IMG/VR virus record: IMGVR_UViG_3300043449_000260
Span: 1-46,955 of that record
Strand: one strand, 5' to 3'
Length of the DNA: 46,955 nt
From: a virus
The notes under the pieces were generated by a model. The model was not told the origin of the DNA, did no database searches, and was given only the letters and a program-made list of their open reading frames with translations. A program made the position numbers and the translations under genes. Shown in pieces: positions 1-46,955 of this stretch; within the stretch, counting starts at the first letter, position 1, and every line of letters begins with the position of its first letter.

Positions 1-379
1 TAAACTTGGTTCTAACCGCTAGGTTAAAACCAAGTGCATTATCCTTATCCTCATCCCGTGGAATCATGAACTGACAGTATGGCACGACAGATAGGATTTT
101 CCTAGCCTGTGACACAAAGTCAATTGCTTTTCCTTGGGTATTTGAGAGAACCAAGAAGGTGAGATTAGGATCTCTAAGCCACTCCCAGCTTGCTAAACAA
201 GCCGTAATCGTAGACTTACCAGTACCACGTCCTGCCGCAAGGATGCAGTCTCGTGGACCTTCTTGGATTTCTCGTGCTATCTCATACTGAATTTTGGTCG
301 GTTCCCCAAGGCCAAGGTGCTTAAAACAAAAATAAAGGTGGTTTCTAAAATCATCTATAACTTCTTGAGGAACTTTCAT
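1..379 (-). CDS. Terminase large subunit, N-terminal part (cut by window edge)
   Basis: DNA-packaging ATPase/nuclease (T7 gp19 type) that drives genome translocation into the procapsid through the portal. Only the first 126 codons are in the window, starting at ATG 379. A Walker A motif GRGTGKST lies at residues 50-57, preceded by a T7-style N-terminal region with PTKIQYEIA around residues 27-35. It starts two bases after the stop of the small-terminase candidate, as in T7 (gp18 then gp19), so the two are probably translationally coupled. The nuclease domain would lie beyond position 1. The identity is firm from the motif plus gene order, although the C-terminal catalytic residues cannot be seen. 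Confidence 0.93.
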   Translation of the reverse strand, partial: MKVPQEVIDDFRNHLYFCFKHLGLGEPTKIQYEIAREIQEGPRDCILAAGRGTGKSTITACLASWEWLRDPNLTFLVLSNTQGKAIDFVSQARKILSVVPYCQFMIPRDEDKDNALGFNLAVRTKF

Positions 380-381
380 AA

Positions 382-603
382 TCAGTATGCTGCTTTCTTA
401 ATCTTAAATGGAGCCGCCTCTTTCATTGCTGCTTCCACGGCCTCTATGGATTCATTTGGAATTCTGTTTACCTGGTCCTTGTGATCTGAAAGGACTCCGC
501 GAACAACCGTATACAGCCCAGGAGTTCGTCGGTCTGGATCATTAAGATCGGAAATCAGGCAATCCAAAAGCTTTTCCTGCATTGAGTTAAGCTTTTCCTT
601 CAT
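382..603 (-). CDS. Terminase small subunit candidate
   Basis: A 73-residue helical, charged protein immediately upstream of the large terminase; T7 gp18 (DNA maturase A) has the same position and a similar length. By family role it would recognise concatemeric DNA and recruit the large subunit. The start at 603 is set by an AAGGAG site (614-609) that sits inside the end of the preceding small gene. No diagnostic motif is visible, so the call rests mainly on order and size. Confidence 0.72.
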   Translation of the reverse strand: MKEKLNSMQEKLLDCLISDLNDPDRRTPGLYTVVRGVLSDHKDQVNRIPNESIEAVEAAMKEAAPFKIKKAAY

Positions 604-605
604 TA

Positions 606-734
606 TTACTCCTTGCCAAATAGCTTCTTAAGTGAAGAAATTGGGAAGACGTGTCCTACGACATATCCGGCTACACCAAGCATAACGCCAAACCAAACAC
701 TACCTAGAAACGATTCAAATGATGCTAGTAACAT
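606..734 (-). CDS. Single-TM small protein, holin candidate (42 aa)
   Basis: A 42-residue protein with a strong AGGAGA ribosome site before ATG 734. Residues about 12-30 form one hydrophobic segment (VWFGVMLGVAGYVVGHVF), followed by a short basic tail ending KKLFGKE. It sits directly upstream of the small terminase, where T7 carries its type II holin gp17.5. Role by inference: membrane permeabilisation at lysis. It is shorter than T7 holin (67 residues), so another small membrane role is possible. Confidence 0.55.
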   Translation of the reverse strand: MLLASFESFLGSVWFGVMLGVAGYVVGHVFPISSLKKLFGKE

Positions 735-736
735 AA

Positions 737-1279
737 TTATTTCTCCTTTATTTTTTTAAATGCAGCTTCAAAGGCAGGATCAGATGCCCTGAGTGCTGCA
801 ATCATTTCTCTTGATGTGGTTGGATCCTTTTCATCAAGAGCCTTCTTGGCCAAATCGGCCTGTTTTATCTTACTCTCAGGTATAAACATACCTAGAGAAT
901 ATAAAAACTTCCTTACTATATGACCTATTCCTAAGTACCATAATAGAAATATTACACCTAGGATACTTAGGGTAGTCATAGAATAAGTAATCAAGGTAGC
1001 CCACCAAGGCACCTTGTCTTCTACTTTGGTTAACTCAACCAAGGTGGATTTAGTTATTGTCATTATCACATCTTGCTCTTCTATTCCTTTTGTGGTTTCT
1101 TCTTGAATTGATGCGACATCTATAACCTCGGTTTTTACTGCTTCATCTATTCTTTGAAAACGTTCCTTAGAAGATTGAGCTAATGTAGATACTTCATTTG
1201 CATTATTGGCAATTGCATTTACCGGAGACTTGCAACTTATCAATAGACTAGTCATTATGATGGTGATCAGAATTTTCAT
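737..1279 (-). CDS. Lipoprotein with internal TM, o-spanin or u-spanin-like
   Basis: A 180-residue protein with an N-terminal hydrophobic leader ending in a lipobox (LISC, Cys16), so it is predicted to be lipidated. A periplasmic, partly helical stretch follows, then one membrane segment at about residues 94-122, then a charged tail of about 60 residues. A lipobox plus a downstream transmembrane segment is the topology of unimolecular spanins, which fuse inner and outer membranes at the end of lysis. Its start overlaps by 32 bases the preceding gene, which has i-spanin topology, recalling Rz/Rz1 overlap. The long C-terminal tail is unusual for either class. Topology is seen; the lysis role is inferred. 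Confidence 0.55.
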   Translation of the reverse strand: MKILITIIMTSLLISCKSPVNAIANNANEVSTLAQSSKERFQRIDEAVKTEVIDVASIQEETTKGIEEQDVIMTITKSTLVELTKVEDKVPWWATLITYSMTTLSILGVIFLLWYLGIGHIVRKFLYSLGMFIPESKIKQADLAKKALDEKDPTTSREMIAALRASDPAFEAAFKKIKEK

Positions 1280-1505
1280 AAATGCCTTTCTTTGCTAAGA
1301 GCAAGGATATAAGTTGTAAGGAATTCCTAATTTCATGGATATGTCTGTCATGTCTTAATAAAGATTCTTCAATTCTTTCCTTATCAAGATCAAGTCTTTG
1401 TTCTATCTTGGCTAATCTAGACTGTATGGAGAACATGCTCGCAAACAGCGGACTAAGCAACACCATCATTGGTAACGCTATTTTTAAAAAGTCATCCATA
1501 CTCAT
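1248..1505 (-). CDS. N-terminal TM plus coiled-coil protein, i-spanin-like
   Basis: An 85-residue protein with one hydrophobic segment near the N-terminus (about residues 6-26), then a charged heptad-like helix (about 29-70) and a histidine-rich end. An inner-membrane anchor plus a periplasmic coiled coil is the i-spanin (Rz) layout. The downstream lipoprotein gene begins inside its 3' end in another frame. T7 gp18.5 lies between the terminase genes; here the pair lies before the small terminase. Function is inferred from topology and overlap, not from sequence identity. Confidence 0.5.
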   Translation of the reverse strand: MSMDDFLKIALPMMVLLSPLFASMFSIQSRLAKIEQRLDLDKERIEESLLRHDRHIHEIRNSLQLISLLLAKKGIYENSDHHHND

Positions 1506-1515
1506 TGATTACTCC

Positions 1516-4425
1516 TTAGGTTTCACTGGTTGCGGTTGCGCTAAAGCCTGCTGAATTAAGTAAAGCAAGAGAACCATCTGTATTAAGCACAGATAGTCTA
1601 ATCCATAGTGTGCTTGGTAAACCTACTCTAGTAAACTTTACCGCACATTCATTTCGTCCGGATACTACAAATCCAGTAACACTGCCATCTGTTCTGTCAA
1701 AGGTATAGAATGCAGCATCTTCTATTGCTTTTGTTGTAACTCCATTTGAAGTTTGCCAATTATCGTTTAGATTTGAAGTAGACTTTATAGACCAATCAAA
1801 CACAAAATTCCAAGGACCCGAATCAATTTCAGTATCGAGTGCACTACTAGATCTTTGTGGATAGTCGTTTCCTGTATTAGTAAATTTTCTAAAAACTCTA
1901 GCATAACCTATTGACTTAACCCTTGGTACTAAAACACTTAAGGTTATTACATACCTTGTATCTGATCCAATTGTTTCTATTGTTTCTTTCTTGACAAAAA
2001 CCTTTATCTTTGAAAAGTCAATCCTAGAGTGAGGAGCGGCGTTTCTTGCTATTCCCGTTCCAGGAGTAAAGGTATCAGTAGTAGAAAACAAGGTATCGGT
2101 AATATCTTGGAAACTAGTAACGGCTCCGGTTATGTTTGGATTGAGGTTTGGATTGTAGTTGCTAGAACTAAACCCATGTTCCAATATAATCGAAGATCGT
2201 AAAGATCTAGGAGATGGATCGTCAGTAGAATAGAAATATCCAGTAAGACCTTTCTTACAGACAATTCTAAATACATATTCATCCATAGGATCTGGCATGA
2301 AGTTAATTGCATTTGAGAACATGCAATTAGCATCTACGTTTAATAGATGTGTTCCAATTAGGTTATTTTCGTAACCAAAAACCCCAGAGTTTGTGGTTGT
2401 CATAACATCGTTTGGTCTAAATGCCCACGGAACCCAGTGTTGAGAATAATCAGTTATAGTCGTGTTAGTTTCGGTTTGTCTGGATGAAGCCGGGAAAAGT
2501 CTACTAACTCTAAACAAATTTAAATTGTTTCCTATTGTTGATCCTGCATTAGAAACTATCCAATCAATATCGGCTTCATTAAATCTATAATTAATATTGC
2601 TAGATCCATCTGTACTCCAATAAGTTTGCCAAGCAGTCCACAGTTTATCAGCTTTAAATATCTTGCCGTTTGTTGTTTCGGTAAGTGTACTAATCGTATT
2701 GGTAGAGGTGCCTTGTAACAAATGGCGACCTGAGAATCTTGTTGTATCTAGAGGAAGAGATGATGATGTATTTAAATCAGTAACATCATTATTAGCTAAA
2801 GCCAAAGCAGCCTTGTTATAATAAATAATATTAGAAGGGATCTTCCAAAGAACAGACTGGGAAGCTTCTCCAGATTCCAATCGTTTAAAATCTATGTTGT
2901 CAAAACCTTGATAGTCTGCTGAAATTAACTTAGCCTTGTGATACCTTGAGTTTGCATCTCTTGCTTTAACAGTAGAAGCCGGATCACTAAAGCTTGAGTC
3001 TGGTTTTGATCCAGCAAAAGCCATATCCCTCAAGCCCATTAAATAGTAATCTCTGTAGTAAGTGTTAGTATCGTTTCCTAAATCAGTAAGTGCATCTGTT
3101 AGGCTTGTTAGATTACCACTATATGAGTTTGCTAAAGTTACCCAAGCCGAAAAACTCCTTGAAGAAGCGATTTGTAAACATGTAGTCTTACACTCCGGCA
3201 CTGACAAATAAAACGATGCTACGCCATATGAATGGATTTTTGACACATATTGAGTAGTTACATCTGCATTATTTAACTTGTGGTAGAAATAGGGACTGTG
3301 CCTATGTTTGCTACTGGCGTTATCGGTTACCGCGTGATACTTAAGAGAAGAAGCCGAGGATGAAGAGGCAAAACCAGAAGTGCTATATAGTTCATTTGGG
3401 CATCCCCAAAATGCAGTCTTTTCTGAAATGGTTAAGTCTAAGTTGTCACTTTGGTCTGCTGTACAATAGGAAGCAGCGTTGAGATTCCAAAAGAATTTAA
3501 CCTTTACGGGATTTCCGATATTAGTCGAGAATGAATCAATGCTATTCTGAACGTTTGTAAAGAATGTAATTGGATCTTGGTTGCTTGGAAGAACCTTCTG
3601 TATAACATGATATACAGTTGGAGGATCAGTTACTACCCAGTTGGTTCCTGACTTGAATTCGTTAAGTGCGGTTAAAGAAGAACCTGATATCGTAAGTGGA
3701 GTACCTGTAGAATATGAAACATTAGAGTTATTAGTATTAAAAATTCTCTGTGGGATTACTGGATTGTTGCTGGTTATATCAAAGGAAGGAGCAATATCAA
3801 TCCAGTTTGTACCATCAAACCGTAGGAGATTTCCAGCTCCTGCTCCTGTTACATCAACATCCGTTAATGCATCCAAAGTACTGGAAAAGTTACTAACAAT
3901 AAATTTAGATCCATTCCAAACCAATGCTTTACCTATAGCAATTCCAGCTAGATCCAGTTCTATTGGGTTGACTGGTGCATTTGTTATGGTAATAAAAGAA
4001 CCACTAGGAGGAAAGTAATTGTTAATGGTTGCGTTTAAGAATTCCTTTTCCTGAATCGCAAACAAGAGTTGATGGAAATTTGCGTTTAGCTCTTTGGAAG
4101 TTAGCTTAGCCCCGTCTAGAAACCTAAAGATCATCTTGCTTGCTAGGGTATTTCTTCTTATGACAACCTGACCCGAGTTTACCGCAGAATTAAAAACAAT
4201 ATTACTTGTTCCTTCGTTAATGGTATAGTCGGTGTTAAGAACCTTTAGGGTCTCTGCTCCAGCTGGCCCACTTCTAGTGTATACTAGCAATTGCTCGTTG
4301 ACAGGCCATTCACAAACCCAAGAGATTTCGCTGTATGAATAAGTAGTTCCACTGGCTGTGTGAACCTTTTCTATATTATTATTAAAGTATACCTGTAGTC
4401 CTGAGCTATAGCTGTAGCAAGCCAT
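1516..4425 (-). CDS. Tail fibre with T7 gp17-like N-terminus (969 aa)
   Basis: A large receptor-binding fibre. The first 130 or so residues look like the T7 gp17 tail-attachment domain: an N-terminal strand-rich stretch, then the segments TDYTINEGTSNIVFN and LASKMIFRFLDGAKLTSKEL, then a helix before the shaft. A phage-fibre repeat with DALTDVDV follows at about 190. The remainder is Ser/Thr/Asn/Tyr-rich with no motif I recognise and is probably the receptor-binding region. It is nearly twice the length of T7 gp17 (553 residues). It directly follows gp12, which is unlike T7, where gp13-gp16 intervene. ATG 4425 has a GGAGAAACC site. Confidence 0.85.
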   Translation of the reverse strand: MACYSYSSGLQVYFNNNIEKVHTASGTTYSYSEISWVCEWPVNEQLLVYTRSGPAGAETLKVLNTDYTINEGTSNIVFNSAVNSGQVVIRRNTLASKMIFRFLDGAKLTSKELNANFHQLLFAIQEKEFLNATINNYFPPSGSFITITNAPVNPIELDLAGIAIGKALVWNGSKFIVSNFSSTLDALTDVDVTGAGAGNLLRFDGTNWIDIAPSFDITSNNPVIPQRIFNTNNSNVSYSTGTPLTISGSSLTALNEFKSGTNWVVTDPPTVYHVIQKVLPSNQDPITFFTNVQNSIDSFSTNIGNPVKVKFFWNLNAASYCTADQSDNLDLTISEKTAFWGCPNELYSTSGFASSSSASSLKYHAVTDNASSKHRHSPYFYHKLNNADVTTQYVSKIHSYGVASFYLSVPECKTTCLQIASSRSFSAWVTLANSYSGNLTSLTDALTDLGNDTNTYYRDYYLMGLRDMAFAGSKPDSSFSDPASTVKARDANSRYHKAKLISADYQGFDNIDFKRLESGEASQSVLWKIPSNIIYYNKAALALANNDVTDLNTSSSLPLDTTRFSGRHLLQGTSTNTISTLTETTNGKIFKADKLWTAWQTYWSTDGSSNINYRFNEADIDWIVSNAGSTIGNNLNLFRVSRLFPASSRQTETNTTITDYSQHWVPWAFRPNDVMTTTNSGVFGYENNLIGTHLLNVDANCMFSNAINFMPDPMDEYVFRIVCKKGLTGYFYSTDDPSPRSLRSSIILEHGFSSSNYNPNLNPNITGAVTSFQDITDTLFSTTDTFTPGTGIARNAAPHSRIDFSKIKVFVKKETIETIGSDTRYVITLSVLVPRVKSIGYARVFRKFTNTGNDYPQRSSSALDTEIDSGPWNFVFDWSIKSTSNLNDNWQTSNGVTTKAIEDAAFYTFDRTDGSVTGFVVSGRNECAVKFTRVGLPSTLWIRLSVLNTDGSLALLNSAGFSATATSET

Positions 4426-4434
4426 GGTTTCTCC

Positions 4435-7179
4435 TTATTCAATACTTGTATTACGACTTCTAAAGTTTCCGAGTATTTCGATATTTGATATGTTGCAAGG
4501 CGTTGGATAACTTGATTTAATAAATATCTTGCAAGCTTCCGAATACGACAACAACTTTACTAGATGCTCTCCTACAATTTCAACCTTAAGTTGACCAGTC
4601 ACGGTGAGCAAACTGTTTAAATCCAATGGAAAGAACGTGGTTACCGTGCTTGGTCGGCCTCGTCTCTGCACTTCAATGTCATAACTTCCAGAGTTGGCGT
4701 GTCTGACAGTAAGTTTTTTAAGGTTTAAAACACCTTCTATGACGTTCTCAGCGCCATCCGATCCTGTAGATCTCTGGACTTGCTGAGAAAGTTCGATGTT
4801 CATCTCGTAGTCTCTACCGACCCATACAGGATTTGCTGTATAGTTTCCAGGGATTGTGATTCTAGTATAGCCATTGAATATTGATATGTTTCCAGACGCA
4901 AGTTCAAAGGTGGTGTAGGCATCGTTACCCCACTCGGAAGCAAGAACAACGTACTTCACATCAGGATCGTAGTACGGAAGATCTATCAATGTGTTTGTAG
5001 CTACATATTGCATGGATCCGGTTGGAACCTTATATAGCCAATCCATCATTGGTGTTGTTGCTGGGACACTGACCAAAGATGCAAAATATACAGCAAGTTT
5101 TTGTTCGTTTGTAGTTCCGTTTCCAATCCGTTTTGAAACTATATAGAGATCGCTTTCATAGGCTTGAACTGCCTTGATATTGTCTTCCGAAGAAAGCACC
5201 CATCTATAGAAAGCATTTTGAATTATCTTATCTCCATTTGTTCTAAAGGTAAAGAAATAAAGATCTTCTTCATTATCTGCGTCTACAAACATCAGGGAAT
5301 TGATCGAAGAACTGGCTTCGAATACAGACACATTCAGTGGTAAGTAGTCCCTACAATGGTTAGATATATCAATGCTAGTTGAAAACTCATCGCTAAAAGC
5401 AGAACCACTTAGGTACATGTATAACTTGCTGTTGTTTACAAAGAATACATTGTTACCCATCTTCTGTGGCTTGTTTAGTTTGCTTGTGGTAAAGAATGAG
5501 GTTGGCCTTAGTTCGACATTGAATGGAGAGATTCCGGTGTCAATGGATCCTCCTCTAACCTCAAACTGGGTTGATCCAGAACTTAGGGCGAATAGAATAC
5601 TCTGGAATGGAATGACATGAGTTAGTCTATTATAAGCGCCTACACTTGCCTGTATGTCGATTGGATCCGTTTCTACCACATTGGTAACATCGTTGATCCA
5701 GAAATTAAAATAATTTCCAGCGACTGAAGCAAACAGGGTGTTGTCTGTGGCAATCCATAGTCTGTTCTTCCAGATAGACATAGATTGGATTGATTCTTTT
5801 CTTTCAAGTGCCTTGGGGCCAGGATTGCTTATGTTTGTACCGGATCTTCTAGGAAACAATGGCATGTGCCTTACTCTCCACTTGCCGTCCGTTGCGGTAT
5901 CCTTATAGATAATTAGTGGAAATCTTCTGTGATCCATGACAGAACCAGGACTCTCGGCCCTTAGTCTTTCGAAGTATGGGTTTGTCTTGTATCTTGTTGC
6001 TCTATAGAAGCCAACTGGGAAAGTAAGATATGAGCTTCTTGCAAAGTAGATTTTTCCAAGACCCTTGTATGCGCTGCTGGCATTACCATCGCGGTCTAGT
6101 GGTGTAAGGGGAGATGTCTGTTGGTAGTGGTCTTTTGTCCAGTCTATTGTTCCACCAGGAATTGGAATCAACCTAGGAACATCATAGTAGTCATACAGAG
6201 TTCTCCATGCTCGGTAGCCGTTGGCATCTGATACATCTGCCTGAACTTCAGTTGCTGGATACTGAGGGATTTCTCCGAAGTTTTCTAGGTTTTGACCTAA
6301 CTCTTCTTCCTCAAGAGTATCAGGATCAATCTCTAAAATAATGTCATCTCTGACATTGGTCCAGTAACCATTGATATTCGTAATATCATTTTCAGTAAGA
6401 GGAGAAGGACTTTGCGGAGGTAGGGTTCTCTTATAGTTAATGGTATCGCCTGAGTGTATTCTTTCTAGTGTACTGAAAGAAGATCCCCATAAAGCAGGAT
6501 TTGATTCTATTTCAGTTTCAGAGTTATCTGGCAAATAGTCTAATTTTATTTTTTTATTCCAGAGAATAATACCAACATCAAAGTCGATTGAACCAAAGGT
6601 TTCTCTTGCACTTGAAGAAGAAACACTAATTACGGATTCATTTGCAACTCTATAGGTAGAGGAAACCGATTTGTTTCCATATGTGAGGTATTCGTAAACA
6701 CCTCGGTTAAATCCAGATGTGTTTCCGCTTGTTCCAAAAGTATTGTCTACTTCTTCTTTTACCCACTCAGTAGGTTCGATTCTGTAAACTGTAATAAAGT
6801 TGTCTAGCTTGATGTCTTGTCCACCATAGGAAAAGCTATTGGCGGTTTCCGGATTAAAGGTATATCCGGCTCTGTTGATAATGATGCAGTACCTGTTGAA
6901 GCCGTCTATATCCAGGAAATGAAAATACAGATTGTCTGTATTGAAGTTGGTAGCGGCTCCTCCGTTTGCATAGGTGGTGGACGGAACGAGATTAGGTACA
7001 TCCAGATATGGAGTGTTGTTTGCATCTATGGCAACAAGAGGTGGCCTCTTTTCGACAGACTTCTCCAAAGTAACCAAGCAATTATCCAGGTTTTCCGCCT
7101 CTGTCCTAAGTCTCTTGGTAGGTACTTGTCTCCCTACACCACCGCTTAAGGAGTTGATGGTAAGTCTTGTCTGTGCCAT
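4435..7179 (-). CDS. Tail tubular protein B (T7 gp12-like)
   Basis: The tail nozzle protein, forming the lower tail tube below the gp11 adaptor and portal. The N-terminus INSLSGGVGRQVPTKR plus a following segment with NCLVTLEKSVEKRPP is the typical gp12 start. A central conserved-looking segment reads MSIWKNRLWIATDNTLFAS. The length of 914 residues is somewhat above T7 gp12 (794). The ATG overlaps the stop codon of gp11 (TAATG), so the two tail-tube genes are coupled, as in T7-like phages generally. Confidence 0.92.
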   Translation of the reverse strand: MAQTRLTINSLSGGVGRQVPTKRLRTEAENLDNCLVTLEKSVEKRPPLVAIDANNTPYLDVPNLVPSTTYANGGAATNFNTDNLYFHFLDIDGFNRYCIIINRAGYTFNPETANSFSYGGQDIKLDNFITVYRIEPTEWVKEEVDNTFGTSGNTSGFNRGVYEYLTYGNKSVSSTYRVANESVISVSSSSARETFGSIDFDVGIILWNKKIKLDYLPDNSETEIESNPALWGSSFSTLERIHSGDTINYKRTLPPQSPSPLTENDITNINGYWTNVRDDIILEIDPDTLEEEELGQNLENFGEIPQYPATEVQADVSDANGYRAWRTLYDYYDVPRLIPIPGGTIDWTKDHYQQTSPLTPLDRDGNASSAYKGLGKIYFARSSYLTFPVGFYRATRYKTNPYFERLRAESPGSVMDHRRFPLIIYKDTATDGKWRVRHMPLFPRRSGTNISNPGPKALERKESIQSMSIWKNRLWIATDNTLFASVAGNYFNFWINDVTNVVETDPIDIQASVGAYNRLTHVIPFQSILFALSSGSTQFEVRGGSIDTGISPFNVELRPTSFFTTSKLNKPQKMGNNVFFVNNSKLYMYLSGSAFSDEFSTSIDISNHCRDYLPLNVSVFEASSSINSLMFVDADNEEDLYFFTFRTNGDKIIQNAFYRWVLSSEDNIKAVQAYESDLYIVSKRIGNGTTNEQKLAVYFASLVSVPATTPMMDWLYKVPTGSMQYVATNTLIDLPYYDPDVKYVVLASEWGNDAYTTFELASGNISIFNGYTRITIPGNYTANPVWVGRDYEMNIELSQQVQRSTGSDGAENVIEGVLNLKKLTVRHANSGSYDIEVQRRGRPSTVTTFFPLDLNSLLTVTGQLKVEIVGEHLVKLLSYSEACKIFIKSSYPTPCNISNIEILGNFRSRNTSIE

Positions 7180-7856
7180 TAGAACCTCGTTCTTGTAAAG
7201 TATGGGTCGTTACTGAGAATTCCCCGTCTATCTACTGCAGCCCGTGTTCCCGGATCGCCGTAGAAGATGGATCTATTCTTCTTGAATATATCCCCTGCTC
7301 GTCCCTTGGACATATGATAGCTTTCTCTTACAGCAAGTCTCTTGTCGATATCCAGGTCTCCTTGGGTTATCATTTGATATTCCCTTGCTGCTGATTCCAT
7401 GATTCCTCTTTGCAAAGCAGAATCAATGTCATCCCATCCATAGTAATCTACCTCTGCACCTAACATTATGATGACTTCGATCTTTAAAGAATCGTACTCC
7501 GAGAAATCATCGGTCTGCTTGGTGATGTTGAATAGCCTTGAAGGATTGGACTTTAATGTAGTCTGGATCACCTCCCCCGTCGTAGAATCAAACAAAGGCT
7601 CAACAACCTGTGCATAGCAAGCAGTCGATGGCAGTAGGATTCTTGTATCATTTACCCCACCCACCTCTGGACTGTATTCATCCACAAACCTATTGTTAGC
7701 TATTCCTCTCATAATAGCCGCTTTGATTGTTTGTTTAAATATAAACCTAGCAACGCTTGTATCTACGCCAGCCTCGTCATCTAGATCGTTTACTAAATGC
7801 TCTCCTGAAGTCAATAACATGTGGTTAATGGCTTCCGTTACGCTGTAAAGACCCAT
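7179..7856 (-). CDS. Tail tubular protein A (T7 gp11-like)
   Basis: The head-to-tail adaptor ring protein that joins portal to nozzle. 225 residues; the N-terminus MGLYSVTEAINHMLLTSGE followed by a conserved helical region (ARFIFKQTIKAAIMRGI) and a late helix around SALQRGIMESAAREYQ fit gp11. Gene order (capsid, terminator, gp11, gp12) is canonical. It starts one base into the stop of the 54-residue gene upstream. Confidence 0.92.
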   Translation of the reverse strand: MGLYSVTEAINHMLLTSGEHLVNDLDDEAGVDTSVARFIFKQTIKAAIMRGIANNRFVDEYSPEVGGVNDTRILLPSTACYAQVVEPLFDSTTGEVIQTTLKSNPSRLFNITKQTDDFSEYDSLKIEVIIMLGAEVDYYGWDDIDSALQRGIMESAAREYQMITQGDLDIDKRLAVRESYHMSKGRAGDIFKKNRSIFYGDPGTRAAVDRRGILSNDPYFTRTRF

Positions 7857-8020
7857 TACTTAGCTCCTTTCTTTCCGTATGGAATAAGTTTATTGAGAAA
7901 CTCTTGGCGCTTTTCACAACCACAACCTGGTTTCTTTTCAATTCCAACAACCTTAGCCATCTTGGCTATGGTATCTCCAAATCCTCTGGATGCTGGTGTC
8001 ACGGGATTAAACGGTTTCAT
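7856..8020 (-). CDS. Small protein with CGC motif between capsid and tail adaptor
   Basis: A 54-residue basic protein (MKPFNPVTPASRG start) with the motif GCGCEKRQEFLNKL at about residues 32-45. Similar Cys-Gly-Cys-x-Lys-Arg/LNK peptides occur in many phages, but I know no function. The ATG at 8020 has a GGAGG-like site (CAAGGAGG) and its TAA overlaps the gp11 ATG, so it is part of the tail operon. The paired cysteines suggest metal binding or a disulfide; this is inference. Confidence 0.7.
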   Translation of the reverse strand: MKPFNPVTPASRGFGDTIAKMAKVVGIEKKPGCGCEKRQEFLNKLIPYGKKGAK

Positions 8021-8033
8021 GTAGACCTCCTTG

Positions 8034-8072
8034 AGAAAAAAATACCTAGGGGGCCTTTCGACCCCCTAGGTA
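8034..8072 (-). terminator. Intrinsic terminator after major capsid gene
   Basis: An 11-bp perfect stem (8043-8053 with 8062-8072, TACCTAGGGGG/CCCCCTAGGTA) with an 8-base loop, followed on the minus strand by a run of seven T (8036-8042). It lies 33 bp after the capsid stop, the same place as T-phi downstream of T7 gene 10, and would set high capsid against lower tail-gene expression. Confidence 0.9.
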
Positions 8073-8105
8073 CAAATACCAAAATGTAATTAGCTAACGC
8101 TAGGA

Positions 8106-9461
8106 TTAGGCAACTGTGTATTGACCTTGGATTGCGCCGCAGAGTTCTGGGCGAAGGATACCAGCACCAGCCATGATGGAACTTACGGTAAAGTAAGTAC
8201 CACGGCGAACATCCTTAACTGACTCAACCTTCATACCCTGTAGGCGTAGTGAGCAAATAGCTGACTTCTGCCAGATAAGGGCTTTAACGGGTCTTAAAGC
8301 AGTTCCATTTACAACTGCACCAGCTGCTGTTGGAGCAGTACCGCTATAGTGGCCGTGCCAGTTAAAGTCATACTTAGCATCGCCTAGGTCAGTAATAACA
8401 GCAACGGTTTCGGTGGCTTCTAGTTCACCATCAGTATCAATATTTGATCTAGCGACATTTGCATTGCTGTTAGTTCCAGAAGCTACCTGAGCATGGTCAA
8501 GCTGAGCAAGGTGATTGCTCTTAACAATCTTAACACCCATGTACTCAAGAGCTTCAGTAATGCCAAACATATTCTGTGAAAGTGGAGCACCAAGACCACC
8601 AGCTTCGGCTACACCACCAAAGAATGGACGGCCAGCACCACCAATAAGACCAGTAGCATCGCGGGCAATACCAAGAGCACGAATGTCGTGGAAAGCCTGT
8701 GGAGTAACAGCACAGTAAACTTCACCAAGGGTAGCGTCAATTTCAGAAAGACGAACCATGTATCGCTCTAAATACTCTAATAGTAAGAGAGCGGCATCTG
8801 ATCTTTGAGTAGCACTGGCAGTGCGAAGACCAAGGAAGTTAAACTTTGAATCTGGAGTTAATCCTGCAGTTGAGTTAGCATTGTTCATACCGCAAAGATT
8901 GTAACCACGAATGTCATCAAGTGGTGGTCTAGCAGCAGCAAAGGCTCCCTTAGCAATCATGCAAGCAATTTGCTTATCACGAATGTAGCTAAGTTGAAGA
9001 CCAGCTTGACGGGCTAATTCAGCTCTGTAGTCCCATTGGGTAAGCATGAGATGAATATCGTCAAGTTCAAAGAATGCAGCCATTGGACGTTCATCAAGTG
9101 AGATATCGAACCAACCTGGGGTTGAGATACCTGAGTCTTGAAGAAGTTCAACGCCAGCATTCCACTTACCAATGTGACCTACAGTACCGGTAACTGGGAA
9201 TCGTTTAGTGGTGCCTGATTCAATGGTTTCAGTAGTAACCATTGGCTCAAACATATTGTATGAATCATAAGCATTGATTACTTCACCTGACCAAATAGGA
9301 AGCCAGTATGATGGATCAGCAGCACCTGAAACAGAAGGAATGCTGGTATTAGAAGCAGCTTGACCACCGAGTGGCCAAGTACCTAAACCACGGCTAAAGT
9401 CATTCCCAGTATTAACAGAATTTTGTGGAAAGAGTCCACCTAAACTATCTCCGAAAGCCAT
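8106..9461 (-). CDS. Major capsid protein (T7 gp10-like)
   Basis: The HK97-fold shell protein. 451 residues, with an N-terminal arm rich in Gly/Asn/Ser, then WLPIWSGEVINAYDSYNMFEP and FPVTGTVGHIGKW, typical of the T7-like capsid family. Later segments include the E-loop/spine area with DERPMAAFFELDDIHLMLTQW and a P-domain-like DATLGEVYCAVTPQAFHDIR. The length exceeds T7 gp10A (345), as in marine T7-like phages. It sits between scaffold and an intrinsic terminator and has an unusually long, AT-rich leader upstream, consistent with strong late expression. Confidence 0.93.
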   Translation of the reverse strand: MAFGDSLGGLFPQNSVNTGNDFSRGLGTWPLGGQAASNTSIPSVSGAADPSYWLPIWSGEVINAYDSYNMFEPMVTTETIESGTTKRFPVTGTVGHIGKWNAGVELLQDSGISTPGWFDISLDERPMAAFFELDDIHLMLTQWDYRAELARQAGLQLSYIRDKQIACMIAKGAFAAARPPLDDIRGYNLCGMNNANSTAGLTPDSKFNFLGLRTASATQRSDAALLLLEYLERYMVRLSEIDATLGEVYCAVTPQAFHDIRALGIARDATGLIGGAGRPFFGGVAEAGGLGAPLSQNMFGITEALEYMGVKIVKSNHLAQLDHAQVASGTNSNANVARSNIDTDGELEATETVAVITDLGDAKYDFNWHGHYSGTAPTAAGAVVNGTALRPVKALIWQKSAICSLRLQGMKVESVKDVRRGTYFTVSSIMAGAGILRPELCGAIQGQYTVA

Positions 9462-9558
9462 ATTTGTTTCTCCTTATATAGAAACTCTCTATTATATTAA
9501 AACTTAAAAACGAAGGAGAAACCTTTAATTGTTCCGTGTCCCTAAGGATTGTACGGAG
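9462..9558 (-). promoter_or_regulatory. Capsid leader with putative phage promoter
   Basis: This 97-bp gap is the only sizeable spacer in the head module. On the minus strand it reads TTTTAATATAATAGAGAGTT followed by a short pairing AGTTTCTATATAAGG and AGGAGAAAC before the capsid ATG. The TAATATAATAGAGAG block is the kind of AT-rich box ending in purines that T7-family polymerases use, but no second convincing copy was found by eye, so the promoter call is tentative. Another GGTTTCTCCTTCG segment lies 5' of it. Confidence 0.35.
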
Positions 9559-10488
9559 TTAACGATTTCTATAACCGTAACGAGATGTATTAACAACCAT
9601 TGCTTCTACTGCTTGTCTGTAGTTGGCATCAACGCGATACCTTGGATCTCTTAAAGCAGCTTGTTGTTCGGCAAGATTCTTAAACACCTGTACGGATTGT
9701 GGAACCTGTGAGGGGTTGACCCGATTATCCATTGGCTTAGGTTCCTGTACATTAGCCTTTGGTGGGTTTTGTTGCTCAAACCTAGCCTTGAGTCCCAGGA
9801 GGACATTCTTATAGGCATTAGTCTGAAGAGCGCGATTAGTAGCTGCGACTTCTTCGGCTGTTAGATTTTCCTGGGCCCACTTAAACATCCGCTTAAGATT
9901 GTCATTACCTCCGACAACTGAAGCAGCATCGTCCCAAGATTGCTTAGCCAAAGCCTTACGGCCCTTAATCATTTGCTCAATGATCACCTCATCAGCACCC
10001 ATCTTATCCTGAATTTCCTTACGAGTAGCAGCACTTACGGCACCCGTTGAGTCAATTTCCTTGCCCCAACGAAGCCAATCTTCTGCGCTAACCCGAGCCG
10101 TAGATCCAGGTTGAGGAGTAGGTGGTGGTGTGATTTTGAGGTCTTCAGGAATACCTGATAGATCCTCGACTGGTTCAGGCACGGCCTGAGCAACTGGCTG
10201 TGAGTCCACATAGTTGGGATTGGTCACGCCATTTTGATTGTATTGCTTCTTTAAGGAAGCGATTTCCTGTCTTGCCTGAGTAAATCCCTTGCGGGCTTCT
10301 ATTAGGCTATTGAACCAATCATCAGCTGACTTGAAGTTACTTGGGATCTTTTGCCCCTGGTCCTGAACGTACTTCATGAACATTGCACGCTCATGGACAA
10401 TTTGTGGATCTTCGGTCTGAACTGGTGTGGCTAGTTGTGGCTGAGTCTCGACAGGTTGAGATTGTTCAGCATTGTTAATTTCTGGCAT
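9559..10488 (-). CDS. Scaffolding / capsid assembly protein (T7 gp9-like)
   Basis: 309 residues, strongly charged and Gln/Pro-rich, predicted mainly helical with disordered linkers. An N-terminal acidic stretch (ETQPQLATPVQTEDPQ), a helix near residues 30-60, a Pro-rich middle, and a basic C-terminal helix (LAEQQAALRDPRYRVDANY). This composition and the location immediately upstream of the capsid gene identify the internal scaffold that templates procapsid assembly. ATG 10488 has an AAAGGAGAG site. Confidence 0.85.
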   Translation of the reverse strand: MPEINNAEQSQPVETQPQLATPVQTEDPQIVHERAMFMKYVQDQGQKIPSNFKSADDWFNSLIEARKGFTQARQEIASLKKQYNQNGVTNPNYVDSQPVAQAVPEPVEDLSGIPEDLKITPPPTPQPGSTARVSAEDWLRWGKEIDSTGAVSAATRKEIQDKMGADEVIIEQMIKGRKALAKQSWDDAASVVGGNDNLKRMFKWAQENLTAEEVAATNRALQTNAYKNVLLGLKARFEQQNPPKANVQEPKPMDNRVNPSQVPQSVQVFKNLAEQQAALRDPRYRVDANYRQAVEAMVVNTSRYGYRNR

Positions 10489-10515
10489 TTAAGTATCTCT
10501 CCTTTAGATTATTCG

Positions 10516-10632
10516 TTATTTGGAACGAGTCTTAGGTTTTTTTGTATTAGGTTTCTTAGTATCTGGGGAAGGCCCAGTCCTTTTCTTTACATATTCAAGT
10601 TGCTTGGATGTTGTTTTTCTATTGCAGTACAT
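10516..10632 (-). CDS. Small basic protein upstream of scaffold (38 aa)
   Basis: A 38-residue, Lys/Thr/Pro-rich peptide (start MYCNRKTTSKQ, end KKPKTRSK). The ATG at 10632 follows the stop of the preceding Lys-rich gene by two bases, with AAAAAGTAAG as a weak ribosome site. Unknown function; likely a nucleic-acid-contacting or virion accessory peptide by composition only. It may be a spurious ORF, but without it a gap of about 145 bp would be empty in an otherwise packed operon. Confidence 0.45.
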   Translation of the reverse strand: MYCNRKTTSKQLEYVKKRTGPSPDTKKPNTKKPKTRSK

Positions 10633-10633
10633 C

Positions 10634-10810
10634 TTACTTTTTCTTTGTCTTTTTGCCAGTCTTCTTCTTAACTGGCTTCTTCTTTTTCTTTGGCATGGTT
10701 TCTTCTTCTTGCGGCATTGGCATCTGTGCGCCTAAACCCATTTGAGATTCAATCATACCAGGACCCATTCCTGTTGGCATACCCATACCCATCATTGGCA
10801 TTCGTGACAT
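10634..10810 (-). CDS. Met/Gly-rich protein with polylysine tail (58 aa)
   Basis: A 58-residue protein in two parts: residues 1-30 rich in Met, Gly and Pro, and residues 43-58 almost entirely Lys with a few Thr, Gly, Val and Pro. The ATG at 10810 is chosen because GAGG lies just before it; an in-frame GTG at 10822 would overlap the preceding gene by four bases. The tail is suited to nucleic-acid binding. Low-complexity peptides of this kind recur near head genes in marine T7-like phages; function unknown. Confidence 0.6.
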   Translation of the reverse strand: MSRMPMMGMGMPTGMGPGMIESQMGLGAQMPMPQEEETMPKKKKKPVKKKTGKKTKKK

Positions 10811-10818
10811 TGTGTACC

Positions 10819-13734
10819 TCACTGTAAAGTTTTTGTTTTAAATCTATTTAGTGTAGACTTTGCTTGAAAATTATAAGGATTATTTTTATCGTCACATATT
10901 CCATCATAGGCTATTAAATAAGGATTAATGTCGATAGGATCTAGGCTTTTTGAAACAAATTCAAAAGGAGCTTCACTTACTGGATCTACAGTATATCCTA
11001 GAATTTGACCATAGTCTACTACCCAATGTGGAGCAAAGTAAGCATCTGAATTATTTTGCTCTAAAGACGACATTAGGATATCTCCAAGCATAAGAAACGA
11101 ATCTTGTGATGGTGTGTGGAAATAGTTGTTTTCTCCATCGTCAAAACCGTATGTAGACCGGTTTGTACTTGAGGCATTTAAAGATGTCTTTAACGCATTA
11201 AAATTAGTTATTTCATCTAAACAAGCGTAAACACCTGACCACATATATTTTGTAAGAGTTCCCGATGGCCAAGTTTGTGCCGTGACAATTTCGGCATCAC
11301 TTTGTTCAGGCAATATCCAAGGTTTTTTGGGAGATAGAAATCCACCTTTTGGATTAATAGAAGTGTTTGCTGTAGCTACAAATTTTACTTTTTGTAAAGT
11401 ATCATAACTGCTATTTGGAGTAACATCAATAGATTCTTTTGTCCACCAGTCTACCTTTGGCCCAAATACAGGACCCACCACAAAAACACAAATTTCATCT
11501 GGAAGCAATCCAGCTCTTCTTGCGGCTATAGAAATTTGTCTAGTTAAATCTACTAAATATGATTGGGACCATCCACCTAAATATCCACTACCTGGACTAG
11601 CTGCATCTTCCTTTAAAGCATGATGAAGAACAACAATTTTTTTTCTGTCTTGATTTTGTTGTCTAAACTTAATAGTGTGAAATAATTCAGTTAGCATTCC
11701 AAGAGCAGTATGCTCTCCTTTACCATCAAAAGCATATCCAAAATCTCCAGTTCTTAAGTCGTCATTCATATGAACAAAGGTAAAAGATATTCCATTTAAA
11801 TCGTTATTGTTCTGGCCCCATTGAGTGGTTATTACATTGTTACCGAGTAGTTTTGTTGCAGCATTTGATGTATTAAATCCAGTAAATGAAAGTGCTAGTC
11901 TAGTAGCATCACTATGGGCTGTTAAATCTACAGAAAGAGAATACCTTAATCTTTGTGGAACTGGTGTAGGAATTTGAATTAAACCGGTTTCATTTATAAC
12001 ATTTTCAGCTATACGAGTCCAAGTTGTTCCACCGCCTGTAGTTTGTTTGGAAATTGTTATAGGAACCGTACTATTACCAGGATAGGTTTCCTTTACAGTG
12101 CCATCTTCTGTGTTATTAGCATAATCATTTTGGAACTTCCAATACTGAACATAGTAAGTAAAACTATTTGTTGTATACAGTGAATTTGTAGTACTTAGGG
12201 TTGATGTAGTAATTGCAAGATTAGGAGAAGTAACATAGGAATCAAATTTCTTTCCTAACTTTGTATTGCAAATAATCTTCTTATCTTTATAGTATGTGTT
12301 AGTTCCACCGCTCCATTCGGTTTTCCAAATAAAAGGTCCATAAGTTCCTGAAACAGCTGGAGTATAATTTTCTTGTGGAAAATAACCATCTCCCGCACCT
12401 AATGCATCTTGACCAAACTCAAAAAAAGTTTTATATGGTATGTTTGTTCCCATTGTAAAACCAAATGGAACAATGCTATATGCAATTAGGGGAGGAAGAC
12501 CTAGATGTTCTGCATCGTACATACTACCAAATGTCGAAAGATGTTGTTCAGTGGTAAAGTTATCTCTAATTGATGAAAAGAGCGCAGAAGTACTTTGTAC
12601 TGGAAAAAGAAATTCACTTCCCTGTGCGTTATATTTAAATGGTAGATTTCTTTTAAACACTACTACATTAATAACATTATTTGTTTCTAAGCTTCTCTTA
12701 AAAGGTAAAGTAGCGTTTGCAATATAGGCATCTTCGTTTCCAGTGCAGTTATTTTCACAAGTAGTCCAGCCTTTTTGTCTTAGGATAGGAAATAGGTGTG
12801 TTTTGAGATCTAATATATAGGTAATGTTTCCACCACTAACTACTAAATCATTTCGACCTAATGCTTGAATCCCAGAAATGTTCAATCCAACAGCAAGTAT
12901 AGTATTATCAGGGATTCTATATTGAGAACTCATTTGTGTTGTTCTATATAGGGTCCTTACGGTTTCAGAAATTTTCATTTCTGTAATTATTCCAGTAGTG
13001 GTGTTATAGGTAGCTACTACTGTAGAAAAGCTTGTAGTTTCTCCAGCACCCAACTCTTTGGTACATAAATTTGGAGTTCCTCTTAGGGTTGGATATCCAT
13101 TAGGACCTACATTTACAGCAGTTGTCCATCTCTTTGTATCACTTGAACTACCAATTTGTAATGCTGTTAATAAATTTTCACTACCTCCATCACCATTTAA
13201 AACAAAAGTTGCCTTTCTGTTGTTTGGTGTATTGGTAACATAAGAAAGAAAAACTCCAGTATTGTCTATATTTGTATCGCTTATTAAGGGAACTGGAAGT
13301 CTAGGATTACCGCTAATATCTGTAGCATAATAATAAGCTTCAGATCCATATCTAGTTCCAACCAAACAACGACCCGCACCTATTGCGTTTCCTGCTTGGC
13401 CTATATTTTTCCAATCTTGCGCTAGTGGATTAAATCCAACTTTTGGAGGAGCAAAGTGATTGCCCCAATAAATTGGAGTAGCATATAAAGTTCTATTACT
13501 GGGAAGGTTAGGACTATAAAGAATAGCCTTGGCAATTCCATCTGCTAAACCACCAACTAAATTACCGCCTTGGTTTGTATCCTCAAAATAAACATTTCTA
13601 TTTCCATAGATTATAACATCAGTCCTTCCTGAATTGTTGTCAAACAAAAAATGTTTTAACATTTCATAAGGATTTCTTTTATCTCTATCTACAAAAGCCG
13701 TAGTGTAATATCCAGTTGGTCTAGTAAATGGCAT
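10819..13734 (-). CDS. Very large fibre-like protein, possible hydrolase domain (971 aa)
   Basis: 971 residues, Asn/Thr/Ser/Tyr-rich and predicted beta-rich for most of its length, consistent with a surface or tail appendage. Around residues 650-780 the character changes to a mixed alpha/beta core with IVVLHHALKED, SYLVDLTRQISIAARRAG and EICVFVVGP, the strand-helix-strand look of SGNH/GDSL-type esterase folds. I cannot assign a clear Ser-Asp-His triad, so enzymatic activity is only a suggestion. It lies in the head operon, not beside gp17. It could be a deacetylating tailspike or a pure adhesin. Confidence 0.6.
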   Translation of the reverse strand: MPFTRPTGYYTTAFVDRDKRNPYEMLKHFLFDNNSGRTDVIIYGNRNVYFEDTNQGGNLVGGLADGIAKAILYSPNLPSNRTLYATPIYWGNHFAPPKVGFNPLAQDWKNIGQAGNAIGAGRCLVGTRYGSEAYYYATDISGNPRLPVPLISDTNIDNTGVFLSYVTNTPNNRKATFVLNGDGGSENLLTALQIGSSSDTKRWTTAVNVGPNGYPTLRGTPNLCTKELGAGETTSFSTVVATYNTTTGIITEMKISETVRTLYRTTQMSSQYRIPDNTILAVGLNISGIQALGRNDLVVSGGNITYILDLKTHLFPILRQKGWTTCENNCTGNEDAYIANATLPFKRSLETNNVINVVVFKRNLPFKYNAQGSEFLFPVQSTSALFSSIRDNFTTEQHLSTFGSMYDAEHLGLPPLIAYSIVPFGFTMGTNIPYKTFFEFGQDALGAGDGYFPQENYTPAVSGTYGPFIWKTEWSGGTNTYYKDKKIICNTKLGKKFDSYVTSPNLAITTSTLSTTNSLYTTNSFTYYVQYWKFQNDYANNTEDGTVKETYPGNSTVPITISKQTTGGGTTWTRIAENVINETGLIQIPTPVPQRLRYSLSVDLTAHSDATRLALSFTGFNTSNAATKLLGNNVITTQWGQNNNDLNGISFTFVHMNDDLRTGDFGYAFDGKGEHTALGMLTELFHTIKFRQQNQDRKKIVVLHHALKEDAASPGSGYLGGWSQSYLVDLTRQISIAARRAGLLPDEICVFVVGPVFGPKVDWWTKESIDVTPNSSYDTLQKVKFVATANTSINPKGGFLSPKKPWILPEQSDAEIVTAQTWPSGTLTKYMWSGVYACLDEITNFNALKTSLNASSTNRSTYGFDDGENNYFHTPSQDSFLMLGDILMSSLEQNNSDAYFAPHWVVDYGQILGYTVDPVSEAPFEFVSKSLDPIDINPYLIAYDGICDDKNNPYNFQAKSTLNRFKTKTLQ

Positions 13735-13743
13735 ATGTGTTTC

Positions 13744-14121
13744 TCACTTCTTTATTTTCTTTAGTAATCCTAAACCAGTTCTATGATAATTTACTTCATC
13801 ATTTGATAATGAGGCATTTCCTATAAAAGTTCCACCAGCTATATAATCTAACACACCGTCAGTAGAAACGTCAGTACTACTAGTAACTAGAGTATAGACC
13901 TGATTTGCAGGATTGTTAGCTGTTGCTCCTGAATTACCAGGAATTTCGGGAAGATCTATAGTAACCCCATTTAAAAGTCTTTGAAGTCTATTCTGGGATG
14001 GAGTAAATGCAGATGCAATGCTAAATGTTGCGTTGTTATTGGGTTGTCCACCTGTTTTTATTACGGATTGATAGCAACCTAAAACTAAAGCATAGGCTTG
14101 TTGTATTGTAATATCTGCCAT
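13744..14121 (-). CDS. Unknown probable virion protein (125 aa)
   Basis: 125 residues, no recognised family. A helical start (MADITIQQAYALVLGCYQSV), a Ser/Thr/Asn-rich middle and a basic end LLKKIKK. ATG 14121 has an AAAGGAAC site. It sits between the 971-residue fibre-like protein and two other unknown beta-rich proteins, so a role in fibre attachment, chaperoning or capsid decoration is plausible but not shown. Confidence 0.7.
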   Translation of the reverse strand: MADITIQQAYALVLGCYQSVIKTGGQPNNNATFSIASAFTPSQNRLQRLLNGVTIDLPEIPGNSGATANNPANQVYTLVTSSTDVSTDGVLDYIAGGTFIGNASLSNDEVNYHRTGLGLLKKIKK

Positions 14122-14132
14122 AAATAGTTCCT

Positions 14133-14867
14133 TTAAATGTTGTAAGTGTATTTTGCTAAGGAATCTAAAGCTGTTGCTGAAACAGGACTAAGAGACGTTA
14201 ATGCAGTTAAAAAAATTGAATTTGTAGTTATAAGAGAATTTGGAAGTTGTACCTTAACAGGGACATTTACTGGTAATAGAAGATCTATATTTGCAACAGC
14301 TGTACCACCACTATAATTAAAAATAGAAATTCGAACTAATGCATATTTAGTTTGTCTTGCTGTAGTGGTGTTATTAAGGCAGTACATACTAAAGTTTGCT
14401 GGCTCAAAGCCACCTCTTTTATAGACATCAAACTGTATAGCACCTGTGGTATTTGTTGCTGTTCCCGAAGTTACTGTAATGGAATTAGCCGTTACAGCGG
14501 TAACAATAGCCCAGCCAGTTCCAAGCAAACCTACGTCGTCTTCTCCTGTTTGAGTAATAAAATCATTTACCTGAATTCCTGTAGTATTTGATATACCAGA
14601 AATAGTAGTAGTTGAACTTGTAGAATTTATAGACCCTGTAAAAGTTCCTATATTTGTTCTAGATATTGATCCACCAGTAAAAACACAGTCTTGTGTTATA
14701 GCGGCTCTGCTTGCTACTACACTAGGAAATCCTTCTGATATGGCATTACCAGAAGGAAGAACATTAGCTGAACCAGCAGTAAAGGTAAGTGGTGCTCCTG
14801 CAGTTGGGGTTGTTTGACTAAAGATGCAGGAAGTAATTCTTAACTTTTCAAAATTACCGCTTCTCAT
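14133..14867 (-). CDS. Unknown beta-rich probable virion protein (244 aa)
   Basis: 244 residues, Thr/Ser/Gly/Asn-rich, with alternating hydrophobic and polar residues typical of beta-structured capsid decoration or fibre proteins. Residues about 80-130 include repeats of T/S-T-T (SINSTSSTTTISG). ATG 14867 overlaps the preceding stop as ATGA, which argues for this start over the in-frame GTG at 14879. No family recognised. Confidence 0.7.
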   Translation of the reverse strand: MRSGNFEKLRITSCIFSQTTPTAGAPLTFTAGSANVLPSGNAISEGFPSVVASRAAITQDCVFTGGSISRTNIGTFTGSINSTSSTTTISGISNTTGIQVNDFITQTGEDDVGLLGTGWAIVTAVTANSITVTSGTATNTTGAIQFDVYKRGGFEPANFSMYCLNNTTTARQTKYALVRISIFNYSGGTAVANIDLLLPVNVPVKVQLPNSLITTNSIFLTALTSLSPVSATALDSLAKYTYNI

Positions 14868-15160
14868 GATTGTTCCCACTTAAAGAAAGTAACTGCGGTT
14901 ACGGTAGAAGCCGGAGCACTTGCATTAGTTAATACTTTAGATGTATTCGGAATTATATTACCTAGTCTTACAAACTCTCCAAGAGGAACAGAAACCTTTA
15001 CTGTAGTAGATCCGTCAAACTGAATAGCTAAAATTCCATACTCATCCGTATAGGTAGTAGTTCCATACACACAATGGGTTGTTTCTAAAGGAATAGTTGC
15101 GGGAGTAGTGGATAAAGTAACATGGTTAATGTAAGTAAATTTTCCGTTTTCCGGTAGCAT
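14864..15160 (-). CDS. Unknown beta-rich protein (98 aa)
   Basis: 98 residues with predicted strands throughout (FTYINHVTLSTTPATIPLE; ILAIQFDGSTTVKVSVPLG). Size and strand content fit small capsid-decoration or head-fibre base proteins, but no motif confirms this. Its ATG overlaps the stop of the 22-residue peptide upstream (TAATG), and its own stop overlaps the next start (ATGA). Confidence 0.7.
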   Translation of the reverse strand: MLPENGKFTYINHVTLSTTPATIPLETTHCVYGTTTYTDEYGILAIQFDGSTTVKVSVPLGEFVRLGNIIPNTSKVLTNASAPASTVTAVTFFKWEQS

Positions 15161-15228
15161 TATTTACCTCCACATCCGCACGACATTTTAGGTTTCTTCT
15201 TAGGAGATGTTTTCTTTTTCTTTGCCAT
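15160..15228 (-). CDS. Tiny Lys-rich CGC peptide (22 aa)
   Basis: A 22-residue peptide: a lysine-rich half (MAKKKKTSPKKKPK) followed by SCGCGGK. The stop overlaps the next gene's ATG by one base, and the ATG lies at the end of the upstream 78-residue gene, so it is held in a tight chain of TAATG couplings. That tight coupling is the main evidence that it is translated. Function unknown; the CGCG end resembles the 54-residue gene at 7856-8020. Confidence 0.5.
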   Translation of the reverse strand: MAKKKKTSPKKKPKMSCGCGGK

Positions 15229-15464
15229 TACTTCTTTCCCTTCTTCTTGGACTCCCAAGATACTGGTTTGGAACTTTTCTTTGCCTTTACACCTTTACTT
15301 GTACACTGTGCTTTGGTTGGTCGGCAAGCGGGATAAGAGCCACCGGACTTGGCAGACTTTCGACCACATGGCCCGCCCGTCTTACAGTTTATCCAGCCCT
15401 TACCATTGTTCCGCTTGAACCAACCATGCAGACCTTCCTTCTTTTCTAAGGAAAAGTCAGCCAT
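15228..15464 (-). CDS. Small basic Cys-containing protein (78 aa)
   Basis: 78 residues, very basic. It carries a recognisable pattern W-F-K-R-x-x-G-K-G-W-x-x-C-K-T-G-x-P-C-G-R-K (about residues 15-36) then Y-P-A-C-R-P-T-x-A-Q-C. The same small-protein family occurs in marine phages and some giant viruses, with unknown role. Four cysteines spaced like a zinc or disulfide knot. Start and stop are both joined to neighbours by one-base overlaps. Confidence 0.75.
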   Translation of the reverse strand: MADFSLEKKEGLHGWFKRNNGKGWINCKTGGPCGRKSAKSGGSYPACRPTKAQCTSKGVKAKKSSKPVSWESKKKGKK

Positions 15465-15577
15465 TACTTATAACCCTTCTTCATGGTCATCTTCTTACCA
15501 GACTTCTTGGCTGCGGCCTTTGCATCGGCCTTGCCCTTGGCTGTGTAAGGGAATGATTTCTTACCTACTTTTGGCAT
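15464..15577 (-). CDS. Small basic protein (37 aa)
   Basis: 37 residues: VGKKSFPYTAKGKADAKAAA followed by KKSGKKMTMKKGYK. Short proteins with K-F-P-Y-T-x-x-G-x-x-A-A/D-K are common next to phage head genes; function unknown. The ATG at 15577 lies inside the end of the upstream gene (17-bp overlap) and its stop overlaps the next ATG. Confidence 0.65.
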   Translation of the reverse strand: MPKVGKKSFPYTAKGKADAKAAAKKSGKKMTMKKGYK

Positions 15578-15719
15578 TTGACTTGCCTCCTTTCTTGGTC
15601 TTGTTACCCCAGTTGTTGGCCCCTACCTTGCGGCATTTGACCATAGCACCTGAGGCGTAAGCACTAGACTTACCACCATATGCCTTCATAACCTTATTGT
15701 AACATGCATCTTTAGGCAT
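15561..15719 (-). CDS. Small basic YASGA/VKCRK protein (52 aa)
   Basis: 52 residues with the pattern K-D-A-C-Y-x-K-V then S-A-Y-A-S-G-A-M-V-K-C-R-K-V-G-A-x-N-W-G-N-K. I recognise this as a widespread small phage protein with two conserved cysteines and a basic end; no function is known. A virion-associated or DNA-condensing role is possible. The start ATG 15719 is preceded by AGGAGTTAG. Confidence 0.72.
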   Translation of the reverse strand: MPKDACYNKVMKAYGGKSSAYASGAMVKCRKVGANNWGNKTKKGGKSNAKSR

Positions 15720-15736
15720 AGATTCTAACTCCTAGG

Positions 15737-15910
15737 TTATTTGTTAAAACCCTTGAGGGTCTTGGCTAGGTTGCATTGTCTCTTGGTCTGGGTGGTTAAA
15801 CCCTTGCCAGAGCAATAGGAAGAGATTGATTTGCCAGCTGCCTTGGCTTTCTTAGTCAAGGCTCCGGGACGTTTAATAGCCCCCTTAATCCAGTTTTTCT
15901 TACTTGCCAT
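15737..15910 (-). CDS. Small basic Cys protein (57 aa)
   Basis: 57 residues: KKNWIKGAIKRPGALTKKAK, then a Ser/Cys patch and TKRQCNLAKTLKGF. W-I-K-x-A-I-K-x-P-G-A-L is a recurrent motif of small phage proteins next to the SAYASGA type. ATG 15910 is preferred over 15922 because GGAG stands at the right spacing before it. It is the first of five consecutive tiny basic genes downstream of the beta-helix gene. Confidence 0.72.
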   Translation of the reverse strand: MASKKNWIKGAIKRPGALTKKAKAAGKSISSYCSGKGLTTQTKRQCNLAKTLKGFNK

Positions 15911-15912
15911 TG

Positions 15913-17781
15913 TTATCTCCATTTACTAAATATATAAGAAATGTCTTCGGCATTTACATATCCGTCTTTGTTGTAGTCTCCATCTGCTCCGACACCAAGA
16001 AGTCCCCAGTTAGAAAGGATCTTACCTAAGTCTTTTGCATTATAACCTAGGTCTGGATCGGTCCAGTCAAAATCATAACGAATACCAACTGAACCAAGTC
16101 GCGGTTCAAACTCCGTTGCGTAGTCCGTGCCAACTGAATCATACACATCAGGTTCTCCTGCTGCTATGTATTCCAGTTCATTCTCTGGTGCAATCCATCT
16201 TCCATTAATACTGCCTGTGGCATTTACTGGAGTCTGGGTAATATAGTTCCACTTGATAGACTTGACATTCTGCAACAGTGCAGTGTGTGGTCCATAGTTT
16301 GGCATCTTGCCAATTCCAGATACCCAGTGATTTCCAAGGTTGCTATTGCGAATGAGGACATTGTATGCCTCCTGAACATGCAAAGCTCTTGCCCAAGATG
16401 TACTTGGCTCCATTGATCCAATCTTTCCAACCTGAAACACAAGATCGTCAATAACCACATCTACAGCACCCTGACCAAATATTCCCTGTGACCAAATAGG
16501 ATCAAAACGATCCTTGGGTCTGTACTTGTAGATAATTGTGTTGGTGACTCCTCCTGTTACATTGGGTTCAAATCCAGAGAACCATTGAATCAAATCTGGA
16601 TGTGCCCCAGAGTCAACTCCTGTTTCGGCGTACTTCAAGTTGCCATGATTCTTGAAAGTACAGTCAATAAGAGCAGCACCAGCCGCAGATAGATCGCTTT
16701 CGATGTTTTCAAAATGGGTACGAACATTCACCCCACCAGTTCCATTCCAGAAGTTAGACACTGTACAATCATATAACTCAAGATGATTCCACCCACCGCC
16801 AATTGTAAAGCAGTTAAACCAAGGAGTCCAGTTGTCCATCTTGCAATTAACGAGTCGAAGTGCCTGACCCTCTTCTGGATATGTGATTGGTGCGCTTGCA
16901 GTTGTCAGAATGGCAGAATAGGTTGGTCCGGTTGCGTTTTGTATGAGCAACCCATCCAACTTTACCTTGTTGATTCTGAATCCACCAGAGTTACCAACGG
17001 CGGCAATACGGGCAGAAACTTGATTGTTTGGGCTGTTCTTTATAGTGACATAGCGATACTTATTGCCAATCCAACCCGCCCACGAATAGGCGGCAAAGGC
17101 ATGGTCGCCTTCGGAAAGGTAGATGGTAACTCCGTCAACATTTCCATTGACAGCTTGAGATACCATTGCACTAAACAAAGTCTTCTTTGGAAGAGCCTCG
17201 GTGCCGGGATTAGAGTCATTGCCCCAAGTAGCGACATAAACTGATCGCTTTGGAAGGGTGTTATTAAAGTCGGAAGCAAACTGCAAGGGCTCTACACCAA
17301 TCTGGGTGAAAGTCCACGTTGCATTTCTTAGTGTATCAACAAACTGTGGAAGTTGTGGTCTTGCCTTGATGGTTCCTCTTCCAAGAATAAACGGAGTTCC
17401 ACTGTTGGGATAGATGATGGCAGTCAGGGTGTTTTTTTCTGCATCTGGTAGTGGACCGATATCAACCCAGTAACCATTGATGTTTTCATGCATAGTTTTT
17501 TCAAATACACTGCATGTTGGACCACCGTTTAATTGAAAGTCAACTCTAGCAATATCGCTAAAATGATAAGCAAGTAAACCCATTTTTGTTGTTTCATTTA
17601 TAGTTTCAAACTGAGGACTTACCCAACGGGCAACCACTCGGTTTTGATAACCGTAATCAGATGGGTTTCCAACTGCTGCTGGTTGTTCAGGAATATAATT
17701 GGGATTAGTCCCGGAAACAACCTGTGCATTGCTGGTTAAAGAAAGAAATAACGATAGAAATCCTAAAACTATGTACTTCAT
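15913..17781 (-). CDS. Secreted right-handed beta-helix protein with dockerin-like C-terminus
   Basis: 622 residues. Residues 1-19 form a classic signal peptide (positive start, hydrophobic core, cleavage after SNA). Residues about 185-540 carry YVATWGNDSNPGTEALPKKT, a common entry to pectate-lyase-like parallel beta-helices, followed by repeated short strands with LRLVNCKMDNW, LELYDCTVSNFW and LIRNSNLGNHW. The last 45 residues contain a pair of related units, NAKDLGKILSNWG and NAEDISYIFSKW, the second preceded by a calcium-loop pattern D-Y-N-K-D-G-Y-V-N-A-E-D as in type I dockerins. Such ends are frequent in secreted proteins of Planctomycetes. It could cut or bind host polysaccharide. A signal peptide on a gene inside a head operon is odd. 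Confidence 0.75.
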   Translation of the reverse strand: MKYIVLGFLSLFLSLTSNAQVVSGTNPNYIPEQPAAVGNPSDYGYQNRVVARWVSPQFETINETTKMGLLAYHFSDIARVDFQLNGGPTCSVFEKTMHENINGYWVDIGPLPDAEKNTLTAIIYPNSGTPFILGRGTIKARPQLPQFVDTLRNATWTFTQIGVEPLQFASDFNNTLPKRSVYVATWGNDSNPGTEALPKKTLFSAMVSQAVNGNVDGVTIYLSEGDHAFAAYSWAGWIGNKYRYVTIKNSPNNQVSARIAAVGNSGGFRINKVKLDGLLIQNATGPTYSAILTTASAPITYPEEGQALRLVNCKMDNWTPWFNCFTIGGGWNHLELYDCTVSNFWNGTGGVNVRTHFENIESDLSAAGAALIDCTFKNHGNLKYAETGVDSGAHPDLIQWFSGFEPNVTGGVTNTIIYKYRPKDRFDPIWSQGIFGQGAVDVVIDDLVFQVGKIGSMEPSTSWARALHVQEAYNVLIRNSNLGNHWVSGIGKMPNYGPHTALLQNVKSIKWNYITQTPVNATGSINGRWIAPENELEYIAAGEPDVYDSVGTDYATEFEPRLGSVGIRYDFDWTDPDLGYNAKDLGKILSNWGLLGVGADGDYNKDGYVNAEDISYIFSKWR

Positions 17782-17791
17782 TCCAGTCTCC

Positions 17792-20551
17792 TTATCTTGT
17801 TTGAGCTTTTATTATTCCAGAAAAGAAATCTATATCCATTGATCTTGCTGTATTTGCAGCAGGAGTAAGTTGTAAAAACCACTGCATTCCTGTAGAATCC
17901 GGTATGTTGTTTGGAGATCCTAGGGTTTCTGTTACTTCAGAGTTGTTATCAAAAGTAAATCCAACCTGTGTATTTGATATTCTTCTTATTTTCATCTTAG
18001 CCCAGTTAGTGCTTACTGCCCAAGCGTTGGCCGTAGAGTTTTGGTTTGCACCGTTCTTTACGATTGGAACCCAGTTTCCCGCGCCACCCGTAACTACCCC
18101 TTCAAAATAACAACCAATACCAGGTGGACTTGTGCCCGCTTGATTTGTTATCCCAACTCTTGCAGTATAGTTAGAAGCCAACGAATCCATGTCAATGACA
18201 AATGTACATTCTTCAAACTGATCCCACCTAAACAAAGCGGATGTAACTGCAGAGCCAACATATGTACTTGCTACGTTACCTGTAGTAGCTGCACTGGTTC
18301 TTCTAATAATACCAGGATGTCCGTCAGCAGCCGCTATTTCTGTTACTGAACCGTTGGTAAATCTCCAACCGAGTTCTCCAATAAGACCTGTTGTAAGGGT
18401 ATTGCTAAAGAAATCATCTACCAATATTACTGGGTTTGTTGGTTTTACAAGTTCAGTGTACCTATCCGTTATATCAGCAAGTACATGAGTATGGGCTGTT
18501 GGAGTTCTAGCATCGCTAAGTCTAGAGTCATCTGCTCTTACTGCTTTAGTTGAACTTGATGTACCTGAGGAAGCAAAATCAACAGAAAGGGTTCTATCAG
18601 TAGAAAGATCTCCTCCTCCTGTTAGTCCGGTTCCAGCATTTAACAAACGAGTTTCAAAGGTAACTCCATCTGTAGAAAGAATACCAGTATTAGATAGTTT
18701 GATACCAGAACCGATTGTAACTTCTTGTAACACTCCATTACCAGCAGAAGCCCATCGACCAACTAATCTAGTTTGAGGTAAATCAAACAACTTACTTCCA
18801 TCTACATTTTCCCACCGACTATCTGCACTATCCCATTTTAGTATGTTATTGTTAGCAACACTGGTAATTTTAACATCATGCAACTCATATAGTTCTTGGC
18901 CATTGGCTACTTTAACATAGATAGAACCATCGGGTGCTCCTGCTGATTTAACAATCCAACCAAGAAACACACCATGATCTGGTGCTGTTGGTCTAGTTGT
19001 TGTCCATGCACCAGCTGTTGTACTTAGCCAAACAAGATCACCTGGACTATAGGCATTTGTATTTAAACCAGTCAATAAACCCTGAAGGATAATCATACCA
19101 GTTCCATTTGCAGCAATAGTTTCTGCTGCAATACCAATTGTTGTAGCTGCTGTAAGTTCTGAACTTGCATCTGCTAGTCCTACCTGAAGTACAGTTGCAC
19201 CTTGAGATCCATTAATATAGAGAACTTCACCTAGATTAATAGCTGTTGTATTACTAGAGTTTCTTACTCTTTTATATAAAGCTTGGCTAACTGGTGCATT
19301 AATATCACTTGTCATACCTAGTCTTACTGTCTTGTAATCATTATCCCATTGCATTCTAGCCAAAGCATTTAAAGTAACTGGTGCTGTATTAAAGTCTATT
19401 GAATCTACATTTAAATTTTCTACGGTTACTTCATTTGGTAAACCTACAGTATAGACCTGAGTTCCTCCATCGTAGGTTACTTCCACTTCATTTGCTGTAC
19501 CAACTACAGTAGTACCTGTAGGAAGAATGCCACCACTTTCGGGGTCTCCTAGTTTTACTCCAATGAAGTCTAGCAAGCAGGAAGCACGAATGCTATTTAT
19601 ACCCGGTAAAAACGAAGACTCTAATCCCAAACCTAAGTTTAAACTTGAAGTCGGAATGTTTGTTGTAGATGTGTGTTCTAAGGTGTCATTAATATAGAAC
19701 TCCACTTCACCTAGAATAGTTCTCTTTAAGTCCAGACGATACCATGTATTAGATGCATATGGTGCAATGTTTTGAGAGGTTGTGTTTACACCAGATCTAG
19801 TAACAGCATACCAATTAGTCAGGTCGGATTTAAAATATACTCCATCTGAATTCTCTGGGTCAAGGAAGTTAGTACTTAAACCAAAGAGAAAGGCGTTAAC
19901 AGTACCTTCATTTTCTGGGTCGTCAATAGTATATGATGGAGATTTTAAAATAACGGTAATTCTAGACACATCTTCCCAATTTAAAACATTGGCAGCTTCG
20001 TCAATACCAAAAAAGGCTGACATCCACTGCAAGGTGAGTGTATCACCATCTTCATAAACAACCCTAAGAATTCCAGGGTGGTCTTGTTCGTTGTCTGCTT
20101 CTTCAAACTGCACCATAGATGGATTTAGAATCAAGCCACTGGTAAGCGATCCACCCATTAATCCGTTTAAATAGGGTGAAACGGCTGTTCCTGTAAGATC
20201 TCCATTAGATAAATGCAAAAAGTCTTCGTAAACAATTCTTACACTTGGGTCGGTTGGGTCAATTCCTCCTCCACCACCACCGCCTCCTCCTCCATTTAAC
20301 TCAAGATCTTGGATTCTGGCTTCCCATCCGTCTGGATTGGAGGAATCCCAATGGTAATTGAGTGTGGTTGTGTTACTATTAGTTTGGTTGCTTACGTTGA
20401 TCAGGGTATTGTTTAGAGAAGAATAGTTTGAACTTACCGTATTCTGAAGATTAGTAAGGCCCGAGTTAAGTCCGGATGTGCTTTCAAGAATCAGGTTTCT
20501 AATCCGTCTATCTTCTCTTCTAGAGTGTGCGGATTGTTTTGGTTCGGTCAT
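17792..20551 (-). CDS. Large fibre-like protein with two lectin-like domains (about 919 aa)
   Basis: About 919 residues. An N-terminal helical, heptad-like region (residues about 20-60), a ten-glycine linker near 95, then a beta-sandwich-like domain (about 105-335) with WYRLDLKRTILGEVEFYIND, resembling LamG/concanavalin-type lectin folds. The middle has a phage-fibre module with LYKRVRNSSNTTAINLGEVL. A fibre repeat at about 635-690 reads AGTGLTGGGDLSTDRTLSV. The last 190 residues form a second sandwich-like domain similar in layout to the first. Likely a head or tail fibre binding glycans. ATG 20551 is chosen over 20560 by its AAGG site. Confidence 0.72.
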   Translation of the reverse strand: MTEPKQSAHSRREDRRIRNLILESTSGLNSGLTNLQNTVSSNYSSLNNTLINVSNQTNSNTTTLNYHWDSSNPDGWEARIQDLELNGGGGGGGGGGIDPTDPSVRIVYEDFLHLSNGDLTGTAVSPYLNGLMGGSLTSGLILNPSMVQFEEADNEQDHPGILRVVYEDGDTLTLQWMSAFFGIDEAANVLNWEDVSRITVILKSPSYTIDDPENEGTVNAFLFGLSTNFLDPENSDGVYFKSDLTNWYAVTRSGVNTTSQNIAPYASNTWYRLDLKRTILGEVEFYINDTLEHTSTTNIPTSSLNLGLGLESSFLPGINSIRASCLLDFIGVKLGDPESGGILPTGTTVVGTANEVEVTYDGGTQVYTVGLPNEVTVENLNVDSIDFNTAPVTLNALARMQWDNDYKTVRLGMTSDINAPVSQALYKRVRNSSNTTAINLGEVLYINGSQGATVLQVGLADASSELTAATTIGIAAETIAANGTGMIILQGLLTGLNTNAYSPGDLVWLSTTAGAWTTTRPTAPDHGVFLGWIVKSAGAPDGSIYVKVANGQELYELHDVKITSVANNNILKWDSADSRWENVDGSKLFDLPQTRLVGRWASAGNGVLQEVTIGSGIKLSNTGILSTDGVTFETRLLNAGTGLTGGGDLSTDRTLSVDFASSGTSSSTKAVRADDSRLSDARTPTAHTHVLADITDRYTELVKPTNPVILVDDFFSNTLTTGLIGELGWRFTNGSVTEIAAADGHPGIIRRTSAATTGNVASTYVGSAVTSALFRWDQFEECTFVIDMDSLASNYTARVGITNQAGTSPPGIGCYFEGVVTGGAGNWVPIVKNGANQNSTANAWAVSTNWAKMKIRRISNTQVGFTFDNNSEVTETLGSPNNIPDSTGMQWFLQLTPAANTARSMDIDFFSGIIKAQTR

Positions 20552-20847
20552 CCCTTGCACTTCCTACCCTTGGGACATGATGCCTTGGAACCACCAGGCC
20601 CTGCCCATAGGTTCTTACAGGCCCAGTATCGTGCGCTTAGTTTGTTATCCGCAGAGTCGCAATTATGCCGTGCTTTAAAAGACTTACGAGCTTCCGAACT
20701 ATAGTTGTGACCATAACCTTTTGCTCCAAAGTGGATGATTTTTTCTTGTCCATTGGCACATGCTTTGACCATCTTCTTCTTGCCAGCCGAAGTAGAGGCT
20801 CGTGGTTTATTACAGGGCATTGATTTTTTGTCGGGTCGCTTAGCCAT
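20548..20847 (-). CDS. Small basic Cys protein downstream of portal (99 aa)
   Basis: 99 residues. A basic N-terminal half (KPRASTSAGKKKMVKACANG), then F-K-A-R-H-N-C-x-x-A-D-N-K-L-S-A-R-Y-W-A-C-K-N-L-W and a Gly/Lys/Cys-rich end. The S-A-R-Y-W-x-C-K signature belongs to a common family of small proteins in marine phages; function unknown. The start overlaps the portal gene by 8 bp, with GGAGG before the ATG, so expression would follow portal. Confidence 0.78.
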   Translation of the reverse strand: MAKRPDKKSMPCNKPRASTSAGKKKMVKACANGQEKIIHFGAKGYGHNYSSEARKSFKARHNCDSADNKLSARYWACKNLWAGPGGSKASCPKGRKCKG

Positions 20848-22444
20848 TTGGTTGTCCTCCTACCATTTGCATGACTTGGTTTGTTACTTCTGGAGGAATG
20901 TTCTGGCCCCCAGTATTTATTAGGTCTTGCTGGGCAGCACCTCCCATGGCTTGGGCAGCGGCTCCTGCAAACATCTTTTGCATTTCCATCTGCTGTTGAG
21001 CCTTGGCCATTTCCATCTTTTCCTGCTTGATTTCCTCGGCACTTCGTACCCAATTGTTGGCATCGAATCCAAGGGATGTGATCAAGGCTCGGGCATAAGA
21101 TTCCCACTTAAATGAAGCAGCGGCATCTGGTGGAAGATTGCGAATCATCTCACCCATTTGCAATAGTTTGGTTATATCGGACTCTCTTGATAGAGCCTGT
21201 AGTCCGGTAAGGATTTCAATGTTGAGTATTCCATTCTCTTCATCAAACTGAGCGGCCATTCTTTGGTCAATTTCGTTGTTGTTGATCATCAAGTATACTG
21301 TTCTTTGAACAATAGGAACCATGAAATCCCTGGCAATGGCTGAGAATGTACCACCAAGAATCGTTTCAAGTTCATTACCTACCGCTCTGATTGCAGTCGC
21401 AGTTACTCTGTCTCCGGTTGGCATCGCTGCTGTCTGTAAGAGGAAGCCTTGTCCAACTTCCTTACGCATAGCATCAACAGCTGCCGTGCATGATTGAAGC
21501 TGTGGATTCATGGTTTCCGATGGTGAAATAACAAACACATCGTTCTTTCGGGCAGCAACCCACTGACCATTCATTGCTCCACTAAGGTCGTCTAGTTCGG
21601 TTATTCCAGCGGGGTCTACGCCCATAAAGAAAGTGGAACCAGCAGCCATACCTTGAATCAAGGCTCTGCTATAGGACTCAAGGGTTTTGATGTCGGAATA
21701 AATGTCCTCGACATGAGAGCGTCCATAATCTTCTCCTGAAACACTTGACCAACGTAGAAGAATATAAGGCATAACATCGTAGTAACCAACATCAATAACT
21801 TTACCTTCAAGTTCCTTTTCGACTTTCCAGTTTTTATCTTCTGTTTCATAGACTCTGATGTATACTGTCTTATAACCTGTCTGTGTTTCCTCACCCGAAA
21901 GGAAATCATAGGCACTGGCTGGCTCCTCGTTGCTAGGGGAAATGAACTCAAGGTACATAAACTCCTTTACGTCTCCGTTCACATCTCGCCTTACAACAAA
22001 CTGATCAAGCCTGATTACACGGAAACTAAAGTCGTTTTCCATTACAATTAGAACATCACCTACCACAATGAGATGCTGAATAGCTAGATAGGCAATCTCT
22101 CTTAGGTTGTTTGAAATGAGTTTCTTGTAGACCTGTTGAGATAGTTTATCTAGGTACTCTGCTATCTCTCTTGTAGGTTCTCTGCCATTCTTAAGTCCAA
22201 AGGAAAAGAACGGTGTATCGTTAAGCGGTATAAGGACGCTGAGGATCTTGCTGGCAAGGGATGTTACTCCTCTTGACTGGACCGAAGAATAGGTCTGAAG
22301 AAGGTTATCTTCTCCAGTAAGAGATTGATATGGCAATAGGGTTGGAACTGTTATTGCCGAACAAGCTCGGGCTTTGTTTAACTTGGTATCTCTTTTGGCA
22401 TCTAGTGTTTGCCATCTATCCTTTAGGGTCTTTTCGGAATTCAT
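20840..22444 (-). CDS. Portal / head-tail connector (T7 gp8-like)
   Basis: 534 residues, matching T7 gp8 (536). The N-terminus has KDRWQTLDAKRDTKLNKARA and LTGEDNLLQTYSSVQSRGV; mid-protein has EDYGRSHVEDIYSDIKTLE; and the downstream stretch FLLQTAAMPTGDRVTATAI is strongly typical of T7-like connectors. It forms the dodecameric vertex through which DNA is packaged, and binds terminase, scaffold and gp11. A strong AAGGAGAGA precedes ATG 22444. In contrast to T7, about 10 kb of accessory genes separate it from scaffold. Confidence 0.95.
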   Translation of the reverse strand: MNSEKTLKDRWQTLDAKRDTKLNKARACSAITVPTLLPYQSLTGEDNLLQTYSSVQSRGVTSLASKILSVLIPLNDTPFFSFGLKNGREPTREIAEYLDKLSQQVYKKLISNNLREIAYLAIQHLIVVGDVLIVMENDFSFRVIRLDQFVVRRDVNGDVKEFMYLEFISPSNEEPASAYDFLSGEETQTGYKTVYIRVYETEDKNWKVEKELEGKVIDVGYYDVMPYILLRWSSVSGEDYGRSHVEDIYSDIKTLESYSRALIQGMAAGSTFFMGVDPAGITELDDLSGAMNGQWVAARKNDVFVISPSETMNPQLQSCTAAVDAMRKEVGQGFLLQTAAMPTGDRVTATAIRAVGNELETILGGTFSAIARDFMVPIVQRTVYLMINNNEIDQRMAAQFDEENGILNIEILTGLQALSRESDITKLLQMGEMIRNLPPDAAASFKWESYARALITSLGFDANNWVRSAEEIKQEKMEMAKAQQQMEMQKMFAGAAAQAMGGAAQQDLINTGGQNIPPEVTNQVMQMVGGQPNG

Positions 22445-22453
22445 TGTCTCTCC

Positions 22454-22867
22454 TTATAGGGGTCTATCTTCACCTTCATATCCCGGTCGTTCTATTGTTG
22501 GCATATCAAGATTAAAGCCACCACCAAACTCACTGGTTTCCTTCTTGGTTTGACCAGTCATTTCCATGAAGGTAGCTGTTTCTTGCTGTTCCTGTTCAAG
22601 TCTTTTTGTTTCCTTGGCTGCAGCCGATTCCTGTCTACGCTCGTATTCAAGCATTCTCTGACGATCTTGCTCGGCTCTTATTCTTCTTTCAGCGTCGATC
22701 TGGTAATCTCTCTGAAGATTCATTTGACGTTGATACATCTCTTCCTGAAGACGCATCTGTCCAGCCATATCTACTTTAGGACCACCACCTCCACCCTTGC
22801 CTCCCAGTCTCTTGTACTCAGGAATAGGAAAGAGATCTGATTCAGTTAGCATTAAAAAATTAGGCAT
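22454..22867 (-). CDS. Gln/Glu/Arg-rich coiled-coil protein before portal (137 aa)
   Basis: 137 residues. A short N-terminal segment and Gly-rich linker (residues about 20-30), then a long Gln/Glu/Arg-rich helix (about 33-100) suited to a coiled coil. Position just upstream of portal corresponds to T7 gp7.3, a tail-assembly/adsorption protein with a similar Gln-rich character, but I cannot claim homology. AAAGGAGAG precedes ATG 22867, whose first bases overlap the upstream stop. Confidence 0.6.
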   Translation of the reverse strand: MPNFLMLTESDLFPIPEYKRLGGKGGGGGPKVDMAGQMRLQEEMYQRQMNLQRDYQIDAERRIRAEQDRQRMLEYERRQESAAAKETKRLEQEQQETATFMEMTGQTKKETSEFGGGFNLDMPTIERPGYEGEDRPL

Positions 22868-23042
22868 TTACATCTCTCCTTTCTTGAGATTCATAGAGAG
22901 CCTTGATCTTCAGCATTAGTTCTATCTGACCCGCTTTGAAACCCCTGTCGAAATCCTTTAGCTTTAGGTCGTTTGAGTTTAGAATCAGGGTCTTCTCCAA
23001 ATACTGTATCAGGTCTCTGGATATCCGTAGGTTTTCTTTCAT
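22860..23042 (-). CDS. Unknown small helical protein (60 aa)
   Basis: 60 residues with a convincing C-terminal helix (FDRGFKAGQIELMLKIKALY). The stop codon overlaps the start of the Gln-rich gene. It overlaps most of the second half of the ORF 22891-23151 in a different frame; one explanation is a single gene joined by a frameshift, another is two nested genes. No strong ribosome site precedes ATG 23042. Confidence 0.5.
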   Translation of the reverse strand: MKENLRISRDLIQYLEKTLILNSNDLKLKDFDRGFKAGQIELMLKIKALYESQERRDVNA

Positions 23043-23151
23043 TCAGTTTGTCCAGTTTAATGTTGTTAATGTAGTTCAAGCACAGTAGAAGGTCGGGATC
23101 CTTAATGGATCCCTCCCTCCACCGCATCAGTAGTAAATCAAGTTTGTTCAT
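22891..23151 (-). CDS. Unknown small protein (86 aa), 3' half overlaps next ORF
   Basis: 86 residues. The first half (MNKLDLLLMRWREG; LLLCLNYINNIKLDKLNER) looks like real protein; the second half is polar and overlaps the 60-residue ORF in another frame. The ATG lies 14 bp inside the upstream gene, with GGTGAAG as the ribosome site. The 5' half is more credible than the 3' half. Confidence 0.5.
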   Translation of the reverse strand: MNKLDLLLMRWREGSIKDPDLLLCLNYINNIKLDKLNERKPTDIQRPDTVFGEDPDSKLKRPKAKGFRQGFQSGSDRTNAEDQGSL

Positions 23152-23365
23152 TAGTCTTCACCATTATGTTTAAATGAAATCTTTTTTCATTTGGAGCAAT
23201 CTTGTTTTCTTCTAGAGCAGTCTGTAGATTGTCTAGGAAGATATTTACCATTTGCATGTTATTAAAACCGACGTCCAACGTGGCATCGGTAAGCTTAACT
23301 AGTTTAATAGTTTCGGCTACCGCCTGATCCATATCATACTCGGATTCAATAATCATCTTTGGCAT
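23138..23365 (-). CDS. Unknown small protein downstream of RNR (75 aa)
   Basis: 75 residues, acidic, mostly helical (YDMDQAVAETIKLVKLTD; MQMVNIFLDNLQTALEEN). AAGGAG at good spacing before ATG 23365, ten bases after the ribonucleotide reductase stop. No family recognised; it may belong with the reductase or with the portal operon that follows. Confidence 0.68.
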   Translation of the reverse strand: MPKMIIESEYDMDQAVAETIKLVKLTDATLDVGFNNMQMVNIFLDNLQTALEENKIAPNEKRFHLNIMVKTNEQT

Positions 23366-23375
23366 GTTAAACTCC

Positions 23376-25292
23376 TTAGGTTACTTCACATCCGTTAGCG
23401 GTACAGGCTAGTGTACGCAATCCGGTTGTCGTATCTTCCTGCTCGTAACGAGACAGGTAACTAAAATCAACGCTATCTGGCATAGACAGATTCAACTCAT
23501 TGTATTGCTCTTCCGAAATAGCTTCGAATGGAGCTTGCTGATATACATGGTTATCCTTCGGCAAGAACGAAATGCCAGAGACCAGATCCCAATTCTCCCA
23601 TAACCAACCACCGATGTATAGGAAATCCTTGTCGGTATAGTTGACAGTAATGGACGGCTTGTGATCGCAGTACCACATCTGGTACGCCAACCACAGGTTC
23701 AGGTGTCCAATGGCATTGATCTGATCTTCGGTAATACCAAAGTCGGCCTTGATTGGAAACGAGAACACAAGAGTGTGGTCTGGTTTCATTACACATGCTT
23801 CGTTTGGAATACCGGAATCAATCATGAATCTCGCCATTGGTGAGTTCTTGTCCATTCTAATACGTCGGATATAGAACTTACTGTAGCGAGGATGCAGACC
23901 TGAAGCAGTACCAGCCACGCAACTAGTTGTGCCTTCTGGCTTAATACAGGTAATAGACATGGATGGATTAATACCAAGATAATCAGCCCACTTGTCATTA
24001 GTCTTTCTAGCAACAAATCGAAGAGCAGTAAGTAACTTGTTAAGTTCACCTGGTCCATTGCCTCCATTGGTAATGTTATTGTCAAAGATACCAGTCATGG
24101 ACACGCCAAGAAGTCTTTCCTCTTCGCAGTTGTCCTTGAAAGTATTGTTGTTGTTTTTACTGAAGTAGGTAAAGTTAGTCAATGCACTCTGCAAAGTACC
24201 GAGGATTGTGGCAAATCGAATCTTGTCGATAAGCTGGGGAGCTTGGTCATCTGGCCTTACAGCTACGGTTGACAGGTTGCAGAATTGATTTGGTCTAAGG
24301 ATGATCTCCGAGCATGGATTGGTTCCAAACTCGTACTCTGTCTTTCGACCGGACTTTTCAGCAATCTTTTTCATAGCATCTCTGTTGCAGATTCCACGCT
24401 CTCCAGACCGGGAATTGTAGAGTGATGACCACTCCTGCATAAATGAGCCCATGTCTGGCTTGGATTCGTAGACTGCAGAGTTGTTTGCAAGGGCTCGGTG
24501 TCCACCCTTTTCCCACCATGGGCCGCTCTTGGCATGAGCCATCTCGTAATCGTTTAGATCCGATAACGAAATCAAAGCCGAGCGACGAACGCCTCCAGAG
24601 ATAATTGAGTCTGCAATCTGACAAACCAGATCATGCACTTCAATCGGCTTTAGTTTGCGTCCCTTGGCATTATATACTAGGTTTGCAGTAAACTTAATGA
24701 GACGAATAAATGGTTCAGGACCAGAAGCCCGTCCACCAAAAGTATTTAGTCGAGCCCCTGCTGGTCGTATTTTACTTACGTCCACATTAAAATGCTTACC
24801 ATACATGAGGTTGGTAATAAAACTCTTATAAGCTTCAGCCCATCCTTCCCGAGAATCCTCAACAACAATGGAGTAATCTACCATCTTAATCGAATCCGAC
24901 ACACAGGCAAGTTGGTTGATGTTGTGCTTTTCTACCGAGAATCCAACACCAGTTCCACAAGCAAGGGTATACATGATGTTAGACAGATCCTCTACTGACT
25001 TGATAGCAACATAACAGCAATTGTAGGCAGCCACATCGTCCTTGTCTAGGGCAGGACCAGCAGTCATAAGAGCCCGCATAGAGCCAAAGACCTGGCGATC
25101 CTTCATAGCTTGGCGGATCTTGCCAAGCTCTTGCATCTCAATTAGGGGTAGTTTCTTGGCTAGATCAAGTCTCTTGATTAAATAATCAAAGTATCTATCC
25201 ACGGCTTCATCCCATGTTTCACGTCTATTTTGCTCAGGTAACCATCTACAGTACTTGTCTACGGCTACAAAATCTTCAAAAATCTTACTCAT
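23376..25292 (-). CDS. nrdJ: Adenosylcobalamin-dependent (class II) ribonucleotide reductase
   Basis: Reduces ribonucleotides to deoxyribonucleotides with an adenosylcobalamin-derived radical; no NrdB partner is needed. 638 residues. Signatures: NCCYVAI with the first redox cysteine (about residue 92); TGVGFSVE; SGERGICNRDA; FGTNPCSEIILRPNQFCNLS containing the thiyl cysteine and the second redox cysteine; KPEGTTSCVAGTASGLHPRYS; and a C-terminal Cys pair (ACTANGCEVT) that can re-reduce the active site. The size fits the monomeric RTPR branch common in marine phages. ATG 25292 overlaps the end of the exonuclease gene and has GGGAG. Confidence 0.93.
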   Translation of the reverse strand: MSKIFEDFVAVDKYCRWLPEQNRRETWDEAVDRYFDYLIKRLDLAKKLPLIEMQELGKIRQAMKDRQVFGSMRALMTAGPALDKDDVAAYNCCYVAIKSVEDLSNIMYTLACGTGVGFSVEKHNINQLACVSDSIKMVDYSIVVEDSREGWAEAYKSFITNLMYGKHFNVDVSKIRPAGARLNTFGGRASGPEPFIRLIKFTANLVYNAKGRKLKPIEVHDLVCQIADSIISGGVRRSALISLSDLNDYEMAHAKSGPWWEKGGHRALANNSAVYESKPDMGSFMQEWSSLYNSRSGERGICNRDAMKKIAEKSGRKTEYEFGTNPCSEIILRPNQFCNLSTVAVRPDDQAPQLIDKIRFATILGTLQSALTNFTYFSKNNNNTFKDNCEEERLLGVSMTGIFDNNITNGGNGPGELNKLLTALRFVARKTNDKWADYLGINPSMSITCIKPEGTTSCVAGTASGLHPRYSKFYIRRIRMDKNSPMARFMIDSGIPNEACVMKPDHTLVFSFPIKADFGITEDQINAIGHLNLWLAYQMWYCDHKPSITVNYTDKDFLYIGGWLWENWDLVSGISFLPKDNHVYQQAPFEAISEEQYNELNLSMPDSVDFSYLSRYEQEDTTTGLRTLACTANGCEVT

Positions 25293-26091
25293 GTTCAATA
25301 ACTCCCTTAGATAAATCCAAAATGTTTCTAACTCCTAGGTTATTTGGGCACCATAGGTTTACCCTGTGGGTATCCTTAATGTAGTCCCCAGCCCTTAGGA
25401 TTCTTACACACCTAGCCTGAGCTAGGGCAAATTCCTCTCTATACATCTCGACAGGTCGTTTGTTTTCGGGTCGCTTGGCCCAGTTCTCTGCACGGTACAT
25501 GTCCATGATTACCGAATCCCACTCGGACTTGTCCGTATTTTCCAGAATCTTTTTGGCCTTGGCTGGACCAACCTTCCACAAACCCCAGATGTTATCCGTA
25601 GTATCTCCGGTCATCCACTGCTGATAGAAGTACTTGTCAGCATCTTCCTGACTGACCAATACAGGTTCTGGTTCCTTGTCTGGGTTGAGATGCCAGCCCG
25701 GAACTTGCCGTAGATCCTTGTCTACGGTAACGCCTATGGCCTTGTGGTCTGAAACAAGCATTCCAATCAGATCGTCTGCCTCTAGGTTGTTGACGCACCT
25801 AATTGTTACATTAGGCAGAGAATACATAACCTCAAGAGCAATAGGCATTGAGTCCGGAGACTTAAATCCTTCCCTGTGCTGCTTATACACAGGCCACAGC
25901 ATCCTTCTGTAGTTGTGGGTTCTTGGGCAGGACATGGCTACATAGATCGTATCCACTCCTTGTGGGGTCCAGTTGATAATGTCCCTTTCAAGGCGGCTTG
26001 GAAGATCCTCTATGCCTTCCGAGTCTGCCCAGAAAGCAGCCCTATAGGCAAGAATATCGCCATCAAGAATGGCTTCATTCGGTTTCTTCAT
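25285..26091 (-). CDS. 5'-3' exonuclease (T7 gp6 / FEN-like)
   Basis: 268 residues. Removes primers and degrades host DNA in T7-like replication. Motifs: AILDGDILAYRAAFWADS near the N-terminus (first metal-binding Asp), NNLEADDLIGMLVSDH (the EADD motif), GVTVDKDLRQV (third Asp site) and TGDTTDNIWGLWKVGPAKAK (the H3TH region). ATG 26091 is chosen over the in-frame TTG at 26097 because GGAG precedes it. Overlaps neighbours on both sides, so it is in a tight DNA-metabolism operon. Confidence 0.92.
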   Translation of the reverse strand: MKKPNEAILDGDILAYRAAFWADSEGIEDLPSRLERDIINWTPQGVDTIYVAMSCPRTHNYRRMLWPVYKQHREGFKSPDSMPIALEVMYSLPNVTIRCVNNLEADDLIGMLVSDHKAIGVTVDKDLRQVPGWHLNPDKEPEPVLVSQEDADKYFYQQWMTGDTTDNIWGLWKVGPAKAKKILENTDKSEWDSVIMDMYRAENWAKRPENKRPVEMYREEFALAQARCVRILRAGDYIKDTHRVNLWCPNNLGVRNILDLSKGVIEHE

Positions 26092-26716
26092 CTTCAAACT
26101 CCAGTTCTAGATAGCCGAGTTCAAGCCATTCTTCAATGTTGTTCTTAACCAGCTTGTCTAAATCCTTGAGAGTTTCATCGTTGGTAATGATTACGTCGAA
26201 CAGATCTTCATAGTTGCTGTTGGGTTTACCAAAGGATTTTTCAATCTCGTTGGCAAGAACCTCGCTTTCGTGGTTTCTCCAATCAGCACCCTCTTCCTCT
26301 AGTTTTCGTTCCCCAGACTCAATAAAGATCTGAGTTGCGGCTAGTTCTCTTCCCAATCTAATTTCGTTCATGTATCGAACATCGTCTTGAATAACAATGT
26401 ATTCAAAGTTTTCCTTTTTGGCTTTTCGATTTTCGATTTCTTTTACCATGTACTCTTGAATTGTTTCAAATGTCCTTACAGCCCAGTAATCTGGATCATC
26501 CTTGCGTTTTTCAGCACCGAGCTTCTGACAAAACTCACGGTATTCCTTGGAATTAGATTCCTTAGTAAGTCCCTGCTTTGCGGCAGCATCCTTAATTGCC
26601 TTGGCAAAAGGAAGAATTATTGGAATGTAGCCTAGATCAAGGCTGTGCGTTGCAATCAGGTGTGCAAGAGTGCTCTTGCCTACCCGGCCACGACCGCTTA
26701 TTTGAATTAATCTCAT
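26075..26716 (-). CDS. P-loop nucleotide kinase-like protein (dNMP kinase candidate)
   Basis: 213 residues with Walker A GRGRVGKST at residues 8-16, then a DxYW-type segment (KDDPDYWAVRTF) and IVIQDDVRYMNEI, consistent with phage deoxynucleoside monophosphate kinases (T4 gp1-like fold). It would phosphorylate dNMPs released by exonuclease or made by ThyX for polymerase use. The C-terminus ends in a run of Glu. It sits between exonuclease and polymerase. Kinase fold is firm; exact substrate is inference. CAGGAG precedes ATG 26716. Confidence 0.75.
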   Translation of the reverse strand: MRLIQISGRGRVGKSTLAHLIATHSLDLGYIPIILPFAKAIKDAAAKQGLTKESNSKEYREFCQKLGAEKRKDDPDYWAVRTFETIQEYMVKEIENRKAKKENFEYIVIQDDVRYMNEIRLGRELAATQIFIESGERKLEEEGADWRNHESEVLANEIEKSFGKPNSNYEDLFDVIITNDETLKDLDKLVKNNIEEWLELGYLELEFEDEETE

Positions 26717-26852
26717 TTTGAATCTCCTGCCAGTGGCGGATAATGTAACCTAAACCAATCTCTGCTCTGTTGTACTCTACAACAAGAGGATGCTTGGGAT
26801 TGTTTGCTATAAACTCGTTTACTTGTCGCATAAAGTATACTGCTTCAGTCAT
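26637..26852 (-). CDS. Unknown small protein (71 aa) overlapping kinase start
   Basis: 71 residues. The first 50 (QVNEFIANNPKHPLVVEY; LGYIIRHWQEIQNEI) look like a folded helical protein; the last 26 codons overlap the kinase in another frame and include C-T-P-D-C. AGGAGAAG before ATG 26852 and ATGA coupling with the 31-residue membrane peptide upstream. Function unknown. Confidence 0.6.
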   Translation of the reverse strand: MTEAVYFMRQVNEFIANNPKHPLVVEYNRAEIGLGYIIRHWQEIQNEINSNKRSWPGRQEHSCTPDCNAQP

Positions 26853-26944
26853 TCGTCTTCTCCTAGTCCAACCTGAACCAGCCTGTATAGGGCATAAAGA
26901 CTAAAAAGTAAACAAGAAACAAATAGAACCTCTGTCCAACTCAT
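26849..26944 (-). CDS. 31-aa single-TM peptide downstream of DNA polymerase
   Basis: A 31-residue peptide: LFVSCLLFSLYALYRLVQV is a nearly complete hydrophobic segment with a short acidic end. Its ATG overlaps the polymerase stop (TGATG) and its stop overlaps the next ATG (ATGA); GGAG precedes it. Such coupling suggests it is translated. A tiny membrane peptide in a replication operon could tune host membrane functions or take part in lysis; that is speculation. Confidence 0.5.
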   Translation of the reverse strand: MSWTEVLFVSCLLFSLYALYRLVQVGLGEDE

Positions 26945-28665
26945 CAATGTGTCTCCGACCAATTAGAACCAACCTTGTACTCTGCTTCAATCTTGCATCT
27001 ACACCGAAGGAGTTCTCCGGCTGTTGTTGCGGATTCGCAGAGAATAGTACCGATTTTATGCGCTACGTCTGGATGGCATTCAATTTGAAGTTCATCATGC
27101 ACGGAAGCAACCCAATTGAATTTATCCTGACCAACCTCTAGCCTGAGTCGTTGATCAGCAACGCAAGACCAAGCCTTGGCAATATGAGCACCAGAGGATT
27201 GTAGCAATGTATTCAGAGCAGCATGTTCCTTGCGAACAAAGACTGGTCTCCAGTTGAAAGGCATGACATATCCCTTGTCAAGAGTGTCAAACCTACAGCT
27301 TTCAATCAGCTTCTTCAGTCCGGGAATGTTGCTAAGGAGTTTGTTCTTAGTCTGTTTGGCCTTGTAAGTCGAGCAGCCAATCGTCTTGCCAAACTTCTCA
27401 TCTCCACCTCCGTACAAGAAGCAGTAGATTGCAGTCTTGGCTGTGTTTCTTGAATCAAGTTCCATAGCCTTCTGGTTGTGGGTGTGGATATCTCCTTCAC
27501 AAACTTCCTTGGAATACATTCCGTTGTCATATGGCTGCAGATAGTGAGCAAGCATTCGAAGTTCAAGACCCTTGAGATCAGAACCTACAAGTACCCAATT
27601 CTTTCTTGGAACAAACAATGCTCTTGCCCGAGGATCGGAATGTACTTGCTGGATGTTGGGTTCCTTGCTTGACATGCGTCCAGTCACGGCACCAAGTGTA
27701 TTGATGTATGCATGGATTCGCTTGTCTCTTGATTTGCAAGAACGACTAATCCAATCAGATACCTGACTCATAAGCTTGATAAGATCGAAATACTTGCATA
27801 GTGTCTTTGCCTCGGGATACTCTAGGTTAGATAGAACTTCATGGTCCACCTTGGGGTTTCCCTTGTCGGTGGTGCTTGGTTCCCATCCATATTTTTCCTT
27901 GAGTCGCTCGGCAATCTGCTGTCGAGAACCTGGATTGAAGACTTCGATCTTGTCCTTGAGTCGTTTACCTGTCTTCTCAGAGTGTCTAACAATGATCTTG
28001 TCTGGGAAGATTCGGCGCATCTCGTCTTCGATTTGTGACTTTTCAATTAGCAACTCCATTTCAAGGGTTTCTGCTCTCTCTAGATCAAACCCAAAGCCAG
28101 CTTCGACTTGTCGTTTGATCATGTCTGCTACGACATGTTCCATGCGGACGGCACGGCTATACTGAACCATGTAGTTTTGCTTGGCAAAGTGATCCCATAT
28201 CTTCGCAGTCACAACGGAGTCTTGAAGACAATACTTGCCCATCTCCGCTGAGTATGCACCCCATCCACCTTGATAGTCAATCTTACTGTGGCCTAGATAT
28301 TCTCCCCAAGCCATCAGGGAATGCGACTGATCCGGTGTAGGTGGATTGTCTCCATAGATCATTCTGCTTAGGATAAGAGTGTCCAGCACTTCCGTATAGG
28401 GTTGTTTGTTCAGGGAACCATACAGCCTTTCAATCAGGGGAATGTCAAAGGCATAGATGTTATGACCAATGATCAGTTCTGCATTACGGAGGATTTGGAT
28501 TCCGTCTTCTAGGTTATCCTGCTCAAACAACAGAGACTCTTCGGTGTCAATGTCCTTGATGGACATACACCATATCTTAGTGGCTTCTGGTAGATAACTG
28601 TCCTTCTTACCAGCAATCACTTCATTGAGACCATTGGCCTCAATATCAAACACTAATTTCTTCAT
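26944..28665 (-). CDS. DNA polymerase I family (T7 gp5-like)
   Basis: 573 residues. The N-terminal 3'-5' exonuclease begins VFDIEANGLNE (ExoI Asp-Glu), continues with IIGHNIYAFDIPLIERLYG (ExoII), and has YCLQDSVVT (ExoIII). The polymerase region has LVGSDLKGLELRMLAHYL (motif A), KTAIYCFLYGGGDEKFG (motif B) and VASVHDELQIEC (motif C). It is shorter than T7 gp5 (704), so the thioredoxin-binding insertion is probably reduced or absent. Overlaps the primase-helicase gene by 20 bp. Confidence 0.95.
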   Translation of the reverse strand: MKKLVFDIEANGLNEVIAGKKDSYLPEATKIWCMSIKDIDTEESLLFEQDNLEDGIQILRNAELIIGHNIYAFDIPLIERLYGSLNKQPYTEVLDTLILSRMIYGDNPPTPDQSHSLMAWGEYLGHSKIDYQGGWGAYSAEMGKYCLQDSVVTAKIWDHFAKQNYMVQYSRAVRMEHVVADMIKRQVEAGFGFDLERAETLEMELLIEKSQIEDEMRRIFPDKIIVRHSEKTGKRLKDKIEVFNPGSRQQIAERLKEKYGWEPSTTDKGNPKVDHEVLSNLEYPEAKTLCKYFDLIKLMSQVSDWISRSCKSRDKRIHAYINTLGAVTGRMSSKEPNIQQVHSDPRARALFVPRKNWVLVGSDLKGLELRMLAHYLQPYDNGMYSKEVCEGDIHTHNQKAMELDSRNTAKTAIYCFLYGGGDEKFGKTIGCSTYKAKQTKNKLLSNIPGLKKLIESCRFDTLDKGYVMPFNWRPVFVRKEHAALNTLLQSSGAHIAKAWSCVADQRLRLEVGQDKFNWVASVHDELQIECHPDVAHKIGTILCESATTAGELLRCRCKIEAEYKVGSNWSETH

Positions 28666-30361
28666 AGCGATAAAGCACCTCTCCTTCGGGGGTAATTACA
28701 AATGGCACATCAATAAGCTTGGATGTCTGGTCGTTGTAGAACAGAGCCGTAGCAATGCCTCTGCGACCTCCCTTGCGATTCTTGAGAACCCGAATATTGG
28801 TTGTGTTGGCGGTTGCGGGATCTGGATGCTGGGCATTTCGTTCAAGTGCAAAGACATTATCTGAAATCTGTGCAAGAGAACCGGAGCCGCGAAGGTCGTT
28901 GAGATTGATTCGATCACCTTCGTCTACGTTCTTATCCGTCTTCTTAATGTGGGCAATGACGTGGAGCGTAACACCAGTGCGCTCTACCAGTTCGCGGAGT
29001 TTCTTCATTACCGAATCAAGAACTAGTCTTTCATCATTCCCAAAATCACTACCGCTAGATAGGAGCATATTACCAAGAAGAGTAATATGGTCAAGGAAAA
29101 TGACTTTACAATCAAGACCAACAGCCATATACTCAAGGCGGTTGATAATGTTAGAAATATTAGCATTGCCAATATGGTCATAAAGGTATAGAGGCTTGCT
29201 GGAAATGTAAGTCTTTGCTTCTGCATACTCTTCCTCTGTCAGATTATCTTCAACCATGTCTACAATTGACTTGTTATTTGACTTGCGAAGTTCATTAAGC
29301 TGACGCTGAGACATGATCTTGCGGACTGGTTTGCCAATCTTGAGTGAGATCAGGTCATCTACGGTCTGCTCAGGAGATTCCTCAAGGAATACAGCACCAA
29401 CGGCACGACCATGATTGAGATGATCTACAACCAGTTCTCTGATGATGGTTGACTTGCCATGTCCAGTGGCACTGGTCCAAAGGTTAAGTCGGCCAGAGTC
29501 CTGACCAATCATGAATGTCGTTAAGGAATCCCAAGGGTATTCGTAGACCTGTACAGATGAATTCTCATTCTCAGATACGACTTGACTGACATGAAGAATA
29601 CTATCGGGTGAGTATGTCTTGGCATTCCAGTAGGCTTGCAGGAGTTGTGCAGCCTCGGCATGTACAAGCATCTCATTAGGATCCTTTCGTGGGAGGGCCA
29701 TGATCTTGACTTTGCCAGGTGGCAGTATTTCTGCCACGTCCCGTGCTGCCTTCTGCCCTGGATCGTCCATGTCAAAGCAGATGACGATGGTCTCGAACGA
29801 GGAAAGATAATCATAATTGTCCTTTACACAACGAACAGCTGAGTTGACTCCGTTTGGAATGGAGATGACTGGGTATTTGTTGTCAAAGAGTTGGGCCATA
29901 GTAAGACAATCAATGGCTCCTTCAGTAATGAGAATCCTTTTGCCACCGCTAGGAAAGAGGTTTTGACCGTAGAACTGGAGTCCAGATGTGTCTCCGATCC
30001 ACGCAAACTTCTTGCCTTCGTATCGAATATGTTGAGCCTGTAGTGTACCATCCGCACGATAGAAGTTCTCCACTTCTGCTCCGTTTGCAGTAGTTGAGTA
30101 TCCATACTGTCGAGTAGTCTTCTCGTTAATTCGTCGGTGTGGTAGAGCCTGGATCTCGCCAGTACGAAACTTTTCTGTTGCATATACGGGTGTTTCCTCT
30201 ACGATTGTTTCCATTTTGTTTCCTCTGATGTAAAATTGACAAGCATAGCAGTAACTATGTCCGTCGTCATAGACGGCTAGGTTGTTTCCTGATGTATCAT
30301 GCCCAAGTCCTGCACACCTTGGGCATCGCTTACGAGATACTACCTTTGATTCAGTTTCCAT
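28646..30361 (-). CDS. Primase-helicase (T7 gp4-like)
   Basis: 571 residues. A zinc-binding domain with CPRC (residues 13-16) and CYAC (about 38-41), a TOPRIM core containing ILITEGAIDCLT, and a C-terminal hexameric helicase domain with Walker A ATGHGKST, then FLDHITLL (Walker B area) and LHVIAHIKK. It synthesises primers and unwinds the fork ahead of gp5. Close to T7 gp4A (566) in length. The ATG overlaps the end of the YkgJ-like gene. Confidence 0.95.
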   Translation of the reverse strand: METESKVVSRKRCPRCAGLGHDTSGNNLAVYDDGHSYCYACQFYIRGNKMETIVEETPVYATEKFRTGEIQALPHRRINEKTTRQYGYSTTANGAEVENFYRADGTLQAQHIRYEGKKFAWIGDTSGLQFYGQNLFPSGGKRILITEGAIDCLTMAQLFDNKYPVISIPNGVNSAVRCVKDNYDYLSSFETIVICFDMDDPGQKAARDVAEILPPGKVKIMALPRKDPNEMLVHAEAAQLLQAYWNAKTYSPDSILHVSQVVSENENSSVQVYEYPWDSLTTFMIGQDSGRLNLWTSATGHGKSTIIRELVVDHLNHGRAVGAVFLEESPEQTVDDLISLKIGKPVRKIMSQRQLNELRKSNNKSIVDMVEDNLTEEEYAEAKTYISSKPLYLYDHIGNANISNIINRLEYMAVGLDCKVIFLDHITLLGNMLLSSGSDFGNDERLVLDSVMKKLRELVERTGVTLHVIAHIKKTDKNVDEGDRINLNDLRGSGSLAQISDNVFALERNAQHPDPATANTTNIRVLKNRKGGRRGIATALFYNDQTSKLIDVPFVITPEGEVLYRYEEISV

Positions 30362-30653
30362 TTTGCTCCGTTTGAAATAAAGTGAGTGGAATTAATTTGT
30401 CCGTGATTCCATCTTGTTCCATGAAGTAATTACAGATCTTGGCTGTTTGAATTTTGTACTCAAGTTCTGACATATTGGTGCTATCAAAACTATACCCAAT
30501 CCTACAGTAATCTGGTCTGGTACTGTATATCTTGCAAAGGTCATTCTCTAGATGTATGCAAGAACCATCTTGCTTTATCCATTCCCTTGGAAAGATATCT
30601 ACCATAAATACTCTACGACAACATGAACCACACGATGTACATGGAAAGTTCAT
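30351..30653 (-). CDS. YkgJ-type Cys-cluster protein (CxxCxxCC)
   Basis: 100 residues. The start MNFPCTSCGSCCRRVF carries the CxxCxxCC cluster, followed by GSCIHLENDLCKIYSTRPDYCR, the classic arrangement of the YkgJ/UPF0153 family of putative zinc- or iron-chelating proteins. The start at 30653 is chosen because upstream codons run into tRNA genes. Function in phages is unknown; it is cotranscribed with primase-helicase, overlapping its ATG. Confidence 0.78.
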   Translation of the reverse strand: MNFPCTSCGSCCRRVFMVDIFPREWIKQDGSCIHLENDLCKIYSTRPDYCRIGYSFDSTNMSELEYKIQTAKICNYFMEQDGITDKLIPLTLFQTEQNGN

Positions 30654-30656
30654 AAT

Positions 30657-30728
30657 GCCCCCAGCAGGGATCGAACCTGCGACCAACCGATTAAAAGTCG
30701 GTTGCTCTACCAGCTGAGCTATAAGGGC
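30657..30728 (-). tRNA. tRNA-Lys (UUU)
   Basis: A full cloverleaf on the minus strand: acceptor GCCCTTA/TGGGGGC with wobble pairs, anticodon arm ACCGA-CTTTTAA-TCGGT giving anticodon TTT, T arm GCAGG-TTCGATC-CCTGC. The 3' CCA is not encoded. Reads AAA/AAG. Confidence 0.93.
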
Positions 30729-30731
30729 GTA

Positions 30732-30802
30732 CTCAGATGCTTGGATTCGAACCAAGACACAGAGGACCAAAATCTCCGGTGCTACCGTTACACCACATCT
30801 GA
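30732..30802 (-). tRNA. tRNA-Gln (UUG)
   Basis: Acceptor TCAGATG/CATCTGA fully paired, D arm GTGT...GCAC, anticodon loop TTTTGGT giving TTG, T arm CTTGG-TTCGAAT-CCAAG. The anticodon stem has an A-C mismatch next to the loop. CCA is not encoded. Reads CAA. Confidence 0.9.
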
Positions 30803-30803
30803 A

Positions 30804-30885
30804 TAGCTTCGGGGGGATTTGAACCCCCACGCCTTGCGGCTACGGATTTTAAGTCCGCTGCGTATGCCGATTCCGCCACGAAGCC
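30804..30885 (-). tRNA. tRNA-Leu (UAA)
   Basis: A class II tRNA: acceptor GGCTTCG/CGAAGCT, D arm starting GCGGAATCGG, anticodon arm GCGGA-CTTAAAA-TCCGT giving TAA, long variable arm AGCCGCAAGGCGT, T arm GGGGG-TTCAAAT-CCCCC. Reads UUA. Confidence 0.92.
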
Positions 30886-30935
30886 AAGTGACTCACCTAT
30901 GGTGAGTCCTGAAATAGTTGTTCCAGTAATCTGCT

Positions 30936-31070
30936 TCAGTCGCCATACTGCGCTGCCGCACAGATGGAGCAATCGTTGTGATGATTAACCGGAAAACACC
31001 ACTGACTGCACAAACCACAGATGCGATAACCCTTGTCATATAGGTCCTGTTCTTCCTTAGTCATATCCAT
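30936..31070 (-). CDS. Small zinc-ribbon-like protein (44 aa)
   Basis: 44 residues with two Cys pairs: C-G-L-C (about 18-21, plus Cys25) and C-S-I-C (about 34-37), separated by a His-rich turn (VNHHND). This matches a minimal zinc-ribbon layout. ATG 31070 has AAGGACG upstream. No family assigned. It lies between the tRNA-Leu gene and two coiled-coil genes. Confidence 0.6.
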   Translation of the reverse strand: MDMTKEEQDLYDKGYRICGLCSQWCFPVNHHNDCSICAAAQYGD

Positions 31071-31072
31071 GA

Positions 31073-31285
31073 CTACTCGTCCTTTCCCTTGCCCCAGCCT
31101 AGTTGGGGCCTAGGAGTGGGGAAACTAAGTTGTTCCTTGAGTGTCTTGTTCTCCATCTCCAAACGAAGGATTAGAAACAGACACTTTCTGTGAATTTCTT
31201 TTGCACTATAGCCAGTGTGATATTCAGATGTAGTATTGTAATCAATTGCGTTTTCTAGTAGCTTAACTATTTCAGTCGTTGTCAT
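31073..31285 (-). CDS. Unknown small protein (70 aa)
   Basis: 70 residues, with helices at TEIVKLLENAID and KEIHRKCLFLILRLEMENKT and a Pro/Gly-rich tail. ATG 31285 follows AAGGAGAAC; the longer in-frame ORF would run through the upstream gene and is rejected. Unknown function. Confidence 0.7.
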   Translation of the reverse strand: MTTTEIVKLLENAIDYNTTSEYHTGYSAKEIHRKCLFLILRLEMENKTLKEQLSFPTPRPQLGWGKGKDE

Positions 31286-31505
31286 AGTTGTTCTCCTTGA
31301 AGCAGTCCCAACCACGCCCTTCGGCATATCCAATCGCTTCTGCTTGTGCATGACACTTGCAGAACATCCGCCGCGCCTCGTCGCGCTCGGCTGTAAGTTC
31401 AAGAATCTTTTCTGAACGCATATCACACATATGAATACGCTCAGTTAGTTCATTGCGAAGGCGTTCTATTTCTAGTTCTAGTTTTTCTATCTCATGGTAT
31501 AGCAT
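31272..31505 (-). CDS. Coiled-coil small protein (77 aa)
   Basis: 77 residues; an almost continuous charged helix (LYHEIEKLELEIERLRNEL; EKILELTAERDEARRMF) predicted to form a coiled coil, ending in a Trp/Asp-rich tail. GGAGG-like site before ATG 31505. Unknown function; overlaps the next gene by 14 bp. Confidence 0.72.
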   Translation of the reverse strand: MLYHEIEKLELEIERLRNELTERIHMCDMRSEKILELTAERDEARRMFCKCHAQAEAIGYAEGRGWDCFKENNYDND

Positions 31506-31522
31506 TGATTATCCTCCTTTAA

Positions 31523-31596
31523 CGTTTCCAGCTGGAATCGAACCAGCAACCTACAGCTTAGAAGGCTGTTGCTCTATCCAGTTGAGCTATGGAAAC
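31523..31596 (-). tRNA. tRNA-Arg (UCU)
   Basis: Acceptor GTTTCCA/TGGAAAC fully paired, D arm TAGCTCAACTGGATAGAGCA, anticodon arm ACAGC-CTTCTAA-GCTGT giving TCT, T arm GCTGG-TTCGATT-CCAGC. CCA not encoded. Reads AGA/AGG. Confidence 0.94.
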
Positions 31597-31600
31597 AAAG

Positions 31601-31689
31601 CGGGATGCTCAGATTTGCACTGAGTTGTCTAGCTTCTATGCTAGGACAAGGCTTGTCACCTCTGCCATTTCCTACATGGCTGCACCCCA
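31601..31689 (-). tRNA. Abnormal class II tRNA-like element
   Basis: About 89 nt with tRNA features: acceptor GGGGTGC/GCATCCC, a D-arm-like GCC...GGC with TAGG in the loop, a variable-arm-like hairpin CTAGC-ATAGAA-GCTAG, and a T-arm-like CTCAG-TGCAAAT-CTGAG. The anticodon arm is poor (AGAGG-TGACAAG-CCTTG), with no U before the anticodon, and the T loop has G instead of the second T. It may be a decayed tRNA or a tRNA mimic. I would not assign an amino acid. Confidence 0.45.
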
Positions 31690-31694
31690 ACCTG

Positions 31695-32195
31695 TTAGAT
31701 GTGCTCGTAGTTCTTTTCGATTACATCGGCAATCTGCTTAAATGACTTTCCCTTTTGTGGAATATCTTCAAACAAATCAGCACCGTCGTTTAGTTCAGCA
31801 AGGCTGATTACTTTTCCAGAAGGAGTCTGGAAGGTTCCTGTCTTGTAGGTTCTGCCCATCCAAGAAGACGTAAGGTCTGTCCATCCTGCCCACTTGGCAA
31901 CTTCATCGGGTAGAGAACCATCTTCAGGCAACTTACCAGCTTTCTTTACTTCCCATGCATTAAAAGAACATTCGTATTGAGCTACATCTTGCTTGGTAAA
32001 TTCTCGGAATCCCTTGATGCCACGACCTTTCTTCTGTCGCTTTCGTTCCTTAAGATATAGATCGGTAAGAACGCCAAGACAACAATAAGACTTCTCACCT
32101 GTGTTGTAGTCTACGGAACACAGGGTTTCCTGACACTGCTTGTATTCCCCAGAACGAAGGGCTTTAACCCATTTTTCCATAATCTTCTTCTTCAT
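31695..32195 (-). CDS. Conserved phage hypothetical protein (166 aa)
   Basis: 166 residues starting MEKWVKALRSGEYKQ with a Cys-rich segment YCCLGVLTDLYLKE. This K-W-V-x-A-L-R-S-G and C-C-L-G-V-L pattern is common in phage hypothetical proteins of similar length; no function is known. A later Trp-containing core (WAGWTDLTSSWMGRTY) suggests a compact fold. AAGGAGT precedes the ATG. Confidence 0.72.
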   Translation of the reverse strand: MKKKIMEKWVKALRSGEYKQCQETLCSVDYNTGEKSYCCLGVLTDLYLKERKRQKKGRGIKGFREFTKQDVAQYECSFNAWEVKKAGKLPEDGSLPDEVAKWAGWTDLTSSWMGRTYKTGTFQTPSGKVISLAELNDGADLFEDIPQKGKSFKQIADVIEKNYEHI

Positions 32196-32204
32196 TGTTA
32201 CTCC

Positions 32205-32510
32205 TTAGTTAACGTAGATCTCGACCTCAGCACGAATGCTGTTCTTTAGGTCATGGCGAACTGCATTAAAGATGTCATCCCGAATATCATCAGTGTTGTA
32301 ATCACTGAGCCTAAAGTTACGATCCATCCATGAATCAATCTTTGCATCAATTAGATTGTGATAACCAGGATTCTGTTCAAGCTTCTTGATTACCATCTCA
32401 GCGATTTGATTATAGATTTCAGGTGATACCATAATTGGTACGTTAATTACTTCTTGCACAGTGGTTGTTCCAAGTTGTGTGTTCATGTGTGTGTCATCCT
32501 CTAGATCCAT
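32205..32510 (-). CDS. Unknown protein (101 aa, start uncertain)
   Basis: 101 residues from ATG 32510, or 93 from ATG 32486 where GAGG precedes the start. A hydrophobic strand (VQEVINVPIMVS), then an acidic helical C-terminus with IDSWMDRNFRLSDYN and FNAVRHDLKNSIRAEVEIYV. Unknown function. The 5' end overlaps the preceding gene. Confidence 0.62.
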   Translation of the reverse strand: MDLEDDTHMNTQLGTTTVQEVINVPIMVSPEIYNQIAEMVIKKLEQNPGYHNLIDAKIDSWMDRNFRLSDYNTDDIRDDIFNAVRHDLKNSIRAEVEIYVN

Positions 32511-32688
32511 AGTAGTAGGTTCCTAATCCAATTTCAACTACAGGGTTCAGATCATTAGCGTCTACCTCGCCACGACAAAGCTTAGCAAAGTCTTCCTTTG
32601 TAATTATGCAAAGACTACAGCCATCTGCAGTATTCCAAGTTTCTCCGTCTGACAATACAATGATTGCTTCCATATCATTCGACTTCAT
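32494..32688 (-). CDS. Conserved small phage protein (64 aa)
   Basis: 64 residues including AIIVLSDGETWNTADGCSLC, a segment I recognise from small proteins of marine T4- and T7-like phages, function unknown. ATG 32688 overlaps the stop region of the upstream gene; an internal ATG at 32673 is an alternative start. Confidence 0.65.
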   Translation of the reverse strand: MKSNDMEAIIVLSDGETWNTADGCSLCIITKEDFAKLCRGEVDANDLNPVVEIGLGTYYYGSRG

Positions 32689-32887
32689 AATCAATAACCT
32701 CATTTACCAATTCATCGTGGAAATCAGAATCATACAGGTATGAGTCAAACTTTGTCCAGAGAATATTTGGATTAGACTTGATGTCTTCAAAGATCTTCTG
32801 GGCATCAGCATCATCCTCAATATCAAAGTACCAAGTTTCACTTACGACACGAACAAGTCCAATGTTAACCGACATTCTTTTTGACAT
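32675..32887 (-). CDS. Unknown acidic protein (70 aa)
   Basis: 70 residues, acidic C-terminal half (YLYDSDFHDELVNEVIDY), N-terminal strands (VNIGLVRVVSETWYFDIE). AAAGGAAC before ATG 32887; longer in-frame extensions run into the tRNA-Ile gene and are rejected. Function unknown. Confidence 0.68.
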   Translation of the reverse strand: MSKRMSVNIGLVRVVSETWYFDIEDDADAQKIFEDIKSNPNILWTKFDSYLYDSDFHDELVNEVIDYEVE

Positions 32888-32941
32888 ATTGTTCCTTTGC
32901 GATAAAAACAGGGCAGTAACGCACTGCCCGATTGTTAGTAG

Positions 32942-33019
32942 TAGTAGGGGTGGGAGTCGAACCCACATGAGCGCGATTATAAGTCACGACCTTTTACCAA
33001 ATCTATCAGGCACCCTACC
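32942..33019 (-). tRNA. tRNA-Ile (UAU)
   Basis: Acceptor GGTAGGG/CCCTACT, anticodon arm CGTGA-CTTATAA-TCGCG giving TAT, T arm GTGGG-TTCGACT-CCCAC. It reads AUA directly; most bacteria instead use a CAU tRNA modified to lysidine, so a UAU tRNA-Ile is notable. The D loop is somewhat long. Confidence 0.9.
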
Positions 33020-33029
33020 GTCTGCCTCG

Positions 33030-33044
33030 GTCCCCGAAGGGGAC
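33030..33044 (-). repeat. Recurrent GTCCCC/GGGGAC hairpin, copy 1
   Basis: GTCCCCTTCGGGGAC, a six-pair stem with a three-base loop (or five pairs with a five-base loop), set between tRNA-Ile and the tRNA-like element. The same hairpin with shared flanks (TATCG before, C after) recurs at 41797-41811 and 44761-44775, with a variant at 44395-44410. Confidence 0.8.
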
Positions 33045-33048
33045 GATA

Positions 33049-33137
33049 GCTATCTGGGGGAATCGAACCCCCGCTATGCCACCATTTTATTTACATGTCT
33101 GCGAACATGTTAGGCATGGCTGACACCAGTCAATAGC
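33049..33137 (-). tRNA. Abnormal tRNA-like element with insertion-like hairpin
   Basis: The 3' half is tRNA-like: T arm GGGGG-TTCGATT-CCCCC followed by AGATAGC, which pairs at six of seven positions with GCTATTG at the 5' end; TGG...CCA can form a D arm. Between ATGCC and GGCAT, where the anticodon loop should be 7 nt, there are 32 nt containing a perfect hairpin ACATGT-TCGCAG-ACATGT. It could be a tRNA with an inserted segment, a decayed gene or a mimic. No anticodon assigned. Confidence 0.4.
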
Positions 33138-33143
33138 TTGACC

Positions 33144-33518
33144 TTAATAATCCAATTGAACGAGTCCATTGGGAACAGAGTAGTATATCTCAACAAACGT
33201 TTCCATACACCACGGCAAGCATAAGTTGCAAGGCTTGGACAGTTTCATATCTCCCTTTGGACCAAACCTGAAGTTAAGCAAGATAAGATCATCATCTCTA
33301 TAATTCTTTGGAACCTTCAGTAGCGCATCGAGTTCGCTGTGGAGTTCGCAGCTCCTGTAGCCGTACTTGGCGGCCAGAGGATGGGTCTTTCTCCTGTTGA
33401 TTCCAATACCAAGTACACGATTGTCCATTAAGACAAGCGATACATGGTTGTGCGACCTTGGTCGGTCGATCTTCTTGAATTCTTCTCTTGCTATTTCACG
33501 ATACTTTTCGATGTTCAA
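33144..33518 (-). CDS. Cytidine/deoxycytidylate deaminase-like protein
   Basis: 124 residues from TTG 33518 (GAGG at good spacing), or 138 from GTG 33560 with a larger overlap of the RusA gene. It has the deaminase zinc signature: ELHSELDALL (HxE) and KPCNLCLPW (PCxxC), in the right order and spacing, within a short alpha/beta protein. It probably deaminates a cytosine nucleotide, which would feed dUMP to ThyX. The substrate is not certain because dCMP-deaminase-specific features are not clear. Confidence 0.78.
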   Translation of the reverse strand: MNIEKYREIAREEFKKIDRPRSHNHVSLVLMDNRVLGIGINRRKTHPLAAKYGYRSCELHSELDALLKVPKNYRDDDLILLNFRFGPKGDMKLSKPCNLCLPWCMETFVEIYYSVPNGLVQLDY

Positions 33519-33897
33519 CTTTGATTTCCTCAATATCCACGATGAAGTATCCTTCTTCACCGGAATCCGCCCATTGTTTTGAAATGAATAAGGCGGTTAT
33601 TTGTGAATCATCATCCCACAACTTACCATTCAACGAATCTAGAATGGCCTTGCTGTAGTTGTCTACATCGGCTTTTGGATATTCTAGTTTGGTTGTTTTA
33701 GGTCTTGTTACAAAACATTTTATATCGACTGCAAGTTTTCCACTCATTGGAGTGAAGTTCCGCCCGAGGACTCTATTGATTATAATAGCAGCCGCCGAGC
33801 GGAACTTCTTGTAAGGTCCCGTGAAGTATGCTCCGAACTTGCTGACCCTTGGTCGGGAAGCAGCGACGGGATTTATTGGGAACCTATAACTCCGCAT
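33496..33897 (-). CDS. RusA-like Holliday junction resolvase
   Basis: 133 residues. The motif YPKADVDNYSKAILDSLNG followed by KLWDDDSQI matches the RusA family catalytic region (conserved D-x-D-N and D-D-x-Q). N-terminal strands (RSYRFPINPVAASRPRVS) also fit RusA. It would resolve branched DNA before packaging, taking the place of T7 gp3 endonuclease I, which I do not find. ATG 33897 is ten bases after the SSB stop. Confidence 0.88.
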   Translation of the reverse strand: MRSYRFPINPVAASRPRVSKFGAYFTGPYKKFRSAAAIIINRVLGRNFTPMSGKLAVDIKCFVTRPKTTKLEYPKADVDNYSKAILDSLNGKLWDDDSQITALFISKQWADSGEEGYFIVDIEEIKVEHRKVS

Positions 33898-33908
33898 GAG
33901 TCACCTAC

Positions 33909-34385
33909 TTAGAATGGAACGTCAGAATCGCCGCCATCAACTGGCTTGAAGTCTGAGTTCTGTCCGACGTAGTTGCGCTCAATCAGCTGAATCGACTCCA
34001 TGTAGAATGAAACCGAGTTGTCACGGCTGATGAGGGCAGGAGTGACCTTGACCCGAACTACATCGGAACCGAAAGGAACGGTATCCGTTGGCTTGGTGTC
34101 CGGGCCAATGACTGGGAAAGTCTTGATGCCTTCCTTGGCCTTGAGTACGTTCTTGAACTTGATGGTCTTGATTCCATCGGACTCCTTGAGTCCATTGATC
34201 TTCTTGCCACCTAGTTCCTTTACAGACGATTGAAGCTGCTTCTGCAGCTCCGGTGTAAGCTCAACAGTTACGGAATGGTTTGGGTTTCCGAACTTGTCGT
34301 CTGGGGACATGAGGTGTGACCACTTGACCGTGACATTGCCAGTCACGAATGGCTTAGCGTACTTAGCTTTGGTTGCTGTCGGCAT
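33909..34385 (-). CDS. Single-stranded DNA-binding protein (T7 gp2.5-like)
   Basis: 158 residues. Early basic/aromatic region, an OB-fold-like strand pattern (VTVKWSHLMSPDDKFGNPNH; DVVRVKVTPALISRDNSV), and an acidic C-terminal tail ending GGDSDVPF, the tail plus terminal Phe typical of SSBs that recruit polymerase and primase. Located upstream of RusA. In T7, gp2.5 lies similarly between the early genes and gp3. Confidence 0.88.
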   Translation of the reverse strand: MPTATKAKYAKPFVTGNVTVKWSHLMSPDDKFGNPNHSVTVELTPELQKQLQSSVKELGGKKINGLKESDGIKTIKFKNVLKAKEGIKTFPVIGPDTKPTDTVPFGSDVVRVKVTPALISRDNSVSFYMESIQLIERNYVGQNSDFKPVDGGDSDVPF

Positions 34386-34539
34386 CTTTTACTTCTCCTT
34401 CTACCTTGGGTAGAATGTTCTGAATGTTTGTGCGGATATTGAAACTAATGTTATCTAGCTGACGATAAAGGTCAGAGAGATAGGCAACGAGTGCATCCAC
34501 GGGCACTCCTGCCATCTGCTTGTTTTGCTCTTCGCTCAT
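34363..34539 (-). CDS. Small helical protein upstream of SSB (58 aa)
   Basis: 58 residues, mainly helical (ALVAYLSDLYRQLDNISF; NIRTNIQNILPKVEGE). GGAGAT precedes ATG 34539, and its end overlaps the SSB start by 23 bp. Composition suggests a small coiled coil. Function unknown. Confidence 0.65.
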   Translation of the reverse strand: MSEEQNKQMAGVPVDALVAYLSDLYRQLDNISFNIRTNIQNILPKVEGEVKDADSNQS

Positions 34540-35193
34540 TTACATGATCTCCAAGTAAGGTTGGGTGCCATCAATTACGATACCACAACTAAGGATGGCT
34601 TTCTTAAGGTGTGGCTTTGAGTATGAAAGTGCTGGGTGGCTCTGATCCACGCCCGCGCCAACATTCATACCAAAATACATGGTATTCGGGCCTTTAATCC
34701 AGTTAATGGCAGCAAGGGAGTGATGGTGTCCGCAGACTACCGACTGCAGTCTTGCTTTGGCAGCATTGAAAGCGGGATACTGACCACCCCAACCATCGCC
34801 ATGAACATAATAAACGCTATTGTATTCAAAACTATAATCCCAATTCCAAGTGGGAGTGCGATACACATCGCTATAAGACTTGAGATAAACCTCAGGAATG
34901 CCATTCTTTACAGCTTTCTTTTGTACACGGGCATCATGATTGCCAATACAGACAGAGGCTTTTCTAAACGCCGCATACCATTTCTGCACATTGACCATTG
35001 CCTTTTCCATTTCATCAATAGGAGAGGGCAGAGATGGGTTCTTGTCGTGAGCCGAGATGGATTCGTGGTCGATTATATCGCCAATGAATACCGTGTTGTT
35101 TGTCTTGTACTTCTTCTTCATATCTAGACAGAAATGAAGATACTCATCGTGATCTGCGGGACAATGCAAGTCACCGATTACCAGTGTTCTCAT
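34540..35193 (-). CDS. Calcineurin-like metallophosphoesterase
   Basis: 217 residues with the full metallophosphoesterase signature: VIGDLHCP (motif I), FIGDIIDHES (II), CIGNHDARV (III), YYVHGDGW (IV) and VVCGHHHSL (V). It binds two metals and hydrolyses phosphoesters; in phages such enzymes may cut nucleic acids or second messengers, which I cannot decide here. ATG 35193 has GGGGGAA before it; the N-terminal extension to 35217 is unneeded. Confidence 0.9.
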   Translation of the reverse strand: MRTLVIGDLHCPADHDEYLHFCLDMKKKYKTNNTVFIGDIIDHESISAHDKNPSLPSPIDEMEKAMVNVQKWYAAFRKASVCIGNHDARVQKKAVKNGIPEVYLKSYSDVYRTPTWNWDYSFEYNSVYYVHGDGWGGQYPAFNAAKARLQSVVCGHHHSLAAINWIKGPNTMYFGMNVGAGVDQSHPALSYSKPHLKKAILSCGIVIDGTQPYLEIM

Positions 35194-35347
35194 TGTTCCC
35201 CCATCTTCGTTTAGCATCTTCCTTCCACTGAACTGCTAGTGGTGGAAGAGGTTCTCCATTTTCCTGCGGGATTGGTTCATACACATTGAACTTACCCTGT
35301 AGGTGCAGCTTTTGATAATAGTTGAGATGATCAGGAATCTGATCCAT
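35171..35347 (-). CDS. Unknown small protein (58 aa)
   Basis: 58 residues (DQIPDHLNYYQKLHLQGKFN start) with a Pro-rich middle and a basic end. AGAAGGAGT before ATG 35347. Overlaps both neighbours by about 20 bp, the usual spacing in this operon. No family recognised. Confidence 0.68.
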   Translation of the reverse strand: MDQIPDHLNYYQKLHLQGKFNVYEPIPQENGEPLPPLAVQWKEDAKRRWGNNENTGNR

Positions 35348-35468
35348 ATTTACTCCTTCTTGCTTGTTTTCTAGCAAGTTGACGTTTGCGCCTGTCTTGT
35401 TCTCTTTTATACTTCTCTGGATTGAACTCCTTGAAGTCCTTCTTTCTGATGTTTTTCTGCTCAGCCAT
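35331..35468 (-). CDS. Small very basic protein (45 aa)
   Basis: 45 residues with almost half Lys/Arg (KYKREQDRRKRQLARKQARR), probably one long basic helix suited to nucleic-acid contact. The ATG at 35468 coincides with the last base of the stop of the preceding gene. Function unknown. Confidence 0.6.
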   Translation of the reverse strand: MAEQKNIRKKDFKEFNPEKYKREQDRRKRQLARKQARRSKYGSDS

Positions 35469-35815
35469 CACACTTCCTCAATCTTTACAATCATTCGCTT
35501 AGGTATCTTGTTTACCTGAGCGGTCTCACCAGGGCCGATTGTGGAGGTCAACGAAATCTGTTCTTCATCATTGTGAAGGACAAATCCAACAGTCAACATC
35601 ATTGGGAGGGGTTCCTTGGCTGAAGACTTTGCTTCATCCTTTTCCAACCACTCGGCCCCACCAATAGTCATGGCATCTACCCAAGTAACCTTGACTAACC
35701 GTGGAATCTTATCTGGATATGAAACATTCTTAAGCGAAGAAGTATTCTGATTCAAGGACTTCTTCGATCTGGAACCCGTCTTCCGCTTTGGGGGTTTCGG
35801 GGAGGTAGATTCCAT
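35468..35815 (-). CDS. Unknown protein overlapping RNA polymerase 3' end (115 aa)
   Basis: 115 residues from ATG 35815 (126 from 35848). A basic, Pro/Ser/Lys-rich N-terminus encoded in another frame inside the polymerase gene, then a folded-looking part: LVKVTWVDAMTIGGAEWLE, PMMLTVGFVLHNDEEQISL. Small proteins with V-x-W-x-D-A and G-F-V-L-H occur in T7-like phages; function unknown. The overlap with the polymerase gene is at least 86 bp. Confidence 0.62.
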   Translation of the reverse strand: MESTSPKPPKRKTGSRSKKSLNQNTSSLKNVSYPDKIPRLVKVTWVDAMTIGGAEWLEKDEAKSSAKEPLPMMLTVGFVLHNDEEQISLTSTIGPGETAQVNKIPKRMIVKIEEV

Positions 35816-38165
35816 ATCTTTCTTCGATTTCTTTCTTGATTTTTTCAAGTTGATTCTCCTTGTGGATCTTGATGAATTCCTCTCTCAACAACCGATGCAT
35901 CAAGGGAACATCCGGTGCATAGGTTCCATACGAGTCATGGACAAACGAGAAAGCATTGATGCCGTTGTCCAGCATCCTGTCGATTGTCATGAACATATGG
36001 GCTGCATCCAATGAATGGATGTAGTTTGGAGAGATTGCAAGGTACTGAGCCTTGCCATCCAGATCCTCAGTAACAGTGGAGAATACCAGTTGTTGTCTAT
36101 TAAACAACTCAGCATAACTCACTCTTTCAAGAACCTGATTGTATACATGATGGACTTCAAACCCGGAGGGCGTGGTCCATACGAAGGGTTTGTTCATGGC
36201 ATTGAGGATGTCAGCGACCTCTCGTAGCCATTCCTTTCCTTGGTTGGGCGATTCCATTGTCTCCCCTAGGCCAGCCTGTATGGCTCTTGCCAGTTCGACA
36301 ACAGCACCACCCCGTTGTTCCTTGGAAACCCAGTCAACATGTCCTTCTTGCTTTACATATTTCTGCATACCGTAGAAAGTAAGTCCATAAGCATCGCACA
36401 TGGTGGATCGCTTGGTGACATTTCTAGGTAGTTTTCCTTCCCAGTATTCAAGGAATGCGGGATACCACCTGTTCTCGGGATGTTCCTTCATGAAGTCTGT
36501 GGCGGAATCCGCAACAAACTGATATAGATCCTGAGGCTTTTCCGTTTGAATCAGATTGGTAAGCACCGCAAGCTTCTTGTTACGCATGATGGCAGACCAA
36601 TGCTGGCCTCCGTTGTTTGCACCATCCATTTGTATGGGAAGCTGAGTCATTCCGTCAGTTCTGCAGACTTCAAAGATTGCAGCAAGACGTTGAAAGGACT
36701 TGTTCTTCTTCTTGCTTGGGTCGATCCATTCCTTGTTGGCAAAGGGATCTTCTGCAATTTTCTTGAGCATGTCCATGTTTGCAAGAACCCACTTGACTCT
36801 TTCATCAAATGGTTTCTTGTCCTGATCAAACAGGTTTGCAGTATGGACATACAACCAGTACAAGCCTTCCTTTGTCTGCCTTCTTGGAGTTGCAAAGTGG
36901 ACGAGTCCACGATCAAAGTCAACTCCTTGAGGAGACAGTAGTTCACAGACCGAATAGGCTCGGCCTCTGAAGTCCAGGGTATAAGGCATGTAGAAGAAGT
37001 TCCATTGGTTCATCTTCTTTGCAAGTTCAAGACGGACAATCATTCTTGACCGTGCTTGTTCTTCTTTGTACCATTCACCCCAAGCCTCGTTGGATTCCTG
37101 CATCCACTTGGCTTGCTCTTCCTTGGTTCCATTCTCAGGATATGGCCTTGAGAATGCATAGTCCTTGAAGGTATATGCTGGAAGGTTGGCAGTCTTGTAG
37201 TCGTTCTCAAACATGGTCTTCATTACCTGATAGACCTTTGTGTTGACAGACCACTCGGTGTTCATCAGTGCATTAAGACCCTTTAGGACAAGATCGGATG
37301 GACGTGAGTCCCAATCCTTTGGATCTGCTCCGACAGGATGGTATCTCTTGATCATCTTCTTTCTTACCCAAGGAGACAGAAATCCACCATCTTCCTTTGT
37401 CGTGTGCTGAACTGGAGGACATACCATAGGTCGGTAGACCAGACAGGCAGTCTCCAGTAGTTCATGTCTCTTTTGAATTTCGGCAAGGATCCAAGGAGCA
37501 AAGGAAACAAGAAGGGATTTTTTGTTCTTTCCATTCCAATGGACCCGACTAACTAGGATGTCGCTTGCCAAGGCAATGCGAAGCATGTTGTGACCGAAGT
37601 CTTCCTTTTCCTTGGCTCTGATCCGTGGAAGTTCAGACATCTTTTTGGTGAATGCCTTGCATCTCTTTACGGTCCAGTTCTTAATAAACTTTGACTGCTT
37701 ACGCCAGTCATCGGAGAATCTCTTCTTAGCTTGTTGATACGAGACTATTGAGATCACGTCCTCGGCAATGAGTTTTGCAACTTGCTGTGCAACAGGAGCA
37801 TTGGCCGGGATTCCGATTGTTTCATCGAATGCTTGTATGGTATTGCGTGTAAGAAACAGACGCATCATTGACCTAATGGTGACATCTGCCATCTTGGCAG
37901 CACCAACAGACAATAGAGGAGCCAGCCAATCAGGTGACTTTCTGTTTGAACAACACTCGTCAATCCACTTCTGGTAGAATGGAGTAAGGTGGATTACCGC
38001 AGACTCAAGAAGAAGTTGTTCAGGCTTTCCTTCGTCAGGCGATCTTCCATATTCTCTCCAATACTTTTCAATACCGTTGTCAAGAAGTTCTTCTTCCAAT
38101 GTCTTCTGAATGACAATTCTTCTTTGCTGTTCTTCTTTACTCAGTTTGTTCCATGTTTCTAGCAT
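35730..38165 (-). CDS. T7-like single-subunit RNA polymerase (gp1-like)
   Basis: 811 residues. Transcribes the middle and late phage genes from phage promoters. Motifs: DFRGR at 398-402 (T7 DWRGR), motif A PIQMDGANNGGQHWSAI with catalytic Asp514, motif B RNVTKRSTMCDAYG (Arg581, Lys585, Tyr593), YIHSLDAAHM, and motif C FVHDSYGTYA with Asp744. Slightly shorter than T7 RNAP (883). It lies after ThyX, before the SSB/RusA block. The specificity-loop sequence differs from T7, so its promoters cannot be guessed from T7. Confidence 0.96.
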   Translation of the reverse strand: MLETWNKLSKEEQQRRIVIQKTLEEELLDNGIEKYWREYGRSPDEGKPEQLLLESAVIHLTPFYQKWIDECCSNRKSPDWLAPLLSVGAAKMADVTIRSMMRLFLTRNTIQAFDETIGIPANAPVAQQVAKLIAEDVISIVSYQQAKKRFSDDWRKQSKFIKNWTVKRCKAFTKKMSELPRIRAKEKEDFGHNMLRIALASDILVSRVHWNGKNKKSLLVSFAPWILAEIQKRHELLETACLVYRPMVCPPVQHTTKEDGGFLSPWVRKKMIKRYHPVGADPKDWDSRPSDLVLKGLNALMNTEWSVNTKVYQVMKTMFENDYKTANLPAYTFKDYAFSRPYPENGTKEEQAKWMQESNEAWGEWYKEEQARSRMIVRLELAKKMNQWNFFYMPYTLDFRGRAYSVCELLSPQGVDFDRGLVHFATPRRQTKEGLYWLYVHTANLFDQDKKPFDERVKWVLANMDMLKKIAEDPFANKEWIDPSKKKNKSFQRLAAIFEVCRTDGMTQLPIQMDGANNGGQHWSAIMRNKKLAVLTNLIQTEKPQDLYQFVADSATDFMKEHPENRWYPAFLEYWEGKLPRNVTKRSTMCDAYGLTFYGMQKYVKQEGHVDWVSKEQRGGAVVELARAIQAGLGETMESPNQGKEWLREVADILNAMNKPFVWTTPSGFEVHHVYNQVLERVSYAELFNRQQLVFSTVTEDLDGKAQYLAISPNYIHSLDAAHMFMTIDRMLDNGINAFSFVHDSYGTYAPDVPLMHRLLREEFIKIHKENQLEKIKKEIEERYGIYLPETPKAEDGFQIEEVLESEYFFA

Positions 38166-38203
38166 AATTCTCCTTTGCGAATGTAGCTATGCTACAAACA
38201 CGG

Positions 38204-38872
38204 TTACTCAGGCTTTATCCTGGAGTTGGTAAGAGCTGACCAAGATACAGGAAACAAACCAGAAAGAATAGAACCAATTTCTTCAGCATAGGTTCTGATC
38301 TCTGCTTGGGCATGTGGATCGGATCGCTGTGTGTAGAATCTTGCATACGCAGCCAGACTACCAGTCCAGTACCATTCGGTATATGTACCAAGTGGAAGAA
38401 CCATTCTTGCTTGTTCAGGTGCAATGCCGCTACGCAATAGACTTTGATAAGCAGAACTACACATGTCCATTGCTTGTGAGTAAATTAAATATGCTCTGTT
38501 CTGAAGGTCAGTATCTACATTTTCTCCGGCACCTTGCTTCATTGATCCTTCTGGTCTGTGGGACCATTTAGGATAGAAGAATTCGGGTTCATCATCCACA
38601 TATCGACGGCTAACTTCATTCTCTACAAATCCAACCTTGTGCTTGAAGAACTGGGTTCGGATGGGAAATGGTGCCTTGATATGAAGACAAATCTGGGGAT
38701 GAGCAAAGGGAGTCCAGTGCCCATGCTTAGCTAGGTAGCTGATCAGCTTGATGTCTTTGTCGTTTAGCTCAGTGCTTTTCTTATTAAAGGATACCCGTGC
38801 AGCATTGACAACCATGAGATCATCTCCCATATGGTTGACATACTCAACGAATCCTGTGCTTCCTATAATCAT
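38204..38872 (-). CDS. thyX: Flavin-dependent thymidylate synthase
   Basis: 222 residues. Makes dTMP from dUMP with FAD, folate and NADPH. The ThyX signature region is present but altered: FFKHKVGFVENEVSRRYVDD in place of RHRxxSxNExSxRY, with Lys-His-Lys instead of Arg-His-Arg. HGHWTPFAHPQICLHIKAPF and LPLGTYTEWYWTGSLAAYARF are also typical. Supplies thymidine along with the class II reductase. The gene starts inside the 3' end of the peptidase-like ORF. Confidence 0.92.
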   Translation of the reverse strand: MIIGSTGFVEYVNHMGDDLMVVNAARVSFNKKSTELNDKDIKLISYLAKHGHWTPFAHPQICLHIKAPFPIRTQFFKHKVGFVENEVSRRYVDDEPEFFYPKWSHRPEGSMKQGAGENVDTDLQNRAYLIYSQAMDMCSSAYQSLLRSGIAPEQARMVLPLGTYTEWYWTGSLAAYARFYTQRSDPHAQAEIRTYAEEIGSILSGLFPVSWSALTNSRIKPE

Positions 38873-39200
38873 CTACAATCTCTATTAGCTTATCTGGTGT
38901 TGTATAACACCGTGGGATATTAAAAAGATATGTCAGTGTAGCACTGCACTTATCAACGCAGTCGTTTCTCTTTGGCCACAATCCTAGACTGTAGTACCAA
39001 AGTTGTCGAGATACTTTGTCGTATCTTGAGTATCTGGGTAGGTTGTTAGTAAACAACCGAAGATTATCAAGTGAAATGGGTAGTACATCTACAGGTATTT
39101 CCTGCATAATTGGAAACATTCTTTGGTCTGTTTCCTTGGTTATCCACCTTGGTACATCGTAGTCATCGAAGAAATGAATGACAGTATCGTCAATCGACAA
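38844..39200 (-). CDS. Possible NlpC/P60-like cysteine peptidase or amidase
   Basis: 118 residues from a TTG at 39200 (GGAA upstream); the same frame extends to 39323, but that part overlaps the upstream gene. TVIHFFDDYDVPRWITKE opens the protein, and LWPKRNDCVDKCSATLTYL places a Cys at a helix start, as in phage NlpC/P60-type proteins with a W-P-x-R-x-x-C-V signature. The catalytic His is not clear. It could be a lysis enzyme, but a non-enzymatic role is as likely. Confidence 0.5.
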   Translation of the reverse strand: MSIDDTVIHFFDDYDVPRWITKETDQRMFPIMQEIPVDVLPISLDNLRLFTNNLPRYSRYDKVSRQLWYYSLGLWPKRNDCVDKCSATLTYLFNIPRCYTTPDKLIEIVDDYRKHRIR

Positions 39201-39390
39201 CGAACAATGATTCCATTGACATACAGTTCTCTGCAACATATCTACATATGGCGAGATCATTCTCTTGAGCTTGTATACTTGGAGGGATACTTGCATATGG
39301 GAGTTGTACCCTATGTTCCGCAAAAGGCAAGGTGACGTTAAGGTTGTCGTACTCTATGATACGCACGGTTATGTCTAGTACCTTAGGCAT
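39190..39390 (-). CDS. Unknown small protein (66 aa)
   Basis: 66 residues with a good beta-strand start (PKVLDITVRIIEYDNLNVTL). The ATG lies 9 bp beyond the T run of a strong terminator, without a clear ribosome site, so it may be expressed by read-through or from a start at the terminator. Its 3' part overlaps the next ORF. Confidence 0.5.
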   Translation of the reverse strand: MPKVLDITVRIIEYDNLNVTLPFAEHRVQLPYASIPPSIQAQENDLAICRYVAENCMSMESLFVVD

Positions 39391-39398
39391 ATATTGGT

Positions 39399-39440
39399 AA
39401 AAAAGGGACAACCTTGGCCATTGCTAGCCAAGGTTGTCCC
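39399..39440 (-). terminator. Strong intrinsic terminator after DUF932-like gene
   Basis: A perfect 14-bp stem (39405-39418 with 39427-39440, GGGACAACCTTGGC/GCCAAGGTTGTCCC), 8-base loop, then six T on the minus strand (39399-39404). Ends the operon of the DUF932-like gene and separates it from ThyX and RNA polymerase. Confidence 0.93.
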
Positions 39441-39446
39441 CTAGGA

Positions 39447-40394
39447 TTAAACCAGTTCAAGAGCGTAGTTCATGACATTGACCTTCTCCTTGGCTCCATT
39501 GCCAAAGAGGGTGTCGTTGAACTTGTTCTCTGACTTTTTGCTTCCACGATAAATCTGCTGATGATCCAGCCAGTAGGTGACCGAGTTCATTGCGGTCCAG
39601 AGATTGGCTCCGGAGTGCTTAACCTCTGAGTCAAAGGTATTGGACCACTTGATCATGGTTCCCATTGCATCCTTGTTGTCCTGCTGCTGATCTTCGTTCA
39701 TTGGATTCTCATGAATCGTTCCGAACATGTCGGCATAGATGTTCGTCCAGAAATTCTGAATGAACTCAGAGTTGATCTCCTTGCGTGCAAGGATCTCAGC
39801 CTTCTCCTTGAATGCCTCGGTGCGATCCTTCCATTGCTCAATGGCAATGATCATCTGCTCAAGACGACTCTGCATATCGCCAACATGCTTCATGGAAATG
39901 ATCATGTTGTTCTTTTTGCCACTGCGAAGAGCCATGTTCAGGGTGTTCTGGCAGATGACACGATACGAAGTAGGTAGAGAAGAGAGAGGCCACTGACCAT
40001 CATGTCCATTGGTGAACAGGGTCATTGGAATATTCTCATCATGCTTAGGGCCAACGCCAAAGGCATCGCCTCGCATCTGGATCCAGACACGCTGTCCATC
40101 ATAGAGAGATCCAGCAGTTTCGATCTTGACATGCTTTCCATGCAGTCGCTCGCATAGATAGGCAAGTTCCCGGTTCTGAACAGGAACATAGTCAGGACCA
40201 ACGATTCCAAGGATGTGATCCTTGTCATCTCGGGTCATGGCAAAGAACTTGCTAGTTCCGTGCCAATCCTGGTCGTTCTCACTGAGAACAAAGATGGGCC
40301 GCTTGGAAACAGTCCAATTGAGATCTGCCTTCTCAAGAGCGGTTTCAAAGGAACAGTCCTGAATGTCCGTGCCCACTGAATTAAAGATTGCCAT
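39447..40394 (-). CDS. DUF932 / TIGR03299-like phage-plasmid protein
   Basis: 315 residues. The pattern KFFAMTRDDKDHILGIVGPDY then VPVQNRELAYLCERLHG, YDGQRVWIQMRGDAF, and SYRVICQNTLNMALRSGKK fits the DUF932 (phage/plasmid-like TIGR03299) family, whose function is unknown. Abundant in large phages and plasmids. It ends 7 bp before an intrinsic terminator. ATG 40394 has AAAGGATGG; the longer in-frame ORF overlaps the preceding gene. Confidence 0.85.
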   Translation of the reverse strand: MAIFNSVGTDIQDCSFETALEKADLNWTVSKRPIFVLSENDQDWHGTSKFFAMTRDDKDHILGIVGPDYVPVQNRELAYLCERLHGKHVKIETAGSLYDGQRVWIQMRGDAFGVGPKHDENIPMTLFTNGHDGQWPLSSLPTSYRVICQNTLNMALRSGKKNNMIISMKHVGDMQSRLEQMIIAIEQWKDRTEAFKEKAEILARKEINSEFIQNFWTNIYADMFGTIHENPMNEDQQQDNKDAMGTMIKWSNTFDSEVKHSGANLWTAMNSVTYWLDHQQIYRGSKKSENKFNDTLFGNGAKEKVNVMNYALELV

Positions 40395-40572
40395 TGTATA
40401 GTTCCATCCTTTCGATGAATGTAGAGATTGGATACCATTCCTTCTTGTACAGTACCCAACCATCGTCGGAGAAGTCACTTATGATTCCCCGATCAAACAG
40501 ATTGTTAATAATTTTCGCAGTCGATGGATCCGTATTGCGGATCAACTTCGTATTCATTTGGTTGATTTCCAT
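40381..40572 (-). CDS. Unknown small protein (63 aa)
   Basis: 63 residues (NTDPSTAKIINNLFDRGIIS; DGWVLYKKEWYPISTFIERM), a compact mixed alpha/beta pattern. Start at 40572 or at ATG 40557. Overlaps the acidic ORF 40505-40645 by 68 bp in a different frame and the DUF932 gene by 14 bp. Function unknown. Confidence 0.6.
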   Translation of the reverse strand: MEINQMNTKLIRNTDPSTAKIINNLFDRGIISDFSDDGWVLYKKEWYPISTFIERMELYNGNL

Positions 40573-40645
40573 ACTTATCCATTTCCATCTCGTCGTAATT
40601 CATCTCAAGGTAATTGTAGTACTCGTCAAGATCAAATGGGAGCAT
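40505..40645 (-). CDS. Small acidic Tyr/Asp-rich protein (46 aa)
   Basis: 46 residues, strongly acidic (LPFDLDEYYNYLEMNYDEME), which recalls DNA-mimic inhibitors of early phage modules. The ATG at 40645 lies 14 bp inside the end of the upstream gene, with no good ribosome site, so translation would be by coupling. Half overlaps the following ORF. Moderate support only. Confidence 0.42.
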   Translation of the reverse strand: MLPFDLDEYYNYLEMNYDEMEMDKYGNQPNEYEVDPQYGSIDCENY

Positions 40646-40898
40646 TGTTGAAATACGAGATGTCATTGAACTTTTCGTTGAGCGTGAGGATGTTGTCCGA
40701 GATACGCGAAAGGCTTCTCAGATCCTGCTCCTTGAGTGGGAAAGCATGGGGAATCCCATCATTGTCGATAAAGACAATCTCGGCAATAATGGAGTTGTTC
40801 TCCATCGTATCCTGGTTTCCAGAAACATAGAAGTTAAGGGAAACACGATTGGGAATAACTTCGTTCTTATACCCACAGTAGAGATTAAACTTATTCAT
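40632..40898 (-). CDS. Unknown protein (88 aa)
   Basis: 88 residues with strands (FNLYCGYKNEVIPNRVSLNF; NSIIAEIVFIDNDGIPHAF) then a helix (LRSLSRISDNILTLNEKF). ATG 40898 overlaps the end of the upstream gene by 4 bp. No family recognised; probably an early/middle host-modifying protein by position only. Confidence 0.68.
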   Translation of the reverse strand: MNKFNLYCGYKNEVIPNRVSLNFYVSGNQDTMENNSIIAEIVFIDNDGIPHAFPLKEQDLRSLSRISDNILTLNEKFNDISYFNNAPI

Positions 40899-41275
40899 AC
40901 CTCTGAGTTCTCCAGAAATTCGTCACAACTGATGTCGATAAATTCCTGCACGTCAGGACCACCCCAGCATTCAGGAATCTCCTCAGTGATGATTGTATTA
41001 AGAACCCTAGCAATCTTGCTAGGCTTGTTGTCATTTGTACACACGATAACGCCGATTGCCCTGAGAGCCTCAAGGACCTCAAGGTAGTTGTCTTCAGTGA
41101 CCTGATCAACATTGAACCCAACCTCACGAAGCATATTCTGATTCGTGGTATAGGGTGCATTCTGATCAACAAAGATTGCCGCTGAAATCTTGGGCACCTT
41201 GTTGGTCTCCGCATAGGTATCAATGCGGTTCTGACGATCCTTGATCTTCTGCTTCACAATATCCGTATTAACCAT
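40895..41275 (-). CDS. Unknown protein (126 aa)
   Basis: 126 residues from ATG 41275. An N-terminal basic helix (DIVKQKIKDRQNRIDTYAET), a mid strand-helix core (YLEVLEALRAIGVIVCTND) and an acidic C-terminus. An alternative frame ORF (40891-41223) is a shadow. The start overlaps the Trp-rich end of the upstream gene. Function unknown. Confidence 0.68.
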   Translation of the reverse strand: MVNTDIVKQKIKDRQNRIDTYAETNKVPKISAAIFVDQNAPYTTNQNMLREVGFNVDQVTEDNYLEVLEALRAIGVIVCTNDNKPSKIARVLNTIITEEIPECWGGPDVQEFIDISCDEFLENSEV

Positions 41276-41277
41276 TG

Positions 41278-41661
41278 TTACCACCATCCTACTACGATTC
41301 CTCGTTCAGACTTGACCACCTCAAACCATTTGAGTAGGCCCTTGAGTTCATTATAATCAACGTCGTATTCGTTACCAGTATCGGCAACGAATCCAGCGTA
41401 ACAGTCTTCGTTGGTGCAATTGGAAAGCTTTTCAACAATCACATCAACATCTTCCTCGGTAAGCTCCTCTTCATAAAGAGAATACCCAGTGGCCCATTCA
41501 ACCCAAGGAGCATAGACCTTACCCCGGAATGAGTTACCGCCACCAGAGAACATGCCTCCACAAAGGCAATTCTTTGGAAACAGTTCATTTGGGATTAGAC
41601 TATTGTCCTTGACGTACTTGGGGTGGCTAGAGTGATAAGCCCCATAAGTATCCAAACCCAT
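41278..41661 (-). CDS. Unknown Gly/Cys/Trp-rich protein (127 aa)
   Basis: 127 residues. N-terminal MGLDTYGAYHSSHPKY and CLCGGMFSGGGNSFRGKVY, then an acidic helix (EEELTEEDVDVIVEKLSN). The G-G-M-F-S-G-x-G-x-S-F-R-G-K-V-Y segment is seen in marine phage hypothetical proteins without known function. AAAGGAT before ATG 41661. Confidence 0.72.
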   Translation of the reverse strand: MGLDTYGAYHSSHPKYVKDNSLIPNELFPKNCLCGGMFSGGGNSFRGKVYAPWVEWATGYSLYEEELTEEDVDVIVEKLSNCTNEDCYAGFVADTGNEYDVDYNELKGLLKWFEVVKSERGIVVGWW

Positions 41662-41679
41662 TCTATATCCTTTACTTAG

Positions 41680-41750
41680 GTTTAATACCTAGGTATAATA
41701 ATAACTATATTATTATAAACCTAGGTTTGATCCCTAGCTACATACTAGGG
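41680..41750 (-). promoter_or_regulatory. AT-rich palindromic leader, putative promoter/operator
   Basis: Nested inverted repeats: CCTAGG boxes (in AAACCTAGGT and ACCTAGGTAT on the minus strand) flank TTATAATAATATAGTTATTATTATA, itself a near-palindrome. It stands directly between a terminator (41757-41811) and the ATG at 41661, the place for a promoter driving the operon down to DUF932. The palindromes could alternatively be an operator or an RNA hairpin. Confidence 0.45.
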
Positions 41751-41756
41751 TATTGG

Positions 41757-41811
41757 GATAAAAGTAGCCTATGGATTTCTCCATAGGCCACCAAGGTCCC
41801 CGAAGGGGACG
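41757..41811 (-). terminator. Two-hairpin terminator cassette (GTCCCC repeat copy 2)
   Basis: On the minus strand: GTCCCCTTCGGGGAC (41797-41811), then TTGGTG, then a nine-pair hairpin GCCTATGGA-GAAA-TCCATAGGC (41768-41789) with a GAAA loop, then TACTTTTATCCC. It follows the stop at 41815. The same arrangement with compensating changes is repeated at 44361-44410. Confidence 0.8.
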
Positions 41812-41814
41812 ATA

Positions 41815-42024
41815 TTAGAAAGGAAGTTCTTCGGTTTCCAGCTTGGGTGAGGGTCGAGATGTCTTACCCTTGAGGCGAGGAGCTCGCGGATGGGTAGCAC
41901 TGCTATTGTCCCAGAGCGAAACCTTATGTTCCTTTCCATCAATGGTAACAGTACCATTGAACTTGGGGCTGTTGGGGTTGTCAGAGTTGACTTCCCAGAG
42001 GGCGATTCGAATTCCGTTATCCAT
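41815..42024 (-). CDS. Unknown small protein (69 aa)
   Basis: 69 residues. Strand-rich start (NGIRIALWEVNSDNPNSPKF; GTVTIDGKEHKVSLWDN), basic middle, C-terminal KLETEELPF, an acidic tail with a terminal Phe as in SSB-type proteins. This may be a nucleic-acid-binding or polymerase-interacting protein, but similarity is not shown. AAGGAAAG before ATG 42024, chosen over the in-frame extension to 42063. Confidence 0.68.
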   Translation of the reverse strand: MDNGIRIALWEVNSDNPNSPKFNGTVTIDGKEHKVSLWDNSSATHPRAPRLKGKTSRPSPKLETEELPF

Positions 42025-42157
42025 TGTTCTTTCCTTGAGATGCCCATGCAGCCAGTTGGGCAAAGGTTGCGAATCGGTGATTGAATGGCTGCTTGGGGGT
42101 CAGATTGATGAACCCCGTCTTGCGCTTACGGCGCTTGTTCTTGCTTGGCTTGCTCAT
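42017..42157 (-). CDS. Small basic protein (46 aa)
   Basis: 46 residues: a basic start (SKPSKNKRRKRKTGF) then FNHRFATFAQLAAWASQG. A strong AAGGAGT precedes ATG 42157, and the gene ends 8 bp inside the next one. It fills what would otherwise be an empty gap. Function unknown. Confidence 0.62.
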   Translation of the reverse strand: MSKPSKNKRRKRKTGFINLTPKQPFNHRFATFAQLAAWASQGKNNG

Positions 42158-42166
42158 GTTTACTCC

Positions 42167-42427
42167 TTAAGACTCTGCGTGCTGTTCGTTCCTGTTTTCC
42201 TGGAGCCATGTTGCAACTTCCCGGTGAGGGGTCTCAAAGTACCCAGCCCAGGACTCCAGCCAATCCAGCACCTCTCCAGACTCGGTACACAGAAAAGCCA
42301 TGGTTTCCCGAACCGGGATATGACCTTCCTGGCTGTTAACCGAGGAAATGTAGAAGTATCTGTCATCAACCTTCCAGATTGACTTGGGACCGTACTCCGT
42401 CTGCCACTGCTTGATGCACTCAATCAT
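42167..42427 (-). CDS. Unknown small protein (86 aa)
   Basis: 86 residues (IECIKQWQTEYGPKSIWKVD; VLDWLESWAGYFETPHREV), Trp-rich and acidic. ATG 42427 has AGGAGAG at ideal spacing. It is the first gene after structured region A. No family recognised. Confidence 0.7.
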   Translation of the reverse strand: MIECIKQWQTEYGPKSIWKVDDRYFYISSVNSQEGHIPVRETMAFLCTESGEVLDWLESWAGYFETPHREVATWLQENRNEQHAES

Positions 42428-42695
42428 GTTAACTCTCCTATAAAGGCGTACTCTCAACGCGAGAGTACATCTTATAAGGAACTCCGAATTGCCCGCTCGG
42501 AGTAACACGGTGGCTGATTACATAAGTATGGATTGCCAGCGTCCATACCCACTCCGCTGCACTCGGAGTTTATTGCACCCCTAGGTGCAGAACCTAGGTG
42601 AACCATGGCCAATGGCGTATCTACTAACTAAGCGTTAGCAGAGTCCGATACACCCCTAACTGCCTCCAGATCGGGAGGATGGGTGCGGGTAGTTT

Positions 42696-42723
42696 TGAGC
42701 AGTTTAACAGGACATGCTCAGGT
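42696..42723 (-). repeat. Covarying hairpin motif, copy 1
   Basis: Minus strand ACCTGAGCA...TAAACTGCTCA. Stem GAGCA/TGCTC, preceded by ACCT; loop ends AAAC. Confidence 0.75.
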
Positions 42724-42787
42724 CTGCAAGTCGGGTATCCTGTGCACCGCTGCTCCCAGCTATTTGGATACTTGCCTTGCTGTGTCT

Positions 42788-42813
42788 TGAGTAGTTTCTC
42801 GACATACTCAGGT
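42788..42813 (-). repeat. Covarying hairpin motif, copy 2
   Basis: Minus strand ACCTGAGTA...GAAACTACTCA. The stem becomes GAGTA/TACTC: both partners of one pair changed together relative to copy 1. Confidence 0.75.
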
Positions 42814-42907
42814 CGGAACAGCGTTTAGATTACCGTGGTCGCTGCTGTCTGTAGACCACTAACCAAATAGAGAATTTGGTTGGGCTCCTCTTGGAGCGAT
42901 AAATCCA

Positions 42908-42938
42908 GAATAGTTTTGATGACCAGAGCATATTCAGG
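42908..42938 (-). repeat. Covarying hairpin motif, copy 3
   Basis: Minus strand GCCTGAATA...AAAACTATTC, stem GAATA/TATTC: a second pair has also changed in both partners. The loop is longer than in other copies. Confidence 0.65.
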
Positions 42939-43088
42939 CTCGGTTGGCTTGGGGAACTAGTATACCCCAAACCTACAAACAAGTGGTGTCCCCGATTTAT
43001 ATGCCGCCTAGGGACGGTTGCTTGCGGTGCCCAGGATTGCCAATCCTATGTGGGCCTTCCCCTTGCGGGGAGAATGCCTGTTGGGAGA

Positions 43089-43331
43089 TTAAACTCCCCG
43101 TACAGGCGGAAAGGGTATGCCCCTTTTGTAGAGCTCATTTTGTAGAGCATTGATCTGGTCCAGAAGAACATCCCGTTGATCGTGAAGCCCTTCTAAAACC
43201 TTTTCCAGATCTGTCTTGAGATTCCCGAAGTCACCCCAAGAAAGGTTTGGTCCATAGGTATCCCATGGACGGTCTTGAACTATGTCCATGTAAACGAATG
43301 GACACATTCCGAGTTTATACTTACTCGTCAT
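43089..43331 (-). CDS. Unknown coiled-coil protein between the two RNA regions (80 aa)
   Basis: 80 residues. N-terminal KLGMCPFVYMDIVQDRPWDT and WGDFGNLKTDLEKVLEGLHD, then a helical DQRDVLLDQINALQNELYKR suited to a coiled coil, ending in Pro-rich IPFPPVRGV. AAGGGAAGT precedes ATG 43331. It is the only credible ORF in about 2 kb and is isolated between two structured regions. Function unknown; an RNA-partner role is a guess from context. Confidence 0.68.
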   Translation of the reverse strand: MTSKYKLGMCPFVYMDIVQDRPWDTYGPNLSWGDFGNLKTDLEKVLEGLHDQRDVLLDQINALQNELYKRGIPFPPVRGV

Positions 43332-44011
43332 GTTGACTTCCCTTCTGCCGTTAAGTGGCGTAAATACCGTGGGAAGATTCGAACCTCCCAATAGTGTGGC
43401 ATACATGGTGGATATGGATACTTGACTCACCATAAGTCAAGGAACATCCCACACTACACAACCTGTCGGCAAATACTTCTTAATAGTTTCCCACTAAGAA
43501 GCATGGGAGCCTTTATCTTATCCCGCTGCGGCTCATTACGGGACTGCACAGGTGTTAATCCCTCCAAACCTCAAGCCACCACGCAACTTGAGAGGGAAAA
43601 GACCACCTAGCGTTTCCACTAGGAGGTCCCATGTAACCCTATTTGCCCTACCAGATATGGAATGTGGGTTTAGGTATTCCATACGAGTTAGCCCTTGACC
43701 GTTGAAACTGGCGATAGTTGCCGTAGGTGTTTCAAGTCTACGGTTGCCACGGCTGTAGCAGTCGGGACCCCCCATTGTTATGGGAGGGGGCGCCTTGGAC
43801 CTAACCCCTATTTATACTCGTCCAAGCGAGTTGTTGATGTAGGCTACCACCCTACAGACCTTCAACAAAGGCTCACCCATTTAGGTACGTCATTGGCGGT
43901 GGGATTCCGCCTTAGATGAGACTGGATCTCAGCTAAAGACGTTTGAGAAGTGTCATAAAACACCCCCTTTCTGTGTATACCCATTGCAAGTACAACATGC
44001 AATGACAGAAG

Positions 44012-44038
44012 TGAGCAGTTTACTACACTTGCTCAGGT
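44012..44038 (-). repeat. Covarying hairpin motif, copy 4
   Basis: Minus strand ACCTGAGCA...TAAACTGCTCA, stem as in copy 1, different loop. Confidence 0.75.
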
Positions 44039-44174
44039 GCCTAGTTACGTCAATGATTCCCTTACAAGAATCGTGCCCTAACTAGCGGGATAGAGCCCTT
44101 TTTATGGTAGGGCTTAGTTATGCTCAGGCCCTCCTGCCCAGTTAATTGGTAACTTGCCAGGTTGCATACACCAT

Positions 44175-44200
44175 TGAGCAGTTTAAATACATGCTCAGGT
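44175..44200 (-). repeat. Covarying hairpin motif, copy 5
   Basis: Minus strand ACCTGAGCATGT...TTAAACTGCTCA, stem as in copy 1; ACCT and AAAC conserved. Confidence 0.75.
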
Positions 44201-44360
44201 ATACGGAACTCGCATCCGTAGCCGACATCATAGCATAGCTATGGCAAGGCTTTACTTCCTGATAACTCACCTATCAGGTAATGTCTACGAGTAAGCCAAG
44301 TCGTAGAGTACACCATTAAGGCACTACCCATTCCATAGAATGGCTAGTTGGTGATTTGAA

Positions 44361-44410
44361 AGGTAGCCTACAGGTTTCCCTATAGGCCACCACGGTCCCC
44401 GTCAGGGGAC
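44361..44410 (-). terminator. Two-hairpin terminator cassette (GTCCCC repeat variant)
   Basis: GTCCCC-TGAC-GGGGAC (44395-44410), GTGGTG, then GCCTATAGG-GAAA-CCTGTAGGC (44366-44387) and TACCTTTC. Same plan as 41757-41811 with altered loop and compensatory pairs. It follows the stop of the 86-residue gene by two bases and precedes structured region B, so it could be either a terminator or the 5' processing border of the RNA. Confidence 0.7.
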
Positions 44411-44411
44411 G

Positions 44412-44672
44412 TTAGGCTGTAACCAGCCCACGCTCATGGGCCTCCGTCAGGATGGCCTTGACGGTCTCAGGACGGCGAGCCTTGCCATCCAGGACCATCT
44501 TGACAAGATTCATGACCTGACGATCATTGAGCTTCTTGTAGTTCCCAGGCCAGTTCTCGTCACCCTTGCTGGTGATCGTGATCTTGCCGGAACTGAGCAT
44601 CGCCTGAATGGGATCGAACTGAACGATCTCACCCTGGGGCACGGTATCAGACTGCGTATTGTCTGCGCACAT
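44412..44672 (-). CDS. Unknown small protein (86 aa)
   Basis: 86 residues; polar start, then GNYKKLNDRQVMNLVKMVLD and a helical end (RRPETVKAILTEAHERGLV). Codons end in C/G much more often than in the replication genes. AGGAGAGG precedes ATG 44672. No family recognised. Confidence 0.68.
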   Translation of the reverse strand: MCADNTQSDTVPQGEIVQFDPIQAMLSSGKITITSKGDENWPGNYKKLNDRQVMNLVKMVLDGKARRPETVKAILTEAHERGLVTA

Positions 44673-44760
44673 GTGTCCTCTCCTGTTCTGTCATGTCATG
44701 GTAGGCTACGCCGCCTGTCATGTCATGTCAGGGTATAGGCATTGCCTATGTTCCACCACG

Positions 44761-44775
44761 GTCCCCGAAGGGGAC
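44761..44775 (-). repeat. Recurrent GTCCCC/GGGGAC hairpin, copy 3
   Basis: Identical core GTCCCCTTCGGGGAC with the shared TATC before and CGTGGTGG after; here not followed by the GAAA hairpin but by an ATAGGC/GCCTAT hairpin. Confidence 0.8.
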
Positions 44776-45072
44776 GATAAATAAACATAAGATAAGATAC
44801 ATTTAATAGGATGACATGGGAAATTAGCAGGGCATACCACAGCAATACCCCCTTTTAGGTGTAATTGCATGGGATATACCCAATAGGATGCCCGGAAATG
44901 CCCCTAGGATTGCATTACAGGCATTCTTATACCTGGGTAGGGGTATGGCAGGGTATGGTATGGCATGGTCTGTAATGAGCATAACATGAGAATGTCACTT
45001 CTACTCTATAACTACTCCCTAGCCTATGGCTACTAATAATCTATTTTTAGTAGATTAACAGCAAAGGAGAGG

Positions 45073-45094
45073 CCCCCCTAGTCGCTTAGGGGGG
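45073..45094 (-). terminator. Hairpin after 135-aa gene, probable terminator
   Basis: An 8-bp GC-rich stem CCCCCCTA/TAGGGGGG with a 6-base loop, 16 bp after the stop at 45110, followed on the minus strand by CCTCTCCTTTGC, a weak U tract. On the plus strand it is followed by TTTGCT. Confidence 0.6.
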
Positions 45095-45109
45095 TTTGCT
45101 CCACGGCTG

Positions 45110-45517
45110 TTAGACCGTGAGATCGACGAAGTTCCCGATGTGGGTCTCACGACCGAGGGTGCGCTGCGCCAGACGGAACTGGTCGAGGAAGAGATCCTGC
45201 CAGTTGGGCTGGTGGGCGACACGGCACGTCACGTTCCACTCGGGAACACAGCTGTGCGTCAGCATGATCACCACCTCCTCGCCCTCCTTCTTGCACTCGA
45301 CGGTGAAGTACGAGTTCTGGAAGATCCAGTCCGGGTTCCGCTCCTGGATCTGGAGCCAGTCCTCCTGGCCCTTGATCACCGTGTGGGTGTCTCCGGTCGG
45401 GAGGAAGGTGGTCAGGGCGATCTTCCCCAAGTGCTTCTTCGACGGCAGGAAGGTGCCGACGATCTTGCCCTCGGGGTTGAGGATCACGCGACGCAGACCG
45501 ACATTGATGCCACTCAT
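45110..45517 (-). CDS. Unknown GC-rich gene (135 aa)
   Basis: 135 residues from ATG 45517 (AGGAG upstream). Strand-rich start (VGLRRVILNPEGKIVGTFL), a middle with YFTVECKKEGEEVVIMLTHS, and a helical end (WQDLFLDQFRLAQRTLG). No family recognised. Codons favour C/G at the third position, unlike the phage core. Lies between the second RNA polymerase and the hairpin-rich leader. Confidence 0.72.
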   Translation of the reverse strand: MSGINVGLRRVILNPEGKIVGTFLPSKKHLGKIALTTFLPTGDTHTVIKGQEDWLQIQERNPDWIFQNSYFTVECKKEGEEVVIMLTHSCVPEWNVTCRVAHQPNWQDLFLDQFRLAQRTLGRETHIGNFVDLTV

Positions 45518-45603
45518 GGGCATACTCCTAAAAGCCCGTTTATGGGACACGGGTAACCCCTACTAAGACCTAGTAGGCAGGGCGGGCAGCATTGCCCAAA
45601 GCA

Positions 45604-45624
45604 CAGCACGGGGTTTCCCCCGTG
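45604..45624 (-). terminator. GAAA-loop hairpin after second RNA polymerase
   Basis: GCACGGGG-GAAA-CCCCGTGC, an 8-bp stem with a GAAA loop about 25 bp after the polymerase stop, followed by TGTGCTTTGGG. The weak T tract makes termination uncertain; RNA processing or stability is an alternative. Confidence 0.55.
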
Positions 45625-45649
45625 CCATGCGTTGTTAGAGGCGGTCAAA

Positions 45650-46955
45650 TCAGAACTTCATCCACCCAGTGTGGTGAGCGATGGACCAGTGGATGAGGTC
45701 CATCTGCTTGTCCGAGAGCGGCTTGGGAGCCTCCTGACCGTTGTCGATCAGGAACTTGTCCACACTCGGAACGTACTGATCCACGAAGCGATGGAGGACA
45801 GGACGAACGATCCGATGCATGTCCACGGCCTGACGAACAGGCACGATGAACGCATCGTGAACCGCCGCGTGTCCCACATAGCGACCCCAGTAGCGGAGCT
45901 GCCACTTGCGGATCGCACGGAACATCATCATGCGGATCCACGCATCGGCCTGGTGGGTCATGCGAACCACCAGACTGTAGGGATCAGCGATGTCGTGCAT
46001 CTCACCGATGCTGACCTCCATGCCCTTCGGGAAGAACCGCTGGCACCCGATGCCGTTGTAGCGGCACCGGATCACCTTCCCACCGGACATGATCTCCCAC
46101 TTGTGGTGGTTGTAGGTCCAGCCACCGATGTTGGTGAACGACGGCTTCCGTCCCGTTCGCGTGGTGTACGCACGACCAGCCTTCTCGATGGACTGGCAGT
46201 ACTCCTTCAGGGTGTGGTAAGCACCCCAAAAGGAATTGTAGTACTCCGAGGACAGATCGTACAGGGCCGAGTAGCCCTCGACCCAGCCCAGCTCACGGAT
46301 GATGTGCAGATAGTCCTCGTTGAAGAGGTTCCTGTTGTCAGTCCAGAGCTTGTCCATCACCTTCTCGTTGGGAAGGTTGATGGGCGAGAGCCAGCTGAGC
46401 GGAGCCTTCTTGGGATCATCCCAGAAGAGACCCGCCACAGCCCCGCGAGGACCCTGACCGTAGGTGGTCTGGGTCACGAAGGGCTTTGCCGTGTCCTTGG
46501 ACTTGAGCTTCGATTCCCACTTCTTGAGAGAGTTGGGAACGACCACCAGCTCTGCCACCGTGCGGCGGCAGTCCCGGTTGTCAGCACCGAACATGCTGGT
46601 GTCAGCCATCATGTTGCGGTCACGGCTCATGAGACCCAGCGCCATGGGTCCGCTGGTGACGAAGTCAGACTCCAGATGCGCTCCGCTGAAGCCAGTCTTG
46701 ATCACCTCATCAAAGAACACGGCCATGCGAAGCGAGAGCCACGGATTCTTGAACTTGCCTCCCAGCAGGGTATCCTGCCAGTTGACCAGCACCTCCTCGT
46801 GGTTATCCAGGTTCACCCCTGACGCATCCTCAATGATCTTGTCGATCCCGAGGTAGCGCAGGTTCGGGCCGTACCACGTCTGGTAGTAGAACTCCAGGGT
46901 GTTGCGAATCATCTGGTTACCCGTGTAGGTCACCAGACCCTCGCCGTACTCGCGG
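45650..46955 (-). CDS. Second single-subunit RNA polymerase, C-terminal part (open at window edge)
   Basis: 434 codons visible; the frame is open through 46955 (residues REYGEGL precede the GTG at 46933), so the N-terminal part is missing. Counting from that GTG, polymerase motifs are in the right order: motif A HLESDFVTSGPMALGLMSRD with Asp90, motif B KPFVTQTTYGQG (Lys150, Tyr158), MTHQADAWIRMM (T7 HSQDGSHLRKT), and motif C AAVHDAFIVP with Asp360. D-x-V-T-x-G-P in motif A is closer to N4-type than to T7 polymerases. It could be an N4 RNAPII-like early polymerase. Codon use is distinctly GC-rich. Confidence 0.78.
   Translation of the reverse strand, partial: REYGEGLVTYTGNQMIRNTLEFYYQTWYGPNLRYLGIDKIIEDASGVNLDNHEEVLVNWQDTLLGGKFKNPWLSLRMAVFFDEVIKTGFSGAHLESDFVTSGPMALGLMSRDRNMMADTSMFGADNRDCRRTVAELVVVPNSLKKWESKLKSKDTAKPFVTQTTYGQGPRGAVAGLFWDDPKKAPLSWLSPINLPNEKVMDKLWTDNRNLFNEDYLHIIRELGWVEGYSALYDLSSEYYNSFWGAYHTLKEYCQSIEKAGRAYTTRTGRKPSFTNIGGWTYNHHKWEIMSGGKVIRCRYNGIGCQRFFPKGMEVSIGEMHDIADPYSLVVRMTHQADAWIRMMMFRAIRKWQLRYWGRYVGHAAVHDAFIVPVRQAVDMHRIVRPVLHRFVDQYVPSVDKFLIDNGQEAPKPLSDKQMDLIHWSIAHHTGWMKF

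Follow-up and report, generated by a model that had tools for sequence, protein, structure and literature searches.

The 46,955-nt viral DNA analyzed here, hereafter the window, contains between two of its genes a stretch of almost 2 kb that the original prediction had described as two ORF-poor, densely folded parts. Which product does this locus encode? The structured region spans positions 42434–44411 on the minus strand, co-directional with all neighboring genes. Since the boundary of an 86-aa gene lies at 44412 and the next gene starts at 42433, the region is a little longer than earlier stated, reaching to 44411 and not to 44360. About 1.7 kb of it is noncoding: the sole ORF with a coding signal is one of 80 codons (43331–43089, minus strand), and the noncoding status of the two ORF-poor stretches was upheld. 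The 80-codon gene belongs to no known family; matches to protein families were looked for, and neither the 80-aa nor the 86-aa protein had one in Pfam or PHROG. Dense folding was confirmed in 160-nt segments, which were more stable inside the region than elsewhere, significantly so on the minus strand (mean fold z −1.96 vs −0.77, Mann–Whitney p 0.0016; plus strand −1.29 vs −0.62, p 0.08). The GC content is 0.49, compared to 0.43 for the whole window. Sigma-70 promoters were no commoner in the region than expected by chance.

Conservation of the fold in a homologous contig

The only homologue found, L003, is part of a 33.8-kb IMG/VR contig and was reached via the 86-aa protein. It has the gene order of the window, with the 86-aa and then the 80-aa gene each followed by a structured region, lacks about 255 nt that the window has before the 80-aa gene, and carries additional structured sequence of its own on the 3' side. 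The segment missing from L003 at that place is a window-specific structured insertion at 43342–43600 (minus strand). Searches for further relatives with the 80-aa protein and with the 427-aa protein described below led just to L003 and a neighboring-genome fragment (L002), and the whole region had no DNA similarity to named phages and plasmids. Contig L004, which matches the 86-aa protein over a short stretch, was rejected as a relative, similarity to the region being absent.

Three blocks of about 90–120 nt are almost or wholly identical in the window and L003, whereas the coding neighbor varies. The 80-aa proteins share 66% identity. Differences in the 80-codon gene are strongly biased towards third codon positions (17/18/46 by position), while those of the upstream noncoding RNA (44/41/32) lack codon periodicity where tested. 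The consensus fold of the two sequences over 44411–43594 accommodates 16 two-sided and 18 one-sided compatible changes, and its energy of −240 kcal/mol compares to −172 ± 8 and −188 ± 9 under two kinds of simulated divergence. When the fold was predicted from the window only, 12 pairs were compensatory, against 2.9 under a uniform and 3.8 under a clustered null, and 39 were broken (57 and 52, respectively). Pairs thus covary between the window and L003, which contradicts an absence of conserved pairing and supports the proposed large structured phage RNA, or two with the 80-residue gene between them; because L003 is the sole homologue found, the covariation outside the pseudoknots described below rests on two sequences. 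That a real structured RNA is encoded on the minus strand is nearly certain. The suggestion that its family may be new agrees with cmscan results: the covariance models of GOLLD and ROOL had no match in the region at E ≤ 1, OLE and HEARO had none either, and the Pistol ribozyme alone was found.

The 5' module (44371–44411, minus strand) consists of a GUCCCC..GGGGAC hairpin followed by an GUGGCCUAUAGGGAAACCUGUAGGCUAC hairpin with compensatory changes in L003. Its first hairpin is a repeated element, UAUCGUCCCC-UUCG-GGGGACCGUGGUGG, present at window positions 44410, 44775, 41810 and 33044 (minus strand) and also at 12152 and 12597 (plus strand) of contig L125. In at least some places a stop codon immediately precedes the element, and at two window sites (the 5' module and 41810) a second hairpin of the GGAAAC/GAGAAA type follows; in this phage it may act as a promoter, in processing or as a terminator. 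At the other end, a 3' hairpin GUACUCUC..GAGAGUAC with a UCCUUAUAAG/CUUUAUAGGA extension (42436–42480, minus strand) shows an A-U/G-C change in L003, and its extension base-pairs with what is likely to be the ribosome-binding site of the next gene (start at 42433). The part aligning to L003 is closed by a terminator-like GAAA-capped hairpin followed by UUUU (43597–43628, minus strand), a possible RNA 3' end, although terminator-like sites in the region do not exceed the number expected by chance. Parts not common to both homologues hold T-arm-like hairpins, one in the window (GGGAGGUUCGAAUCUUCCC, 43371–43389, minus strand), where the rest of a tRNA is absent, and two GGGGUUCGAAUCCCC hairpins in the 3' region of L003 (about 10067 and 10131, plus strand). 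In both genomes they read G(G)GGUUCGAAUCCCC, with no recognizable tRNA. ARAGORN found no tRNA or tmRNA in the region, the TTCGAATC hairpins being just T-arm-like.

The Pistol ribozyme and the duplicated pseudoknot module

The Pistol self-cleaving ribozyme (Rfam RF02679) is located at 43763–43831 on the minus strand. It matches the covariance model over its full length (1–68) with 48.5 bits, against a gathering score of 34.5, and the copy in L003 reaches 48 bits, likewise above the gathering score. Similar to other members of the family, the window copy comprises P1, the loop pseudoknot, P2, P3 and the G|U junction. Pistol ribozymes cleave themselves at the GU joining P3 to P2 (PMC4604425); this junction is present at 43768/43767, and the cut is predicted between G43768 and U43767. 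In contrast to Pistol ribozymes standing alone, this one forms part of a region of about 2 kb. The ribozyme is very probably functional. Should the hairpin at 43628–43597 act as a terminator, transcription would yield a first RNA of about 815 nt, which Pistol would split into pieces of about 640 and 170 nt; such sites, however, are no commoner here than by chance. A pattern built on the Pistol edges returned six new contigs, all of them chance matches.

The region further contains five H-type pseudoknots of the CCUGAGYAN-GU..-AAAC-URCUC type, all on the minus strand. Their general form is a first stem S1 of 3–4 bp (NNAC/GUNN), a second stem S2 of 5 bp (GAGYA/URCUC) and an AAAC loop. PK1 (44176–44202), PK2 (44013–44040) and PK5 (42697–42724) share the S2 pairing GAGCA/UGCUC and have the S1 stems AUAC/GUAU, GCAC/GUGU and GAC/GUC, respectively. 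PK4 (42789–42815) combines S1 CGAC/GUCG with S2 GAGUA/UACUC, and PK3 (42908–42941), with a long loop 3, combines GAGC/GCUC with GAAUA/UAUUC. Hence the S1 sequence differs in each of the five, and S2 pairs are also altered in PK3 and PK4. No such pseudoknot occurs elsewhere in the window or in 100 dinucleotide shuffles. L003 keeps PK1, PK2 and PK5 intact, all within the RNA, and PK4 can be seen there by eye, minus one S2 pair. A cmscan of 42680–42960 against Rfam gave no match at E ≤ 10.

PK1–PK2 and PK4–PK5 each bracket a copy of the paralogous conserved block GCAAGUNNCCAANUANCUGGG (44137–44157 and 42755–42775, minus strand), forming two pseudoknot-block-pseudoknot modules that flank the Pistol ribozyme and the 80-codon gene, one on each side. 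As a DNA pattern the duplicated core block retrieved L003 alone from IMG/VR and nothing from genomes. Within another hairpin, GGGCCUGAGCAUAACUAAGCCC at 44132–44110 (minus strand) includes a pseudoknot-like 5' half (CCUGAGCAU) that is unchanged in L003. The original prediction holds in its structured RNA; the assignment to the minus strand, the Pistol ribozyme, the repeated pseudoknot with its spread among phages and the duplicated module were absent from it.

Distribution of the pseudoknot in phages and cells

Scans of viral collections retrieved at least 120 stretches with a pattern that fixed position +10 as U, and at least 120 with +10 as A. Among the matches listed, the free base at −1 was A in 114/114 of the former and U in 126/126 of the latter, so that S1 covaried at the search-free base in 240/240. 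The unconstrained pair −2/+11 was formed in 114/114 and 125/126 of these listed matches (58 and 52 in shuffles; 239/240 overall), and the pair following it in 86/114 and 111/126. This covariation is decisive: the pseudoknot is, beyond reasonable doubt, a real conserved RNA structure. An Rfam entry for it was not found, and eight pseudoknot-bearing loci had no Rfam match at their pseudoknots. No description of it in phages was found in the literature searched, and it is apparently a widespread, undescribed RNA part. At 1466–1419 (minus strand) of an unrelated viral contig (L311), a DUF3800-XI RNA (RF02975) scored above its cut-off.

In phages, the pseudoknots lie nearly always in short intergenic gaps, a median of 34 nt past a stop codon and 57 nt ahead of the next ORF, and inside genes in 6/127 cases (all among the matches listed), the placement that an element of mRNA boundaries or mRNA stability would be expected to have. 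They occur in phages that infect lactobacilli, cyanobacteria, roseobacters and actinobacteria, and in crAss-like phages. In Lactobacillus phage phiAQ113 the pseudoknot precedes the scaffold and capsid genes, in Roseobacter SIO1 and Lentibacter ICBM1 phages it follows ribonucleotide reductase, in Arthrobacter phage Amigo it is situated after the SSB gene and before tRNAs, and in the crAss-like cr7_1 it lies beside replication genes; the structures in these named phages were verified. Cultured carriers of the pseudoknot further include Bacillus phage Page and Synechococcus phage S-H35. Six phage or prophage contigs (L098, L104, L231, L007, L225 and L189) have three to five pseudoknots each, distributed over several gene boundaries. 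Since the seemingly long noncoding gaps of other pseudoknot-bearing contigs appear to be mostly small-gene regions, a second large RNA studded with pseudoknots is not claimed.

Among 84,980 cellular genomes scanned, 70 copies were found, 60 of them with S1. Counting pseudoknot-bearing genomes alone, RNase J was above the curated cut-off in 37 of 50 bacterial and archaeal genomes and just below it in three alphaproteobacterial ones, yet the Ignavibacteria chromosome CP054675, with five pattern matches, had no convincing RNase J match. No pseudoknot-like match occurred in 5,426 E. coli genomes, in a search that reaches near-consensus copies only. E. coli is not known to possess RNase J. Together, the presence of RNase J and the absence from E. 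coli are only suggestive of a link between the pseudoknot and this enzyme.

Possible functions of the RNA

There are few large phage RNAs, and what they do is obscure. In the RNA of the window, working parts can be recognized, namely the ribozyme, whose cut site is predicted, and the pseudoknot, which is repeated; this RNA is hence directly testable. The reading we prefer, at a probability of roughly 40%, is that of a large phage RNA which processes itself and has as its building block a pseudoknot common among phages; the pseudoknot probably stabilizes RNA or marks boundaries. The minus strand would encode one long or two adjacent structured RNAs, whose transcript would cleave itself at G43768/U43767. 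The 5' product, about 640 nt long, would end in a 2',3'-cyclic phosphate, and the downstream piece would begin with a 5'-OH. By forming compact barriers that halt exoribonucleases, the pseudoknots may allow defined, stable pieces to accumulate, and in many other phages the same barrier may serve at the gene boundaries of polycistronic mRNAs.

The idea of a barrier is drawn from coremin, or xrRNA-C (GUCCGAAGACGUUAAACUAC), an element found in RNA viruses of plants and fungi. Its hp1 loop follows the consensus YGAD or YGNNAD, 7-nt loops being allowed; the 7-nt loop CGAGUAA is active and stalls Xrn1 (PMC10520033). A second hairpin, hp2, lies directly downstream in coremin. The phage pseudoknot resembles coremin in its short hairpin with a Y-G-(3 nt)-A-N loop and a subsequent AAAC-U-R-C strand, and in being intergenic or placed in UTRs, sometimes in tandem. 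Unlike coremin, it occurs in dsDNA phages, has an extra C ahead of the loop motif, and pairs its loop strand GAGYA over 5 bp with URCUC. Its loop of C+UGAGYAN, 8 nt in all, is near yet outside the published hp1 consensus. The likeness to the coremin spacer GUUAAACUAC also has to be read with care, since the search pattern already prescribed AAAC-U-R-C; in the window, all five copies have AAAC-U-R-Y at the end, preceded by varying letters. This resemblance, together with the placement after stop and before start codons, makes an exonuclease-stop or mRNA-end role the best single guess. As an exonuclease barrier proper, the pseudoknot is a tentative proposal that we rate below even odds; the pseudoknots are not at the very ends of the RNA but about 200 nt away from its presumed 5' end, which speaks against it. 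If the pseudoknot does block nucleases, phages would use a trick known from eukaryotic RNA viruses. The broader view, that dsDNA phages share an exonuclease-resistant counterpart of coremin at gene boundaries, of which five copies plus Pistol would make up a new class of self-maturing, nuclease-armored large RNA, is speculative and rather unlikely by our analysis.

Alternatively, the region may be a cis-acting operon spacer, i.e. very long UTRs setting the expression of the small flanking genes (the 80-aa gene and that starting at 42433), with Pistol separating messages and the pseudoknots controlling ribosome entry or reinitiation. The co-directional genes, the 3' hairpin pairing with a ribosome-binding site, the position of the pseudoknot between stop codon and next start in other phages, and the ability of coremin motifs to block scanning ribosomes as well (PMC10520033) are all in line with this. 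However, some 1.7 kb with two paralogous modules and blocks of about 100 nt identical to L003 beside a variable gene far exceeds the needs of a UTR, and we consider a mere spacer unlikely.

The T4 gene 32 pseudoknot provides a different precedent: this H-type pseudoknot, located in the leader of a phage mRNA, is bound by gp32; it is present in one copy and differs in sequence and loop lengths. By analogy, the pseudoknots of the window could bind a phage or host RNA-binding protein, for which the large RNA would be a multivalent scaffold or sponge. The presence of five sites in a single RNA would suit this role, as would the near-invariant CU, GAGYA and AAAC-URCUC letters beyond pairing, although the search pattern itself fixed most of these. 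The SSB gene preceding the pseudoknot in Amigo and an 82-aa protein with a weak SSB PHROG match, encoded 0.4 kb downstream, point in the same direction. Yet a triplex-stabilized H-type pseudoknot may need those same letters, the phages concerned infect very different hosts with no common gene seen beside the pseudoknot. Protein binding of this kind is improbable.

Slightly harder to sustain is a GOLLD/ROOL-like RNA forming an RNA-only multimer, in which the pseudoknots and the T-arm-like hairpins would serve assembly or docking. Like GOLLD and ROOL, the RNA is long, ornate, phage-borne and without known function; it falls into a similar size class with many pseudoknots, and tRNAs are sometimes found in GOLLD linkers (PMC12286853). 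Neither family matches in sequence or structure, however, and unlike either the RNA contains a ribozyme of the self-cleaving kind, a gene within it and a pseudoknot in several copies, and does not adjoin the tRNA genes at 30.6–31.6 kb; a search of PMC12286853 showed no mention of self-cleavage or a ribozyme for GOLLD or ROOL. Finally, decayed or recoded protein genes that happen to fold well were rejected as very improbable: although 84% of the region becomes open when TAG is taken as a sense codon, codon periodicity is absent, the conserved fold has compensatory changes, Pistol is intact in both homologues and the pseudoknots covary.

Two other genes of the window were observed in passing. 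An 811-aa single-subunit phage RNA polymerase (PF00940; 35730–38165, minus strand) shares about 28% identity with podovirus polymerases, e.g. those of Rhizobium phages and LUZ100. The 427-aa protein (45650–46933, minus strand; 604 aa in L003) had no Pfam, PHROG or phage tblastn match, and its stretch HQADAW...HDAF may recall polymerase palm motifs.
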